Assembly: GCF_000170835.1 (NCBI RefSeq)
Contig: NZ_ABCP01000010.1
Location: 1-64,000 of the forward strand
Origin: Marinobacter algicola DG893
GTDB taxonomy: Bacteria; Pseudomonadota; Gammaproteobacteria; Pseudomonadales; Oleiphilaceae
Reading direction: 5' to 3'
DNA: 64,000 bases
How positions within the stretch are numbered: the first letter of the stretch is position 1; each line of letters opens with the position of its first letter. The notes under the pieces were generated by a model. It did not search any database and was not told the DNA's origin. It saw only the letters and a program-made list of their open reading frames with translations. Below are positions 1-64,000 of the stretch, piece after piece. A program made the translations under genes and the position numbers.

Positions 1-1111
1 TCTCACCATCAATAAAGACAGCACCACGCCCAAGCACATCTCTGGCGGCCGCCCCATTCTTCACCAACCCGGCCAGACGAAGCACTGTAGCGACAGGCAA
101 CTGCTCCTGCCCGGCGAGGGAAACCTCGATAGTTGGCACGTTCTCAGGTATTTCACCCAGGCCAACCCGATTACCCGCGGACTTGTGCGCTGTCGCCGCC
201 GCCTCAGCGTCGTGAAAGCGAGTGATAATTTCTTCTGCCAGCAGCTTTTTATAGTCCTGGGGATTTGCACCTCCGGACACTGCCGCACGAAACTCTTCCA
301 CTTCCGCCAACGGCCTGAAACTCAGCAACTCAAAATAACGCCACAGAAGATCATCCGGCATGGACAACAGCTTGGTGTACATTTCACCCGGCGAATCATT
401 AACGCCTACATAGTTGCCCAACGACTTTGACATCTTCTGGACACCATCCAGCCCTTCCAGCAACGGCATGGTCAATACAGCCTGTGGTTTCTGACCATAG
501 TGCTTTTGGAGAATCCGCCCCATCAACAGATTGAACTTCTGGTCCGTCCCCCCCAACTCGACATCAGCCTCGAGGGCAACCGAATCGTACCCCTGAACCA
601 GTGGATACAGGAACTCATGGATGGCGATAGGCTGCTCGGCACGGTAGCGCTTGGTGAAATCATCGCGCTCGAGCATACGGGCAACCGTATACTGGCCCGC
701 CAGACGAATCATGTCAGCCGCAGAAAGCTTGCTCATCCAGTCGGAGTTAAACACCACACGTGTCTTTTCCTGATCCAGGATCTTGAACACCTGCTCTTTA
801 TAGGTAATGGCATTGGCGGCAACCTGAGCTTCGGTCAGAGGCGGACGGGTTGCACTCTTGCCGGTGGGGTCACCGATCATTCCCGTGAAATCCCCAATAA
901 GGAAGATCACCTCATGCCCCAGGTCCTGGAACTGTCGCAGTTTGTTGATCAGAACCGTATGGCCCAAGTGGAGATCAGGGGCCGTGGGATCGAATCCGGC
1001 CTTTATCCTGAGGGGGCGCCCCTCCCGGAGCTTCTCAATCAACCCTTCCTCGGGGATCAATTCATCCATGCCGCGTTTGATAACGGCCAGTGCCTCATCA
1101 ATAGATGCCAT
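1..1111 (-). CDS. tyrS: Tyrosyl-tRNA synthetase (partial, C-terminus outside window)
   Basis: Charges tRNA-Tyr with tyrosine in the cytoplasm. I translated the minus strand from the ATG at 1111: 370 codons are present and the C-terminal S4-like end runs off the left edge. The class I signature HLGHTVL follows [10 protein letters not shown] near residue 45, and KMSKS is visible further on, as expected of the bacterial TyrZ/TyrS type of about 400 residues. The start is the first ATG of the family-like N-terminus ([17 protein letters not shown]). It diverges from the M23 peptidase gene, an arrangement also seen in Pseudomonas. No T-box leader is apparent. Confidence 0.95.
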
Positions 1112-1243
1112 GTACCACACATCCTCAATTCTGATCGTTCGGGCCGGGCGACGGTTACAGAGATCTACAAAAGAAATCTGTGCGTTACCAGCACCCCTGT
1201 TAAAGTGTACCTGCTCAGTTTTTGAACAAAGCCGCGTATTTAT

Positions 1244-1269
1244 GGCCGGGTATTATAACAATCCCGGCC
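1244..1269. repeat. Inverted repeat between tyrS and the M23 peptidase gene
   Basis: A perfect 7-base inverted repeat (GGCCGGG / CCCGGCC) encloses a 12-base AT-rich centre containing TATAAT on the minus strand. It lies about 135 bases upstream of tyrS. It could be an operator around the tyrS -10 region or a transcript hairpin. No good -35 was found, so the role is open. The rest of 1112-1417 shows nothing else clear apart from the promoter below. Confidence 0.35.
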
Positions 1270-1342
1270 TCAGAAATCCGGCCAGTATGCCAGTAACGGT
1301 AATGTTTGATGCTGTCCTGAGCGCATTTTATACGGTAATCTG

Positions 1343-1371
1343 TTGGACTATACTTGAACAACAGCTTTAAT
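1343..1371 (+). promoter_or_regulatory. Putative sigma-70 promoter of the M23 peptidase gene
   Basis: TTGGAC at 1343-1348 and TTTAAT at 1366-1371 are separated by 17 bases. They would start transcription near 1378, about 40 bases before the GTG start of the peptidase gene. Confidence 0.45.
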
Positions 1372-1417
1372 TAGGTAGTACAACCTACCGGAATACCGAT
1401 TAAAACGGACGCGACAC

Positions 1418-2842
1418 GTGCTGAAAATGTTTCCGAAAACCCATATCACCATTGCCGCAGCGACCAGTGTTGTCGTAGCGGCCGCTATCTTGATGAGCCC
1501 CAGCGCCGATGTAGAAGCCAATAGAATGGCTTATTCGCTGGATCTCGACGAAGGCACCGTCAAGGCATCAGGCAAGCCAGCTCCCCGCTTGAGCGAGAAG
1601 CCCGAGCCCGCTGCCGACAAGACGCCTGAAGAAGCCACAGCAGCACCTGAATTGGCATCCATCGGCAGCGAGCCTCAGCTACCCGAGGCACTCGATACCG
1701 CTGCGGCCATGGCTGAGGTCAGTGAGCCAGTGTTGCAATGGCAGGAATACAAGATCAAGTCCGGCGACACACTTTCATCCCTGTTCGGCAAGGCCGGCTT
1801 CAACGACGGCATCATGCTGTCTGTCATCCATGGCTCTGGCGAAGCCGATAAACTTCAGCGGCTCTATGCCGGCGAAACCATCGCGTTTGCAACCGATGAT
1901 GCCGGCGAACTCGCCGCCATTGACCTCCAACGCAACCTGCTGGAAACCCTTCACGTTGAAAAAACCGAAGATGGTTATTCCGGCGAAACCGTCGTCCGTG
2001 AGCCCGACGTCAAACCAGCATTTGCGTCAGGCGTTATTGACGGTTCCCTTTATGTGGCGGCGCGCGAAGCCGGAATGAGCGACAGACTGGCCATGGAAAT
2101 GGCTGGTATCTTCGGCTGGAACATCGACTTCGTATACGACGTTCGTAAGGGCGACCGGTTCGAAGTAGTGTATGAGGAACTGTATCTGGACGGCGAGAAG
2201 TTCGATACTGGCAACATCCTGTCTGCCCGGTTTATCAATCGCGGCAAAGAAGTCATTGCCCTTCAGTACACCGACAGTAACGGTGATACCGACTATTACA
2301 GCCCGGACGGCAGCAGCATGCGTAAGGCATTCCTGCGCACGCCGATCAATGCCCGCGTGTCTTCTTCCTTTAATCTTCAGCGTCGCCACCCGGTGTTGGA
2401 TGTCGTTCGCCCGCACGAAGGCACTGACTACGCCGCGCCTCCAGGCACTCCTATTAAGGCAGCAGGCCACGGCAGGGTGCAGTTTGCCGGATGGAAAGGC
2501 GGCTATGGCCGTACGGTCATTCTCAAGCACGGCGACAACATTACCACTCTCTACGCCCACATGAGCCGTCTCGGCAAAGGCATCAAAACCGGCACCAAGG
2601 TCAAACAGGGTGACACCGTTGGCCATGTTGGCTCTTCCGGCATGGTCACCGGCCCGCATCTGCATTACGAGTTCCGGATCAACGGCTCTCCGAGAAACTC
2701 ACGGACGGTCAAGCTCCCTGATGCGAAACCGGTTCCCAAGTCAGAAATGGCCCGCTTCAAGGGATTTGCAGAGCAGCAGGTTGCCAAGTTCGAACTGTTC
2801 CGCCAGAACTACCAGCATCTGGCCCTGGCCGCTGACGAGTGA
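1418..2842 (+). CDS. M23 family peptidoglycan endopeptidase with OapA/LysM-like domain
   Basis: Predicted murein endopeptidase that cleaves peptide crosslinks during cell growth, acting in the periplasm. The 474-residue product has an N-terminal membrane anchor or signal (about residues 8-28), a low-complexity Ala/Pro/Glu linker, an OapA/LysM-type segment near residue 110 (YKIKSGDTLSSLFGKAGF) and a C-terminal M23 domain with zinc-site motifs HEGTDYAA and HLHYEF. The layout matches MepM/YebA relatives. The start could be GTG 1418 or ATG 1427; neither has a strong ribosome site. It is followed after 5 bases by anmK, so the two probably form a cell-wall turnover operon. Confidence 0.9.
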   Translation: MLKMFPKTHITIAAATSVVVAAAILMSPSADVEANRMAYSLDLDEGTVKASGKPAPRLSEKPEPAADKTPEEATAAPELASIGSEPQLPEALDTAAAMAEVSEPVLQWQEYKIKSGDTLSSLFGKAGFNDGIMLSVIHGSGEADKLQRLYAGETIAFATDDAGELAAIDLQRNLLETLHVEKTEDGYSGETVVREPDVKPAFASGVIDGSLYVAAREAGMSDRLAMEMAGIFGWNIDFVYDVRKGDRFEVVYEELYLDGEKFDTGNILSARFINRGKEVIALQYTDSNGDTDYYSPDGSSMRKAFLRTPINARVSSSFNLQRRHPVLDVVRPHEGTDYAAPPGTPIKAAGHGRVQFAGWKGGYGRTVILKHGDNITTLYAHMSRLGKGIKTGTKVKQGDTVGHVGSSGMVTGPHLHYEFRINGSPRNSRTVKLPDAKPVPKSEMARFKGFAEQQVAKFELFRQNYQHLALAADE

Positions 2843-2847
2843 ACTGA

Positions 2848-3945
2848 ATGAAAGCCTGGATTGGATTGATGTCAGGCACCAGTATGGACGGCATTGATGC
2901 CATACTGGTGTCGTTCAGCGGCCAAACAATCCAGGTGCATGCCACCCACACCACCGCTTACCCAGACGACATACGCCGACGGCTATTCAATCTCAGTCAG
3001 AACCGGGGAACGGCAGATGACGTCGGCGAACTTGATCACGCCGTCGGCTCACTGTTCGCCCTCGCAGCGGAGACCGTGATCGGCAAGTCCGGTTTCCCGG
3101 CCTCGTCCATCAACGCCATCGGCAGTCACGGCCAGACCCTAAGACACCACCCTGATAGTTCAGCACCCTTTTCTCTGCAGATTGGCGATCCCACCGTTAT
3201 CACGGAGCGAACCGGCATCACGACGGTGGCGGACTTCAGGCGGCGAGATCTGGCGGCAGGCGGTCAAGGCGCGCCACTGGTGCCGGCGTTTCATAGAGCC
3301 TTCTTTAGCTCTGAAGGCGAGGGCCGGTGCATCCTTAACCTTGGCGGCATCGCCAATATTACCTACCTTCCAGCGGACAACAATGAGCCGATCGTCGGTT
3401 TTGATACAGGGCCCGCGAATGCGCTAATGGACGCCTGGTGCATGGATCAGACTGGCCGGGCGTTTGACGAAGATGGCGCATGGGCCGAGGAAGGTGAAAT
3501 CAACCAGGCGCTGCTAAGCGACCTGCTTTCGGATGCCTACTTTTCGCGACAGCCACCCAAGAGTACGGGTACCGAAAAATTCAATATTGAGTGGATCAAG
3601 ACCCAATTACGTCGTCACCCCGACCTCTCCGGCGCCGATGTACAACGCACCCTCCTCGAGTTGACGGCGGTGTCTGTTGCTCAGCAGTTGCCGCAATCGC
3701 CGGGGATGACCATATTTGCATGTGGGGGCGGTGCTAAAAACAGGATTCTGATGCGGGCACTGCAGCGAACCTGCAGCCCGGCCCGCCTCGCGTCAACTGA
3801 AGACCTGGGCCTGGACCCGCAATGGGTAGAACCCGCGGCCTTTGCCTGGCTCGCAAGCCAGACACTGGCCGGCAAGCCTGGAAATGTTCCAGAAGTTACA
3901 GGCGCAGAGGGGAAAAGAATACTTGGGGCGGTGTACTACGCCTGA
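2848..3945 (+). CDS. anmK: Anhydro-N-acetylmuramic acid kinase
   Basis: Phosphorylates and opens 1,6-anhydro-MurNAc to MurNAc-6-phosphate in cytoplasmic peptidoglycan recycling. The 365-residue protein has the family N-terminus GLMSGTSMDGID, the GSHGQTLRHHP segment and the ATPase-fold motifs LNLGGIANIT and GFDTGPANALMDAW. Length is normal for AnmK. It lies 5 bases after the M23 endopeptidase gene, linking wall cleavage with recycling of its products. The gene ends 9 bases before the convergent erpA. Confidence 0.95.
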   Translation: MKAWIGLMSGTSMDGIDAILVSFSGQTIQVHATHTTAYPDDIRRRLFNLSQNRGTADDVGELDHAVGSLFALAAETVIGKSGFPASSINAIGSHGQTLRHHPDSSAPFSLQIGDPTVITERTGITTVADFRRRDLAAGGQGAPLVPAFHRAFFSSEGEGRCILNLGGIANITYLPADNNEPIVGFDTGPANALMDAWCMDQTGRAFDEDGAWAEEGEINQALLSDLLSDAYFSRQPPKSTGTEKFNIEWIKTQLRRHPDLSGADVQRTLLELTAVSVAQQLPQSPGMTIFACGGGAKNRILMRALQRTCSPARLASTEDLGLDPQWVEPAAFAWLASQTLAGKPGNVPEVTGAEGKRILGAVYYA

Positions 3946-3954
3946 GCACGCGCG

Positions 3955-4308
3955 TCAGATCGAAAAGGAGCTACCACAGCCGCAGGTGGAGCTGGCATTG
4001 GGGTTCTGAACGACAAACTGCGACCCCTGTAACCCTTCCTGATAATCCACAGTTGCTCCAACCAGATACTGGTAACTCATAGGATCCACAAGCAACATAA
4101 CGCCATCCCTTTCGATGACCGTGTCTTCCTCATCCTGCGCTTCATCGAATGAGAAACCATATTGGAAGCCTGAACAGCCGCCACCGGTCACAAACACGCG
4201 AAGCTTGAGGTCAGAGTTACCCTCTTCATCCACCAGCTCCCGTACTTTGGATACCGCGCTGTCGCTTAAGAACAGCGGTGTGATTGCCTGTTGCTGAACT
4301 ACACTCAA
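3955..4308 (-). CDS. erpA: Iron-sulfur cluster insertion protein ErpA
   Basis: A-type carrier that hands Fe-S clusters to apoproteins. The 117-residue protein has the A-type cysteine pattern [11 protein letters not shown] and the C-terminal CGCGSSFSI, which supply the three cluster-binding cysteines. It is the first member of the minus-strand group at the right of anmK, and the bactofilin gene lies upstream across a 61-base gap. Length and motifs fit ErpA rather than IscA, but the assignment between the two is by family resemblance and its usual position beside argC/bactofilin. Confidence 0.92.
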
Positions 4309-4369
4309 GTCCGCCTCCGGTTACAGAAAAATCTGACCTGATTATCATATTCCTGACTAAAACAATCAA

Positions 4370-4846
4370 CTATTCCTTGTCAGGCACCTCTACCGACTCT
4401 TCCTCCTCCGACTTCTCGTCAGGAACGGCTTTGCCGGCAGCGTCATACGGTTTGTCTCTGCTCAACAAACCCGCGGGCTCGTTCTGGTGAACCAGACTCC
4501 CGTTAACGGACGCCCCCATAGCCATCTCGATCAGATTGTAATAGACGTTGCCATGGATGGAGGCCTTTTCGGCCAGTTCAAGGTGCGTTGATGCGTAGAC
4601 ATCACCATGAACCGTACCGTTTACAATCACATGAGGGGCGACGATGTCCCCCTCCACGGACCCCACTTCAGACACTCTTAACACCGCATCGCCACCCTCC
4701 TCGGCAACAACCCGGCCGCGAATAGTGCCATCCACATGCAGCCCGCCGGAGAAATGCACATCCCCCTTGACCGTCGTGCGGGACGAAACCAGGGTATCGA
4801 AGTGCCCAGCGGGACGCCTAGGTTTCTGTTTCTTTTTGCCAAGCAT
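4370..4846 (-). CDS. Bactofilin (polymer-forming cytoskeletal protein)
   Basis: Bactofilins self-assemble into filaments that organise cell-wall or polar machinery. This 158-residue protein has a short basic N-terminus, a central beta-helix with repeated Gly/Val/Ile segments (VKGDVHFSGGLHVDGTIRG, VNGTVHGDVYASTHLELAEK, ASIHGNVYYNLIEM) and an acidic Ser/Glu C-terminal tail, as usual for the family. The upstream DUF6776 gene stops 1 base before its start, so the two are probably co-transcribed. Confidence 0.9.
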   Translation of the reverse strand: MLGKKKQKPRRPAGHFDTLVSSRTTVKGDVHFSGGLHVDGTIRGRVVAEEGGDAVLRVSEVGSVEGDIVAPHVIVNGTVHGDVYASTHLELAEKASIHGNVYYNLIEMAMGASVNGSLVHQNEPAGLLSRDKPYDAAGKAVPDEKSEEEESVEVPDKE

Positions 4847-4847
4847 T

Positions 4848-5588
4848 TTAGTTCTCCGTCAATTCATCCCAATCAAAAGTTCGTTCGGCCTGGGACGATT
4901 TACTGCCTTCTGCACGGGCGACCACCTGCAGCTCAACCGGCTCGAAACCGTCTGGCACTCGTAAAAGCCCCTCTACATCCTGAAAATACCGGAAGCGGAA
5001 CTTGACGCCCAGATCGTCGATATCGTCGGACAGATCCCTCAGCGCGATCACTTCTTTCTCATCATTCCGCATACCAATGACGTTCACCGCAACCACGCCC
5101 GATATGTAACTCTTGTTGTCACCAATTTGGGTGAGCACCAGCTTGAAACCGTAGGTGTCGTCCTGGCGCCCCTGCTGCATCGTGAACCGATCAACCTGCA
5201 GCCCTTTACTGGTTTCCGAAGGCGCCATGATGTTTTTATAGAAAGTCAGATCCGCTTTCAGTGACGCGATCCGGGTTTCCAGATCAACAATGCTCCTTCT
5301 CGCCTGATTCAGAGCTTGTGCATCTATGGTTCGCCCCCGCTCCAGGTTGACCAGTTGCTGGCTGGCCTCACGGTTTTGTTCTCGAAGGTCCTCAACCTGT
5401 TCTTCCAGCAGGTCGCGGGACTGCTCGGCAGTTGAAAAACGGAATCCACCCTGCGCCATACCGGTGACATACCCCAGAATCGCAGCGATGACGGAAAACG
5501 TCAGCAATATCAAACTGCGGCGCAGTCGGTAACCTGGGCGATGCCGGATGACAACGTATTCTTCAGCGGGTTTTCTGTGTTCGCTCAC
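4848..5588 (-). CDS. DUF6776 family membrane protein
   Basis: Function unknown. The 246-residue protein has a basic cytoplasmic N-terminus, one membrane helix (about residues 25-45), a coiled coil at about 55-115 rich in Glu/Gln/Arg, and a beta-rich periplasmic domain. It is encoded just upstream of the bactofilin with a 1-base gap and just downstream of argC (9 bases). Its constant pairing with bactofilin suggests, by inference only, a membrane partner of the bactofilin filament. Confidence 0.8.
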   Translation of the reverse strand: MSEHRKPAEEYVVIRHRPGYRLRRSLILLTFSVIAAILGYVTGMAQGGFRFSTAEQSRDLLEEQVEDLREQNREASQQLVNLERGRTIDAQALNQARRSIVDLETRIASLKADLTFYKNIMAPSETSKGLQVDRFTMQQGRQDDTYGFKLVLTQIGDNKSYISGVVAVNVIGMRNDEKEVIALRDLSDDIDDLGVKFRFRYFQDVEGLLRVPDGFEPVELQVVARAEGSKSSQAERTFDWDELTEN

Positions 5589-5597
5589 CGGTCAGAC

Positions 5598-6635
5598 CTA
5601 TGGTAGCAGGGCGGGCGCTTCCAGCCCGAGGGTTTCCTTGAGGTCAAACATGATGTTCATGTTCTGGACCGCCTGCCCTGCCGCACCTTTTACCAGGTTA
5701 TCAATGACCGATGAAACGATCACAATGTTGCTCTGCTCCTGCCGGTGAAGGGCCATACGACAGTTGTTGGCACCACGAACACTGCGGGTTTCCGGATGGC
5801 TGCCAAATGGCATGACGTCCACGAAAGGCTCATCCCGGAAGCGGTTTTCAAACAGCGCCTGGAGACGGTCAAAATCAGCAGGGTTCCTAAGCTCCGCGTA
5901 AAGCGTTGCCTCGATCCCCCGGACCATCGGAATCAGGTGTGGCACGAAGGTAACACCAACATCAACACCCGCCGCCTGGGACAGGCCCTGACGAATTTCC
6001 GGGAGATGGCGATGGCCGGATGCGCCATAGGCCTTGAAGCTCTCCCCCACCTCACCGTGCAACATGCCGATCTTGCCCTGACGCCCGGCACCACTGGCGC
6101 CTGACTTGGCATCCGCAATCAGTCGCGACGGATCGACCAGCCCGCTCTCAAGCAACGGCAGGAAACCCAGCTGGACAGCGGTGGGATAACAACCCGGATT
6201 AGCCACCAGTTGTGCTGTGCGAATCTTGTCCCGCACCACTTCCGGCAGGCCGTAAACCGCCTTCTCCGCCCATTCGGGACTTTCATGGGGCATGCCGTAC
6301 CACTCGGCCCAGACATCCAGATCCCGGAGGCGGAAGTCCGCTGATAAATCCACGACACGAGTTCCGGCAGCCATCAGTTCCGGCATCATTCGCATGGCCA
6401 CACCGTGAGGCGTGGCGAAAAAGACCAGATCACAGGCTGCCAGCGTTTTTACGTCCGGCTCGGAAAAGGCAAGGTCGTAGTGGCCGCGAAGGTTCGGATA
6501 CATATCAGCGACTGGCATGCCAGCCTCGGAACGCGAGGTGATGCAACTCACCGTGACGTCCGGATGAACCGTAAGAATCCTCAGAAGCTCAACACCGGTA
6601 TAACCGGTTCCACCTACAATGCCTACTTTTATCAC
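5598..6635 (-). CDS. argC: N-acetyl-gamma-glutamyl-phosphate reductase
   Basis: NADPH-dependent third step of arginine synthesis, turning N-acetylglutamyl phosphate into the semialdehyde. The 345-residue protein has the nucleotide-binding [15 protein letters not shown] at the N-terminus and the active-site motif NPGCYPTA, whose Cys forms the thioester. Length is typical of type 1 ArgC. It is the first gene of a minus-strand run argC-DUF6776-bactofilin and diverges from the chloride-channel gene. Confidence 0.96.
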
Positions 6636-6691
6636 CTGTTTCTCCAGCTGAAATCGAGTTCATAACACACATAGTCTAACATGATAAACCA

Positions 6692-8545
6692 ATGACTTAT
6701 TGCAGCCCGACCGGCGCTGGTTACAATATCGTCAAGAAACCACTCGTCTCTGGAAAACCGGCGCTCATGCGTAAACTGAGAAACAAGATTACTGAAAATC
6801 TGATCCCGGTTTTCCGACGCCGGCTGTCCGGTGTCGACGCTTTGCCGCAACTGGCAGTTCTCGGATTGCTATCCGGCCTGTTTACCGGTGGCGTTATTCT
6901 GGTTTTTCGCCTGGCCATCGAATGGCCACTCGAGTACTTCCTGCCTGGCGACGGTTCCGAAGCGTTTGAAGAGCTGGACATTCTCACCCGCGCGATCCTG
7001 CCGTTGGCCGGCGCCATCGGGCTGGGCCTGCTGATGCACAACCTGGCAACACACGACCGCAAGGTGGGCATCGTGCACGTTATGGAACGCCTGAACTACC
7101 ATCAGGGCTACATTTCCGTTCGCAGCGCCCTCGTCCAGTTCGCCACCGGTGTCAGCACCGTTGTTACCGGCCAATCTGCCGGCCGGGAAGGACCCGCCGT
7201 ACATCTTGGGGCAGCTATCTCCAGCCTGATGGGGCAATGGATGCGGCTCCCCAATAACAGCATCCGGACCCTGGTTGCCTGCGGCTGCGCAGCCGCCATT
7301 TCCGCGTCGTTCAATACGCCCATTTCTGGCGTTATTTTTGCCATGGAGGTGGTGATGATGGAATACACCATCGCCGGTTTCACCCCCATCATCCTGGCAT
7401 CCGTTACCGCGGCGGTGGTCACCCAGGCCGCGTATGGCTCGGAGCCAGCGTTCAGTGTGCCGCCACTCACCATGAACTCCCTGCTGGAAATCCCGTGGAT
7501 TATCGCCATTGCGATCATTATCGGGATCGCAGCGGCAGCCTTTATACAACTGATTGACACCACCGGCCGACATCATCACCGGCCGGTATTGCTGCGGCTC
7601 ACCATCGCCGGACTTCTCATGGTGCCTTTTGCCATTGTTGTACCGGAAGTGATGGGGATCGGATACGACACGGTCCAGTTCACGATCGACAACCAGTTAC
7701 CCTTTTGGCTCTTGCTGGGCGCTGGCATCGCCAAGTTGTTGATCACCTCGGTCACCCTTGGCCTTGGCATGCCCAGCGGCGTAATTGGCCCCACCCTGTT
7801 CATGGGAGCCACATTGGGAGGGGCCATGGGGTTAATCGGGGCCCAGATACTGCCAGATATGGCATCGTCCGTGGGCTTTTACGCCATGTTGGGCATGGGC
7901 GCCATGATGGGGGCCGTGCTGCAGGCACCACTGGCGGCACTCATGGCGCTGATGGAGCTCACAAGGAATCCCAACATCATTCTGCCGGGCATGCTGATCA
8001 TTACCACCTCAAGCCTGGTCACCAGCGAGGCCTTCGGCAAGAAGTCTTTGTTTCTGACCATACTCAAGAGCCAGGGCCTGAGCTACCAGAACTCACCGGT
8101 TATCCAGGCTTTACGACGTGTGTCCGTTGGCGCCATCATGGACAGGAATATCCTGCGCACCGAACGCTTCCTGTCGCGAGAAGAAGCCAGAAAAATCCTC
8201 AAATCCGAACCAAAGTGGTTAGTGGTGGAAGGCAGTAGCGGCCCCACTGGCCTGCTGCCGGCGGTGGATCTCGCTCGCTACATGGAAGACACCAAAGCGC
8301 CAGCAACGGCCAGCGAAGAAGACACGACATCGGAGCAGATTGACCTGATGGACATTCCCGCCAATCGCCGGGACATCGCACCTGTGCAGTATCAGGCAAC
8401 CCTGGAAGAAGCACTGAACGAGTTTGACCAGACCAACGTAGAGGCCCTCTACGTGCAGCGCCATGTTGCCCCGATGATACAACGCGTCTACGGCGTTGTG
8501 CTGAAATCGGATATCGAGAGCTACTACCAATACCGACGGAGTTGA
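6692..8545 (+). CDS. ClC-family chloride channel or exchanger with C-terminal CBS-like region
   Basis: Moves chloride, perhaps coupled to protons, across the inner membrane. The 617-residue product has many membrane helices, the ClC selectivity motif GREGPAVHLG near residue 164, and GMPSGVIGPTLFMGA later. A cytoplasmic tail after about residue 470 resembles a CBS domain pair (VSVGAIMDRNILRTERFLS, then EALNEFDQTNVEALYV). The upstream ATG at 6692 has no clear ribosome site; the ATG at 6767 (MRKLRNK) would give 592 residues and is also plausible. The stop is followed 3 bases later by hemJ. Confidence 0.9.
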   Translation: MTYCSPTGAGYNIVKKPLVSGKPALMRKLRNKITENLIPVFRRRLSGVDALPQLAVLGLLSGLFTGGVILVFRLAIEWPLEYFLPGDGSEAFEELDILTRAILPLAGAIGLGLLMHNLATHDRKVGIVHVMERLNYHQGYISVRSALVQFATGVSTVVTGQSAGREGPAVHLGAAISSLMGQWMRLPNNSIRTLVACGCAAAISASFNTPISGVIFAMEVVMMEYTIAGFTPIILASVTAAVVTQAAYGSEPAFSVPPLTMNSLLEIPWIIAIAIIIGIAAAAFIQLIDTTGRHHHRPVLLRLTIAGLLMVPFAIVVPEVMGIGYDTVQFTIDNQLPFWLLLGAGIAKLLITSVTLGLGMPSGVIGPTLFMGATLGGAMGLIGAQILPDMASSVGFYAMLGMGAMMGAVLQAPLAALMALMELTRNPNIILPGMLIITTSSLVTSEAFGKKSLFLTILKSQGLSYQNSPVIQALRRVSVGAIMDRNILRTERFLSREEARKILKSEPKWLVVEGSSGPTGLLPAVDLARYMEDTKAPATASEEDTTSEQIDLMDIPANRRDIAPVQYQATLEEALNEFDQTNVEALYVQRHVAPMIQRVYGVVLKSDIESYYQYRRS

Positions 8546-8548
8546 TAA

Positions 8549-8971
8549 ATGCTGTGGGTCAAAGCCCTGCATATTGTGTCCATGGTGTGCTGGTTCGCCG
8601 GCCTTTTCTACCTGCCAAGACTGTTCGTCTATCACGCCGCCTGTGAGGACGAACCTGGCCGCCAGCGCTTCAAGATCATGGAGCGCAAGCTCTATCGCGG
8701 AATCACCACACCGTCGATGGTGGCAACGGTTGTTTTTGGTCTCTGGCTCATCGGTTACAATGTCGAGGGTTACATGAGCCAGGGCTGGATTCACGCCAAA
8801 CTGTTGTTGGTTGTCCTGCTGATCGGCTACCACTTCTACTGCGGACATCTGGTGAAGGTGTTCCGCGATGACCAGAACACCCGTAGCCATGTGTTCTACC
8901 GCTGGTTTAACGAGATGCCCGTTCTGGCACTGGTCGCCGTTGTCATTCTCGCTGTCGTCAAACCCTTCTGA
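8549..8971 (+). CDS. hemJ: Protoporphyrinogen IX oxidase HemJ
   Basis: Membrane oxidase that converts protoporphyrinogen IX to protoporphyrin IX in haem synthesis where HemG/HemY are absent. The 140-residue protein shows four hydrophobic segments and the family motifs LWVKALHIVSMVCWFAGLFY near the N-terminus, with the conserved His, and HAKLLLVVLLIGYHFY. It is followed by thiD, thiE and hemL, so two haem genes flank two thiamine genes. Confidence 0.92.
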   Translation: MLWVKALHIVSMVCWFAGLFYLPRLFVYHAACEDEPGRQRFKIMERKLYRGITTPSMVATVVFGLWLIGYNVEGYMSQGWIHAKLLLVVLLIGYHFYCGHLVKVFRDDQNTRSHVFYRWFNEMPVLALVAVVILAVVKPF

Positions 8972-8982
8972 GGAGCCAGACT

Positions 8983-9771
8983 ATCAACCTTCACAGCCGT
9001 CCTCACGTTCTGATTATTTCTGGTTTGGATCCCTCCGGCGGTGCCGGCATCCAGGCCGATATCCAGGCAGTGACCGCCCTGGGCTGTCACCCGCTGCCAG
9101 TGTTGTCCTGCCTGACCGTGCAAGACACCCGTAACGTATACAACGCCACTGCAACGGATCCGGACATCGTCCGCCAACAACTGGAATGCCTGGCCGGAGA
9201 CACCCCCATTCATGCCATTAAAACCGGTGCCCTCGGCAACGCCGATGTGGTGGATGTGCTGGTGGACTTTCTCGCCAACCACCCTGACATTCCGCTGATT
9301 TCCGATCCGGTGATCAAGGCCGCCGGCGGCGGCGACCTCGCCGACGAAACACTGATTGCACGTATGAAGGCGCGCCTGTTCCGACACGCCGAGATGATTA
9401 CGCCAAACAGCATCGAATTGGCTCTGCTGGGCGAGGACGAAGACCCGACGCAAGCCGCCCGCAACCTGCTAGACGCTGGTTGCCAGTCAGTACTGGCCAC
9501 GGGGGGGCATGGCGAAGGCGAGGACATCATCAACACCCTCTACCACCAGACCGAAGAACCTTCCCGTTTTTACATTGAGCGGGTTGGTGGTGAATATCAC
9601 GGCACCGGGTGCACCCTGGCGGCTTCGATCGCCGCTGGCAGGGCATCAGGCCTCTCTGCCGGGGCAGCGATTGACCAGGCGCAGAACTACGTCCTCCGTG
9701 CGATCCGGCATGCACTGCGAGTCGGCAAAGGGCAACCAGTACCCGACCGGGGCATTCCATGGCAGAGCTAA
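8983..9771 (+). CDS. thiD: Hydroxymethylpyrimidine (phosphate) kinase, apparent ATC start
   Basis: Phosphorylates HMP and HMP-P for thiamine synthesis. The ribokinase-fold signature GLDPSGGAGIQADIQ sits at the N-terminus and GGEYHGTGCTLAASIAAG at the C-terminus. No ATG or GTG exists in frame between the hemJ stop and this motif; the TTG at 9025 would cut off the first strand and half the motif. An ATC at 8983 lies 7 bases after a perfect AGGAG (8971-8975) and gives 262 residues, the family size, so I place the start there. The stop overlaps thiE. Confidence 0.88.
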   Translation: MNLHSRPHVLIISGLDPSGGAGIQADIQAVTALGCHPLPVLSCLTVQDTRNVYNATATDPDIVRQQLECLAGDTPIHAIKTGALGNADVVDVLVDFLANHPDIPLISDPVIKAAGGGDLADETLIARMKARLFRHAEMITPNSIELALLGEDEDPTQAARNLLDAGCQSVLATGGHGEGEDIINTLYHQTEEPSRFYIERVGGEYHGTGCTLAASIAAGRASGLSAGAAIDQAQNYVLRAIRHALRVGKGQPVPDRGIPWQS

Positions 9772-10472
9772 CGCCTTCCGGCACCTTCAGTGCCCAGGCC
9801 ATCGCCAAGGGCCTGAAGCCAGGCCTCTACGCCATTACCGACAGCCAGCTGTTATCGGAAGATCGGCTGTTAGTCGCGGTTGAGGCGGCCCTTCGGGGCG
9901 GGGCTGTGTTGGTACAATACCGTGAAAAGAAGGCGCCGGAGCCGGAACGACTGAAACAGGCGCAGGACCTGGCAGCCCTCTGCCACAACGCCCGGGTGCC
10001 GCTGATCATCAACGATGATCCCGAACTGGCCCGACGCTGCGGAGCCGCCGGCGTGCACTTGGGCCAGTCCGATGGCTCCCTGGCCCAGGCCAGACGGCAG
10101 CTTGGTGACTATGCCATTATCGGTGCGACCTGCCATGCCGACCTGGCACTGGCGTCCCGTGCGGATGCGGACGGCGCCGACTACCTGGCCTTCGGTCGCT
10201 TCTTTAACTCAACCACGAAGCCTGACGCACCCGTTGCCGAGCCCTCAGTTCTGGCCAAGTCACGGCAGTTTGGCAAACCCGTAACCGCCATTGGCGGCAT
10301 TACCACAGACAACGGCGAAGGCCTGATCCGCGCCGGCGCCGACCTGCTGGCCGTAGTCGGTGGCCTGTTTGATGGTGACGTTGCCGCCATTGAAGAGCGC
10401 GCACGCCGGTTTACCAGGCTGTTTGCGCAACATCACCCACTTTTTTCATCGTCCGTACCCGAGGAGTCCTGA
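9759..10472 (+). CDS. thiE: Thiamine-phosphate synthase
   Basis: Joins HMP-PP and thiazole phosphate to give thiamine phosphate. The 237-residue TIM-barrel protein has GLYAITDSQ near the N-terminus, VQYREKK (pyrimidine-site strand), LIINDDPELA, GVHLGQSDG and IGGITTDNGEGLI, all family landmarks in the right order. It overlaps the thiD stop by 13 bases, implying translational coupling. It carries about 20 extra N-terminal residues before the conserved GLYAITD; an internal start is possible. hemL follows after 3 bases. Confidence 0.94.
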   Translation: MAELTPSGTFSAQAIAKGLKPGLYAITDSQLLSEDRLLVAVEAALRGGAVLVQYREKKAPEPERLKQAQDLAALCHNARVPLIINDDPELARRCGAAGVHLGQSDGSLAQARRQLGDYAIIGATCHADLALASRADADGADYLAFGRFFNSTTKPDAPVAEPSVLAKSRQFGKPVTAIGGITTDNGEGLIRAGADLLAVVGGLFDGDVAAIEERARRFTRLFAQHHPLFSSSVPEES

Positions 10473-10475
10473 ACC

Positions 10476-11756
10476 ATGACCCAGTCCGAAACCCTGTTCG
10501 AACAGGCTCAGAAATACATCCCGGGAGGCGTCAACTCTCCGGTCCGGGCCTTTCGGGGAGTCGGCGGTACCCCGCTGTTTTTTAAGCACGCCGAAGGCGC
10601 CTACCTGTACGACGAAGACGATCGCCGCTACATCGACTATATCGGCTCCTGGGGGCCTATGATCCTTGGCCACGGCAACCAAATCATCAAGGATGCGCTC
10701 CACGCTCAGGTCGACCAGGGCATCGGTTACGGCGCGCCGACGGCAATCGAAACCGAAATGGCCAAGAAGGTCTGCGAACTGGTCCCTTCCATTGACCTGG
10801 TGCGCATGGTTAATTCCGGCACCGAGGCCACCATGAGCACAGTTCGACTCGCCCGCGGCTATACCGGCCGAGATAAGATCGTGAAATTCGAAGGCTGCTA
10901 TCACGGCCACGTGGACTCCCTGCTGGTGAAAGCCGGCTCCGGCGCACTGACCCTGGGCGTCCCCAACTCACCGGGCATTCCCGCCAGCCTCGCGGAACAT
11001 ACGTTGACCCTGGCGTTCAACGATATTGAAAGCGTTCGGGAAACCTTCGCGAAAATGGGCGATGAGATCGCAGCCATCATCGTTGAGCCAGTGGCGGGCA
11101 ATATGAACTGCATACCGCCTGTACCCGGTTTCCTTGAAGCGTTGCGGGAGGTATGCGACGAGCACGGCACGGTATTGATTTTCGATGAGGTGATGACCGG
11201 TTTCCGCGTCTCTCTCGGTGGTGCTCAGGGCCTCTACGGTGTCACACCAGACCTGACTGCTCTGGGCAAAGTGATTGGCGGCGGCCTGCCCGTTGGCGCG
11301 TTTGGCGGCAAACGGGAAATCATGGAACACATTTCGCCACTGGGGCCGGTCTACCAAGCCGGCACTCTGAGTGGCAACCCGCTGGCCATGTGTGCCGGAC
11401 TGGCTACATTGAACGCCATTTCAGAACCAGGATTCCATGACCGGTTGACGGAAAAGACCAACGCCGTTCGCGATGGGTTGAAGGAGGCTGCGGACAGCAC
11501 CGGCGTCCCATTGGCAGTGCAAAGTGCTGGCGCCATGTTCGGCTTCTTCTTCACCGATGCTCCCAAGATCACCCGCTTCGATCAGGTTATGGCCTGCGAC
11601 GTTGAGCGGTTCAAGAAGTTCTTCCAGGGGATGCTGAAGGAAGGCGTATACCTGGCACCGTCAGCCTTTGAGGCCGGCTTTACCAGTGCCGCCCTGAGTG
11701 ATGACGACATCCGACAGACAACGGAAGCGGCACGCCGTGTCATGAAAACGCTCTGA
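10476..11756 (+). CDS. hemL: Glutamate-1-semialdehyde 2,1-aminomutase
   Basis: PLP enzyme that makes 5-aminolevulinate for haem. The 426-residue protein begins with the family N-terminus [22 protein letters not shown] and shows the PLP lysine in [19 protein letters not shown]. The preceding [12 protein letters not shown] holds the aspartate that contacts the cofactor. A good ribosome site (GAGGAG) precedes the ATG. It is the last gene of the hemJ-thiD-thiE-hemL run. Confidence 0.97.
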
Positions 11757-13016
<1,260 letters not shown>

Positions 13017-13027
13017 ATAAGCCATAG

Positions 13028-13059
13028 GCCATGGCGGGATATGGATGTCCCGTCATGGC
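13028..13059. terminator. Stem-loop between convergent lipase and TPR genes
   Basis: A 12-base stem with one mismatch or wobble (GCCATGGCGGGA / TCCCGTCATGGC) and an 8-base loop sits between two convergent genes. T tracts are poor on both sides, so it is a likely but weak bidirectional terminator. Confidence 0.45.
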
Positions 13060-13060
13060 T

Positions 13061-14374
13061 TCAGAATACGGTCTCAACCCCGAGCATCACTTCCCGACGG
13101 CTGTAGTCATAACGTTCAATGGTACTGCGGTTATCCAGCACGCTCCATTCCGCCAGCATCATCCATTGGCCGGCCAGTCGGTATTCCGCCAGCAGAGAAC
13201 CACGCAACCGGTTATCCGTACGCCGCTCTGAAACCAGCGCCCCATTCGACACAAATCGTTGGTCATCCTTGTAGCGGGAGTGGCGAACATCGGCCTTGCC
13301 GCCCAACGAAAATCGGCCCGACACATGGTGGCGGACTTCCGCCGCGACAAGATTGCGTATGGGAGATACGCTGAAGAACTCTTGTTGTGTCGACAGATCT
13401 CTTCGATGGTTGTCTTCCAACTGATAGTGACCGCTCAGAACCCAACTTCCCAACGCTTTATCAGCGCTGGCACGGAACCGCAGCATCTCTCCATCGTAGG
13501 CGCTGTAATCGCTGCCACCGTCAATCTTGGAAACCGAACCACTTAAGCTGCACTCAACGTTAGAGACCACAGGCGCCAAAACGCACCGATCAGGATGATA
13601 GAACATCTCGACTCGGGCCTCGCGCTCAAGGGGATCGCCTCCAAACCAGGAAGCGGACAGGTTCAGGGTTGATGTGAGCTCTCCGCCCCCCAGCTCTTTC
13701 GGCCATAACGCACCGGTGCTGAGATAAGTGTTATCAAAAGCTGAGTTCCCAGGGTACTGGCGAGTGAAGGCAACCCCGTGCACGCTGAGCTCCTTCACTC
13801 CGAGCTGAACACTTCCCGCCGCCAGAGCATCCGCAAAGCCACCTTCCCTATCACTGGATACATCATCCGGGGTCCCGGCAATATTGTCGTCGTATCCGCC
13901 AACGACTGCGAGATAGCCACTGCCATGGCGCTGATCCGATGAAGATTGCGCGGTCGCGTCCGTCAGTTGGTGACGAGCCAACGTTTGGACTTCTTCAGGC
14001 GAATCCTGGCTGGCGGCGCGTTCAAACCACTGGCGGGCGTCGCCCACGTTCCCCATCCTCTGGTTTACCAGACCGAGATTGTAGTAAGCCAGCGGTGCAT
14101 GAGGCGTTTCCAGCAACGTCAGGAATACTGTCTCCGCCGACTTGAGATCGCCGAGACGGAAGTAAACAACACCGAGATTGTAGAGTAGGGATGGAGAGTT
14201 GGAGCCAGACGCACGTGCTCGCTCGAAAAAAATCCGAGCCTCTTCCAGATTTCCTTGCCGAAAGGCCTCCACCCCGGCATCGAAATCCGGTTTATTTATG
14301 ACCTCCATGGCTATCGCCGCAGGCGTCGAGGTCATCAGGGCAATAAACAGAATGGCTGATCGTGGGAACCCCAA
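13061..14374 (-). CDS. TPR protein with C-terminal outer-membrane barrel-like region
   Basis: The 437-residue product starts at TTG 14374, 6 bases after a GGAG site. It has a signal peptide (about 1-22), roughly three TPR units at residues 30-135 (DAGVEAFRQGNLEEARIFF; YNLGVVYFRLGDLKSAETVF; YNLGLVNQRMGNVGDARQWF), then a long region of alternating polar and aromatic strands ending in VMLGVETVF, with terminal Phe as in outer-membrane beta-barrels. A TPR-plus-barrel layout resembles surface lipoprotein assembly modifiers (Slam), but no partner lipoprotein is adjacent, so the function is unassigned. Confidence 0.7.
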   Translation of the reverse strand: MGFPRSAILFIALMTSTPAAIAMEVINKPDFDAGVEAFRQGNLEEARIFFERARASGSNSPSLLYNLGVVYFRLGDLKSAETVFLTLLETPHAPLAYYNLGLVNQRMGNVGDARQWFERAASQDSPEEVQTLARHQLTDATAQSSSDQRHGSGYLAVVGGYDDNIAGTPDDVSSDREGGFADALAAGSVQLGVKELSVHGVAFTRQYPGNSAFDNTYLSTGALWPKELGGGELTSTLNLSASWFGGDPLEREARVEMFYHPDRCVLAPVVSNVECSLSGSVSKIDGGSDYSAYDGEMLRFRASADKALGSWVLSGHYQLEDNHRRDLSTQQEFFSVSPIRNLVAAEVRHHVSGRFSLGGKADVRHSRYKDDQRFVSNGALVSERRTDNRLRGSLLAEYRLAGQWMMLAEWSVLDNRSTIERYDYSRREVMLGVETVF

Positions 14375-14517
14375 GCTTTACTCCGGAAATACGCTGTGGT
14401 GGCGCCCCTCAAAACAGACGCGTTCAGTGAGGGCACGACGAAAACCGGAGTATAGCAATTGACGAAGTGCTTCGTCGCAGAAGGAAAGTTACGATGCCGT
14501 ATAGTTGGTAAGGAAAG

Positions 14518-14904
14518 CTAAGGCCGGTCGGGGCGATTGGAGACGTCTGGCAGATCAGGCAACTCAGGGCGCCCCTTTCGTCCATTGTCATTACGGACTT
14601 CCCGAGCCCGCTCTGACGCTGCGTTGGCGGCTTCTCGCCCTCTTTCGCGTGCGTCCCGGGCATCACGGGCCTTATCCGCAGAGTTAACGGACTTATCAGC
14701 ACCACGATCTTCCGACGGTCGACCAAGTGATACCGGTTCACGCAGGTTGATCTCGCGCACGACAGACTCCGTAAGGTCCTCGTCGTCTGTGACCATTCTC
14801 ATGGTCACATCAAGATCATCACTCGCAAAAACCGCTGACGGTCCCACCAAAAACAGGCTGAGACAGACGAGAAAAACCGTTCTCTGCCAGATTCCCGACA
14901 TCAT
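14518..14904 (-). CDS. Small exported charged protein downstream of the anti-sigma gene
   Basis: Not recognised. The 128-residue product has a clear signal peptide (cleavage near AVFASDD) and then an Asp/Glu/Arg-rich low-complexity domain with RERGREAANAASERAREVR and a Pro/Asp/Arg tail. Its ATG overlaps the anti-sigma stop by 4 bases, so it belongs to the ECF sigma operon. By position it may be a periplasmic partner in the stress pathway; this is inference. Confidence 0.7.
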   Translation of the reverse strand: MMSGIWQRTVFLVCLSLFLVGPSAVFASDDLDVTMRMVTDDEDLTESVVREINLREPVSLGRPSEDRGADKSVNSADKARDARDARERGREAANAASERAREVRNDNGRKGRPELPDLPDVSNRPDRP

Positions 14905-15644
14905 GACGAGGGCTCCGGACGTCCATTTATGGATGGGCCGTTGAGACTGGCCCGAAACGTTTTGGTTCTTTGGCCATCGTCAAGATGAGCGACCAGCTCA
15001 CCCTCACCAGAGAACAGTATGTTTAATGGTAGGTTGACCACATTTTCGCCTTTATCCAGATCAACTCTCCAGCTCAACCTTTGGTGCCCGGGATAATCCG
15101 ACACCTCTACATGAGGCGGCAGTTCCACTGTCAAAGTAACACCCTGCAGCGCTTCTCTGGAGCGAAACGCAAGCCGAACATTCCGGGCAACCGGCTTCAC
15201 GACCGAGTGTTCATCCGTGCTTTCATCAACAACGGTTACTCGATGATCGGTTACTGAATCCGTTTTAATCTGCGCCAACTCATCCGCCGGTTCCTGGCCT
15301 GAACGCCAGCCAAAACCAAGTGCAATTCCCAGGACCAAGGCCGCCGCAATGGCACCTCCCACCCACGGTGCACTCCTACCGTCGTCCACAAGGCTTTTGC
15401 GGGACCGGCGCCCTCTTCCAATGGCGACATCCAGAACCTGTTTCTCAAAACCCGGCGACGAGGGCGGTATCTCTTGGCTTTCACGCATCGCGGTGACGAT
15501 CGCCAACTCGTTGTGTGAGGCAACGGAACAGCTCTCACACTCAGCAAGATGCTGTTCAAGGCGGTTAACCTGAGCAGCCGAAAGCTCGGCCTTGGCCCAG
15601 GAACCCAGATTGTTTTTGCACTCGTCACACATCATTGCCATCAC
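14901..15644 (-). CDS. Anti-sigma factor with zinc-finger (ZAS-like) N-terminus
   Basis: Probably holds the upstream-encoded ECF sigma factor at the membrane. The 247-residue product has an N-terminal CDECKNNL ... HLAECESC cysteine/histidine cluster as in zinc-binding anti-sigma domains, one membrane helix at about residues 95-112 (AIAAALVLGIALGFGW), and a periplasmic beta-rich domain. It starts right after the sigma stop; the ATG directly before CDEC is best placed relative to the GAGGTG ribosome site. The three genes sigma, anti-sigma and small exported protein are tightly packed. Confidence 0.85.
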   Translation of the reverse strand: MMAMMCDECKNNLGSWAKAELSAAQVNRLEQHLAECESCSVASHNELAIVTAMRESQEIPPSSPGFEKQVLDVAIGRGRRSRKSLVDDGRSAPWVGGAIAAALVLGIALGFGWRSGQEPADELAQIKTDSVTDHRVTVVDESTDEHSVVKPVARNVRLAFRSREALQGVTLTVELPPHVEVSDYPGHQRLSWRVDLDKGENVVNLPLNILFSGEGELVAHLDDGQRTKTFRASLNGPSINGRPEPSS

Positions 15645-15645
15645 C

Positions 15646-16287
15646 TCATTCTTTCACACGCTCGGCCTGCGGAAAAAGTTCCGGACGCTCAAGTAACTTT
15701 TCCCGCAGGGCGGCCCGACAACGATGGACTCTCGACTTCACCGTGCCAACCGGTATTTCAAGCACCCGAGCAATATCTTCCTGGCTCCAGCCATCCACAT
15801 CGTGCAGCAGCATCAGAGTGCGTCGATCCGGCGACAGCGTCTGAATAATCTCATCCATAACGGGCTTTAAGCGCTCGGAACTGATCTGCTCGCTGAAGTC
15901 GGGGATATCCGCGGCGTAGGAATCTAAAAAGGAGGCTTGCTGTTCCGGTTCTGCTACGTCGCTGACAGGCCTGTCGGCGCGACGTCCTTTGCGGCGGACC
16001 TGATCGATAAAGTGCCGGTACAACACGCGATTCAACCATGGTCTCAATTGCTCCACCGATTCCAGCTCCGCGAGACGGGGATACAGCTTCAAGACCACAT
16101 CCTGAACCAAATCCTCTGCGTCCTGTTGCTGCCCGGCCAAACGATAAGCAAACCGGTACATAGCCTCCAAATGCGGCTGCACCAGTTTCTCAAATCGCTT
16201 GGCCCGGGAGGGGTTAAAGGAAAGTAAAGCCAAAACCGGTACTCGTTTGATTAATCGCCCAAAAAGAGGGCGCAGTTTACAACACAA
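15646..16287 (-). CDS. ECF-type RNA polymerase sigma factor
   Basis: Alternative sigma factor of the RpoE-like group. Region 2 is visible (FEKLVQPHLEAMYRFAYRLAG, DAEDLVQDVVLKLYPRL, RPWLNRVLYRHFIDQVRR), then region 4 (LSPDRRTLMLLHDVDGWSQEDIARVLEIPVGTVKSRVHRCRAALREKL, HTH). The stated start gives 213 residues; the first 20-25 are atypical and a TTG start just before ALLSFNPSRAKRFEK is a likely alternative. It heads an operon with its anti-sigma factor and an exported protein. No autoregulatory promoter was identified with confidence. Confidence 0.9.
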   Translation of the reverse strand: MCCKLRPLFGRLIKRVPVLALLSFNPSRAKRFEKLVQPHLEAMYRFAYRLAGQQQDAEDLVQDVVLKLYPRLAELESVEQLRPWLNRVLYRHFIDQVRRKGRRADRPVSDVAEPEQQASFLDSYAADIPDFSEQISSERLKPVMDEIIQTLSPDRRTLMLLHDVDGWSQEDIARVLEIPVGTVKSRVHRCRAALREKLLERPELFPQAERVKE

Positions 16288-16459
16288 TCCGCACTTAAGT
16301 ATTGGCCAATAACCAAACCACCGCTCAGAGTCGAAACAGCCATACCATGAGCAAAGATTAACAGAACTTATGGAACGACTGACGGACCTCCAGCGTTACC
16401 CCCTTGTGGCCATCCATTATTTCTTCAACGGGCCAGCGTCTTTCCTATAGGAGGTTTTA

Positions 16460-17365
16460 ATGAATCAGTCTCTCAAATACCTGACAATACTTGGCTTTAT
16501 CGGAGCGCTGACTGCCTGTGGCGGTGACAGCGACAGCAGCAGTCTTAGCGGAGGGGAAACCGGCAGCGTAAGCGTCGGGCTGACCGATGCACCTGTAGAC
16601 AGCGCTCAGGAAGTAAACATTGAGGTTGCCGCACTGGTACTTCAACCTTCGGACGGCGAACGGCGCAGGTTTGAGCTGGAATTCCCCGAACCCATCAACC
16701 TTCTTGATTTACAGGGAGGCTCATTTGAAAGCCTCATTACTGATGAGGAAGTTCCAGCTGGCAACTACAACTGGATGCGAATCGAACTCGGCGACGACAA
16801 CACTGTGGTGAACGACTCGGGCACCCACCTACTTACCACGCCGTCAGCCAGGGGCGTCCAAACGTCTGGTTTTACGGTTCCGGCAGGCGGACAAGTGAGC
16901 TTGACCATTGATTTCGACGTGCGTAAATCACTGGTAGACCCGGTAGGACAAGAGGGCTACAAGCTCAAGCCGGTACTTAGACTGGTCGACAACTCGGAAA
17001 CAGGCATCATTGAAGGAACCGTGGCCGGTGAGCTGATCACCCAGGAATGCGGCGACGCCCTCACCCCCGATTTTGCCGGCAACGTATACGTTCATGACGG
17101 TGAGAATGCACAGCCAGACGACATTGGCAGCGCCAACGAGCCGCTGGTTGCTGTGCCGGTTGAAGAGAACGGAGGAGACTACTCCTACATCGCAGCCTTT
17201 ATTCCGGCAGGTAACTATACCGTCAGCTACACCTGTGGCGACGATCTGATTGAAGACGATCAGGGAGAGCCTTCAGACGATGACATTGATTTCGTAGGCG
17301 CGCAAAACGTCACGGTGATCGCTGGTGAAACGGCAACGGCTGACTTCGAGATCCAAGCACCGTAA
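16460..17365 (+). CDS. DUF4382 domain lipoprotein
   Basis: The 301-residue product has a lipoprotein signal with the lipobox LTAC (Cys about residue 20), a Ser/Asp linker, then the DUF4382 hallmark GSVSVGLTDAPVDSAQEVNIEV. The remainder is beta-rich, with a second Ig-like region near residues 180-300 (ITQECGDALTPDFAGNVYVH). Function unknown; such proteins are exported surface or periplasmic lipoproteins. An AGGAGG ribosome site stands about 7 bases before the ATG. It diverges from the ECF sigma operon and ends in a good terminator. Confidence 0.85.
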   Translation: MNQSLKYLTILGFIGALTACGGDSDSSSLSGGETGSVSVGLTDAPVDSAQEVNIEVAALVLQPSDGERRRFELEFPEPINLLDLQGGSFESLITDEEVPAGNYNWMRIELGDDNTVVNDSGTHLLTTPSARGVQTSGFTVPAGGQVSLTIDFDVRKSLVDPVGQEGYKLKPVLRLVDNSETGIIEGTVAGELITQECGDALTPDFAGNVYVHDGENAQPDDIGSANEPLVAVPVEENGGDYSYIAAFIPAGNYTVSYTCGDDLIEDDQGEPSDDDIDFVGAQNVTVIAGETATADFEIQAP

Positions 17366-17380
17366 ATAGCCGAAATACGA

Positions 17381-17411
17381 GGCTGGGGCTCTTTCGGGCA
17401 CCCAGCCTTTT
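17381..17411 (+). terminator. Intrinsic terminator after the DUF4382 gene
   Basis: Perfect 7-base stem GGCTGGG / CCCAGCC at 17381-17387 and 17401-17407, followed directly by TTTT. It lies 16 bases after the stop codon. Confidence 0.8.
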
Positions 17412-17443
17412 CGCAAACGCAAACAGTCTTCGATTGCCGTCAC

Positions 17444-18019
17444 TTACAGCGCGGACGCCCGGGCCTCCGCCTGATCCGCCCCGGCAACATTCCCCCGTGC
17501 ACGACGAATATCCGCCAGCAACAGCCACCCCGCACGCTGCAGCGATGCGTCACTGCCCGCCAAAGACAACCCTTTCAGGGTGAACTGTTCCGCCGAACCC
17601 AGTTGATCCAGTGCTACATAGGCTTGCGAAAGCTTGAAATACACCTGCGCTGAGCGTGGGGCAATCCGCTGTGCCCGCTCCAGTTGTGCGACGGCGGCTT
17701 GGGTCTCGCCGGACGCCATCAGGCTGTCCGCCCGCTGGATAAGGCTTCGTGCTGCCGGCGACAGAGCGTCCCCCTCATCCTGGTAGCTGGGGGCCGTGCG
17801 TTCTGTCTGTCGCACCGGTTGATCAGGCTGCTCGCTTTTACGTTCAACCCGCGGTTCGTCACGCGGCTCGCCGGTTTGTGGCGGCTGGGGTGCCTCGTCA
17901 GGGGATGACTGACCACCGGCTGGCACATAAATGGAACCACCACCCGGGCCAGAAGCGCAACCGGCCACCGTCAGCGACAGGGCCAGTAAACCAGCGTATT
18001 TAAACGTGTTCGATGTCAT
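17444..18019 (-). CDS. TPR lipoprotein downstream of PBP1B
   Basis: The 191-residue product has a lipobox TVAGCAS, a Pro/Gln/Glu-rich linker, and a C-terminal TPR-like helical domain (SLIQRADSLMASGETQAAVAQLERAQRIAPRSAQVYFKLSQAYVALDQLGSAEQF). Its ATG overlaps the mrcB stop by 4 bases, so it is co-translated with PBP1B. By analogy with lipoprotein activators of PBPs (such as LpoB or the unrelated LpoP of Pseudomonas, which is also a TPR lipoprotein encoded beside the PBP1B gene), it may activate PBP1B from the outer membrane. That role is inferred from context and fold. Confidence 0.8.
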   Translation of the reverse strand: MTSNTFKYAGLLALSLTVAGCASGPGGGSIYVPAGGQSSPDEAPQPPQTGEPRDEPRVERKSEQPDQPVRQTERTAPSYQDEGDALSPAARSLIQRADSLMASGETQAAVAQLERAQRIAPRSAQVYFKLSQAYVALDQLGSAEQFTLKGLSLAGSDASLQRAGWLLLADIRRARGNVAGADQAEARASAL

Positions 18020-20340
18020 TGGAAGAGTCCTTCAAACCAGCCCCGTATCCGCCGCTCGATATTCCCTCCGCAGGAAACCTCCACATCAGGCTCACTGCCG
18101 GTGATGAACGGTACGAGGCGTGCATTATCACAATGTTCTTCTGTCAGGGCGACTTCGCCGGGATTGACCCAGAGGTACTCTACGCCATCCGGCACCACCG
18201 GCGAAAAGCCGTGCTGCGGCACCTGGCTCATGAACCGGGACCACACCGGTAACGCGCCTGTGGCGCCCGTCAGAGACGTTGGGCCGTTGTCGTCCCGGCC
18301 AACCCAGGTCACCGCCAGCAGGTCGCCGCTGAAACCGGCGAACCAGGAATCGCGGCCATCATCGGTGGTTCCGGTCTTCCCTGCAAGCGAGAGTTCCCTC
18401 GGCACGGTGCGATACGCGGAACGCCCGGTGCCTTCCTGCATGGTTTCCTGCATAACGTACTGTACGAGATGTACTGCCGCGGGATCAGCGACCTGGTCCA
18501 CTTTCAGGCTATAGCGCGACAGAGCCTCGCCTTGCGCATCGGTAACCTGCCGGATGGTTCTCAGAGGCGTATTGAAACCGGAGGTAGCCAGGCCCTGATA
18601 GATCTGGGCGACCGTTACCGGCGTCATGGAGACCGAGCCCAATAACATCGAGGGGTACTCCGAAATACCTCCGGGAACGCCAAATCCCTGCAAGGTAGAC
18701 TTCACCGCATCGATACCGACATCCAGCCCTACACGCACAGTGGGCAGGTTATAGGAGTGGGAGAGTGCCTTGTGCAGGGGCACCTCGCCGCGCTGTTCCT
18801 TATCGTAATTTTCCGGCTCCCAGCGGCGCCCGTCGTCGAACACCAGGGAGAAGCCCTTGTCCTCGACAGGCGTGATCAGGGTATACCGATCCGGGTTCTG
18901 CAACGCCGTCAGGTAAACGAACGGCTTGACCAGGGAACCGATGGGACGGCTAGCATCCACGGCGCGGTTGAAACCGGCGTATTTCGGGTCACGCCCGCCA
19001 ACCAGGGCCAACACCTCTCCACTGTCCCGCGATGTCACCACCATGGCGGACTCCAACGTGGTATCGGAGCTCCCTTCCATTCGCCCGAGCATATCCTTGA
19101 CGGCAAATTCCGCCGCATACTGGATCGCGGGGTTCAGGGTGGTGAAGATGCGAAGCCCCTCACTCTGCAGGTCTTCCTGCTTGTAATCCCTGGCCAGGTG
19201 GCGGCGAACCAGATCGATGTAGGCCGGATACCGGTTTTCAGAGTAAGAAGCCTGGTTCGTAACACCCAGCGGCTGGGCACGAGCCCTGGCGGCGTCCTGT
19301 TCGCTGATGAGATCGGTTTCTGCCATCACATCGATGACCAGGTTGCGACGGGACAGGGCACGTTCCGGATGGCGCCGGGGGTTGTAGTAGCTCGGCCCTT
19401 TAACCAGGCCGACCAACAAGGCAATCTGGTCAGCCTCAAGATCACGTATCGATTCCCCGAAATAGAACTGACTGGCCAGCCCGAAGCCGTGAATGGCTCG
19501 TGTGCCCGCCTGCCCCACATATACCTCGTTGACGTAGGTTTCCAGTATGTCGTTCTTTTCGTAATGGAGTTCCAGCAGCAGCGACATCAAGGCTTCGTTG
19601 CCCTTGCGCAGCAAGGTCTGATCCCGGGTCAGGAAGAAGTTCTTCACCAACTGCTGGGTCAGTGTGCTGCCGCCCTGCACAATCTGCCCGGCTTGGATAT
19701 TGGCCAGCATTGCCCGGCCGATGGATAGCGGAGCGATCCCGACATGGTCATGGAAATTGCGATCCTCGACGGCCAGCAGCGTATCGGTGAACAGTTCCGG
19801 CACATCCGCCAGCTGCACCAGCACCCGATCTTCCTTGTGGGCGGGGTAGATACCGCCGATCTGGGCAGGTTCCAGGCGCACAATCGGCGAAGGGTCGCCC
19901 GACAGTACCCGGAAATCCTGCACCTGGTCGCTGTATATGTTGAGCGACAGGCGCCTACGAGGTTCCAGCCCGTCGGTAAACAGAAAGCCTCGCGTGCTGA
20001 TAATAAAGTGGCCACCATTGCGGCGATAAGTACCTGCCTGGCTGCCATCGCCGGCTCGGTAACCGGACAGTTCAAGCTCACGCTGCAACGCACCCGAGCT
20101 GACGCTCGCGCCGTCATACAGCTCCAGTGGTCTCGCATAGACTCGTGAGGGCACTTCAAAGCGGCGACCCTCAAAGCGGGAGGTGACCACCGCATCCAGG
20201 TAAACCATCCAACCAGCGAGCAGCACCACGCCGATAAAAAAGACGCGTAAAAACAGGCGCCAGAACCAGGGCCGGCGGGCAGACTTTCCCTTGCGGGTGT
20301 TTTTCTTGGGCGATTTCCGGGGGGAAGCAGATTTTTTCAT
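18016..20340 (-). CDS. mrcB: Penicillin-binding protein 1B (bifunctional transglycosylase/transpeptidase)
   Basis: Polymerises and crosslinks peptidoglycan at the inner membrane. From the ATG at 20340 (MKKSASPRKSPKK) the product has 774 residues: a basic cytoplasmic tail, one membrane helix (about 30-50), a UB2H-like segment, the glycosyltransferase domain (LLAVEDRNFHDHVGI; GGSTLTQQLVKNFFL), and the transpeptidase with SRPIGSLVKPF (active Ser in SLVK), SYNLPTVRVG and KTGTTDDGRD. An in-frame upstream start at 20382 exists but adds 14 residues of unlikely sequence. It is coupled to the TPR lipoprotein gene. Confidence 0.95.
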   Translation of the reverse strand: MKKSASPRKSPKKNTRKGKSARRPWFWRLFLRVFFIGVVLLAGWMVYLDAVVTSRFEGRRFEVPSRVYARPLELYDGASVSSGALQRELELSGYRAGDGSQAGTYRRNGGHFIISTRGFLFTDGLEPRRRLSLNIYSDQVQDFRVLSGDPSPIVRLEPAQIGGIYPAHKEDRVLVQLADVPELFTDTLLAVEDRNFHDHVGIAPLSIGRAMLANIQAGQIVQGGSTLTQQLVKNFFLTRDQTLLRKGNEALMSLLLELHYEKNDILETYVNEVYVGQAGTRAIHGFGLASQFYFGESIRDLEADQIALLVGLVKGPSYYNPRRHPERALSRRNLVIDVMAETDLISEQDAARARAQPLGVTNQASYSENRYPAYIDLVRRHLARDYKQEDLQSEGLRIFTTLNPAIQYAAEFAVKDMLGRMEGSSDTTLESAMVVTSRDSGEVLALVGGRDPKYAGFNRAVDASRPIGSLVKPFVYLTALQNPDRYTLITPVEDKGFSLVFDDGRRWEPENYDKEQRGEVPLHKALSHSYNLPTVRVGLDVGIDAVKSTLQGFGVPGGISEYPSMLLGSVSMTPVTVAQIYQGLATSGFNTPLRTIRQVTDAQGEALSRYSLKVDQVADPAAVHLVQYVMQETMQEGTGRSAYRTVPRELSLAGKTGTTDDGRDSWFAGFSGDLLAVTWVGRDDNGPTSLTGATGALPVWSRFMSQVPQHGFSPVVPDGVEYLWVNPGEVALTEEHCDNARLVPFITGSEPDVEVSCGGNIERRIRGWFEGLFQ

Positions 20341-20471
20341 GGCGGGATTATAACGAATCCGGACCTCGGTACGGCAGGTCATCCGTGTGTTATTTCTGTA
20401 ATCTGCCCGTTTTGCTCGTTATGATGGGGGCGATAAAAATCAACGAGTTCAAGGAACCCAAGGAGAGAGCC

Positions 20472-22049
20472 GTGAGCGATGCACCTTCCGACAACCTGAT
20501 TCTGGCACTGCAGGATCCGGCGCTGTATGACCACCCGGTGAAAGACTTTCAGGTTATCGAAACACACATCTCATGGGTTATCCTGACCGGCGACTATGCC
20601 TACAAGATCAAGAAACCGATGGACTTCGGCTTTCTCAACTTCTCGACTCTGGAGCGTCGCAAGCACTTTTGCGAAGAGGAGTTGCGGCTGAATCGGCGCC
20701 TCGCCAACAACCTATACCTCGACGTATTGCCCATAACCGGCTCGGCCGAAGCTCCGGCGCTCAATGGCGAGGGGGATGCGTTCGAGTACGTCATTCGCAT
20801 GCGCCAGTTCGACCAGAACGAACTGTTCGACGTGCGGCAGGAAACCAGCAAACTCACGCCTGAACTGCTCACCAACCTCGCCCGGCAGGCCGCCGACTTC
20901 CATGACAAGCAACCACCGGTTGAACCCGGAAAACCACTGGGAACGCCGGAAGCAGTCTTCGCTGCAATGCAGGAAAACTTCGACCAGATCCGCCCGATGA
21001 TTGACGACGACGCCCTCCTGCTTCAGCTCGACAACCTGGAGCAATGGACCCGCAGCACCTTTGAGCGTCAATCGGCCCTGATTTCCGAACGCTACGAAGG
21101 CGGGTTTGTACGGGAATGCCATGGCGACCTGCATTTGGCAAATATCACAATCTATGACGGCGATGTGACCGTATTCGACTGCATCGAGTTCAATGAGCCT
21201 TTCCGCTGGATTGATGTGATCAATGACCTGGCGTTCCTGTTGATGGACCTGGAGTCCCGTCGTGAGCCCGAGTTGGCGAACCTGGTATTGAATACCTACC
21301 TGGAATACCGGGGTGACTTCGAGGCCCTCCCGCTGCTGCCCCTTTACAAGGCGTACCGGGCCATGGTCCGCGCCAAAATCGCCCTGTTTACCCTGGGCAA
21401 CCCATCACTGACCGATGCAGAGCGCCAGGGCCTGATGCAGCGCTATCGCGATTACGCCCAACTGGCGGAAGACTACAGCGCCATACCCAATCCTTACCTG
21501 CTGGCCACCACCGGGCTCTCCGCCAGTGGCAAATCCTGCGTTAGTGGCTCCATGGGGGCGGAATTGGGGCTGATCCGGCTGCGTTCGGATGTAGAGCGCA
21601 AGCGGCTCTTTGGCCTTGGCCCGCTGGACAAGAGCAAATCCCCGACCGGTGAGAAGCTGTATACAGAAGAGGCCAACCAGCGCACCTATGAGCGGCTGGC
21701 CAAACTGGCAGGCGCCTTGCTTACCAGCGGCCTGCCGGTGATCGTAGATTCCGCCTGCCTGAAACAGTCCGAGCGGGAGATGATGGCGGACGTGGCGGAG
21801 AGCCGGGGTATGCCGTTCGCGCTTTTGCATTGCGAAGCCCCCCTGGAAAGCCGCAAGGAATGGGTTCGCAACCGCTCTGGCGATGCCTCCGAGGCCACCG
21901 AAGAATTCCTGGAAGAGCAGCAAGCCTGGCTTGAGCCTCTCACCACCGAGGAAAAAACCCACACCATCCACCTGTATACCGACGAAGAGCACGTGGCAGA
22001 AGCCGTCGCGGACCGTATCCGCCAGCATTTCGGCCTGCCCGGGATGTAA
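20472..22049 (+). CDS. Bifunctional aminoglycoside phosphotransferase-like kinase/AAA ATPase
   Basis: The 525-residue product starts at GTG 20472 just after AAGGAGA (20460-20466); the longer frame from 20385 lacks such a site. Residues 1-340 form an aminoglycoside-phosphotransferase-like kinase domain (CHGDLHLANI catalytic loop, FDCIEFNE metal-binding segment). The C-terminal part is a P-loop kinase-like domain (GLSASGKS Walker A). The family is common in gammaproteobacteria, but its substrate is not known to me. It diverges from mrcB. Confidence 0.85.
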   Translation: MSDAPSDNLILALQDPALYDHPVKDFQVIETHISWVILTGDYAYKIKKPMDFGFLNFSTLERRKHFCEEELRLNRRLANNLYLDVLPITGSAEAPALNGEGDAFEYVIRMRQFDQNELFDVRQETSKLTPELLTNLARQAADFHDKQPPVEPGKPLGTPEAVFAAMQENFDQIRPMIDDDALLLQLDNLEQWTRSTFERQSALISERYEGGFVRECHGDLHLANITIYDGDVTVFDCIEFNEPFRWIDVINDLAFLLMDLESRREPELANLVLNTYLEYRGDFEALPLLPLYKAYRAMVRAKIALFTLGNPSLTDAERQGLMQRYRDYAQLAEDYSAIPNPYLLATTGLSASGKSCVSGSMGAELGLIRLRSDVERKRLFGLGPLDKSKSPTGEKLYTEEANQRTYERLAKLAGALLTSGLPVIVDSACLKQSEREMMADVAESRGMPFALLHCEAPLESRKEWVRNRSGDASEATEEFLEEQQAWLEPLTTEEKTHTIHLYTDEEHVAEAVADRIRQHFGLPGM

Positions 22050-22116
22050 AGCGTCTACACTGAACAGTGCCCGACCCTTGGCCGGGCTTCTGAGAATCGA
22101 CTCCGGGAGCACCCCC

Positions 22117-22479
22117 ATGGATATGGATACCGACGCCGTTCGCCACATCAATGACCCGCTGTACGAAAAACTTCGCAGCGAAGACATTGACGCTTTCAAC
22201 ACCGCAAAAAGCAGACTGACCGAGCTCCCGAGCCTGGCGCACGGTGATTTCCGGGGGTTGGACCTTCGCGGGATGGACGCTAGAGGGCTGGACCTCAGCC
22301 ACGCCTATTTTCGTGGCGCGGACCTGCGCGGTATCGATTTCAGCCAGACCAACCTGGAAGGTGCAAGCATCGCTGGCGCCAAGATCTCGGGCTGCTACTT
22401 TCCTTCACAGCTGCATTCGGACGAAATCATCCTGTCGCTCAATCACGGCACCCGAATGCGCTACAACATCCTGAAGTAA
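22117..22479 (+). CDS. Pentapeptide-repeat protein
   Basis: The 120-residue product begins at ATG 22117 behind a GGGAG ribosome site. It has an acidic helical N-terminus and then a short right-handed beta-helix of pentapeptides (DFRGLDLRGMDARGLDLSH, FRGADLRGIDFSQTNLEGA). Role unknown; some relatives mimic DNA and protect gyrase, but the repeat block here is short. Convergent with sfsA. Confidence 0.75.
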   Translation: MDMDTDAVRHINDPLYEKLRSEDIDAFNTAKSRLTELPSLAHGDFRGLDLRGMDARGLDLSHAYFRGADLRGIDFSQTNLEGASIAGAKISGCYFPSQLHSDEIILSLNHGTRMRYNILK

Positions 22480-22484
22480 CCGAC

Positions 22485-23213
22485 TCAGGCGTCCAGAACA
22501 ACCGGCACGGCCTCCCCTAACGAGATATCCCCATCCGGCCCTTGCGGGCCGGAAAGCCCCGCCCGATATGCCAGCAACTCCACACCCGCTGCCTTTGCTT
22601 CACGCAGTAGCACACCGTAGACACTGTCGATATGGTCAGCCGGCCGCACACTATTGATACCGGTGTGATTGACCACAAAAAACAGCACCGCACGCTCGCC
22701 GGCCCTGGCCTGGGCCATCAGTTCCCGCAGATGCTTCTGGCCACGGGTGGTTACGGCATCGGGAAAAAAGCCCTGTCCGTCCTCGCACAGGGTCACGTTT
22801 TTCACTTCCACCCAGGCATCCGGATGATACTCGTGACACGACAGATGTAGATCAATCCGGCTTTTTTCAGTGCCGTAACGCACCTCTGCCCTGCAGGTCT
22901 GGTAAGCGGCCAACTCCGGAACGTTCCCATTTTCAATGGCTTCACGGGCCTGCGCGTTCGGCCGCGCCGTGTTGATACAAGCCACCTCGCCCGGCGCGGT
23001 TTCAACCAGCTCCCAGGTATACTTCAGTTTGCGCTTGGGATTATCACTGGTGCTCAGCCACACTCGGGCATCCTCAGGCTGACACCCCAGCATGGAGCCC
23101 GTATTGGGGCAATGGGCAATGACCTCGCTGCCATCCGGCAACCGGACATCAGCCAGGAACCGCTTGTAACGCCGCATTAGCCGGCCTTCGATCAATGGTG
23201 CGGGCAACTTCAT
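22485..23213 (-). CDS. sfsA: SfsA family DNA/RNA nuclease-like protein
   Basis: The 242-residue protein shows the SfsA N-terminus ([22 protein letters not shown], then [11 protein letters not shown]) and the PD-(D/E)xK-like core (RIDLHLS ... [10 protein letters not shown]), where Asp, Glu and Lys would bind metal. It was first described as a sugar fermentation stimulator; a nuclease fold is known for the family. It diverges from dksA, as in E. coli and Pseudomonas. Confidence 0.93.
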
Positions 23214-23388
23214 TTTGGTCTCCGTGCAAAAGTAGGCATCACAAGGCTGGCACCCCTGTGACTAATCTGCTATTTTCCGCAAATTCCCGTTTCAGGACGA
23301 ATGCTTTTCCAGGGTAATGGCCGGCCAGTATTCGCTGGCCGCCGGAAATAAAGCGTTCTTGCGAAGTACAAACATGAGGCCGGGTTCA

Positions 23389-23829
23389 ATGGCAAAGACT
23401 GCAGAACAACCACGCGAACGTTTCACCAACTTCACCCCCTATGAAATGAAGAAGGGTGAAGAGTACATGAGTGCGGAAATGCTGGAGCACTTCAAGGATC
23501 TGCTGCTGCAATGGAAGCAGGAGCTGATGGAAGAAGTGGACCGCACGATGCACCACATGCAGGAAGATGCGGCAAATTACGCGGATCCCAGTGACCGTGC
23601 AACCCAGGAAGAGGAATTCAGCCTGGAATTGCGCACCCGCGACCGCGAGCGCAAGCTGATCAAGAAAATTGACCAGACCATCGACCGCATCGACAAGGAC
23701 GACTACGGGTTCTGCGACCAGTGTGGCGTTGAGATCGGCATCCGTCGCCTTGAGGCACGGCCAACCGCGACGTTGTGCATTGACTGCAAGACTCTCGCTG
23801 AAATTCGCGAGCGCCAGACTGGCATCTGA
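23389..23829 (+). CDS. dksA: RNA polymerase-binding transcription factor DksA
   Basis: Works with ppGpp in the secondary channel of RNA polymerase during the stringent response. The ATG at 23389 gives 146 residues, the family size; upstream in-frame starts add unlikely sequence. The coiled-coil region carries DRTMHHMQEDAANYADPSDRA, with the tip Asp/Ala residues of true DksA. The C4 zinc finger CDQCGVEIGIRRLEARPT...CIDC is complete. A GGCCAG/CTGGCC hairpin lies in the leader near 23324-23345. Confidence 0.95.
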   Translation: MAKTAEQPRERFTNFTPYEMKKGEEYMSAEMLEHFKDLLLQWKQELMEEVDRTMHHMQEDAANYADPSDRATQEEEFSLELRTRDRERKLIKKIDQTIDRIDKDDYGFCDQCGVEIGIRRLEARPTATLCIDCKTLAEIRERQTGI

Positions 23830-23858
23830 CCCCACGCCTCTGCCCACGTCTGAGAGTG

Positions 23859-23881
23859 CCGGCCCCCGAACCCGGGGCCGG
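23859..23881 (+). terminator. GC-rich hairpin between dksA and gluQ
   Basis: Eight-base perfect stem CCGGCCCC / GGGGCCGG with a 7-base loop, no T tract after it. It may attenuate read-through from dksA or stabilise the dksA 3' end. gluQ starts 13 bases later. Confidence 0.45.
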
Positions 23882-23893
23882 TGTTCACCAGCC

Positions 23894-24766
23894 ATGACCG
23901 ATTCCCACTATCGCGGCCGATTTGCGCCGTCGCCAACCGGGCCTCTGCACTTTGGTTCCCTGGTTACCGCGGTTGCCAGTTATCTGGAGGCTCGCAGTCA
24001 CAAAGGCACCTGGCTGGTGCGCATCGAAGATCTTGACCCCCTTCGGGAATCCCCTGAAGCCACCCAACGGATACTGGACAGCCTGGACGCCCACGGCCTG
24101 CATTCCGACGAGCCGGTGTGTTTCCAGTCAGAGCGCCACGCCCATTACCACGCATTGATTGATCGTTTACTCAGCCAGGGGCTGGCCTATCGTTGTGCCT
24201 GTTCACGAAAGCAACTGCAGGAAAACAACGGGCGCCACCCGGAGCATTGCCGCGAGGGGGAGGCCGAACCGGGCGAACGTCCGTTCGCAGTCCGTTTTGC
24301 CCTTCACGACGAGCGCAGCACGTGGCACGACCAATTACTGGGGCCGCAATCGCAAACGGTACACGCCGAACTGGACGACCCGGTCATCCTCCGCAAGGAA
24401 GGCTTCTACGCCTATCAACTGGCAGTGGTTGCCGACGACATCGACCAGGGCATCAACCACGTTGTCAGGGGCTCAGACCTGTTGGACATGACCGCACAGC
24501 AACAGCAGATCTACCGTTCACTGGGCGCCCCACCACCTTACTGGATGCACATTCCGGTTATTCTCAATGCCGAAGGTCAGAAGCTCAGCAAGCAAAACCA
24601 CGCACCAGCCCTGGACGACCGGAAAGCAGAAGACAACCTGAAACAGGCCCTTGCCGCATTAGGACAGGATCAACGTTTGTTGGCAGGGACATCAGACATC
24701 GGTACCCTGCTTGCCCGGGCTGCAGCCAACTGGGCACCGGAGCGGATTCACCTGACAGCCCGGTGA
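23894..24766 (+). CDS. gluQ: Glutamyl-Q tRNA(Asp) synthetase
   Basis: Attaches glutamate to queuosine in the tRNA-Asp anticodon. The ATG at 23894 gives 290 residues. It has the GluRS-like catalytic domain (GRFAPSPTGPLHFGSL with the HIGH-like HFGS; VRIEDLDP; KLSKQNH in place of KMSKS) but no anticodon-binding domain. The zinc-type cysteines CAC...C are present near residues 102-122. Downstream of dksA, as in many gammaproteobacteria. Confidence 0.95.
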   Translation: MTDSHYRGRFAPSPTGPLHFGSLVTAVASYLEARSHKGTWLVRIEDLDPLRESPEATQRILDSLDAHGLHSDEPVCFQSERHAHYHALIDRLLSQGLAYRCACSRKQLQENNGRHPEHCREGEAEPGERPFAVRFALHDERSTWHDQLLGPQSQTVHAELDDPVILRKEGFYAYQLAVVADDIDQGINHVVRGSDLLDMTAQQQQIYRSLGAPPPYWMHIPVILNAEGQKLSKQNHAPALDDRKAEDNLKQALAALGQDQRLLAGTSDIGTLLARAAANWAPERIHLTAR

Positions 24767-24816
24767 ACGACGTGTTATAAACCTTCTCACAAGCGACAGT
24801 GCGGATATCATGCCTG

Positions 24817-24993
24817 ATGTATATCTACCGTCTGGTCTTCCTTCTGGTTCTGGCCATCTACATATTCTCTCCCAACATTCTTGACTGGTGGACGTCGCCA
24901 GGGAATGCCTGGTACAGCCCCTACGTCATCTGGGCCGGCCTGATTGCCATCGGCTTCTGGCTGGAATGGCGACGGGATCCCAATGAGTTTTAG
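24817..24993 (+). CDS. Small membrane protein overlapping cbrA (CbrX-like position)
   Basis: A 58-residue protein starting MYIYRLVFLLVLAIYIFSP with two hydrophobic segments and a charged end [11 protein letters not shown]. Its stop codon region overlaps the cbrA start (ATG 24983), so translation of the two is likely coupled. A small coding frame upstream of and overlapping cbrA, called CbrX, is known in Pseudomonas; position and size agree, but homology was not tested. A slightly longer GTG start at 24799 is possible. Confidence 0.7.
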   Translation: MYIYRLVFLLVLAIYIFSPNILDWWTSPGNAWYSPYVIWAGLIAIGFWLEWRRDPNEF

Positions 24994-27943
24994 CGCCCCC
25001 GGCCTGTTACTGGCCAGCCTGTTGTATCTGGTTCTGCTCTTCGGCATTGCGTGGGTGACCGAAAAAGGCGCGGTGCCCCGCAGCTGGATCAGGCATCCCC
25101 TGGTCTACACGCTTAGCCTTGGTGTCTACGCGGGTATCTGGGCCGTGTACGCCGCGGTGGGCATGGCCGCTGAATCGGGGTTTGGCTTCCTGGCCTACTA
25201 CCTGGGCATCAGTGGCGCCTTTCTGCTGGCACCGGTTCTACTCAACCCGGTGATGCGGATTGGCCGCGCTTACCAGCTCACCTCCCTTGCCGACCTGTTC
25301 GCCTACCGGTATCGAAGCCAGTGGGCGGGCACGCTGGTAACCATCTGTTCCGGCACCGCCATACTGGCCTTGCTGAGCATGCAGATCCAGGCGGTATCCA
25401 CGTCTGCCAGCCTGCTGGCGCCAGACACGTCCCCCCAACTCATAAGTGTGCTTTTCAGCATTATCGTGGTCCTGTTTGCCATGCTGTTCGGCACTCGTCG
25501 CAGCCAGGGTTCCGAGAACCACCAGGGCCTGGTGCTGGCCATTGCTTTCGACTCACTGGTAAAACTCTTCTCCCTGCTGATCCTTGGCGGAGTCATTCTG
25601 TTTGGCGTATTCGATGGCATGGCGGGGCTGGAAACCTGGCTGTCGGACCAGAGCACTCCGGTGAGCACCATGACCATGAGCATCGATGACGGCAGTTGGC
25701 GTGCCTTGATGCTGATGTCCTTCGCCGGAGCCCTGGTGCTGCCCCACATGTACCACATGACGTTCAGTGAAAATCCATCGCCCAAGGCGCTGGCAAAGGC
25801 CAGTTGGGGCCTCCCCCTGTATCTGCTGCTGCTCGGCCTGCCAATCCCGCTGATTCTCTGGGGTGGCCAGGCGCTGGCTGCCACCACGGGACCGAACTTC
25901 TACGCCATCGGCACCGCCCAGGCCCTCGGCAGCCCGGCACTAACACTGATGATGTACATTGCCGGGCTGTCCGCCGCCAGCGGCCTGATGATCGTCAGCA
26001 CCCTGGCTCTGGCGGGCATGGTGCTGAACCACGCAGTACTTCCATTACGAACCCCCAAGGACCACGGCGACATCTACCACTGGCTGAAATGGGTCAAGCG
26101 CCTGCTCATCGCGGCCATCATCTTCGCTGCGCTGCTGTTCCATGAAACCCTGGGCAAAAACCTGGACCTGTCGATCCTCGGCGCCATTTCACTATCAGGT
26201 ATGCTCCAGTTACTTCCCGGCGCCCTTGGCGTCATCTATTGGCCTGAGGGCAATCGCCGCGGCCTCATCGCCGGGCTGGTCTCCGGCCTGGTCATTTGGG
26301 TGGTTACCCTGGTGCTGCCGTTCTCCCATACAGCCAACCTGCTGGATTTCATCGGTGCGCCCCTGGTACCGGACTACAGCAACTGGCACATCTTCACCTT
26401 CGTTAGCCTGACGGTGAATGTCACCATATTCACCCTGATTTCAGTACTGAGCACCAGTTCCGCCGAAGAGGCCGGGGCTGCTCAGGCATGTTCCCTGGGC
26501 GCGCTTTCCCGCCCCCAGCGCAGGGAGTTGCTGGCAACTTCGTCCGCGGACTTCACCCGTCAGCTTGCGGTGCCGTTAGGGCTGGGAGTTGCAAGGCGGG
26601 AGGTGGATAAAGCCCTTACCCAACTCAAGCTGCCGAACGTGGAATACCGGCCTTACCAACTTCGGCGCTTACGCGACCGCGTGGAGGTGAATCTTTCAGG
26701 CCTGCTGGGCCCGGCTGTCGCTCGTGATCTTGTCAAACGACATCTGGGCTACAAACCCATGGCAAGTGGCGGCACCGCACAGGATATCCGCTATGTCGAA
26801 CGGGCCCTCGGGGATTACCAGAACCGCCTGACCGGTCTCGCAGGGGAATTGGACAACCTGCGCCGCCACTATCGCCAGACCCTTCAGAACCTTCCGATTC
26901 CCGCCTGTTCTGTCGGTGAAGACGGCGAAATACTCATGTGGAACAACGCCATGGAAGCCCTTACCGGCATTACGGCCGACGATGTGGTGGGTGCCCGACT
27001 GATGGCCCTGCCCGAGCACTGGCACCTGCTGCTGGACGACTTCAACAGCGGTGAGGATCTGCACCGCTACAAGCACCGGCTGGACCTGAAAGGCCGCCCC
27101 CACTGGCTTAACCTGCACAAGGCAGCCTTGAGCGGCCCCGATCACACCGAGGGTGGCAGCATCATCCTGGTGGAAGATCAGACCGAAACCCGCCTGCTGG
27201 AAGACGAACTGATGCACAGCGAGCGGCTGGCCTCTGTGGGCCGGCTCGCTGCGGGTGTCGCCCACGAAATCGGTAATCCGGTCACCGGCATTTCTTCCCT
27301 GGCCCAGAACCTGAAGCTGGAAACCGACGACCCGGACATTTTGTCCACGGCGGATCAGATCCAACAGCAGACCCGGCGGATTTCCACCATCCTGCAGTCG
27401 CTGATGAACTTTGCCCGCACCGGGAACCATGCCCACGCCAACCGCTACGAACCGGTCGATATAAAGCGTTGCGTGGACGAGTCCATCAACCTGCTCTCCC
27501 TCAGTGACAAGGGCATGGGCATTCATTACCGCAACGAATGCCCGGCTGATCTGACCATTCTGGGGGATGAGCAGCGGCTGGTGCAGGTGTTTATCAACCT
27601 GTTGGCCAACGCCCGGGACGCCTCCCCCATTGGCGGAGAAGTGCGTATCAGTGGAAACCGCGACGGCTACTCCGCTATTATCGAGGTCACCGATGACGGC
27701 TCCGGCATACCGAAAGACCAGTTGGACCACATCTTCGAGCCTTTTTACACCACCAAGGCCCCCAACAAAGGCACAGGCCTGGGCTTGTCGCTGGTGTACA
27801 GCATCATTGAAGAACACTACGGCAACATTCAAGTGGACAGCCCGGCTGATTCTGGTACTCGCCGGGGCACCTGTGTGCGCATGAGGTTGCCGGCCTACGA
27901 GCCGGACACCGGTACCACCATCAGCCAGAACGAAGGGTCGTAA
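24983..27943 (+). CDS. cbrA: Sensor histidine kinase CbrA with solute:sodium symporter domain
   Basis: Membrane kinase of the CbrAB system, which adjusts use of carbon sources. The ATG at 24983 gives 986 residues. About 13 membrane helices of the SLC5/SSS type occupy residues 1-500, followed by a linker domain, a PAS domain (about 630-735), the phosphoacceptor helix with [12 protein letters not shown] (His near residue 760) and the HATPase with [17 protein letters not shown] and [11 protein letters not shown]. The SSS domain may sense or carry a substrate. cbrB follows after 7 bases. Confidence 0.93.
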
Positions 27944-27950
27944 ACGCATT

Positions 27951-29360
27951 ATGCCTCGCATTCTGATTGTAGAAGACGAAGAGATCATCCGTTCAGCGGT
28001 TCGCAAACTGCTTCAGCATGCCGGTTATGAGGTTGCCGATGCCGGCTCCGTGGAAGAAGCCGAAGACAAACACGACCCCAGCGAATTTGACCTGATCATC
28101 TCCGACCTTCGGCTGCCTGGCGCAGCCGGAACGGAACTGATACGGCGCGCACCAGACACCCCGGTGCTGATCATGACCAGCTATGCCAGCCTCCGCTCCG
28201 CCGTGGACTCTATGAAGATGGGCGCCGTGGAGTACATTGCAAAACCCTTCGACCACGACGAAATGCTGGAAGCCGTCGAGGGCATTCTCGCCAGACAGCC
28301 GCAGGTTTCTTCCTCTGCTGCCCAGCCATCGTCGGACCGGGCAGATGCGGGTTCACCGGACAGCGACCCGGCCAGCATTATGTTTGGTCACTGCGATGCC
28401 ATGCAGAAGGTGTTCACCTTGATACGCAAAGTGGCACCAACGGAAACCACCGTACTGATCCAGGGCGAATCCGGAACTGGCAAGGAACTGGCCGCTCGCG
28501 CACTTCATTTGATGAGCCCCCGAGCCGCCAGACCTCTTATTTCCGTAAACTGCGCCGCCATCCCGGAAAGCCTGATTGAGTCGGAACTGTTCGGTCATGA
28601 AAAGGGGTCGTTTACCGGAGCTGTATCGGCCCGGACCGGCCTGATCGAAGCAGCCGACGGCGGCAGCCTGTTTCTGGACGAAATCGGCGAACTACCCGCT
28701 GAGGCCCAGGCCCGCCTGCTACGGGTGTTGCAGGAAGGCGAGATTCGCAAGGTGGGCTCCACCCAGAGCCGCCAGGTAGACGTACGCATGATTGCCGCCA
28801 CCCACCGCAACCTGAAGGCCATGACGCGAACCGGTGATTTCCGCGAAGACCTGTTTTACCGACTGAACGTCATGCAGGTTCGCATACCGCCGCTGCGGGA
28901 AAGGCAATCGGATATCCTTGGCCTGGCCCAGCGATTCCTGCAACGCCAGGGCGAAAAGATGAGCAAGCCCGGCCTGAACCTGACACCAGAAGCCATGCGT
29001 GCGCTGGAACGACACCGCTGGCCCGGCAACGTCAGGGAGCTGGAAAATGCCATCGAACGTGCCACGATCCTCTGCGACAGCGACCTGATCACTCCGTCCT
29101 TGCTGGACCTGGACGGTGAAGGCGGCGACGTCAACATTCCCGAAACCCTGGTGGACGGCAACAACGAGCAGGCGCCCTCCCGGGAGGCCGAAGCCACCAG
29201 TGATCTCTCCCTTGAGGATTATTTCCAACACTTTGTGCTGGAGAACCAGGACCGCATGAGTGAAACCGAGCTGGCCCAAAAGCTGGGAATCAGCCGTAAG
29301 TCGCTGTGGGAGCGGCGGCAACGTCTGGGCATCCCACGGAAGAAAAGTTCGGGGAACTGA
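27951..29360 (+). CDS. cbrB: Sigma-54 dependent response regulator CbrB
   Basis: NtrC-family activator partnered with CbrA. The 469-residue protein has a receiver domain (phosphoacceptor Asp near residue 52 in [18 protein letters not shown] with the conserved Lys), an AAA+ domain with GESGTGKE (about 172), the sigma-54 contact loop GSFTGA (Ser where GAFTGA has Ala), and a C-terminal Fis-type HTH ([21 protein letters not shown]). Downstream lie the inverted repeats and sigma-54 promoter expected for its main target, a CrcZ-type RNA. Confidence 0.95.
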
Positions 29361-29389
29361 TGCTTTTCCGGCACCCCTCCGGCAAGCGT

Positions 29390-29479
29390 TGTTACCGGAA
29401 AGTGTGAACCTGCGCTCAGTTGTTACCCTGTGTTCCTGACGGTAACACCCCAGATCTAAAAAACGCGACCTCAGTAACA
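29390..29479 (+). promoter_or_regulatory. Putative CbrB binding sites (TGTTACC / GGTAACA inverted repeats)
   Basis: Four half-sites are seen: TGTTACC at 29390-29396 and 29421-29427, GGTAACA at 29441-29447 and AGTAACA at 29473-29479. The middle pair forms a perfect 7-base inverted repeat with a 13-base spacer. They sit 75-165 bases upstream of the sigma-54 promoter, the normal enhancer distance. Assignment to CbrB is inferred from its adjacent gene and my memory of TGTTAC/GTAACA-type sites in Pseudomonas. Confidence 0.6.
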
Positions 29480-29553
29480 CTTGAGTCTTACGGCCCACCT
29501 TCTCAGATAGATCGAAAATACTAACCTGCTGTTAATAAAGAATTTTATAAAAC

Positions 29554-29569
29554 TGGCACACAGACTGCA
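29554..29569 (+). promoter_or_regulatory. Sigma-54 (-24/-12) promoter of the CrcZ-like RNA
   Basis: TGGCAC at -24 and TGCA at -12 have the invariant GG (29555-29556) and GC (29567-29568) separated by exactly 10 bases. Transcription would start near 29580, just before the CA-rich stretch. The downstream sequence has no coding frame, which supports a non-coding transcript. Confidence 0.75.
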
Positions 29570-29579
29570 CTCTATAGGG

Positions 29580-29961
29580 CGCACAACAACAAAAACAACA
29601 GTGACAACGCAGCGCCAACAACAAGAACAAAAAGCTGCAGAAGACGTTCGGTAACAAAAACAAAAACAGAACGTGAGCGAACTGAGTGTTTTGGGTACTT
29701 TGCTTTTTAGTGGTCCCACGGCACGTGTGAGTTGTAGATGTAGAGAAGAATCGTCTTCCAGGCGGCACTGCATTTACCCAATGACTCGCCCGATGTCTCT
29801 GACTGCTCTGTGTATTCAAAGCTTTCCGTTTGCACTCCTGAAATCCCTAAGTTGGGGATTAACAGTGGGGTAGAAAAACGAAGAAAAATCCCGGTAAAAA
29901 CAAAAACAATGCAGATCGTCAACGCTTTCAGGGCGGGTTCGTGTAAACGAATCCGCCTTTT
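29580..29961 (+). ncRNA. crcZ: CrcZ-like Hfq/Crc-sequestering small RNA
   Basis: In Pseudomonas, CrcZ is a roughly 400-nt RNA between cbrB and pcnB, driven by CbrB and sigma-54, that titrates Hfq/Crc through A-rich CA motifs of the form AANAANAA. Here the same gap, a sigma-54 promoter and a terminator bound a 382-nt unit. It has dense motifs at 29584-29600, 29615-29635, 29652-29672 and again at 29893-29910, made of AACAACAA, AACAAGAACAA and AACAAAAACAA. No ORF in this stretch looks like a protein. The identity is inferred from synteny and motif content, not from alignment. Confidence 0.75.
29932..29961 (+). terminator. Intrinsic terminator of the CrcZ-like RNA
   Basis: Ten-base stem with one G-T wobble (GGCGGGTTCG / CGAATCCGCC), 6-base loop, then TTTT. 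It ends 143 bases before pcnB. Confidence 0.88.
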
Positions 29962-30104
29962 GATTATCTGGCCCAACGGTTTTTTCAACCTGGCCATTTC
30001 CGCCCTTCCCTCGGTTGTTTTCACCAGCTTATGTCGCCAAACGTGTGCAAATCCCGCCCAAACCGTTAAACTCTCGCTTTTGCTCAGCGCAATAACGGAA
30101 TTCA

Positions 30105-31448
30105 ATGCTTAAACGACTATTGTCATACGTGTCAGGAAACGGGAAGAAAAAAGCCCGAACCTATCAACGTCAGGAAATCCCACGAGACCAGCATAACGTC
30201 TCCCGCTCGTTCATCAGCGAGCCTGCCAAGAAAGTGCTCAGTCGGCTGAATAACGCGGGCTATGAAGCGTATCTGGTGGGTGGCGGCGTTCGCGACATTC
30301 TGCTTGGCGGCAAGCCCAAGGATTTTGACATCGCCACCAATGCCACGCCAGAAGAAGTGCATGACCTGTTCCGCAACTCCAGGCTGATTGGCCGCCGCTT
30401 CCGCATAGTTCACGTTCTATTCGGTCGGGAAGTTATTGAGGTCACCACCTTCCGTGGAAACGCGGCGGAAGCTGAAGCGGATGACGACGACGATGACCGC
30501 AGGACCAGCGAGCACGGCCTGCTGCTGCGGGATAACGTCTACGGCAACCTGGAAGAAGACGCCCTACGCCGTGATTTCACCGTGAATGCCCTCTATTACT
30601 GCATCCGCGATTTCACCGTGGTGGATTTTGCCAACGGCATTGAAGACCTGGAAAATCGTCAAATGCGCCTGATTGGCGACCCGGAAACCCGCTACCGGGA
30701 AGACCCGGTGCGCATGCTTCGCGCCGTGCGCTTCGCCGCCAAACTGGGCTTTGATATTGAGCCCGACACCGAAGCTCCAATCCGGGAACTGGCACCGCTA
30801 CTGACCCACATTCCGCCAGCTCGCCTGTTCGAGGAGGTGCTCAAGCTGTTCTCCGCCGGCTATGGTGAAGCCACTTACGACCTGCTCAGCGAATACAACC
30901 TGCTGGCGCCTTTGTTCCCGGAGACGGTACAGGCCATCAACAATGGCGAGCCGGATGAACTGATCCGCAAGGCCCTTCGCAATACCGATGCCCGCATCGC
31001 CCAGGGCAAGTCGGTAACACCCTACTTCCTGTTTGCCGCCATGCTCTGGCCGGCCCTGCAGGCGGAATGGCGGAAACGCCAGGATAATGGCGAGCCGGTA
31101 CAACCGGCATTGCATATGGCCATCGCCAAGGTGATCGGCCGACAGGTTCAGGCAACCTCGATCCCCAAGCGCTTCTCCGGCCCTATGAAGGAAATCTGGG
31201 AATTACAGATGCGCCTGCCCCGTCGCCAGGGCAAGCGCGCCTTCGCCACCATGTCCCACCCCCGCTTCCGGGCCGCCTATGACTTCCTGCTGGTACGGGA
31301 AGCTTCCGGCGAAATCGAACCCGGGCTGGGCCAGTGGTGGACAGAGTTCCAGGAAACGGACGAGCGCGGCCAGGAACGCATGTTGACACAACTGGGCAGT
31401 GACGGCCCCAAGAAACGCCGCCGCAAGAAGCCCGCGAAAAAGGCCTGA
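30105..31448 (+). CDS. pcnB: Poly(A) polymerase I
   Basis: Adds 3' poly(A) tails that mark RNAs for decay. The 447-residue protein has the nucleotidyltransferase signature AYLVGGGVRDILLGGKPKDFDIATNATP (metal-binding Asp residues), RRDFTVNALYY and VDFANGIEDLENRQMRLIGDPETRYREDPVRMLRAVRFAAKLGF, and a Lys/Arg-rich C-terminus. Synteny cbrB-pcnB-folK-panB-panC is that of Pseudomonas. It starts at ATG 30105 and is followed by folK after 3 bases. Confidence 0.95.
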   Translation: MLKRLLSYVSGNGKKKARTYQRQEIPRDQHNVSRSFISEPAKKVLSRLNNAGYEAYLVGGGVRDILLGGKPKDFDIATNATPEEVHDLFRNSRLIGRRFRIVHVLFGREVIEVTTFRGNAAEAEADDDDDDRRTSEHGLLLRDNVYGNLEEDALRRDFTVNALYYCIRDFTVVDFANGIEDLENRQMRLIGDPETRYREDPVRMLRAVRFAAKLGFDIEPDTEAPIRELAPLLTHIPPARLFEEVLKLFSAGYGEATYDLLSEYNLLAPLFPETVQAINNGEPDELIRKALRNTDARIAQGKSVTPYFLFAAMLWPALQAEWRKRQDNGEPVQPALHMAIAKVIGRQVQATSIPKRFSGPMKEIWELQMRLPRRQGKRAFATMSHPRFRAAYDFLLVREASGEIEPGLGQWWTEFQETDERGQERMLTQLGSDGPKKRRRKKPAKKA

Positions 31449-31451
31449 CCG

Positions 31452-31967
31452 ATGACGGCCACGGATGTTTTTATCGGGCTCGGCAGCAACCAGGCCGACC
31501 CTTCCGCGCAACTGGCCGGTGCCGTAGCCCGGCTGGCTGCGCTGCCGAAAACTGAACTTGTGGCCCAGTCCCCTTTTTATCGCAGCAAGCCGGTGGGCCC
31601 GCAGGAACAGCCAGACTTCGTAAACGGCGCGGCCTGGTTACGCACGGAACTCTCCCCCCTGGAACTTCTGGACCAGCTACAGACCATTGAACAGGCTCAT
31701 GGCCGCAAACGCATACAGCACTGGGGGCCGAGAACCCTGGACCTGGACCTGCTCCTCTATGGCCATGAAACCATCGCCAGCGAACGCCTGAACGTACCCC
31801 ACGCCGAGCTTGCCAATCGCGATTTTGTCTTGCAGCCATTACTGGACCTGGAGCCCGGGCTGGCACTGCCGGACGGCCGTACCGTTGCACAACTGCGACA
31901 ACAATGCCCCGACAACCACCTGCAAAAACTCAATCCAGTGGAACGGACACCTTTCCCGCCCGCTTGA
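31452..31967 (+). CDS. folK: HMDP pyrophosphokinase (FolK), copy 1
   Basis: Transfers pyrophosphate from ATP to 6-hydroxymethyl-7,8-dihydropterin in folate synthesis. The 171-residue protein has FIGLGSNQADP at the N-terminus, SPFYRSKPVGPQEQPDFVNGA, and the catalytic/metal motif HWGPRTLDLDLLLYG. It lies between pcnB and panB, its usual place. A second, divergent FolK is encoded at 35430-35948. Confidence 0.95.
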   Translation: MTATDVFIGLGSNQADPSAQLAGAVARLAALPKTELVAQSPFYRSKPVGPQEQPDFVNGAAWLRTELSPLELLDQLQTIEQAHGRKRIQHWGPRTLDLDLLLYGHETIASERLNVPHAELANRDFVLQPLLDLEPGLALPDGRTVAQLRQQCPDNHLQKLNPVERTPFPPA

Positions 31968-32085
31968 GACCAACGGCTTGGCGTGCGGCTATTGCCACAA
32001 ACACACCCCCGGATTACCCTAATGGCCTGGATGCCGGCATACACCCGGCCCGGTCTGGCCCATCCACCCACAAGGCAAGGATTCT

Positions 32086-32880
32086 ATGGCTGTTACCATC
32101 AATACTCTACGCGATTACAAGCAGAAGGGCGAAGCTTTCTCCGTTCTGACATCCTACGATGCCACCTTTGCTCAAATCGTCAGTGAGGCCGGCGTTGATG
32201 TCATCCTGATTGGCGATTCTCTCGGCATGGTGCTTCAGGGGCACGACAGCACACTTCCCGTGACCATGGACCAGATGGTGTACCACGTATCCTCTGTGGC
32301 CAAGGGTAATCGGGGCTCGTTGATCATGGCCGACATGCCGTTCATGACCTATGGCACTACCGAAGCCGCCTTGGAGAACGCCGCCGAGCTGATGCGCGCC
32401 GGCGCTCACATGGTCAAGCTGGAAGGCACCGACTGGATGAAAGACACCATTCACGCCCTGAGCGAACGCGGCGTGCCGGTATGCGCCCATCTGGGCCTGA
32501 CTCCGCAGTTCGTCAACAAGTTTGGCGGCTACAAGGTCCAGGGCCGGGACGAAAAGCACGCCGAGCTGATGATTGAACACGCCAGTGAGTTGGTGGCTGC
32601 GGGCGCCGATGCGATCCTGCTGGAATGCGTACCTGCACCGTTGGCAGCCAGGATCACCCAGGCCGTGCAAGCACCGGTGATCGGCATTGGCGCCGGCGCA
32701 GACACTGACGGCCAGGTATTGGTTGTCCATGATATGCTGGGCATGGTTACCGGCCGCAAACCGCGCTTTGTGAAGGACTTCCTGGCGGAGTCCGGCTCCA
32801 TCAAAGGTGCCATCGAAGCCTATGTGGCCGCTGTTCGCGACCGCTCATTCCCCGCCGAGGAGCATACGTTCAAGGCATGA
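32086..32880 (+). CDS. panB: Ketopantoate hydroxymethyltransferase
   Basis: First committed step of pantothenate synthesis, using methylene-tetrahydrofolate. The 264-residue TIM-barrel protein shows [38 protein letters not shown], with the metal-binding Asp, and [12 protein letters not shown]. An AAGGA ribosome site stands before the ATG. Its end overlaps panC by 4 bases (ATGA). Confidence 0.96.
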
Positions 32881-33725
32881 GAACCGTACATACGCTCAAA
32901 GAACTCCGTGCCATGCTGCGCAGCTATCGCCAGCAAGGGAAACGTATCGGACTGGTTCCCACCATGGGCAACCTGCATGAAGGGCATATTTCACTGGTCA
33001 GAAAGGCCCGTGAAGCGGCCGACATTGTTGTAACCAGTATTTTCGTGAACCCGATGCAGTTTGGCGCCACGGAAGACCTGGACACCTACCCCCGCACACT
33101 GATTGAAGATCAGGAGCGGCTTGAGGCGGCCGGCAGCACCCTGGTGTTCGCCCCTTCCAACGAAGAAATCTACCCCGAGGGACTGGCCCGGCACACCCGC
33201 ATTACGGTTCCGGAAGTCAGTGAGGGCCATTGCGGCGCCAGCCGGCCCGGACACTTTGAGGGTGTAGCCACGGTCGTCACCATGCTGTTCAATATGGTTC
33301 AGCCGGATATCGCTGTGTTTGGCGAGAAGGATTACCAACAGTTGGCTGTCATTCGCAAACTGACCCAGGATCTGATGATACCGGTGGAAGTCATCGGCAG
33401 CCCGACCGTTCGCGAAGAAGACGGCTTGGCAAAAAGCTCCCGCAACGGATTCCTCACCGAGGCCGAGCGCACCATTGCACCGGCTGTCTATCAGACACTC
33501 AAAGACACCGCAGAACAGATTCAAGAAGGCCGGACCGATTTCACAGTGCTGTCCCAAGAGGCCAACAATGTCCTCAGCAAAGCGGGACTACGCCCGGATT
33601 ATTTCAACATCGCCAACAGCCTGACCCTGAAACCGGCCAGCGCCGACGATACCGAACTGACACTGCTGGTGGCAGCGTTTCTGGGCACCACACGACTGAT
33701 CGACAACCTGTCGATCACCCGCTGA
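32877..33725 (+). CDS. panC: Pantoate-beta-alanine ligase
   Basis: ATP-dependent joining of pantoate and beta-alanine. The 282-residue protein has the nucleotidyl-transferase motifs [50 protein letters not shown] and AKSSRNGFL (KMSKS-like). It is coupled to panB by a 4-base overlap. No panD is adjacent. Confidence 0.96.
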
Positions 33726-33756
33726 TCCGACACCCACTGACCGAAAGGATTCCATA

Positions 33757-35421
33757 ATGTCCCAGGGCTCTGTACCACTCACCAGCCGGCCCGAGTGGCA
33801 GGCACTGAAGACACATCAGGCGGAACTGAAAAGCACTCACATGAGGGAACTTTTCAGCAGCGACCCGGACAGAGCCAGCCGTTTTTTCGTTCGCGGCGGT
33901 GGCCTGTCGCTGGATTACTCCCGCAACCGCATGACCGATGACACCCTGGCAAAGCTGATGGCATTGGCCAGGGAATGCGGTGTACCGGAGCGGATCGAAG
34001 CCATGTTTCGTGGCGACCACATCAATGTCACTGAAAAGCGTCCGGCGCTGCACATCGCCCTGCGGGACACCAGCGGCGCTCCCATCCACGTTGACGGCAT
34101 GGACATCGCGCCGGAAGTGGAACGCACGCTGAATCGCATGGAGCAGTTCGTAGACGACGTGCTTAGCAAACGCTGGCAAGGGCATACCGGCAAGACCTTT
34201 ACGGATGTGGTCAGTATTGGCATTGGCGGCTCCTTCCTCGGCCCCAAACTGGTATCGGAAGCTCTACGCCCCTACTGGCACGGCCAGCTGAAGGGCCACT
34301 ACGTCGCTAACATCGACGGCACCCAGATGGCCGAGATACTGCGCCGGGTTAACCCGGAAACCACCCTGTTCCTGATCCAGTCGAAATCCTTCCGTACCCA
34401 GGAAACCCTGGAGAACAGCAAAGTGGCCCGGAACTGGTTCCTGAACAATGGCGGCAGCGAAGACCAGATCGCAAAGCACTTCGTGGCGGTTACTGCCAAT
34501 ACCCCGGAAGCCGTTAACTTCGGCATCTCCGAAGACAACATCTTCCCCATGTGGGACTGGGTGGGCGGACGCTACTCACTTTGGTCCGCCATCGGCCTGC
34601 CCGTGGCACTGACCATCGGCATGGAGAATTTCCGTGCCCTGCTCTCCGGCGCCAACGCCATGGACCAACATTTCCATACCGCGCCACTAGAGCAGAACCT
34701 GCCTGTGGTCATGGCCATGCTGGGGCTCTGGTACAACAACTTCTGGGGCGCGGAAACCTACACCATCCTGCCCTACGACCATTACCTCCGCAGCCTGCCC
34801 GCGCACCTGCAACAACTGGACATGGAAAGTAACGGCAAGAGCGTGACCCAGGGCGGTGAGCCGCTAACCTATCAAAGCGGCCCGGTGATCTGGGGCGGTG
34901 TTGGGGCCAACGGTCAACACGCCTTCCACCAGCTACTGCACCAGGGCACGCGCCTGATCCCGGCGGATTTCATTATTCCTCTCGAGACACACAATCCGGT
35001 CGCCAGTCACCACGTCACCCTGTTTGCCAACTGCCTGAGCCAGTCACGGGCGCTGATGTCCGGCAAGACGCTGGACGAGGCCAAGGCGGAACTGAAGGCC
35101 GAGGGCATGAGCGATGAGGATATTGACAAACTGGCCCCTCACAAGGTGATTCCAGGCAACAAACCCAGCAACACCCTGCTAATGGATAAGTCGACGCCGG
35201 AAACCGTCGGCGCGCTGATCGCGCTCTATGAACACCGCACGTTTGTTCAGGGCATTATCTGGGATGTGGATTCGTTCGATCAGTGGGGTGTGGAGCTGGG
35301 AAAACAGATGGGCAAAGGCATACTGGACCGCTTGACCGGCGATGCTGCTGAAGGCAGCGAGGTCATCGACAGTTCAACGGCCAGCCTGATCCAGCTATAC
35401 CGCTCGCATCACGGATCATAA
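33757..35421 (+). CDS. pgi: Glucose-6-phosphate isomerase
   Basis: Interconverts glucose-6-phosphate and fructose-6-phosphate. The 554-residue protein has the phosphosugar-binding [35 protein letters not shown], and [15 protein letters not shown], plus the C-terminal [16 protein letters not shown] signature. A GAAAGGA ribosome site precedes the ATG. It lies 31 bases after panC and may be in the same transcript. Confidence 0.97.
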
Positions 35422-35429
35422 AAGCCCGA

Positions 35430-35948
35430 TTAGCGAGCGGAGGCCTGCGAGATGCGTCGGCCCTGCCAGGTAAAGTCCACCGGCCACAGTTTCTGGTCAC
35501 GGTCATAGGCCTGCCACAGTACCTGGTAACACTCACCGCAGACCGGATGAACGGCGGTCGGCGCAATCTCCGCCAGCGGCAACAGCACAAAGGCGTTTTT
35601 CAGAATCTCGCCCCGAGGCAGCTCGACACCATCAACCCGGCCCACCTCGAGATCGTAGGTGAGAATATCCAGGTCCAGTGTTCGGGGGCTGAACTTTGGC
35701 ACATCCCGCCGTCGACCATTGTCTGCCTCAAGTTGCTTGAAGCGGGCCGACAGCTCGGCCACGCTCAGGTCGGTATCGACGCCCACCACCAGATTGTAGA
35801 AGGGCGAGCCATCAAAACCGACGGACTCGCTCTCGTAGACAGATGAGATAAGCGGTTCGTCAAACCAGCCAGCCAGTGCATCCAGCGCCGCTGTGACATA
35901 GTGCTCGCGGTCAATGTTACTACCGATACTGATATACACCCGCGCCAT
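35430..35948 (-). CDS. Second FolK-type pyrophosphokinase paralogue
   Basis: The 172-residue protein keeps the FolK fold: VYISIGSNIDREHYV, YESESVGFDGSPFYNLVVGVDT, and the motif KFSPRTLDLDILTYD. It differs strongly from the copy at 31452 and has a longer C-terminus with CGECYQVLW. It is encoded directly after folB (1-base overlap), so it may be the folate-pathway copy coupled to FolB. Two FolK copies are also found in Pseudomonas. Whether both are active is not known. Confidence 0.88.
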   Translation of the reverse strand: MARVYISIGSNIDREHYVTAALDALAGWFDEPLISSVYESESVGFDGSPFYNLVVGVDTDLSVAELSARFKQLEADNGRRRDVPKFSPRTLDLDILTYDLEVGRVDGVELPRGEILKNAFVLLPLAEIAPTAVHPVCGECYQVLWQAYDRDQKLWPVDFTWQGRRISQASAR

Positions 35949-36304
35949 CAGCGGCTCCCCCGTTCAATCTTTACACCCACGGCCACTGCAGCCGGAACAG
36001 CGCCGGGCTTACGAAGGGTCAACTTGACCCAGCGCACGTTGAACTCGCTCTGCAGCAAACCTGCAATGCCTTCTGCAGCGGTTTCCAGCAATTGCGGGCG
36101 AGCCTCGACAAGGTAGCCTGAGACCCGCTCGCTGACCAAAGCGTAGTTCAGGGCGTCACCGACATCATCCGAGGCCGCTGGAGCCCTGTTATCCCAAGCC
36201 ATCTCCAGGTCTACCAACAGTCGCTGACTGACTTCACGCTCCCAGTCGTACACGCCGATGATTGCCTCAACGGCCAGACCTTCGATCAGTACACTATCTG
36301 TCAA
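35948..36304 (-). CDS. folB: Dihydroneopterin aldolase
   Basis: Makes 6-hydroxymethyl-dihydropterin, the FolK substrate. A TTG start at 36304 lies 8 bases after GGGAG and gives 118 residues, the usual size (TDSVLIEGLAVEAIIGVYDWEREV). The longer frame up to 36409 adds 35 residues of unlikely sequence. The conserved Glu of EAIIGVYDWE and a C-terminal KPGAVPAA loop are present. It overlaps the downstream FolK paralogue and diverges from plsY. Confidence 0.93.
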   Translation of the reverse strand: MTDSVLIEGLAVEAIIGVYDWEREVSQRLLVDLEMAWDNRAPAASDDVGDALNYALVSERVSGYLVEARPQLLETAAEGIAGLLQSEFNVRWVKLTLRKPGAVPAAVAVGVKIERGSR

Positions 36305-36463
36305 CAGAGGCACTCCCGGGCTTACACTCTTTGCTGATTGAATAACGCGCAGGCAGCGGATACTGTGTAAAATCTGACCTGCTTCGTCGCGGGGCCGGCA
36401 TTTTCTCACAAATGACCAGTACGCGTCTTTGCGTCTTTTTCACTTTGCCAATGATCGCCACCG

Positions 36464-37057
36464 ATGAGCTACCTGAGTGACCCGGTACTGACCGTTCTAC
36501 TGTGCGCCCTGGCCTACCTGGTGGGCTCGGTGCTGTTTGCACTGCCGGTCTGCCGCGCCTGGCACCTGCCGGACCCACGCGCCCAGGGTTCCGGAAATCC
36601 CGGCGCCACTAACGTCTACCGCAACGGCGGATGGCCGCCGGCAGCACTGACGTTGTTTCTGGATGCCGCCAAGGGCTGGCTTCCGGTATGGCTTGCCCAC
36701 CAGGCAGACCTGACCATTCTTTCCCAGGCCATGGTGGCGCTGTGCGCGGTGACGGGGCATATGATTCCGTTGTTTTATAGGTTCAAGGGTGGAAAAGGCG
36801 TGGCGACTGCGCTGGGCGCGGGGCTTGCGCTAGCGCCAGCAACCACTCTTCTGCTGGCCGCCATCTGGGCCCTGGTGATGTGGCGCTGGAAGATATCAGC
36901 GCTCGCCTCGATTGTAGCCATTGTGAGCGGCCCCATCATCAGTGCGCTGATCGAACCCGACACCTTGCCGCTGTTCGGCCTGCTGGCCATCCTGATTGTG
37001 GTACGTCACCGCAACAACCTGATCCGTATGGCCCAGGGCCGGGAACCGGGCTTCTAG
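36464..37057 (+). CDS. plsY: Acyl-phosphate:glycerol-3-phosphate acyltransferase PlsY
   Basis: Membrane enzyme for the first acylation in phospholipid synthesis. The 197-residue protein has five or six membrane helices and the three PlsY motifs: [12 protein letters not shown], the cytoplasmic [12 protein letters not shown], and RHRNNLIRM near the C-terminus. The N-terminal region has a small Pro/His variation but length is normal. Divergent from folB, convergent with tsaD, with a 4-base overlap of the stops. Confidence 0.95.
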
Positions 37058-38109
37058 TCCACCAACCCGTTCGTCCGTGGCTCGCCAACCGGTGGCAGTG
37101 TGTTCATCGGCCAGCGCGGCACCGCCACAATCCGATCGCCATCCTGCTGGCCTGCGTTCATGCGCTGACAACCCGCGTAGGCAATCATGGCGCCATTGTC
37201 CGTGCAGAACTCGGGGCGGGCGTAGAACACGGCGGCACGAAGTTTCTCTGTCATTTTCTCAAGCCCGGCACGCAACCGGTTATTGGCGCTAACGCCACCG
37301 GCAATCACCAAACGCTTGCAACCTGTCTGCTCCAGGGCACGGCGACATTTGATGGTCAGTGTATCCACCACCGCTGCCTCGAAGGCCAAGGCAATATCGG
37401 CGCGGGTCTGATCATCCAGCCCCCCGGCACGTTCTGCGGCAGTTACCGTATTGAGGGTAAACGTCTTCAGGCCACTGAAACTGAAATCCAGCCCCGGCCG
37501 GTCGGTCATCGGGCGCGGGAACCGATAGCGCCCCGGCGCGCCCTTCTCTGCCAGCGCAGCCACCCTCGGTCCGCCAGGATAATCCAGCCCTAGCATCTTG
37601 GCGGTTTTGTCAAAGGCTTCACCGGCGGCATCGTCCACCGACTCACCCAGCATTTCATATTCGCCAATACCCTTCACCAGAACCAACTGGGTATGACCAC
37701 CGGAGACCAGCAAGGCAACGAAGGGAAACGCCGGAGGATTGTCCTCCAGCATCGGCGCCAACAAGTGGCCCTCCATGTGATGCACCCCCAGCACGGGAAC
37801 ACCCAGGGCAAACCCCAGGGCATGGGCCACGGAACCACCAACCATCAGCGCACCCACCAGCCCGGGGCCGGCGGTGTAGGCAATGCCTTCGATATCAGCG
37901 CGAACCCGGCCAGCATCGGCAAGCACTTGGTCACACAACGGCAGCAATTTGCGGACATGGTCGCGTGAGGCCAGCTCCGGCACCACACCACCGTAGTCTG
38001 CATGCATATCAATCTGGCTGAACAACGCATGCGCGAGCAGCCCACGCTCGCTGTCATAGAGGGCAACGCCGGTTTCATCACAGGAGGTTTCAATACCGAG
38101 AATCAGCAT
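37054..38109 (-). CDS. tsaD: tRNA N6-threonylcarbamoyladenosine transferase subunit TsaD
   Basis: Transfers threonylcarbamoyl to A37 of ANN-decoding tRNAs. The ATG at 38109 gives [19 protein letters not shown] and 351 residues, the normal size; an upstream GTG at 38124 is less likely. The iron-binding [12 protein letters not shown] and the ATPase-fold [14 protein letters not shown] are present. It diverges from rpsU, as across the gammaproteobacteria. Confidence 0.96.
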
Positions 38110-38198
38110 AAGTAAGGGCCACAACTCCGGGCAGGTAAACGTAAACGAGGCATTTTAGCAGAAACCCGAAACCCTCCGTCAGTTTCATCGAACAAACA

Positions 38199-38228
38199 TT
38201 GACCTTGGCCATGGGCAGGCGCTATCAT
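38199..38228 (+). promoter_or_regulatory. Putative sigma-70 promoter of rpsU-dnaG-rpoD
   Basis: TTGACC at 38199-38204 and TATCAT at 38223-38228 are 18 bases apart, about 115 bases before rpsU. The leader between them and the gene contains repeated GACAGG/GGTCGA-like words of unknown role. Confidence 0.45.
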
Positions 38229-38348
38229 TGCCGGCCTTAAATACGCACTGGTCGAGTTTTAGCCAATCTGACCAGGTATCGAGTCGATTTGACAGACAGG
38301 TCGATCAGACAAAACTGAAACCGAATCAATCAGGTAGGTGATTTTCGA

Positions 38349-38564
38349 ATGCCAGCTGTTAAAGTGAAAGAGAATGAACCGTTTGACGTAGCCCTTCGTC
38401 GCTTCAAGCGCTCCTGCGAAAAAGCAGGCGTTCTGTCGGAAGTACGTCGCCGTGAGCACTACGAGAAGCCGACAGCCGTGCGCAAGCGTAAGGCAGCTGC
38501 AGCCGTCAAGCGTCATCTCAAGAAGCTTCAGCGGGAACAGCGCAAGTTCGAGCGTCTGTACTAA
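38349..38564 (+). CDS. rpsU: 30S ribosomal protein S21
   Basis: Small-subunit protein needed for initiation. The 71-residue basic protein begins [29 protein letters not shown] and ends [12 protein letters not shown], the complete S21. It is the first gene of the macromolecular synthesis operon with dnaG and rpoD. Confidence 0.98.
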
Positions 38565-38638
38565 GCTTTACCGGACGCCGCTTGACTGCAAGCCTATAAT
38601 CGCCTGTATAGCCACAGGTTGCACAGAGCGATACCAAA

Positions 38639-38671
38639 ATGCCGCCGAGGCCTGGCTTCGGCGGCATTTTT
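38639..38671 (+). terminator. Intrinsic terminator between rpsU and dnaG
   Basis: Perfect 10-base stem ATGCCGCCGA / TCGGCGGCAT (38639-38648, 38658-38667) with a 9-base loop and five T residues. A terminator at this place in E. coli lowers dnaG expression relative to rpsU. It overlaps a false in-frame N-terminal extension of dnaG. Confidence 0.88.
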
Positions 38672-38716
38672 GGCTGTACTTCCAGGCCCGGCACTTTCCG
38701 CGCGACCGGAGACATC

Positions 38717-40450
38717 ATGAGTGGACTGATCCCGCAACGCTTTGTTGAAGACCTGCTCGACCGGGTAGACCTGGCAGAGCTGATCGGATCACGTATCACC
38801 CTGAAAAAGGCCGGCGGCAACTACAAGGCCCGCTGCCCCTTCCACGATGAGAAGACGCCGTCTTTCAACGTTCGGCCGGATAAGGGCTTTTACCACTGCT
38901 TTGGCTGTGGCGCCCATGGCGATGCCATCAGTTTTGTCCGCGAATTCGACGGCCTGGGCTTTACTGATGCGGTCGAGGAACTGGCCCGCCGAGCCGGTAT
39001 GGAAGTGCCCTACGACCAGAGCGCGCGCCAGGAAATGCAGCAGGCGCGAACACTGACGGACGCCCTGGATTACGCCAGCCGCTTCTATCAGTCAGCCCTG
39101 AAGGGCCAGCAGGGTGAATTCGCCCGGGACTACCTCAAACAGAGGGGCCTGGACGACAGCATCATTGAACAATACCAGTTGGGCTACGCCCCTGGTACCG
39201 GCACTGCCTTGTTCGACAGTGCCAGCAGGGATCTGCAGGGTCCATTGGTTGAAACCGGCACCGTGTCCGACCGCTACGGGCGGCCCAGGGACCTGTTTCG
39301 CAACCGGGTGATGTTCCCGATCCGCAACAGCCGCGGACGGACCATTGCGTTCGGCGGGCGCACACTGGGTGATGACAAGGCCAAGTACATCAACTCTCCG
39401 GAGTCTGATGTGTTCCATAAGAGCCGCGAAATCTACGGCCTTTATGAAGCCAAACAGTCGATCCGCCAACTCGACAGGCTGCTGGTGGTGGAAGGCTACA
39501 TGGATGTCATTGCGCTCGCGCAGAATGGCATCCACTTTGCCGTGGCCACACTGGGCACAGCCACAAACCAGGACAGCCTGTCGGCACTGCTGAAGCAGGT
39601 ACGGCACCTGGTGTTCTGTTTTGATGGCGACCAGGCCGGTTATCGGGCGGCCGACAAGGCCCTGGAAAATGCGCTGGAATTGCTGACCGACGGCCTTCAT
39701 CTGCAGTTCCTGATGATGCCGGACGGTGAAGACCCGGACACGCTGGTGCGCAAGGAAGGCCCCGACGCGTTCCAGGAACGCATCAACGGCGCGACGCCCC
39801 TGTCTCGCTACCTGTTCAACCGACAGAGCGAAGGCTTGGACCTGACGCTGCCGGAAGACCGGGGTGAGCTGAAGGCACGGGTAGAACCGCTGCTGAAGAA
39901 AATGCCCAGGAGCACCCTCAGGGATGCCATGTGGCATGAGATGCTGCGACTGTGTGGCAACAACCGGGGTGACTGGCAGAACCGCCGCCAGCCAAACGGC
40001 AAGGGCGGCTACGGCGAGCGCCGGGTGCAGGAACAACGGATCGACGTAAAACTCAGCAAGGATACCCAGCTTTGCCTGGCCCTGCTGGAAGCACCGGACA
40101 TGGCCAGCGAAATTGCTGAACTCTGCCGTAGCAGCCGCCAATACCGGCAGGCAGGCCAGTTCGCCGGCTGGATTCTGGAACGCGCCATCAAAGACCGGCG
40201 CTCCCTTGTCCGTGAGCTGGCAACGGATAACCGCGCCAGGGAACAGTTTTACAACCTGTTCGATGGCATTGAGCACATCCCCGCACGGGAGCAGACCCTG
40301 GCTGGCGCCAGGGAAATGCTGAATCCGAACCGGGAAGTGGCGCGCAAGCAGCGGCTAACGTCTCTACTATCGGAAAAACGTAGCCTGGCAGACCTTAGCG
40401 CCGAAGAGCGGCAGGAACTGAAGGCACTGACCGGACAGAACGACGACTGA
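38717..40450 (+). CDS. dnaG: DNA primase
   Basis: Makes RNA primers at the replication fork. The ATG at 38717, after a GGAG site, gives [22 protein letters not shown] and 577 residues. The zinc-binding [25 protein letters not shown], the Toprim segment [11 protein letters not shown] ... [13 protein letters not shown], and a C-terminal helicase-binding region (PREQTLAG-like) are in order. The ATG at 38639 lies in the terminator and is rejected as the start. Confidence 0.97.
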
Positions 40451-40631
40451 CCAGCGCCAGAAAACGAGAGCCGGCGGGCCAAAAAACGCAATAACTGCCG
40501 CCGGAAACGGCACTGCACTTGAAACTTGGAGTGTTGATCACCATCTAACCATCCGGTGGCAGAGCAACCGAGCGACAGCTATAATGGCTGTTTCACTTTT
40601 TTCCTTTTACCAGCGAGTTCACAGGGTGTCT

Positions 40632-42482
40632 ATGTCAGGCAATTCGCAGAAATCACGTCTTAAAGACCTCATTGCACGAGGCAAGGAACAAGGTTACCTG
40701 ACTTACGCCGAGGTAAACGACCACCTCCCGGAAGACATTGCTGACCCGGACCAGGTCGAAGACATCATTCGCATGATTAACGACATGGGCATCCAGGTGT
40801 CTGAAGTGGCACCGGACGCGGACACGCTGCTGATGACCGACGGTGACTCCACCGCTGACGAAGCAGCGGCCGCCGAAGCCGCCGCCGCACTCGCTGCCGT
40901 AGAATCCGACGCCGGCCGCACCACCGACCCCGTCCGCATGTACATGCGCGAAATGGGCACCGTGGAGCTACTGACCCGCGAAGGCGAAATCGTCATTGCC
41001 AAGCGCATCGAGGAAGGTATCCGCGATGTCATGGCTGCCGTGGCCCACTTCCCCGGCATCACCGGCACCGTTATCCAGGCCTACGACCGCATCATCGAGA
41101 ATGAAGGCCGCCTCAGCGACATCGTCTCCGGTTTCCTCGATCCTGATGGCGCCGAGCCGTTCATGGAGGAAGACACAACCCCGGATACGTCAAGCACCTC
41201 AGACGATTCTTCCGACGATGATGATGACGATGACGACAGCGAAGAAGAAACCGAAAGCGGTCCGGATCCGGAAGAGACCCGTCTGCGTTTTGAGCTGCTG
41301 AAAGAAAAGCTCGATGCTGCCGATGCAAGCCTGGCCAAACACGGCCGCGGCCACAAGAAAACCCAGGAAGCCCTGAACGAGCTGGGACAGGTGTTTGCGC
41401 CGTTCAAGCTGGGCAACAAGGCCTTTGATGAGCTTGTAAACGTGGTTCGCTCCACCAACGATCTGGTGCGTGAGAACGAGCGTGCGATCATGAAAATCTG
41501 TGTGCGTGAGTGCAAGATGCCGCGCAAGGATTTCATCAAGTCGTTCCCCGGCAACGAAACCAGCCTGGACTGGGCCGAAAAGATGTCCAAGGGCAAGAAG
41601 CCCTACGCACCGCTGATTGCCGAGCGCATCGACGAAGTCGTGCGCCTGCAGAAGCGCATTGCCAACATCCAGACCGAAGTCGACCTGGACGTTTCCGACA
41701 TCAAGGAAATCAACCGCCGCGTCTCCATCGGCGAAGCCAAGGCCCGCCGTGCCAAGAAGGAGATGGTGGAAGCCAACCTACGTCTGGTTATCTCCATTGC
41801 CAAGAAGTACACCAACCGCGGCCTGCAGTTCCTCGACCTGATCCAGGAAGGCAACATCGGCCTTATGAAGGCCGTTGACAAGTTCGAGTATCGCCGTGGC
41901 TACAAGTTCTCCACTTACGCCACCTGGTGGATTCGTCAGGCCATCACCCGCTCCATCGCGGACCAGGCCCGCACCATCCGTATTCCGGTGCACATGATCG
42001 AAACCATCAACAAGCTCAACCGCATCTCCCGTCAGATGTTGCAGGAGATGGGCCGCGAGCCCACGCCGGAAGAGTTGGGCGAGCGCATGGAAATGCCCGA
42101 GGACAAGATCCGCAAGGTATTGAAGATCGCCAAGGAACCGATCTCCATGGAAACCCCGATCGGTGATGACGAAGACAGCCACCTGGGCGATTTCATTGAA
42201 GACATCCAGGCACTGTCGCCCGTCGACTCCGCCACCGCCGAAGGCCTGCGCGAAGCTACCCGCTCCGTGCTCTCCGGCCTGACCGCGCGCGAGTCCAAGG
42301 TGCTGCGCATGCGCTTCGGTATTGAAATGAACACCGACCACACCCTGGAAGAAGTGGGCAAGCAGTTTGACGTAACCCGCGAGCGAATCCGCCAGATCGA
42401 AGCCAAGGCTCTGCGCAAACTGCGCCACCCTTCCCGCTCCGACCACCTGCGCGGCTTCATTGACGATCAGGGCAACGGATAA
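40632..42482 (+). CDS. rpoD: Primary sigma factor RpoD (sigma-70)
   Basis: Housekeeping sigma factor. The ATG at 40632 after AGGGTG gives [25 protein letters not shown] and 616 residues. Region 1.1, an acidic spacer (about residues 175-225, run of Asp residues), regions 2.1-2.4 ([56 protein letters not shown]), 3 and 4.2 ([27 protein letters not shown]) are all present. A TATAAT at 40580-40585 may be part of an internal promoter. Confidence 0.98.
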
Positions 42483-42495
42483 CACCACAACAGTA

Positions 42496-42537
42496 GCGGG
42501 CGCCACCCCTCACCGGTATAATGGCGCCCGCTTTGTT
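42496..42537 (+). terminator. Intrinsic terminator after rpoD
   Basis: Perfect 10-base stem GCGGGCGCCA / TGGCGCCCGC (42496-42505, 42522-42531), 16-base loop, then TTTGTT. It closes the rpsU-dnaG-rpoD operon before the tRNA gene. Confidence 0.82.
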
Positions 42538-42597
42538 GCTCCTGCCCGGAAGCGACATCCCAAAAAGCACACCTTTAAACAGCATCGGCTGAAAAAA

Positions 42598-42674
42598 GGG
42601 CCTATAGCTCAGTTGGTTAGAGCAGAGGACTCATAATCCTTTGGTCCCTGGTTCGAGTCCAGGTGGGCCCACCA
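42598..42674 (+). tRNA. tRNA-Ile2 with CAU anticodon (lysidine type)
   Basis: Seventy-seven bases including encoded CCA fold into a cloverleaf: acceptor GGGCCTA / TGGGCCC, D-arm AGCTCAGTTGGTTAGAGCA, anticodon loop CTCATAA with CAT, and T-arm CCTGG TTCGAGT CCAGG. A CAU tRNA following rpoD in Pseudomonas is the Ile2 species whose C34 becomes lysidine to read AUA. I favour Ile over elongator Met by position and sequence resemblance. It marks the left border of the accessory region. Confidence 0.88.
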
Positions 42675-43036
42675 CTCCCCCAGTATTTTTGAAACTGGTA
42701 TTGAAACCATAAATCGTCCGCTTTGGTCGCAAAGCGAACATTCGGATCAGACGAGTCACGCCAGCCAGGATGCACGGCTCCAAAATGAGGGCGAAGCGTC
42801 AATATGTCGACTTCGCCCTTACTCGTTTCGTCAGAATAAGCAAATCACCAACATAGCAATTGCTCGTGCGATTCTAGAGAAGTAAAGGAAAACCTTGTCG
42901 TTCACTCTTACCCGAATTTCAAATCTAATCCTAAGTATCACTTTCGTTCACCTCCTGCTTTTATCAGTGAGGTGAGAGTAAACTTGCTTGTACTTGTTCA
43001 CCCATGACACAAAACCGGGGAAAATCCAATATTGTG
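42675..43036. other. Gene-free left flank of the accessory region
   Basis: Contains an inverted repeat AGGGCGAAG / CTTCGCCCT (42788-42819), which could terminate transcripts from either side, and one copy of the word GCAAAGCGAACATTCGG (42729-42745) that recurs at 51601 and, with changes, at 55012. No gene, RNA or direct repeat of the tRNA 3' end was recognised. Confidence 0.5.
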
Positions 43037-43810
43037 TCAGGGTGCTGTCCGTATGATCTGGCGCTCCGTCAATGTCGGATCGTCGAATACAGTTGCGGTG
43101 GTCTTAGCAACTATTTCTCGCAATGGCTGCCCAGTCTCACTGCGGATCAGCTGAGTTAATCTTTTTATAAAATAGCTACGCTTAGCATTAGGATGCTTTG
43201 GCTTTTCAAGCTTTACGGATGACTGCTCATTACCAAGCAGTCCCACCTGATCATCCGAGTCCAAGGTTGCTAACTTTCGGAGATTCGCTGATAACAACCC
43301 GGGACTCAAATCGGGCCATTGTTTGTACTCAGGTTCGGTGTTCGCATGTTGCTCAGCATCTATGTTGGGGTCGAAGAATTTTAGGGAGTGGCCTACAAGA
43401 TTTTCGAGCATTAACTTGCTACGCTTGGAAAAATACCTTTCTTGTAAGAGCTGATCGTAGCGACTAAATTCAATTAACTTCGCGAGCTTCATAGCTGTTT
43501 CTTTTACTTCAATTAACCAACTCTCGTAATCTTTTGGCGTGAGATTGTGAGGCTTCGTTTCTATATAAATCGACGACAATTGAACCATGCTCGCGAACGA
43601 AGTAGCTCTTATTTGGTATTTGGGAAGCTTCTCCCATACCGATTTCATATCGGGGTACGTTAGCAACCTATATAAAAGATCGGCTTGCTCAGTATCAGGT
43701 TCCGCTGTTGGAAAGCGACGCTTCCAATAGTCCACCTCGTCACATGCCTCTTTCCACTCCGAAATAACTTCCTTTGGAGCCCAGCTCGGAAATCTCTGAC
43801 TATTCACCAT
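43037..43810 (-). CDS. Hypothetical protein, probable integron cassette gene
   Basis: No family recognised. The ATG at 43810 gives 257 residues, soluble, mostly helical, with aromatic/charged segments (WKEACDEVDYWKRRFPTAEPD; SYFIKRLTQLIRSETGQPLREIVAKTTATVFDD). Base composition is more AT-rich than the core. It starts 46 bases after an attC-like site on the same strand, as cassette genes do. No attC was found at its 3' end. Confidence 0.65.
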   Translation of the reverse strand: MVNSQRFPSWAPKEVISEWKEACDEVDYWKRRFPTAEPDTEQADLLYRLLTYPDMKSVWEKLPKYQIRATSFASMVQLSSIYIETKPHNLTPKDYESWLIEVKETAMKLAKLIEFSRYDQLLQERYFSKRSKLMLENLVGHSLKFFDPNIDAEQHANTEPEYKQWPDLSPGLLSANLRKLATLDSDDQVGLLGNEQSSVKLEKPKHPNAKRSYFIKRLTQLIRSETGQPLREIVAKTTATVFDDPTLTERQIIRTAP

Positions 43811-43855
43811 CAAAAGATCTTCAATTTCTTGATTAAGAGTGTTGGAGCGTTAATA

Positions 43856-43939
43856 TGCTAACGCTTGTAGTATGCTCGCTCACGGCATGGAGCCGAAGGC
43901 GCAATATAGTAGGCGTCGCCGTTCCTGTGCTGGTTAGCT
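43856..43939 (-). repeat. attC-like integron recombination site A
   Basis: Read on the minus strand it begins AGCTAAC (R'') and ends GTTAGCA (R'), nearly complementary 7-base boxes, with an imperfect palindromic interior that includes ACGGC / GCCGT arms, 84 bases in all. The TAA of R'' is the stop codon of the C-terminal end of an upstream gene cut by the IS3 element (last residues NFVEAAKLYRSSVPS), a typical cassette feature. Confidence 0.55.
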
Positions 43940-44053
43940 GGGGACGCTTGATCGATATAATTTTGCTGCCTCAACAAAGTTATCTCTGTAGTGGTTCAAT
44001 GATTCCGGACACCAGCGTAGGTGGTAAGATCGCCACCATAAACGAGGTGTCTG

Positions 44054-45216
<1,163 letters not shown>

Positions 45217-45224
45217 CCACTACA

Positions 45225-45262
45225 CAATGTAATGGGCGTCGCAGTGCGTGCACTGATTAAGT
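45225..45262 (-). repeat. Left half of an attC-like site truncated by the IS3 element
   Basis: On the minus strand the sequence starts GGTAAC just after the stop of the 95-residue gene, continues with a CAGTGC/GCACTG hairpin and CGACGCCC, and then stops at the IS border. Position after a small gene on the same strand fits a cassette attC whose second half was lost. Confidence 0.35.
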
Positions 45263-45271
45263 GTTACCGGG

Positions 45272-45559
45272 CTACGATTTAAGTTTGGTTTTTAGGTGGC
45301 TTAGTAGGTCTTGAGTTTTGACCTTCTCACCCTTTCGGTATGCCATGATTTTTTTCAGGGTAATCTCGTAGTTCTCCGGTTTATGCGCAAGGTCGCACTC
45401 ATCATAGTACTGGAGGATAAAGTCCCTGATCTCATAACCTTCACTACGGTTTATGAATAGGCGATCCCGCTTAACTGCCGGGGCGTCCCCGCTGGTACGC
45501 GTCCATGATAAATTCGTGTTTTCTTTGAGCCACTGAGTTACCTGACTTTCCTTTGACAT
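45272..45559 (-). CDS. Hypothetical protein, probable cassette gene
   Basis: No family recognised. The ATG at 45559 lies 8 bases after AAGGAG and gives 95 residues, soluble and charged, mixed helix (SKESQVTQWLKENTNLSWTR; YEIRDFILQYYDECDLAHKPENYEITLKKIMAYRKGEKV). It is on the minus strand like its neighbours and is followed by a truncated attC-like site. Confidence 0.7.
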   Translation of the reverse strand: MSKESQVTQWLKENTNLSWTRTSGDAPAVKRDRLFINRSEGYEIRDFILQYYDECDLAHKPENYEITLKKIMAYRKGEKVKTQDLLSHLKTKLKS

Positions 45560-45599
45560 TTTCAATTCTCCTTAGAGGTATTATCGCGGCCTTCATTGA

Positions 45600-45682
45600 C
45601 CACTTAAAGCTGAAATAGGCGGCTCGAAAGGGGCTTCCGGTGGAGGCCGAAGGTCGGACCGTACTTATTTAACGGGTTATGT
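45600..45682 (-). repeat. attC-like site G closing a two-gene cassette
   Basis: On the minus strand the box ACATAAC (45682-45676) opens an imperfect palindrome with inner arms AAATAAGTACGG and CCGCCTATTTC. The matching box GTTATGT is found at 46598-46592, just upstream of the 149-residue gene, exactly where a cassette containing that gene and the 49-residue gene should begin. The right-hand R' box at about 45600 is degenerate. Confidence 0.45.
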
Positions 45683-45742
45683 GGTTTGCTCCCGTTTGAC
45701 CTGATCTCAGGCCAACTACAACGGAAGCAAGCCATGTAAGAA

Positions 45743-45892
45743 TTAGTTTTTGCAGCCGTTTTTGCCGCACGTGATCCTTTCATGCGATGAAACCCAGTGA
45801 CTGGGGTTGTCACGAGTATCGAAACCGCAACCAGTTTTACCGCCTTTGCTACCGCTGTGAACTTCACCTGTTGGTGTATGCTTGACAGCCAT
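45743..45892 (-). CDS. Small Cys/His-containing protein (49 residues)
   Basis: Short frame with a strong AGGAGGGG ribosome site 5 bases before ATG 45892. The product MAVKHTPTGEVHSGSKGG... contains three Cys and several His (GCGFDTRDNPSHW; ITCGKNGCKN), suggesting a small metal-binding or nucleic-acid-binding fold. Function unknown. It lies downstream of the 149-residue gene within the same probable cassette. A longer frame at 45604-45867 in another phase is considered a shadow. Confidence 0.65.
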   Translation of the reverse strand: MAVKHTPTGEVHSGSKGGKTGCGFDTRDNPSHWVSSHERITCGKNGCKN

Positions 45893-46109
45893 CTTGACCC
45901 CTCCTCAAGGGTGCGAGCATTCCAGAATTACCCTAACCTATTGGTGTACGAATTTTGTACACAAAAATAGCCTACACCCTGGCCAAAAACTGTTCAAGCA
46001 TACAGTCTGTACAAATACACATGACGCGCGCAGCATGCGCAGCTTTGGAATGGATGCGAAGCCACAATGGAAAAGGAGTCGCCGTGCCTGCGATGGTGAC
46101 GTGACGTGC

Positions 46110-46559
46110 CTATTTTAGCTGGAAATTACAGTCGAAATTCGTAGAACGCGCCTTTACTCCGCTTGTTGGCGCTCCGTAGCCGCCGTACCCGCTGACTTGA
46201 GACCCAACAACTTTCTGCATTCCAATATGTATTGCGTACGTCCAAACCCCCGCCGCATTCCCATTATTTCCGGGGGCTTCTACAACAATTACTAATCCGG
46301 GATTTTGGGCAAGGACATAGCCCATTTTTTCATCAATACGGATTTGGTCAGGAGGGGTAAACGTGAATTTCCACATAGACCCAAACTTTTCCGCAGTCGT
46401 CCAAACTCCGCCCGATTGGTCTTCACGAAAATCTGTTGCGTCGCGATATCCATGCGTATTCACATCCTTGCATATCGCCTCAAATGCCGGATTTTGGCCT
46501 TGCCCAAAAGCAAATGTCCCGGTGGCCGTGAGAACAAGTCCAGCGATCAATGTCCTCAT
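46110..46559 (-). CDS. Hypothetical exported protein, probable cassette gene
   Basis: The 149-residue product has a signal peptide (RTLIAGLVLTATGTFAFGQG), one Cys pair (ICKDVN near residue 35; FDCNFQLK at the end) that could form a disulphide, and a beta-rich middle with Gly-rich loops. A GAGGA ribosome site precedes ATG 46559. It begins 33 bases after the box GTTATGT on the same strand, matching a cassette start. No known family was identified. Confidence 0.7.
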   Translation of the reverse strand: MRTLIAGLVLTATGTFAFGQGQNPAFEAICKDVNTHGYRDATDFREDQSGGVWTTAEKFGSMWKFTFTPPDQIRIDEKMGYVLAQNPGLVIVVEAPGNNGNAAGVWTYAIHIGMQKVVGSQVSGYGGYGAPTSGVKARSTNFDCNFQLK

Positions 46560-46622
46560 ATCTATTTCCTCGGCATAGTCTTGTCATACTGACATAACAA
46601 TTGTTTATCTTTAATTGACTAA

Positions 46623-46913
46623 TTACAGATCATTAACCTCAATTGTGAAGTCTTTACGAAGGAGTACTTCCATCTTTGGATTACTTTCAAGTACACCGAT
46701 CACACGCGCGCTGAGGGCATCTAAAATAGAGTCTATATCGTTATCATCTACGCATTGTTCCGATATTTTAAATACTAATCTGCCCTCTGACCTACTATTC
46801 ACATAATAATTGTATAAACCTCGATCAAGGTCATGCTGTTGCAATACTTCTGATTCTGGATAATTTTTTGAGAAAAACTCTTCTATTTGAGCAACTTTCT
46901 CTGAATCGTCCAT
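46623..46913 (-). CDS. Hypothetical small acidic protein
   Basis: No family recognised. The 96-residue acidic protein has a GGAGAG ribosome site before ATG 46913, and alternating helix and strand (VAQIEEFFSKNYPESEVLQQHD; DSILDALSARVIGVLESNPKMEVLLRKDFTIEV). It lies upstream of the 149-residue gene on the same strand. No attC-like site separates them, apart from a short AT-rich stretch. Confidence 0.65.
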   Translation of the reverse strand: MDDSEKVAQIEEFFSKNYPESEVLQQHDLDRGLYNYYVNSRSEGRLVFKISEQCVDDNDIDSILDALSARVIGVLESNPKMEVLLRKDFTIEVNDL

Positions 46914-47439
46914 TGTCTCTCTCCGAAAAAATAACAGATATTAGGCAGCGCGTTTTATCATTGCAGAACTTTGACTGTGTCATTATTACTGATTTTGAAC
47001 CATCAATCGCGCTGCATAAAAATTGATAAAACAGAAGCTTAGCCGAGCATTGCCATCTTTGCCATGTAATCATTCAGCGTCTGCAATGTGCTCCGGCAAT
47101 CATACTGGATGAAATTGCTGTGATTTAGCTTGGAGGCTCTGGAGGAAAGGCCTGGCTCGAATGTCCGCTTTTGTTTAGCAGACAGCGGGAAAAGGCCTCC
47201 AGCGGGCGAGTAAGTTCATGAGAAACCCAATAAATGCGCTAGATGAACCATCTGATGAATCAGAGCAAGCCCCTGAGCAGCTAGGCTCTTGTTTGAAGGT
47301 GGCTTATTGGAGCCTGGCAAGTTCCATGAACAACGACAGTGCGTATAGGTTAAACCAGCGTTTCCGATCGGAGCCTTCTTTACGTAGAGTGTGATCCGCT
47401 GGATGACGACTGTTAGCTCCAAGGCGAAGGTCAGGGAAA
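46914..47439. other. Intergenic region with possible small-gene remnants
   Basis: About 525 bases. A 58-codon plus-strand frame (47218-47394, starting MRNPINALDEPSDESEQ) and minus-strand frames overlap each other between 47216 and 47519; none has a good ribosome site or known family, so none is called. A GGAGGCTCT...GGCCTCC-type inverted word pair lies near 47140-47200. AT content is high at 46920-47040. Confidence 0.4.
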
Positions 47440-48108
47440 TCAATCCTCAGCCTGGATATACTGCACGAGCATTCGACCAAGTGTCGTGACACTGAGGCGA
47501 TTACCTTTCTGCTCGGCAAGCCCGAACCGCTGCAGAGTCTGCTTGTAGCTCTCCTGAAGCGCTGCCTTGACGATTTGTTCCTGAGAAGCCCCCATTGTTT
47601 TGCTTACCGGTTCCAATATTTCTGGGTGCAGCTTCGCCCATTCTTTATGCGGCCCATCTCCAAAGACCGGATTCAAAGAATAATAAATTAACCAAATGAT
47701 CTCCGGGTCTGTTAGTTCTCGGTAGATATTGAGTAATTTCCGGATTTCCTCATAGCGCAACTCTTCGGTTGACAGCGCCTTGGCAACCAAGCGTCCAAGA
47801 CGCTCTTTGCGGTCTGCAGATACTGCCCTGGATGCTTGGACGCAGCCTTCCTCCAAGAGATCCAAACCTTCTTCAGTTTGAAGGTGTTGCTCAAATGTAT
47901 CCAGTCGCCCGTGAATGTTTGCGACTTCGGAATCAAGCTGTTTCAAAAAGGCAACCATGCGCTCCAAGCGCAGGTCTGGGATGATGGCCGTCATCACTTC
48001 AGAAATGAGGGTTCCGACACCTGGAAGCACGCCAGCAGCGCTGTTGGCGATACTTACCAACTTATCCCGTCTATTGGAATCCAGAGTGTTCTGGTCGAGA
48101 TTGCTCAT
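47440..48108 (-). CDS. Hypothetical protein downstream of a Cys-rich small protein
   Basis: Function unknown. The ATG at 48108 (MSNLDQNTLDSNRRDKL), 5 bases after the upstream stop, gives 222 residues; the longer frame to 48195 would overlap the upstream gene. It has a Gly/Ala/Ile-rich amphipathic stretch (SIANSAAGVLPGVGTLISEVMTAIIPDL) that could insert in or contact membrane, a helical middle, and a C-terminal part like a winged helix (LQRFGLAEQKGNRLSVTTLGRMLVQYI). It is paired with the 68-residue gene. Confidence 0.7.
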   Translation of the reverse strand: MSNLDQNTLDSNRRDKLVSIANSAAGVLPGVGTLISEVMTAIIPDLRLERMVAFLKQLDSEVANIHGRLDTFEQHLQTEEGLDLLEEGCVQASRAVSADRKERLGRLVAKALSTEELRYEEIRKLLNIYRELTDPEIIWLIYYSLNPVFGDGPHKEWAKLHPEILEPVSKTMGASQEQIVKAALQESYKQTLQRFGLAEQKGNRLSVTTLGRMLVQYIQAED

Positions 48109-48115
48109 CATTCTG

Positions 48116-48322
48116 TTATCGATTGTGACAAGCGTTAGCGCAGAAGAAACAGCCATCCACATTGTCATATTTTTGTCGGGCCGCTTCGAGAGCATCTCTG
48201 CATGATGCGAACATGCCCAAATAGGTCCGGTTCAGAATTTCAGGCATGAATTGGCAACCCTCTCTATGCACCTCATGCTCACCGGTGCTTTGTGGGTTGT
48301 CGTTTGAGTAATAGTGTTCCAC
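48116..48322 (-). CDS. Small Cys/His-rich protein, GTG start
   Basis: Sixty-eight residues from a GTG at 48322 with AAGGAGG 5-6 bases upstream. The sequence has a HEVHREGCQFMP segment and a C-terminal CFFCANACHNR, four Cys and several His, like a zinc ribbon. I recall similar small proteins (YYxNDNPQSxGxHEVHxxGC...GCxxCxxxCH) as an uncharacterised family in many bacteria. The 222-residue gene follows within 7 bases, making a two-gene unit. Confidence 0.75.
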   Translation of the reverse strand: MEHYYSNDNPQSTGEHEVHREGCQFMPEILNRTYLGMFASCRDALEAARQKYDNVDGCFFCANACHNR

Positions 48323-48784
48323 TGATGCCTCCTTGGCTTAGCTGTCTCAATCCAGAGTAGACAGCTTGCTACTATTTCGCCAGCTTCGGATATGTCTGGC
48401 GCACAACAGGACATCCACACGGTGACTTGAAGAAACGAATTCCGTTAAATCTTGCTCTTTTGGCAAACAGTTTCAGGACGCCCACAGATTGCTCTCGCTA
48501 GCTGCGGAAACAAAGCTGTCGCTCCACGTATATTTCGAGTTTTAACAAATGGTTACTTAAAATATTTTCCATTTTTGCGACTGTTGCCGATACTTCATTG
48601 AGTTCGAATCACGCTGCAATTTTGTATCAATGCGTATGTTCACCGGCTTTCGGGACATGCTCGATAAAAATAATCGTTAAACAGATCGGGGTTCGTCATC
48701 TAGTGACCAGCTCAGAGTTGCTCTGGAGATTGCGCGTAGAGGGATTTCTGAGAAGAACTCCACCTGTCAGCAGGGCATCGCACC
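48323..48784. other. AT-rich intergenic region upstream of the GGDEF/EAL gene
   Basis: About 460 bases holding the divergent upstream regions of the small-protein pair and the GGDEF/EAL gene. AT content is high at 48540-48600. No promoter, RNA or coding frame was convincing. Confidence 0.4.
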
Positions 48785-51361
48785 ATGAGCGACATAGAAT
48801 ATTCTGTGCTGGAAGCGCAGCAGAACATCCATGAACTAATTGCCCAGCAACACCCGCTGGAACAGACGCTGGACGCGATAGCCGACTGGGTCGGCAGCAT
48901 GATGCCCGGTGCGCTGGTTTCCATCATGCAATTTCATCCAGCCTCAAACAGCCTCAGTTTAATACCCAGCGATCGGTTTTCAGATCGTTTTTTCCAGGCC
49001 ATGCAGGATATTCAGGTGGCTGAGAACAAGGGCACTTGTGGTACTGCGGCCTTTACTGAAGACTTAGTTATTACTGACAATATTCAGGAAGATCGCCGCT
49101 GGACGGGCTTCCATGACATCGCCGAGGCAGAAGGAGTCCGCGCCTGCTGGTCCATGCCGATTCTGACCTCGAAAAATGAGCTCCTGGGCACCTTTGCCAC
49201 CTACTACCGCGCTCCAGCCACCCCAACTGCGGGCGCTCAACGCAACCTGGCCCGGGGCGCAGCTCTGGTCGCCCTGGCCATTCTCCGACACCGGGACGCT
49301 GAGAACCATAGAACCCTCTCCGAGTGGCACCGGACCCTGTTCGACAACCATCCAGATGCTGTATACACGTTCGACCTCGATGGTCGCTTCCAGAGCTGTA
49401 ACAAGGCATTGGAAAAAATTTCTGGCTATTCGGCGGGTAAGGTGTACGGCCTTCACTTCAATCTATTTATTGAACCTGATTATCGCCCACAGACCCAGGC
49501 AGCATTCGACAGAGCTCGAAACGGTGAAGTCATCACCTACGAAACCATAGGCACTCACGCCTTCGGCCATCCCTACTTCCTGGAGGTCACCAACTTCCCG
49601 GTCATCATCCAGGGTGAGATTGTCGGCGTCTATGGTCTCTGCCGGGACATTTCTGATCGTAAACATCAGGATGCAGACCTGCATTTGCTCAAGCGTGGCA
49701 TTGAAGCAAATCCCAACGGTATGTTGATGGTGGACGCACGCAGTCCAGACATGCCAGTGGTCTATGCCAACCCCGCATTCACTGAAATGACCGGTTACTC
49801 TTACGACGAGGTCATGGGAAGCAACTGCCGCTTTCTTCAGGGAGAAGAAACTGCTCTGGAAGCGCTCGAAACCATACGGCAGGGACTGCACCACCAAACC
49901 GAGGTCAATGTCGAACTGATTAACTACCGAAAGGACGGTACGCCTTTCTGGAATCACCTCAGGATCAGCCCGGTGTTCGGTAATGACGGCCTTTGCACTC
50001 ACTTTATTGGCACTCAGCAGGATGTTACCCACCAACGGGAGCAGGAAGCCCAGATTACTTACCAGGCCACCCATGACCTGCTTACCGGCTTACCCAATGG
50101 GGTCTCGTTTCAAGAGACGCTGCATGACGCACTGATTCTGGATGGTGGGCGTGGAGCGTTAGCTGTCCTGTATCTGGACCTGGACGGATTCAAGCCCATC
50201 AATGACGAACTGGGGCATCATGTTGGCAACCAGGTACTCATAACCATTGCCCGGCGACTGGCAGACTTGACGGCACCTGAGGCAACCGTTGCCCGGTTGG
50301 TTGGGGATGAATTTGGTTTGTTGCTACCTGGGTACACAAATCGCAAAGAGGTCACCCAACTGGCCGAGCGCATATTGGTACATCTTGCAAAGCCGATCGA
50401 CGTGGACGGCCAGATGGTCCACATTAGTGCCAGTATTGGGATCGCCTGTAACAGCGCCCCTCTGGACGCCCCTCATGAATTACTGCAGTTTGCAGACATT
50501 GCCCGGGAGCGGGCCAAACGGCAAGGCAAAAACACCTGGCAATGGCACAGTGGCCTTAAAGCCGAACGCAGCCAGCACAGCGTTAAGCTGAGGCATGACC
50601 TTCACACCGCTCTGAATGAAAACCAGTTTGAAATCCATTACCAGCCCCTGGTGGACGCTGTCACTGGACGAATGCGCAGTGTCGAAGCTTTGGTACGGTG
50701 GAAACACCCTACCCGGGGGATGATCTCCCCCGGTGAGTTCATTCCATTGGCCGAGCAGACTGGTCAGATCATTCCGCTCGGCCTCTGGATCCTCAAACAG
50801 GCCTGCATAGAAATCGCAGACTTCAATGCCCAGCGGGAAAGAGGGCTACGTGTTGCCGTTAACATTTCATCGCTGCAGTTCATCCGCGGCGGCTTTCTGG
50901 ATGACGTTCGCCGGGTGCTGGCAGAAACGGGGCTTCCGCCACAACTGCTGGAACTGGAGGTGACGGAAAGTGTTCTTCTTGATGGTGCCGAGCCCGTAAT
51001 CGAGCTAATGGAAACCCTGAAAACCTTGGGCGTACGTGTGGCACTGGATGATTTCGGAACCGGCTTTTCCAGCCTAAGCTATCTTCGGGATTTGCCCACC
51101 CACAAGGTGAAACTCGATCGAAGCTTTGTGGAGAAAACCACGACAGATCACCGGATAGCCGCCATCGTTCAGGGCGTGATTACCATGGCTCACCACATGG
51201 ATATGATCGTGGTTGCGGAAGGGATAGAAACCCGTGAGCAGCAGGACGACCTGGCCCGTCGGCACTGCGATATCCTGCAGGGGTATCTGTTTGCCCAGCC
51301 AATGCCTCTCGCGGACTTGAAAAAGCTGCCTGACCTATTGCCGGTGAATCCAGCGAGATGA
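48785..51361 (+). CDS. GAF-PAS-PAS-GGDEF-EAL cyclic-di-GMP protein
   Basis: The 858-residue soluble protein has an N-terminal GAF domain (about 30-175), two PAS domains (about 185-300 and 305-420; second with the LOV-like SNCRFLQGEE and FWNHLRISPVF), a GGDEF domain in which the signature reads VGDEF (about residue 506), and an EAL domain with SVEALVRW and DDFGTGFSSLSYL. The second PAS keeps the NCRFLQ motif of blue-light LOV domains, including the flavin-linking Cys. The altered G in GGDEF leaves cyclase activity uncertain; EAL looks complete. Confidence 0.92.
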   Translation: MSDIEYSVLEAQQNIHELIAQQHPLEQTLDAIADWVGSMMPGALVSIMQFHPASNSLSLIPSDRFSDRFFQAMQDIQVAENKGTCGTAAFTEDLVITDNIQEDRRWTGFHDIAEAEGVRACWSMPILTSKNELLGTFATYYRAPATPTAGAQRNLARGAALVALAILRHRDAENHRTLSEWHRTLFDNHPDAVYTFDLDGRFQSCNKALEKISGYSAGKVYGLHFNLFIEPDYRPQTQAAFDRARNGEVITYETIGTHAFGHPYFLEVTNFPVIIQGEIVGVYGLCRDISDRKHQDADLHLLKRGIEANPNGMLMVDARSPDMPVVYANPAFTEMTGYSYDEVMGSNCRFLQGEETALEALETIRQGLHHQTEVNVELINYRKDGTPFWNHLRISPVFGNDGLCTHFIGTQQDVTHQREQEAQITYQATHDLLTGLPNGVSFQETLHDALILDGGRGALAVLYLDLDGFKPINDELGHHVGNQVLITIARRLADLTAPEATVARLVGDEFGLLLPGYTNRKEVTQLAERILVHLAKPIDVDGQMVHISASIGIACNSAPLDAPHELLQFADIARERAKRQGKNTWQWHSGLKAERSQHSVKLRHDLHTALNENQFEIHYQPLVDAVTGRMRSVEALVRWKHPTRGMISPGEFIPLAEQTGQIIPLGLWILKQACIEIADFNAQRERGLRVAVNISSLQFIRGGFLDDVRRVLAETGLPPQLLELEVTESVLLDGAEPVIELMETLKTLGVRVALDDFGTGFSSLSYLRDLPTHKVKLDRSFVEKTTTDHRIAAIVQGVITMAHHMDMIVVAEGIETREQQDDLARRHCDILQGYLFAQPMPLADLKKLPDLLPVNPAR

Positions 51362-51528
51362 CACTCCGTCATACTCGCCCGACTTTAGCCAAACGCCACT
51401 GTTGCCATTTCTCCTCCACGCCAACATACAACCCCTCTTGGGGTGATCAGCCATCAACACAAATGGCCAACCTGGGCCTAAGAGGCATCTTTCTGCCGTC
51501 ACCATCTTCATCACTCAACGTATGGGCG

Positions 51529-51644
51529 GCATAACGTCTGAAATGGTGGTGGCGCGAGTATTCGCTCTTGTTCGCTGAGGTCCGTGAGTAGCCTTGGGTC
51601 GCAAAGCGAACATTCGGCGAAACTAAAACCACGTCTCGTTAACC
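51529..51644 (-). repeat. Large attC-like palindromic element
   Basis: On the minus strand it runs from GGTTAAC (51644-51638) to GTTATGC (51535-51529), 116 bases, with long imperfect palindromic arms (ACGTGGTTTTAG...CGAATGTTCGC against GCGAATACTCGC...CCACCATTTCAGACG). It lies 60 bases after the 70-residue gene on the same strand. The left arm resembles the segment at 55011-55059. Confidence 0.45.
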
Positions 51645-51703
51645 ATTTTGATCACATGGAACGAACTCGCTGGATCTTCAAGCTTCCCCGTTTCATGCAG
51701 CCA

Positions 51704-51916
51704 TCAATACACATTTGGCTTAAACGAGGCACCTTCTCGGATTAGTACCATCTGATCAACAAACCCATTGCCGGCAATCGTGATGGCATTTTCGGAAAAA
51801 TTCCCAAAGCCTCGTGTAGACTCAGTTTCTTCACGAAATTCTCCTTGGCTATAACGCCCGCCAACCCAAGGTTTGCGCTGCACACCGGCAGTATTAAGAA
51901 TCGCCATCGTCTTCAT
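51704..51916 (-). CDS. Hypothetical small protein, probable cassette gene
   Basis: Seventy residues, no family recognised (MAILNTAGVQRKPWVGG ... TIAGNGFVDQMVLIREG). Its ATG overlaps the stop of a short frame (GTG 51990 to 51913, 25 residues beginning LGDKFRFEDGEAYEVEVED) which reads like the tail of a lost gene. An attC-like element follows downstream. Confidence 0.5.
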   Translation of the reverse strand: MKTMAILNTAGVQRKPWVGGRYSQGEFREETESTRGFGNFSENAITIAGNGFVDQMVLIREGASFKPNVY

Positions 51917-52229
51917 CTTACCCGGTGGTAGTCCTCTACTTCGACTTCATACGCTTCGCCATCTTCAAAACGAAATTTGTCTCCTAACACATGTCAGTAC
52001 AAGTAAAGTAAGATTGCCCGGACAACGTCATGGCTTTGCCGAGCGCCAGCGCAGGAGAGGCTTCTCAGATGTTCATGGGCCCGAAGATGTCCGCGCTGGA
52101 CATAGTGGTGAAGTAAAGCAGGTCTGATCTGTCCCCGGTTTCGAAACGGGAGATGAAATGCGGCCTTTGGTCTAAGGTTACAAGAACGAATATCTAATTA
52201 TCAGCCGACGGACATAACTGACGACTCTA
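51917..52229. other. Intergenic region left of the decayed antiporter gene
   Basis: About 310 bases. Apart from the 25-codon minus-strand frame at 51913-51990 noted with the 70-residue gene, no coding frame, promoter or RNA was recognised. A weak palindromic CGGGC/GCCCG pattern near 52018-52070 was not interpretable. Confidence 0.35.
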
Positions 52230-53302
52230 ATGACTGACTACTTTATTCAGGCGTTTATTTACCTGGTGGCGGCGGTCATCGCGGTGCCGTTGGCCAAACG
52301 CCTGGGGTTGGGGTCAGTACTGGGTTACCTGGTGGCTGGTGTGGTCATTGGGCCGGTGATCGGTCTCGTTGGCCAAGAGACCACCACGCTTCAGCATTTT
52401 GCCGAGTTCGGCGTGGTGATGATGCTGTTCCTGGTCGGCATGGAGCTGGACCCCAAATCCCTCTGGGCCATGCGGGTGCGGCTGCTCGGCCTGGGTGGTC
52501 TGCAAGTGGCACTCACCGCAGCGGCCGAGTGCCTTCTCGGTGCTGCTCCTCCAGGACATTGCGGTGATTCCCATGCTGGCCATCATCCCGCTGCTGGCCG
52601 TGCCCGGCATCTCCCCCAGTGGCAGCGAGGGGGCACTGCAGCCTCAGCCTGGTTGAGCACCTGCCGGGCTGGGCCCATGGGCTGGTGCTGGGACTGTTCT
52701 TCATTACCGTGGGCGCGGGAATCAATTTCGGCGTTCTGGCGGAGTCCTGGGATATCGTCATGCTTCTCGCCCTGGCGGTGATCATCGGCAAGGCCCTGAT
52801 TCTGGTTGGTCTGGCCCTCGCCTTCGGCATCCGCAGCAGTGATGGCTGGCTGTTCACCCTCGGGCTCGCCCAGGCCGGTGAATTCGGGTTTGTGCTGCTG
52901 ACCTACAGCACCCAAAACCGTGTGATCCCGGCGGACACCGCGCAGATGCTGTCACTGGTCGTGGCCCTTTCCATGTTCCTGACGCCGCTGTTGTTCATTG
53001 TCTATGACCGAGTGGTGCTGCCGCGCTATCAGAAGGCCTCCAATGAAGAAGCGGGGCCGGATGAGATAGAAGAGCAGGCGCCGGTGATCGTGGCAGGGGT
53101 CGGCCGCTTCGGGCAGATCGTCTGCCGGTTGCTTCGCGCCAACAACATTCCGAGCGTTGCCCTGGACCACGCCCTGGAGCAGATCGAAAACCTGCGCCGA
53201 ATCCAACTGAAAAGTTACTTTGGCGACGCCACCCGCATCCAGCTACTGGAAACGGCCGGCATTGCCGAGGCACGCCATGCGGGAGGACGCACGGCGAACT
53301 GA
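52230..53302 (+). pseudogene. Decayed Kef-type monovalent cation:proton antiporter
   Basis: The 5' part ([37 protein letters not shown] ... [18 protein letters not shown]) is the start of a KefB/KefC-like antiporter. Near 52525 the frame jumps: another phase carries [23 protein letters not shown], then a stop at about 52655. A third open segment from about 52650 resumes with [20 protein letters not shown] and a partial RCK domain VIVAGVGRFGQIVCRLL that ends early. Segments known to lie between these parts in KefB are missing, so at least two deletions occurred. Confidence 0.85.
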
Positions 53303-53478
53303 GGACGAAGCGCCGGCGTGGACAGCGCCGACGGACAATCACTGATCACGAAAACAAAAAGGCCGGCTTGATGAATACTTCCGAAAAGAATGTGGTTCTA
53401 CGGCTTAGTGAGCATAAGAAGGGCGCATCGAATCCCTGACGGCTATCTGTCAAATTGCATGGGCGTAGCCATGTTCCA

Positions 53479-54675
53479 TCACAGTATTTTATCAGACCGG
53501 CGCGCATCTCTTACCGCTAGAAAAATCGGCACACCAATCTGCGAGAACAGCGCCAGGACCCAAAGCCCGTTGCTGACAATCGACGGTACGAGGGGGTGAA
53601 CGGCTAGCACAACCAGCGCCATGACAATGCCGAACAGCCTCAGACCGGCGCTGTGGTAGTTGTCGGTGGCATCAGCCACAGTTCGACGCAGCGCCCATAG
53701 CGAAGCTAAAAAAACCGCAAGGCCGACAGAGCCAAGCGCGGCGTAGCCGGGCGGATAAGGCTCCCACAGGCCGACGTAGACTTCTCCGGCCAGCGCAACG
53801 CCAATCGTCACCGCACTCCACAAAATCACGATGTGAGCAAACCAGTATCTCAGCAGCACGGCACTGGTGCGGCTCTTCGGTTTTTCATTGCCGGCGCAGT
53901 CGAAATAAGTCCAGGCCAGCGCGAAGAGGGACAAGCCGCCCATGGTCACATTGAACAGCGTACCCGCGCTGACGCTGTAGACGCCCTTCTCGGCCAGCGT
54001 GACCACCAGCTTAAAGAAGCCTTCACCCAGCAAGATCAACATCAGAAGGCCGAAGCGCTCCGAGATGTGTCCGAGTTGAGGCACAAAGCGTTCGAAGCGG
54101 AGCGTGCCCACGCGCGGCAGCATGTACTGCAGCTGGATTGCTGCCACGCCGGCGGCAAAGACCCAGTAGGCGACCGGTGTGGGCAAAAAAGCCGACAGCG
54201 CGAACACCCCGGCCAATACGAAAAAATTCCGCGCCTGTTCCTGCGCCAGCGCATTGGTCGCGTTGTCGGTACAGCGCGCCCGCCAATAAAGATAGGCCGT
54301 CAGCGCCCGATTCAACGCATAGGCCAGCGCGAAATACGTCCAGCCTTCACCGCCCACGTCAGGAATCGCCGCCGCGACGGTCATCATCGTGACAATCTTA
54401 AGTGCCATCGCCACGCGATGCGGCATGTCCGTGGAGATATACAGCGAGTTATAGACCGAGCTGTCTGCCCAGGCATAGAAAATCGCCAGGAACAGTCCCG
54501 TAAACACCCAGAATCCTTGCCACCCCAGATGATGGGACAGGTAATTCCCCAGAATGAAAATTGTCACTACATGGACCAGATCGAAGAAAAGTTCCACCCA
54601 GTGCACGCGGTCGTGGGTTTCATCGACATCCATGTAATGGCGCGGTCGCCGCCAGAGAAGATCGCTAACTACCAT
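53479..54675 (-). CDS. Low temperature requirement A (LtrA) family membrane protein
   Basis: Named after a Listeria gene; molecular role unknown. The 398-residue protein has about ten membrane helices and the family N-terminus HDRVHWVELFFDLVHVVTIFILGNYLSHH with the conserved ELFFDLVFV-like motif. Its neighbours are a pseudogene and cassette remnants, so it stands alone. Base use is more GC-rich than the cassette genes on both sides. Confidence 0.85.
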   Translation of the reverse strand: MVVSDLLWRRPRHYMDVDETHDRVHWVELFFDLVHVVTIFILGNYLSHHLGWQGFWVFTGLFLAIFYAWADSSVYNSLYISTDMPHRVAMALKIVTMMTVAAAIPDVGGEGWTYFALAYALNRALTAYLYWRARCTDNATNALAQEQARNFFVLAGVFALSAFLPTPVAYWVFAAGVAAIQLQYMLPRVGTLRFERFVPQLGHISERFGLLMLILLGEGFFKLVVTLAEKGVYSVSAGTLFNVTMGGLSLFALAWTYFDCAGNEKPKSRTSAVLLRYWFAHIVILWSAVTIGVALAGEVYVGLWEPYPPGYAALGSVGLAVFLASLWALRRTVADATDNYHSAGLRLFGIVMALVVLAVHPLVPSIVSNGLWVLALFSQIGVPIFLAVRDARRSDKIL

Positions 54676-55046
54676 ACACTACGCCTTTTTCTTATTGTTC
54701 TGGCGGTGAATTATGCGCCCGCCAGGTCGATCGGTCTATCGTGCTACTCGCCGGGCCGCCACCGTGGCGGCAAGTATTAGCGCAGTCACAGCCACCATTA
54801 GATTCTCGGCCGCACTGTCCTCACTGATCAGTGCAGCCTGCATACCCGCGCCGAGTGATGCGCAGTTTACCGGTGAGTAGAGAAACCCCGCTCTTGATCT
54901 CCTCAACCAGTAGCGCTGCCAACCTCCTCTCGTCAACGATCTCGTAGTAAGCCCGGCTGATGCCAAATCGATAGAGATTCGCAGCAAGTCAGGCCACTAT
55001 AGCTCACTACGCAAAGCGAACATTCAGGCGGAGCGCAAAACCACAG
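54676..55046. other. Region with a truncated coding remnant and half an attC-like site
   Basis: On the minus strand a frame ending at 54821 reads YYEIVDERRLAALLVEEIKSG, then SGVSLLTGKLRITRR, protein-like but with no start, so it is the C-terminal remnant of a lost gene. A short overlapping frame follows (ending 54736). At 55003-55059 lies the left half of an attC-like site carrying GCAAAGCGAACATTC. Confidence 0.4.
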
Positions 55047-55475
55047 TCACTTGTTATAGCTGACATTGATTCCGAGAGAGCTCTCGATCTTCCGCATAGC
55101 CTCATAGATTCTTTCTTGTTCGTCAGCCCGCTCTTCTTTGCCAGTCCGAACACAATTTCCTATTTGATTAATGCTCTTGGCAGCATCCAAGACTTTATCT
55201 GATGATGGTAAGCCATACAGGCCTGATAACCGTGAGTAATAGATGATGGCCTGCCTTTTCTAGAGTAACTCGGACGCTAGAACGAAAAGTTCATTTTCTG
55301 TCGACTCACTTCCCTCGGCAGAGATCATCTCGCCCTGGTTGCGAAGAAAGAACTGAGTGAACCTTCCCAAAAGATGACGGAATTCAAGGATAGGCTCGAT
55401 GATGAACTTGATGATTATCTGGCCAAGGACATAAACAGAATCGCCTGCCACTACTGTTCCAAACACCGCACTCAT
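55047..55475 (-). pseudogene. Cassette gene interrupted by an in-frame TAG
   Basis: ATG 55475 follows a GAGGGA ribosome site and opens a frame of 71 codons (SAVFGTVVAGDSVYVLGQII; then ELFVLASELL) that meets TAG at 55262-55260. The same phase then continues without another stop for 70 codons (KRQAIIYYSRLSGLYGLPSSD ... RIYEAMRKIESSLGINVSYNK) to a TGA that lies inside an attC-like box. The second half has helical, protein-like content, so the TAG looks like a nonsense mutation or a recoded codon. One membrane helix near the N-terminus; family unknown. Confidence 0.7.
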
Positions 55476-55487
55476 AAGATCCCTCTT

Positions 55488-55565
55488 CTATAACGCCCAA
55501 GCTCAGCCGCGGGCTTGCCGGAGCGAAGCGGAGGCAAGACCGTCGGCTGGAGCGCCTTGTTGGGC
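55488..55565 (-). repeat. attC site of the ABM gene cassette
   Basis: Read on the minus strand: R'' GCCCAAC (55565-55559), arms with CCAGCCGAC and GCGGCTGAG, an inner stem CTTGCC / GGCAAG, and R' GTTATAG (55494-55488), 78 bases. R'' is complementary to the box GTTGGGC at 55931-55925 upstream of the ABM gene; R' is complementary to CTATAAC (55059-55053) at the end of the next cassette. This pairing is the signature of genuine integron cassettes. Confidence 0.8.
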
Positions 55566-55569
55566 TTCA

Positions 55570-55872
55570 CTACCCAGGTAGCTTTGCTGCCAGAACGTCA
55601 ACTTTCTCGATGGACGGCGGCGTGGAGAAAAGCTCTCCGGCCTTAGCCATCAGAGCGGCAGCGACCTTGCCGGTAAGGTGAGCTTGACGGCCCGCCTCAT
55701 CGGGGAAAGCATCAAAGATGCCGAACGTGGATGGCCCAAGGCGAATGCCGAACCACGCGGTGGTGGCCGGCTCCGCCTGAACGAGTGGAAGGCCATCGAG
55801 CAGGAACTGCTCAACTTCCTTCTCCTTCCCAGGCTTCGCTTCCAAACGGACGAACAACGCTACTTTGACCAT
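55570..55872 (-). CDS. Antibiotic biosynthesis monooxygenase (ABM) fold protein, cassette gene
   Basis: The 100-residue protein has the dimeric alpha/beta-barrel ABM pattern (KVALFVRLEAKPGKEKEVEQFLLDGLPLVQAEP; TAWFGIRLGPSTFGIFDAFPDEAGRQAHLTGKVAAALM). Some relatives oxidise quinones or polyketides, but many have no known substrate. AGGAGG precedes ATG 55872. Its stop is 5 bases from attC and its upstream flank starts at GTTGGGC, so it is the cargo of a complete cassette of about 437 bases. Confidence 0.85.
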   Translation of the reverse strand: MVKVALFVRLEAKPGKEKEVEQFLLDGLPLVQAEPATTAWFGIRLGPSTFGIFDAFPDEAGRQAHLTGKVAAALMAKAGELFSTPPSIEKVDVLAAKLPG

Positions 55873-55924
55873 GATTCACCTCCTTTGGTTATGGACGCAC
55901 CACTATACGCCTCATTCTTGTGAC

Positions 55925-55949
55925 GCCCAACAGCTAATTCAACGACAAA
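55925..55949 (-). repeat. Right end of an attC site truncated by an IS3 derivative
   Basis: GTTGGGC on the minus strand (55931-55925) preceded by AATTAGCT, then cut by the IS derivative at 55950. It supplies the crossover box that begins the ABM cassette. Confidence 0.55.
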
Positions 55950-56513
<564 letters not shown>

Positions 56514-56887
56514 TCGCCAACCGCTGTTGACGGCTTACTGATCGAGCTTGCGCGACAAAAAATCGCGTTCCACCGTCAGTCGACCGATCTCGCGGTAAAG
56601 CTCGTCTGTGCTGGGCTCATCGGATTGCTTGCCGGCCTTCCTCTTGCCTTCGAAGAGATCGGGAGCGTTCTCCAGCAGCTCGCGCTTCCAGGTACTGACC
56701 ATGGTGGGGTGAATCTGGAAACGGGCGGCAATTTCGGATGTGGTCTGGTCGCCCTTGAGGGCGGCCAGAGCGACCTTGGACTTGAACGATGGGCTGTATT
56801 GCTTGCGTTTCTTGCTCATGATTCTCCTCCTTGTGGAGATGATGAATCAGAGCTTAGGTACCTGTCCAAAATTTGGGGTCCACTTCA
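56514..56887 (-). mobile_element. Truncated second IS3-family element (left end and orfA only)
   Basis: On the minus strand the element starts at 56887 with TGAAGTGGACCCCAAATTTT, a terminal repeat typical of another IS3 group, followed by orfA. It is cut at 56514 by the deleted copy of the first IS, so orfB and the right end are missing. Confidence 0.75.
56535..56819 (-). CDS. IS3-family OrfA of the truncated element
   Basis: The 94-residue protein has the HTH region YSPSFKSKVALAALKGDQTTSEIAARFQIHPTMVSTWKREL and a zipper-like end (TDELYREIGRLTVERDFLSRKL). It belongs to a different IS3 group from the 43987 element. The AAGGAGGAG ribosome site is intact, but without orfB it cannot transpose. 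Confidence 0.88.
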   Translation of the reverse strand: MSKKRKQYSPSFKSKVALAALKGDQTTSEIAARFQIHPTMVSTWKRELLENAPDLFEGKRKAGKQSDEPSTDELYREIGRLTVERDFLSRKLDQ

Positions 56888-56958
56888 ACTGCCACTATCG
56901 ACTACCCGCAGAAAGACGCGGATTGCATGGATTAATCCCGATTCAAGAGTCTTACCCA

Positions 56959-57510
56959 TCATCCGACCTTCTTGATAAGCTTTAATACCTCGCGAAAACC
57001 TGGGTTCTCGCAATCGTCCAGCCATTCGAACAACGCCATTTCATGGGTAACGATACTGGCGCCAGCCTGGGCTAGGCGGGTCATGGCGGTAGCATGGTCA
57101 TCCTTACGGCGAGAGCCGCTTGCGCTGGTCACTACCCAAACCTGCTTGCCTGATCGCAATAACCCCAACGCCGTTTGCAACATGCACACGTGAGCCTCGC
57201 AGCCAGCGATAACTACTTGGTTCCGCCCGGCGCTTTCGCCGTTGAGGGCGTCCAACAGCCCATCCTTGCATGCATCGAAGTGCATCTTTGTAATGGTGCG
57301 AGCGCATTCAGAACCAATCTGCTCCATATTTGGCCCGAGGCCGGAGGGGTTTTGCTCAGTTCCGAATACCGGAATACTGAGCACACGTGCGGCTTTGGCG
57401 AGCAGTGTCGCATTCACCGTCACCCGATTGGAATCATAAATCGCCGGCATCAAGCGGGCCTGATAATCCACCAACACCAGGACACTCTGTTCAGCATGCA
57501 TCTTATCCAT
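56959..57510 (-). CDS. Isochorismatase-family cysteine hydrolase
   Basis: The 183-residue alpha/beta protein has LVLVDYQARLMPAI (catalytic Asp), a conserved Lys in ITKMHFDAC, and the nucleophile region VIAGCEAHVCMLQTALGLL with Cys. Substrates of such enzymes include isochorismate, nicotinamide and other amides; the sequence does not tell which. It is encoded just downstream of the TetR gene (1-base gap), so the two are probably one transcript. Confidence 0.88.
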   Translation of the reverse strand: MDKMHAEQSVLVLVDYQARLMPAIYDSNRVTVNATLLAKAARVLSIPVFGTEQNPSGLGPNMEQIGSECARTITKMHFDACKDGLLDALNGESAGRNQVVIAGCEAHVCMLQTALGLLRSGKQVWVVTSASGSRRKDDHATAMTRLAQAGASIVTHEMALFEWLDDCENPGFREVLKLIKKVG

Positions 57511-57511
57511 C

Positions 57512-58141
57512 CTAATCTCCCAAGACAGATTCAGCTCGACTGACCAATTGCTGAAGATACCTGTTGAACAGAATCGCAGAATCCTGCCTGAACATGCGAA
57601 TACGACCTGTGTGGCTTAACACAAGCAGACCAACACTGTGCGCAAAGAGTGCAGTGACTTCTTCCAAAGCCTGCTGAGCCGGCATGCCAAGCTCTTGAAG
57701 AGCATTCTGCGTGGGCTGTAAGGCATCACGCAATCGGGCGTTGAGTACTTCGTTCAGTTCCGGCGTAAGGCCCCTGGGCTTCATTCCCTGGAAAAGATAG
57801 AAACCCAGATCAAGATCGTGCGGGTTCTCGTGATAGAACTCGAAAAATGCTCTGGCTGCGGCCTGCAGGCAGTCCACTGTCAGTGTATACATTGCCCTCG
57901 CTTCCTGGACTCTTTCATTCAGGCGTTCAAGTGACTCCCCCAGAAGCGCGCCGTACAACTCCTCTTTGTTGGAAAAATAGCTGTAAATGGCGCCGGGCGA
58001 ATAACCGGCTCTGTGCGCAATTTCTCGGATACTGGCCTTTTCCATCCCGAGCTCGAAAAACGCGCTTCTCGCAGCGTTGAGTATGATCTCTCTTCGGGCG
58101 TCAGTCAGAGTTTGATTCCTGAGTTGTCGTGGGTTTTCCAA
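57512..58141 (-). CDS. TetR/AcrR-family transcriptional repressor
   Basis: The 209-residue protein has an N-terminal HTH (ARREIILNAARSAFFELGMEKASIREIAHRAGYSPGAIYSYFSNKEELYGALL) and a ligand domain with a helical C-terminus. It diverges from the AbfD/HpaB-like gene, with a 13-base palindrome in between. It probably controls both that gene and its own operon with the isochorismatase-like hydrolase; the inducer is unknown. Confidence 0.9.
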   Translation of the reverse strand: MENPRQLRNQTLTDARREIILNAARSAFFELGMEKASIREIAHRAGYSPGAIYSYFSNKEELYGALLGESLERLNERVQEARAMYTLTVDCLQAAARAFFEFYHENPHDLDLGFYLFQGMKPRGLTPELNEVLNARLRDALQPTQNALQELGMPAQQALEEVTALFAHSVGLLVLSHTGRIRMFRQDSAILFNRYLQQLVSRAESVLGD

Positions 58142-58214
58142 TGTTATGCACTCCTATGTCGAATTTGGCAGGACGACAAATACTCCTTACTGACTCAGTA
58201 TAAACGTTGACAAC

Positions 58215-58232
58215 TATAATGAACACTGTTCA
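58215..58232. promoter_or_regulatory. Putative TetR operator over the divergent promoter
   Basis: TGAACA-C-TGTTCA (58220-58232) is a perfect 6-base palindrome touching a TATAAT at 58215-58220 that could be the -10 box of the divergent enzyme gene. A second, shorter palindrome CTGACTCAG lies at 58190-58198. Binding by the adjacent TetR protein is inferred. Confidence 0.45.
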
Positions 58233-58263
58233 ATATATTAAAGAATCGTTCAAGGAGATGATT

Positions 58264-59865
58264 ATGAAAGCTCAAAAAGAAACTACCCCCCCTACCAAAG
58301 TTAAGCTGATGTCAGGCGACGACTACCGGGAGTCGCTAAGGAAATACAACCCAAAAGTCTTTGTCGATGGACGGCAAGTTGCCAGTGTTGTAGACGAGCC
58401 CGCTTTTCGGCCAGGCATCAATGCGCTGGCCTTCACCTACGACTATGCTCTTCAGCCTGAACTCGAGCCGATCGCACTGGCAACCCAATCCAACCGGAAT
58501 CGTGTCGTCAGCCGCATGCTGCACGTAAATGAATCGTCGGGGGATTTGTTAAACAAACTTGAAGCGGTGCGGGTTCTATGCCAAGAAACAGGATGCGCAC
58601 AGCGCTATTTGGCTCACGACGCTCTTAATGGTGTTGCGCAGGCCGTTGCCCGAATTGATGATGCAAAAGGCACGACCAAGCATAGGGACCGGTTCAATGC
58701 GTATCTAGCCCATGCTCAAGACGAAGACCTATCGATTGGCGTGGCGATGACGGATGCCAAAGGTGACCGAAGCAAGAAGCCCCACCAGCAGGCCAATCCA
58801 GACACCTATGTCCACATCGTCGAGAAAAACGGCAAGGGCATCGTAATAAGTGGTACGAAAGCCATCGTGACTGGCGGGCCGTACATGCATGAACTCCTCG
58901 TCATGCCGGGACGAGACATGGGGGTCGAGGACAAAATCTTTGCTGTCTGTTGCGCCGTCCGCGTGGATGACCCGGGTATCACGATCGTGTCGCGTCCGGC
59001 AGGACGTCCCGGAGAGAAGCTCGAGCATGGCGATGCCCTATTCTCCCGGAAGTATGGCCAATCCACCGCTGTTGTAATGTTTGATCGCGTTTTTGTTCCC
59101 TGGGATCGAGTGTTCTACGCGGGCGATTGGGAGCACAGCAACGTACTGACCTACAGCTATGCCACTCATCATCGGCACAGTTGCATTGCGGCTAGGGCGG
59201 GATTCGGAGACCTGCTGATAGGCGCCGGTGCTCTCATGTGTGAAGCCAACGGTCTTAATCCCGGCAGTAAAAGCAACTTGCGGGAGCAAATGGTGGAGCT
59301 TATCAAAATCACGGAAGGGTTCTTTGCCTGCGGGGTTTCTGCAAGCGTGTACGCCACCCAAGACCAATACAGTGGATCCTTTATGCCCGATCCGGTGTAC
59401 AGCAACATCGGCAAACTACTATTAGCGACACAAATTTATGACATGCATCGCATTGCTCACGAAGTATCGGGTGGACTAATCGTGGCTTTACCTGGGCCGG
59501 ATGAAGATCACAATCCGGCGACGGCCGCGAAGCTATCAGAGGTACTGCAAGCCAATCCCGACATCCCCTACGACAAACGCATTCAGACTGCACGGTTTAT
59601 CGAAGATCTGACAGCATCCTATCAGGGCGGCTGGTACTCCGTGATCAGCCTGCATGGGGGCGGGTCACCGGCCGCTATGAAGCAGGAAATCTGGCGCAAC
59701 TACCCTGTAGGTTCCAAAGTGGAACTAGTGGAACGCCTGCTGGAAAGGGGCGTCCTTCACGACGAAAACCGGCCAATCACCAAGAATCGCCAACCGGGAC
59801 GTTGCTGCGATACCGGCTGCACGAAACCTGGACAGCCGATGATGATTCCTTTGAAAAAAGTTTGA
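58264..59865 (+). CDS. HpaB/4-hydroxybutyryl-CoA dehydratase superfamily protein lacking Fe-S ligands
   Basis: ATG 58264 lies 6 bases after AAGGAG; the product has 533 residues. It aligns by eye with AbfD-type flavoproteins (AMTDAKGDRS, VFDRVFVPWDRVFY, GFGDLLIGAG, SLHGGGSPAAM). In AbfD the [4Fe-4S] cluster uses Cys99, Cys103, His292 and Cys299. Here the first Cys (C111) and the His (H303) remain, but the others are Tyr (Y115) and Ala (A310). The C-terminus has an unusual CCDTGC. It is probably a flavin-dependent enzyme of the HpaB superfamily without the cluster; substrate unknown. Confidence 0.8.
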   Translation: MKAQKETTPPTKVKLMSGDDYRESLRKYNPKVFVDGRQVASVVDEPAFRPGINALAFTYDYALQPELEPIALATQSNRNRVVSRMLHVNESSGDLLNKLEAVRVLCQETGCAQRYLAHDALNGVAQAVARIDDAKGTTKHRDRFNAYLAHAQDEDLSIGVAMTDAKGDRSKKPHQQANPDTYVHIVEKNGKGIVISGTKAIVTGGPYMHELLVMPGRDMGVEDKIFAVCCAVRVDDPGITIVSRPAGRPGEKLEHGDALFSRKYGQSTAVVMFDRVFVPWDRVFYAGDWEHSNVLTYSYATHHRHSCIAARAGFGDLLIGAGALMCEANGLNPGSKSNLREQMVELIKITEGFFACGVSASVYATQDQYSGSFMPDPVYSNIGKLLLATQIYDMHRIAHEVSGGLIVALPGPDEDHNPATAAKLSEVLQANPDIPYDKRIQTARFIEDLTASYQGGWYSVISLHGGGSPAAMKQEIWRNYPVGSKVELVERLLERGVLHDENRPITKNRQPGRCCDTGCTKPGQPMMIPLKKV

Positions 59866-59904
59866 CTTTAACTCGCTTGATCCTCTGCTCAGAGGTGCCA
59901 CAAG

Positions 59905-59939
59905 AAGGGCCGGTGGTTGTGACAGTACTGGCCCTTTTT
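59905..59939 (+). terminator. Intrinsic terminator after the HpaB/AbfD-like gene
   Basis: Stem AAGGGCC / GGCCCTT, extendable to 10 bases with one mismatch, followed by TTTTT. It lies 40 bases past the stop codon. Confidence 0.85.
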
Positions 59940-60069
59940 GTCTGAGTCGGTGTCATCTCTCTTGATTATTACCTGATGGGTAAAGATGTTTTATCCAGAA
60001 CTCTATTGTTGCAACGGCCGGTCAGCTCCACACTTTGTGCCAACATATTGACTTTGAAGGGGCTAATCC

Positions 60070-60994
60070 ATGACGACGGATGAACTGAATAAAGCCCGCC
60101 TGGTAGGGTTGGTGATTCTTATCGTGCCGCCGCTATTTTGGGCCGGTAATTTCGTTGTGGGAAGGGCTGCGAGGGCCGACGTTCCGCCCATGATGCTCGC
60201 ATTTGCTCGGCATTTTGTTGCGTTCGGATTTCTTCTTCCATTCGGGTGGGCAATACCTGCAACGGTATTGGGAAATACGCTGGCAGCTTCTCAGAACATC
60301 GTTCGCCGGCCTGGTAGCATTCAACCTGTTTACCTACACCGGCCTGCACTCGACTACCGCTTCCAACGCCCAGTTGCTCAACTCAACCATTCCCGTGCTG
60401 ATCATGCTGTTCAGCGCTCTTTTCTATCGGCATCGATTAAGCCAATGGCAAATGACAGGCCTTTCGCTGTCATGTATCGGGGTAATGGTCATCATTCTTC
60501 GTGGTGAACTGGAACGGCTGGCCGCAATGCAGTTCTCCACAGGCGACCTGACCATTTTCGCGGGAATGTGTTCGTTTGCGCTGTTTTCAACTTGGCTCCG
60601 CTCTCTTCCTTCCGACCTGAATAGACTGGGACTTCTGGGTGCGCAGCTTGCAATTGCCGTAGTGGCACTATTTCCATTCCTTGTCGGAGAATACATTTCA
60701 GGGGCGCGGCCTAACTGGAATGCCACTGCCTTTGCAGCGATGCTCCACGTTGGTGTTGCTGCATCCCTCCTGGCCAACCTGTTTTACATGTTTGGTGTGG
60801 CCCGGGTTGGACCCGCGAAAGCAGGCATGTTTATCCTCCTTGTCCCGCTTTATGGTGCTTTCATGTCGGTGATCTTTCTGGGTGAAAGCCTTCACCTTTA
60901 CCATGCGACGGGAATGGCCGCGATTATCGCCGGCCTGATATGTGCTCGTGTGGGAGATAGCGCAGTGGTAACCCAGAGGGCTCCGCTTAGATAG
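60070..60994 (+). pseudogene. EamA/DMT-family transporter with +1 frameshift
   Basis: The frame from ATG 60070 (ELNKARLVGLVILIVPPLFWAGNFVVGRAARADVPPMMLAFARH ... LLPFGW) continues in the +1-shifted frame as QYLQRYWEIRWQLLRTSFAGLVAFN and the remaining EamA helices to 60994. One extra G in the run GTGGG at 60247-60250 explains the break. Together they would make about 307 residues with ten membrane helices of the drug/metabolite exporter family. It may be a real mutation or a sequencing error. Confidence 0.85.
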
Positions 60995-61130
60995 GTGCTA
61001 GATTTACAGTGTAATTTTTGAGGTCTGCTTGATTTTTTTGCATCGGGGGGATTACCACACCAACAACGATAAATTCGGCAACGCCAATCGCGAAGGCGGT
61101 TACCGACAGAGCCCAGACACCGGGATGCAT
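60991..61130 (-). pseudogene. N-terminal remnant of an MFS transporter
   Basis: The minus-strand frame from ATG 61130 gives 46 residues, beginning MHPGVWALSVTAFAIGVAEF and VVGVVIPP, the first helix of MFS exporters of the AraJ/YdhP type. It then runs out into unrelated sequence and stops. The rest of the gene is missing, presumably lost by deletion with the EamA gene end at the junction. Confidence 0.6.
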
Positions 61131-61144
61131 TCGTTCACTTCAGC

Positions 61145-61549
61145 TCATATCCGCCCCGCTGCATAGAGTGCAATGATTTGATCGTCCTCCACCGTTGCGC
61201 CAGCAACACCAACCGCACCAACGATCTTTTCGTCCTCATCGTGCAACACCAGGCCACCACCAAAACTGATCAGCCCGCCGTTGGCATTCTCGATGGTGTA
61301 GATGGAGCCGCCTGGGTGGGCTTTCGCACCGAGTGCATTGCTGTCGGCACGAAAAAGCGCGGCGGTTCTAGCTTTCTTGGTGGCCACATCGATGGTGCCG
61401 GGGACGGCGTTTTCCATACGAACGAATCCTTTCAGGAGGCCTGAAGTGTCGGTAACCGCCACGCTGATGGCAAAGCCCTGCTCGGCCGCGCGCTCGCAGG
61501 CCCGGTTGATAACAGTTTGAACGTGAGTATCGGTGATTGAGTCGAACAT
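61145..61549 (-). CDS. GlcG/HbpS-family (DUF336) protein
   Basis: The ATG at 61549, after GGAG, gives 134 residues (MFDSITDTHVQTVINRACERAAEQGFAIS). The compact alpha/beta fold shows AVTDTSGLLKGFVRMENAVPGTIDVATKKARTAALF and GGLISFGGGLVLHDEDEKIVGAVGVAGAT, the family core. Relatives include haem-binding HbpS and proteins in glycolate and aromatic catabolism operons; the exact role here is unknown. The gene stands between the MFS remnant and the IclR regulator. Confidence 0.88.
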   Translation of the reverse strand: MFDSITDTHVQTVINRACERAAEQGFAISVAVTDTSGLLKGFVRMENAVPGTIDVATKKARTAALFRADSNALGAKAHPGGSIYTIENANGGLISFGGGLVLHDEDEKIVGAVGVAGATVEDDQIIALYAAGRI

Positions 61550-61630
61550 AGTGCAGCTCCGTGATGTTTGTGAGCTGCTCATTATTCCGACAACCTGAAC
61601 GCGGGATAAGGGGGTTGGCCTGTTTGCCGC

Positions 61631-62350
61631 CTATAGTTTGATAATGTCGAACATTTCCTTGAACACCTGTCTCGCTAATCGGTTCAGCGTCGGTTCATCA
61701 AGAATTTTTGAGGAGCCGGCAACCCCGAGTGCAGCTTCTACACGGCCGTGACGCCGCAGCGGGATCGCCAGGCAATTCAGACCGGGTTCGGCCTGCTCGA
61801 GATCCAGTGCGTAGCCTACTTCGACGATCTCTTTTAGTTCCGTTTCGAGTGCTGCGCCGACCTTGTCCGCGCGTCGCAGGCTGCGAAGCAAATCAGGATT
61901 AAAAGCCAGGAACACCTTGCCGATGGCTGAAGTCGTAAGCCCTTCCCGAAGGCCCCTGGGGCTGCCGAACCGCAGACTGCCGGCGCCTTCGATGGCATCC
62001 ACATACAGATATTCCCTGGAACCGCAAGGCACGGCGAGATAACAGGTTTCGCCACACCGTTTGGCAAGACCCTCAAGAGCCGGCGCGAACCGTTCCTTGA
62101 GTTCCAAATCCTGATCAGCCAAGGGCTGGGCGATTTCACGGATCCTCAACCCTAGCCCGTAGCGTGTGCCACGCCGGGTAACGTATCCCATCGCAGCGAG
62201 GGTATTCAGCAGTCCATGCAGGGTACTTTTGTTGGGCCCCACCCTTTCGGCAAGATCAGTCAGCCGGGCCTCTCCGCCTTCGGCCGCCAGAGCCTCGAGT
62301 AACAACAACGCTCGTTCCACCGATTGGATACGCTTGTTTTCGTCGATCAT
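61631..62350 (-). CDS. IclR-family transcriptional regulator
   Basis: The 239-residue protein has an N-terminal winged HTH (IQSVERALLLLEALAAEGGEARLTDLAERVGPNKSTLHGLLNTLAAMGYV) and the IclR effector domain (GETCYLAVPCGSREYLYVDAIEG; GLREGLTTSAIGKVFLAF). Its ATG overlaps the LysR stop (ATGA), so LysR and IclR are expressed together. Such regulators usually control catabolic genes nearby. Confidence 0.92.
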   Translation of the reverse strand: MIDENKRIQSVERALLLLEALAAEGGEARLTDLAERVGPNKSTLHGLLNTLAAMGYVTRRGTRYGLGLRIREIAQPLADQDLELKERFAPALEGLAKRCGETCYLAVPCGSREYLYVDAIEGAGSLRFGSPRGLREGLTTSAIGKVFLAFNPDLLRSLRRADKVGAALETELKEIVEVGYALDLEQAEPGLNCLAIPLRRHGRVEAALGVAGSSKILDEPTLNRLARQVFKEMFDIIKL

Positions 62351-63267
62351 GGTTTCTGTATTTTTTCAGACCACATGCGATTCGAAACCTGAAGCAGCAA
62401 ATCCCGTATCCAGATATTCAGAGGGTCCTGCGATGAGCGCTGGTGCCACACGGCGATCACGTCGAACCCGGGGATCTCGGCATTCAGCTCAATCGGTTGC
62501 AACGAGTCGTCAGGCAGGAGTCGCGAAGGGATAAAGCCTACAAGATCAGTTTCAGAAATCGTTGCTTTGGCAGCCGTGAAGGTTGGCACCGAAAGCATGG
62601 CTTGGCGCGGATGCCCCTGGTCTTCAAACCAGCGATGGACGGCACCGGTAAAATCCCCTCGGGAGGGGGAAACCACCACCTGAGGCATGCTGGCGATCTC
62701 GGCAACCGACATAGTGCTGCGAACCGCCTCATTGGCCTTCCCTGCCACACAGACATAGCGCTCCGAATACAGGGTTAACGACGGATAACTCGGTGGCGCA
62801 AACTTCGGATTGGTCAACACCAGATCCACGCTGCCATCAAGCAGGTCATTTGCCATCTCATCAAGCTCAAGTTTTTTCACCGCCAGCCTCAGACCCGGCG
62901 CTTCCCTTCTCAGGCGCTGCATCAGAAAAGGCAGGATGGTTTTCTGCTCCAGGTCGGTGGAGCTGATGGTAATGGTCCGCGTCGTTGTTGCGGGATTGAA
63001 CTCATCCTGCTCCAGCAACTCGCCAACGGCATTCAGGATGAGATCCAGCTTCGGCCCCAACGTTCGGGCATACGCCGTCGGAGTAACGCCATTGCCGCTG
63101 CGGATAAACAGGCGATCATTGAAGGTGGCGCGGAGCTTTTTCAGCTGGTCACTGACCGCCTGCTGGGTCACCCCGAGTTGATCCGCCACACGGGACAGGT
63201 TGCCTTCGCGAAGCAGGCACTGAAGCGTTCGTAACTGTTTAAGGTCTACCCGGTTTAAAGCATTCAC
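62347..63267 (-). CDS. LysR-family transcriptional regulator
   Basis: The 306-residue protein has the LysR HTH (DLKQLRTLQCLLREGNLSRVADQLGVTQQAVSDQLKKLRATFNDRLFIRSGNGVTPT) and a substrate-binding domain. It diverges from the CmcJ/NvfI-like gene, which it probably regulates, and is translationally coupled to the downstream IclR gene. Two regulators of different families in one operon is unusual. Confidence 0.93.
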   Translation of the reverse strand: MNALNRVDLKQLRTLQCLLREGNLSRVADQLGVTQQAVSDQLKKLRATFNDRLFIRSGNGVTPTAYARTLGPKLDLILNAVGELLEQDEFNPATTTRTITISSTDLEQKTILPFLMQRLRREAPGLRLAVKKLELDEMANDLLDGSVDLVLTNPKFAPPSYPSLTLYSERYVCVAGKANEAVRSTMSVAEIASMPQVVVSPSRGDFTGAVHRWFEDQGHPRQAMLSVPTFTAAKATISETDLVGFIPSRLLPDDSLQPIELNAEIPGFDVIAVWHQRSSQDPLNIWIRDLLLQVSNRMWSEKIQKP

Positions 63268-63364
63268 TTGTATCTCTTACATCAAATCCTTGTTTCAAAT
63301 CCTATCGGCTACTCCCTAAGCTGGCAAACCAAGAATCCAGCAACCCTACCCGCAAGGAGGAGCC

Positions 63365-64000
63365 ATGTTCAGCATCAACTACGTCCAGCCCGTTGGCGGC
63401 CTCGAATACGACCAACGATACAAGGGTCCAGGTGCCTCCGAGCTCACTCAATCCGTCGACACCCGACACATTGACGTCACAGACATTCGCAACCAGGTCA
63501 ACGACTTCAACCTGGACGACCAGGGCTTCGAGGCGGTCCGGGTCGCCTTTGATTTTGACGACTACCAGAATGACGACGCCATTCGCGAACATTTGTATCC
63601 GCAGGTGATCGAGTACCTCCGTGACCGACTCAAGGCCAGCGAGGTGCTGGTCTTTGACCACACTTATCGGTCAACCAGTCGTCAGGACCAAACCATCCAT
63701 AACCGGGCGCCAGTGAAGACTGTTCACAACGACTACACCGAGAAGTCTGCGCTCCACCGCATGTTGGAAGAGACCGAGCAACGACCAGAGCTTCGCGACC
63801 GCCCTTACCGGTTGGTGAACCTGTGGATGCCTGTCGGCCATCGTGTCGAGGAATCCCCATTGGCTGTTCTGGACATCAATACCGTGGCTGCGGACGACTT
63901 CCATCGCATCAAACTGGTGTACCCCGATCGCATCGGTGAGATAGCCGGGATCTCCTACAACCCGGATCATCGCTGGTACTACCTGTCAGACATGGAACCG
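63365..64000 (+). CDS. CmcJ/NvfI-family oxidoreductase (partial, 3' end outside window)
   Basis: The ATG at 63365 follows AAGGAGGAG; 212 codons are present before the window ends. The product shows LVFDHTYR, VHNDYTEKSA, RLVNLWMPVGHRVEESPLAVLDINTV and HRWYYLSDMEP, motifs I associate with the CmcJ/NvfI family of 2-oxoglutarate/Fe(II)-related hydroxylase or methoxylase-like proteins, in which HND supplies metal ligands. Substrate unknown. It is divergent from the LysR-IclR pair. Confidence 0.82.
   Translation, partial: MFSINYVQPVGGLEYDQRYKGPGASELTQSVDTRHIDVTDIRNQVNDFNLDDQGFEAVRVAFDFDDYQNDDAIREHLYPQVIEYLRDRLKASEVLVFDHTYRSTSRQDQTIHNRAPVKTVHNDYTEKSALHRMLEETEQRPELRDRPYRLVNLWMPVGHRVEESPLAVLDINTVAADDFHRIKLVYPDRIGEIAGISYNPDHRWYYLSDMEP

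Follow-up and report, generated by a model that had tools for sequence, protein, structure and literature searches.

What lies between cbrB and pcnB in Marinobacter algicola DG893, and is it a CrcZ? In Pseudomonas aeruginosa, CrcZ is an RNA of 407 nt with six A-rich stretches, which binds the distal face of Hfq and titrates Hfq off catabolic mRNAs (PMC4063720). CbrAB was described in 2018 as exclusive to the Pseudomonadaceae (PMC6296734), and a 2022 review says the same of CbrAB together with the cbrA-cbrB-crcZ synteny (PMC8871633). A search of open-access full text found no paper that pairs CrcZ with Marinobacter or Alcanivorax. In the window analysed here (the first 64,000 nucleotides of contig NZ_ABCP01000010.1), the cbrB-pcnB gap is occupied by a conserved, non-coding unit that is predicted to be transcribed:

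24944-27943, + strand: cbrA, encoding a 999-aa transporter-like/PAS/HisKA/HATPase sensor kinase (Pfam PAS, HisKA, HATPase_c).
27951-29360, + strand: cbrB, encoding a sigma-54-dependent response regulator (Pfam Response_reg, Sigma54_activat).
29581-29963, + strand: putative crcZ-type RNA, ~383 nt long (matched by model positions 1-398 of RF01675 with 50.9 bits; 82% mean column identity and sharp ends in 25 congeners).
30105-31448, + strand: pcnB, the downstream neighbour (TIGR01942, above cut-off).

The synteny is exactly that of Pseudomonas-type loci, as a first-pass annotation of this DNA had recognized; the limits that it proposed for the RNA (29580-29961) are here refined slightly, to about 29581-29963. 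The unit has a predicted promoter and terminator of its own, and putative binding sites for CbrB lie upstream:

29390-29395, + strand: putative CbrB half-site TGTTAC, an extra upstream copy and an exact P. putida forward subsite.
29421-29426, + strand: putative CbrB half-site F1, TGTTAC, at -133 from the sigma-54 site; position conserved in the genus.
29442-29447, + strand: putative CbrB half-site R1, GTAACA, at -112; position conserved in the genus.
29474-29479, + strand: putative CbrB half-site R2, GTAACA, at -80; position conserved in the genus.
29554-29568, + strand: sigma-54 promoter TGGCAC-N5-CTGC, TGGCACACAGACTGC, the sole such site in 64 kb and conserved in the genus.
29930-29966, + strand: intrinsic terminator, a 13-pair stem (29930-29959) followed by TTGATTATCT.

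Bare GG-N10-GC, the pattern by which the promoter had originally been picked out, occurs 394 times in the window and is therefore uninformative; the site itself stands, as the one occurrence of TGGCAC-N5-YTGC in the 64-kb window. The CbrB subsites TGTTAC/GTAACA were defined in P. putida (PMC6296734), and the four perfect copies between 29390 and 29479, which the first-pass annotation missed, are clustered more densely than any others in the 64 kb. Most congeners share a fourth half-site at -57 (29497 in the window) that the window's clade lacks, having the extra TGTTAC at -164 (29390) instead. The terminator had been described with a stem of 10 bp; it is present, with 13 pairs, and is kept as CCTTTTGATT in 25/25 congeners, whose alignment has GCAC at its start and CCTTTTGATT at its end.

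At least four clusters of CA motifs had been noted within these limits, and there are five. The segment 29580-29961 contains 14 copies of AANAANAA on the + strand and 0 on the - strand; 2000 dinucleotide-shuffled versions of it average 1.7 copies (sd 1.6), and the highest count among them is 11, so that none reaches 14. The clusters are distributed over the predicted fold as follows:

29585-29598, + strand: CA cluster 1, in the unpaired 5' end.
29609-29638, + strand: hairpin GCAGC/GCTGC whose loop displays CA cluster 2 (29617-29633); 98% of cells are paired and one pair is compensatory.
29644-29674, + strand: hairpin ACGTTC/GAACGT presenting CA cluster 3 (29653-29666); compensatory changes in 3/6 pairs.
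29677-29833, + strand: long, imperfect hairpin at the centre of the RNA that is not A-rich; its basal helix has 20 pairs, of which 16 are invariant in 25 species.
29867-29894, + strand: hairpin of the consensus fold presenting CA cluster 4 (29881-29888).
29896-29909, + strand: CA cluster 5, single-stranded.

The mean unpaired probability of CA nucleotides is 0.95, as against 0.34 elsewhere in the RNA, and the predicted fold has a structure z of -2.6. Double changes occur at 21 of the 95 pairs of the consensus fold, versus 7.5 in shuffles, which are uncorrected for relatedness, and 5-10 in slid controls, which correct for it. The - strand does have ORFs of 95-132 aa, and one might suppose that the segment is coding (antisense ORF 29707-30105 or 29471-29773) or is mere low-complexity A-rich sequence. 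Indels of 1, 2 and 4 nt in this region among congeners argue that the antisense ORFs are non-coding; with the stem covariation and with strand-specific motifs in 103/103 loci (see below), a coding or low-complexity origin deserves next to no credence. The central hairpin is the least variable part of the RNA, yet it contains no Hfq motif; a second function for it, beyond simple motif display, is possible.

Repeated protein-binding motifs presented by hairpins are also the general architecture of CsrB/RsmZ-type RNAs, which would make RsmA/CsrA, and not Hfq, the titrated protein. Those RNAs bind CsrA/RsmA through GGA, however, whereas the 383 nt of the window RNA contain one GGA, no ANGGA and no multiple GGA in loops, and A-R-N repeats suit the distal site of Hfq. 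Titration of RsmA/CsrA is thus exceedingly improbable, and a CrcZ-type RNA directed at Hfq is the preferred reading.

CrcZ (RF01675) is in fact the top Rfam match, from end to end (29586-29998; whole-genome E 4.7e-12), so the covariance search bears out the CrcZ-like identity first proposed, at a score of 50.9 bits that falls short of the 95-bit gathering cut-off. A search at that cut-off gives no match in the window, and a permissive search is needed to find the RNA. The window's family as a whole behaves in the same way: RF01675 matches 72/81 of its genomes and 0 reach the cut-off. Genomes of family f20, which we take to be the Pseudomonadaceae, mostly score 200-368 bits (main loci >200). 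The cut-off hides nearly all CrcZ members outside the Pseudomonadaceae. A nucleotide HMM built from f20 crcZ detects the window RNA at E 7.6e-12. When all CA motifs are masked, its only match in the window is the central core (29676-29860), and that match is weak (E 0.059); the CA-masked core matches intermediate genera, which bridge the window RNA and f20 crcZ, at E 1e-6 to 1e-40. The likeness to CrcZ therefore appears not to be a matter of A-richness alone.

The window RNA has in common with Pseudomonas CrcZ its position and strand in cbrB-crcZ-pcnB, CbrB half-sites, a sigma-54 promoter, a similar length, A-rich motifs in loops, a probably related central core and a terminator. It differs in its score (50.9 bits versus >200 in the main f20 loci), in having five A-rich stretches rather than six, and in its half-site spacing (F1-R1 21, R1-R2 32). 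Taken as a sequence-based assignment, it is very probably a divergent CrcZ orthologue, activated by CbrB and sequestering Hfq(-Crc). Pseudomonas has the paralogues CrcY and CrcX, CbrB/sigma-54-dependent A-rich titrators that are unlinked; an RF01675 search of the window's genome found no further crcZ copies, and crcZ is single-copy there by this search. The genome's second RF01675 match (C104, E 0.014) is not crcZ but a stretch resembling a terminator.

All the protein partners of such an RNA are encoded. A 977-aa CbrA query matches PDB 10ed ('histidine kinase') over its residues 3-582, with E 9e-187, and full-length CbrA orthologues in f20 genomes are 52-53% identical. CbrB is 62-66% identical to Pseudomonas-type CbrB, with a nearly invariant C-terminal segment. 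The first-pass reading presupposed hfq and crc, and both genes are present in the genome. Crc (268 aa) is closest in the PDB to P. aeruginosa Crc (4jg3, 4.6e-69), whose sequence also occurs in the deposited complexes 6o1k-m. The crc gene adjoins pyrE in divergent orientation, as in Pseudomonas. Over residues 1-73, Hfq is all but identical to its P. aeruginosa counterpart, and the hfq gene lies in the order miaA-hfq-hflX (neighbour names are our reading of the ORFs).

Since every sequence prerequisite of a CrcZ-type mechanism is found in the window's genome, we infer that such a mechanism operates; in this scheme the transcription of the RNA, the binding of CbrB and of Hfq, the titration and the choice of targets are carried over from Pseudomonas. 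On poor carbon, the sensor kinase CbrA would activate CbrB, which, from the TGTTAC/GTAACA half-sites, would drive sigma-54 RNA polymerase at 29554. In the RNA of ~383 nt, five A-rich (A-R-N) stretches, looped out by hairpins or lying in single strands, would stay accessible; they would bind Hfq, partnered by Crc, at its distal face. This would draw Hfq away from uptake and catabolic mRNAs, whose ribosome-binding sites it had occupied, and let them be translated.

The genome has 138 occurrences of the pattern AACAANAA-N2..14-ATG, versus 81 of the reversed pattern, a modest enrichment at starts to which a general A-richness of start regions may contribute. A hand-picked subset of these sites with RBS-like spacing lies before genes for a LamB-type porin, a porin, TAXI-TRAP and PQQ-system binding proteins, a sugar-type ABC ATPase and two acyl-CoA ligases; that uptake and catabolic genes are the predicted targets is suggestive only. 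A CrcZ homologue might also have shifted its main job, titrating Hfq for biofilm or stress purposes or acting independently of Crc. The conservation of the central hairpin beyond the needs of simple motif display would fit such a shift, and P. aeruginosa CrcZ affects anoxic biofilms too, via Hfq (PMC5175159). The retention of crc and of the CbrB half-sites, and candidate targets of the uptake and catabolic kind, make a shifted role unlikely, and favour a CrcZ that serves carbon control. Within the window, the leader (54675-54699) of the ORF at 53479-54675 (- strand) has AACAATAAGAAAAA 18-24 nt before its ATG and is a possible Hfq/Crc target. At G000 C69:29163-29275, both members of a divergent pair (NMO-domain ORF L286; 243-aa ORF L285) have AACAANAA near the RBS.

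How far does the arrangement extend? At a threshold of E <= 1e-130, CbrB orthologues are found in 289/391 genomes of the order (116/142 genera), and Crc-like proteins in 295/391. All 103 fetched loci in which cbrB is followed by pcnB, drawn from >20 families of the order, carry a CA-rich RNA. Sense CA motifs exceed antisense in every one (median 14 vs 0, minimum 5); TGGCAY-N6-TGC is present in 99/103 and at least one perfect CbrB half-site in 103/103. Most of these loci were found through the RNA itself and constitute a biased sample, but the 18 picked by CbrB alone also carry the RNA without exception (6-46 sense vs 0-3 antisense motifs); these include Gilvimarinus gilvus (31 motifs) and Dasania sp. 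(two tandem copies). A CbrB-alignment scan of contigs returned mostly unrelated AAA+ activators and only five true named CbrB loci (a gammaproteobacterial contig, Pseudomonas fildesensis, a Pseudomonadaceae MAG, Gilvimarinus gilvus and Dasania sp.). The presence of the RNA in 103/103 loci from >20 families contradicts, at the level of sequence, the restriction of CbrAB-CrcZ to the Pseudomonadaceae. The extension beyond the classic genus that was first proposed holds but does not go far enough: most of the order has the arrangement. The comparison supports a range for CrcZ much wider than published, with the window RNA as an addition to a known kind.

The signature of promoter plus motifs is found in 59/96 genomes in the order versus about 10/271 outside. 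Eighteen CbrB-like loci outside the order (L230-L248) have no adjoining pcnB and no CA-rich RNA downstream (<=3 motifs), though full-length CbrA is present in 3/3 tested genomes with such loci; cbrAB thus extends past the order, while the linked RNA marks the order itself. Nothing similar was found in E. coli. The CbrB-crcZ-pcnB module is probably ancestral to the whole order Pseudomonadales (in the GTDB sense), lost or rewired in places, and not an invention of the Pseudomonadaceae. If so, Hfq titration would be the default mode of carbon catabolite control in the order. Many of the families carrying the arrangement are probably marine, and Hfq-based catabolite control is now testable in environmental bacteria.

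The same survey bears on whether the segment is a free RNA at all. Lying between two co-directional genes, it could be a cis-acting leader of pcnB or the 3' tail of cbrB, and in Pseudomonas crcZ does receive read-through from PcbrB (PMC8871633). Such an element would hardly need a sigma-54 promoter to itself or an invariant terminator placed 140 nt ahead of pcnB, nor would it be expected in tandem copies, as seen in several families, or beside pcnB with cbrB about 187 kb away, as in genomes of family f8. A cis-acting element is accordingly very unlikely, and a free, CrcZ-type RNA is retained.

Rewiring within the order, as far as gene arrangement tells, appears to have taken three forms: tandem crcZ, crcZ apart from cbrB, and, in family f26, an orphan CbrB without CbrA. 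Natural variants of this sort (copy number, missing CbrA, shorter RNAs) point to the essential parts of CrcZ. Tandem crcZ-like units, with CA-motif clusters and half-sites repeated, occupy the cbrB-pcnB gaps of L104, L212, L214 and L225 (2 in Dasania and L212, about 4 in L214, 3 in L225). In family f8 (L074-L076, L228, L329) the crcZ-like RNA lies beside pcnB and cbrAB is elsewhere (the distance of about 187 kb is that in G260), with no CA motifs 3' of cbrB. Family f26 has Crc and the order gluQRS-cbrB-RNA-pcnB (L324, 1054-2448 and 2560-2890; L325, on the reverse strand, 4111-2711 and about 2603-2300). CbrA was not found in its genomes, and its CrcZ-like RNA is apparently uncoupled from CbrA. 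The f26 CbrB shares 46% identity and its receiver is degenerate (active-site T and K lost); 3' of cbrB comes a sigma-54 site, then an RNA with 13-16 CA motifs.
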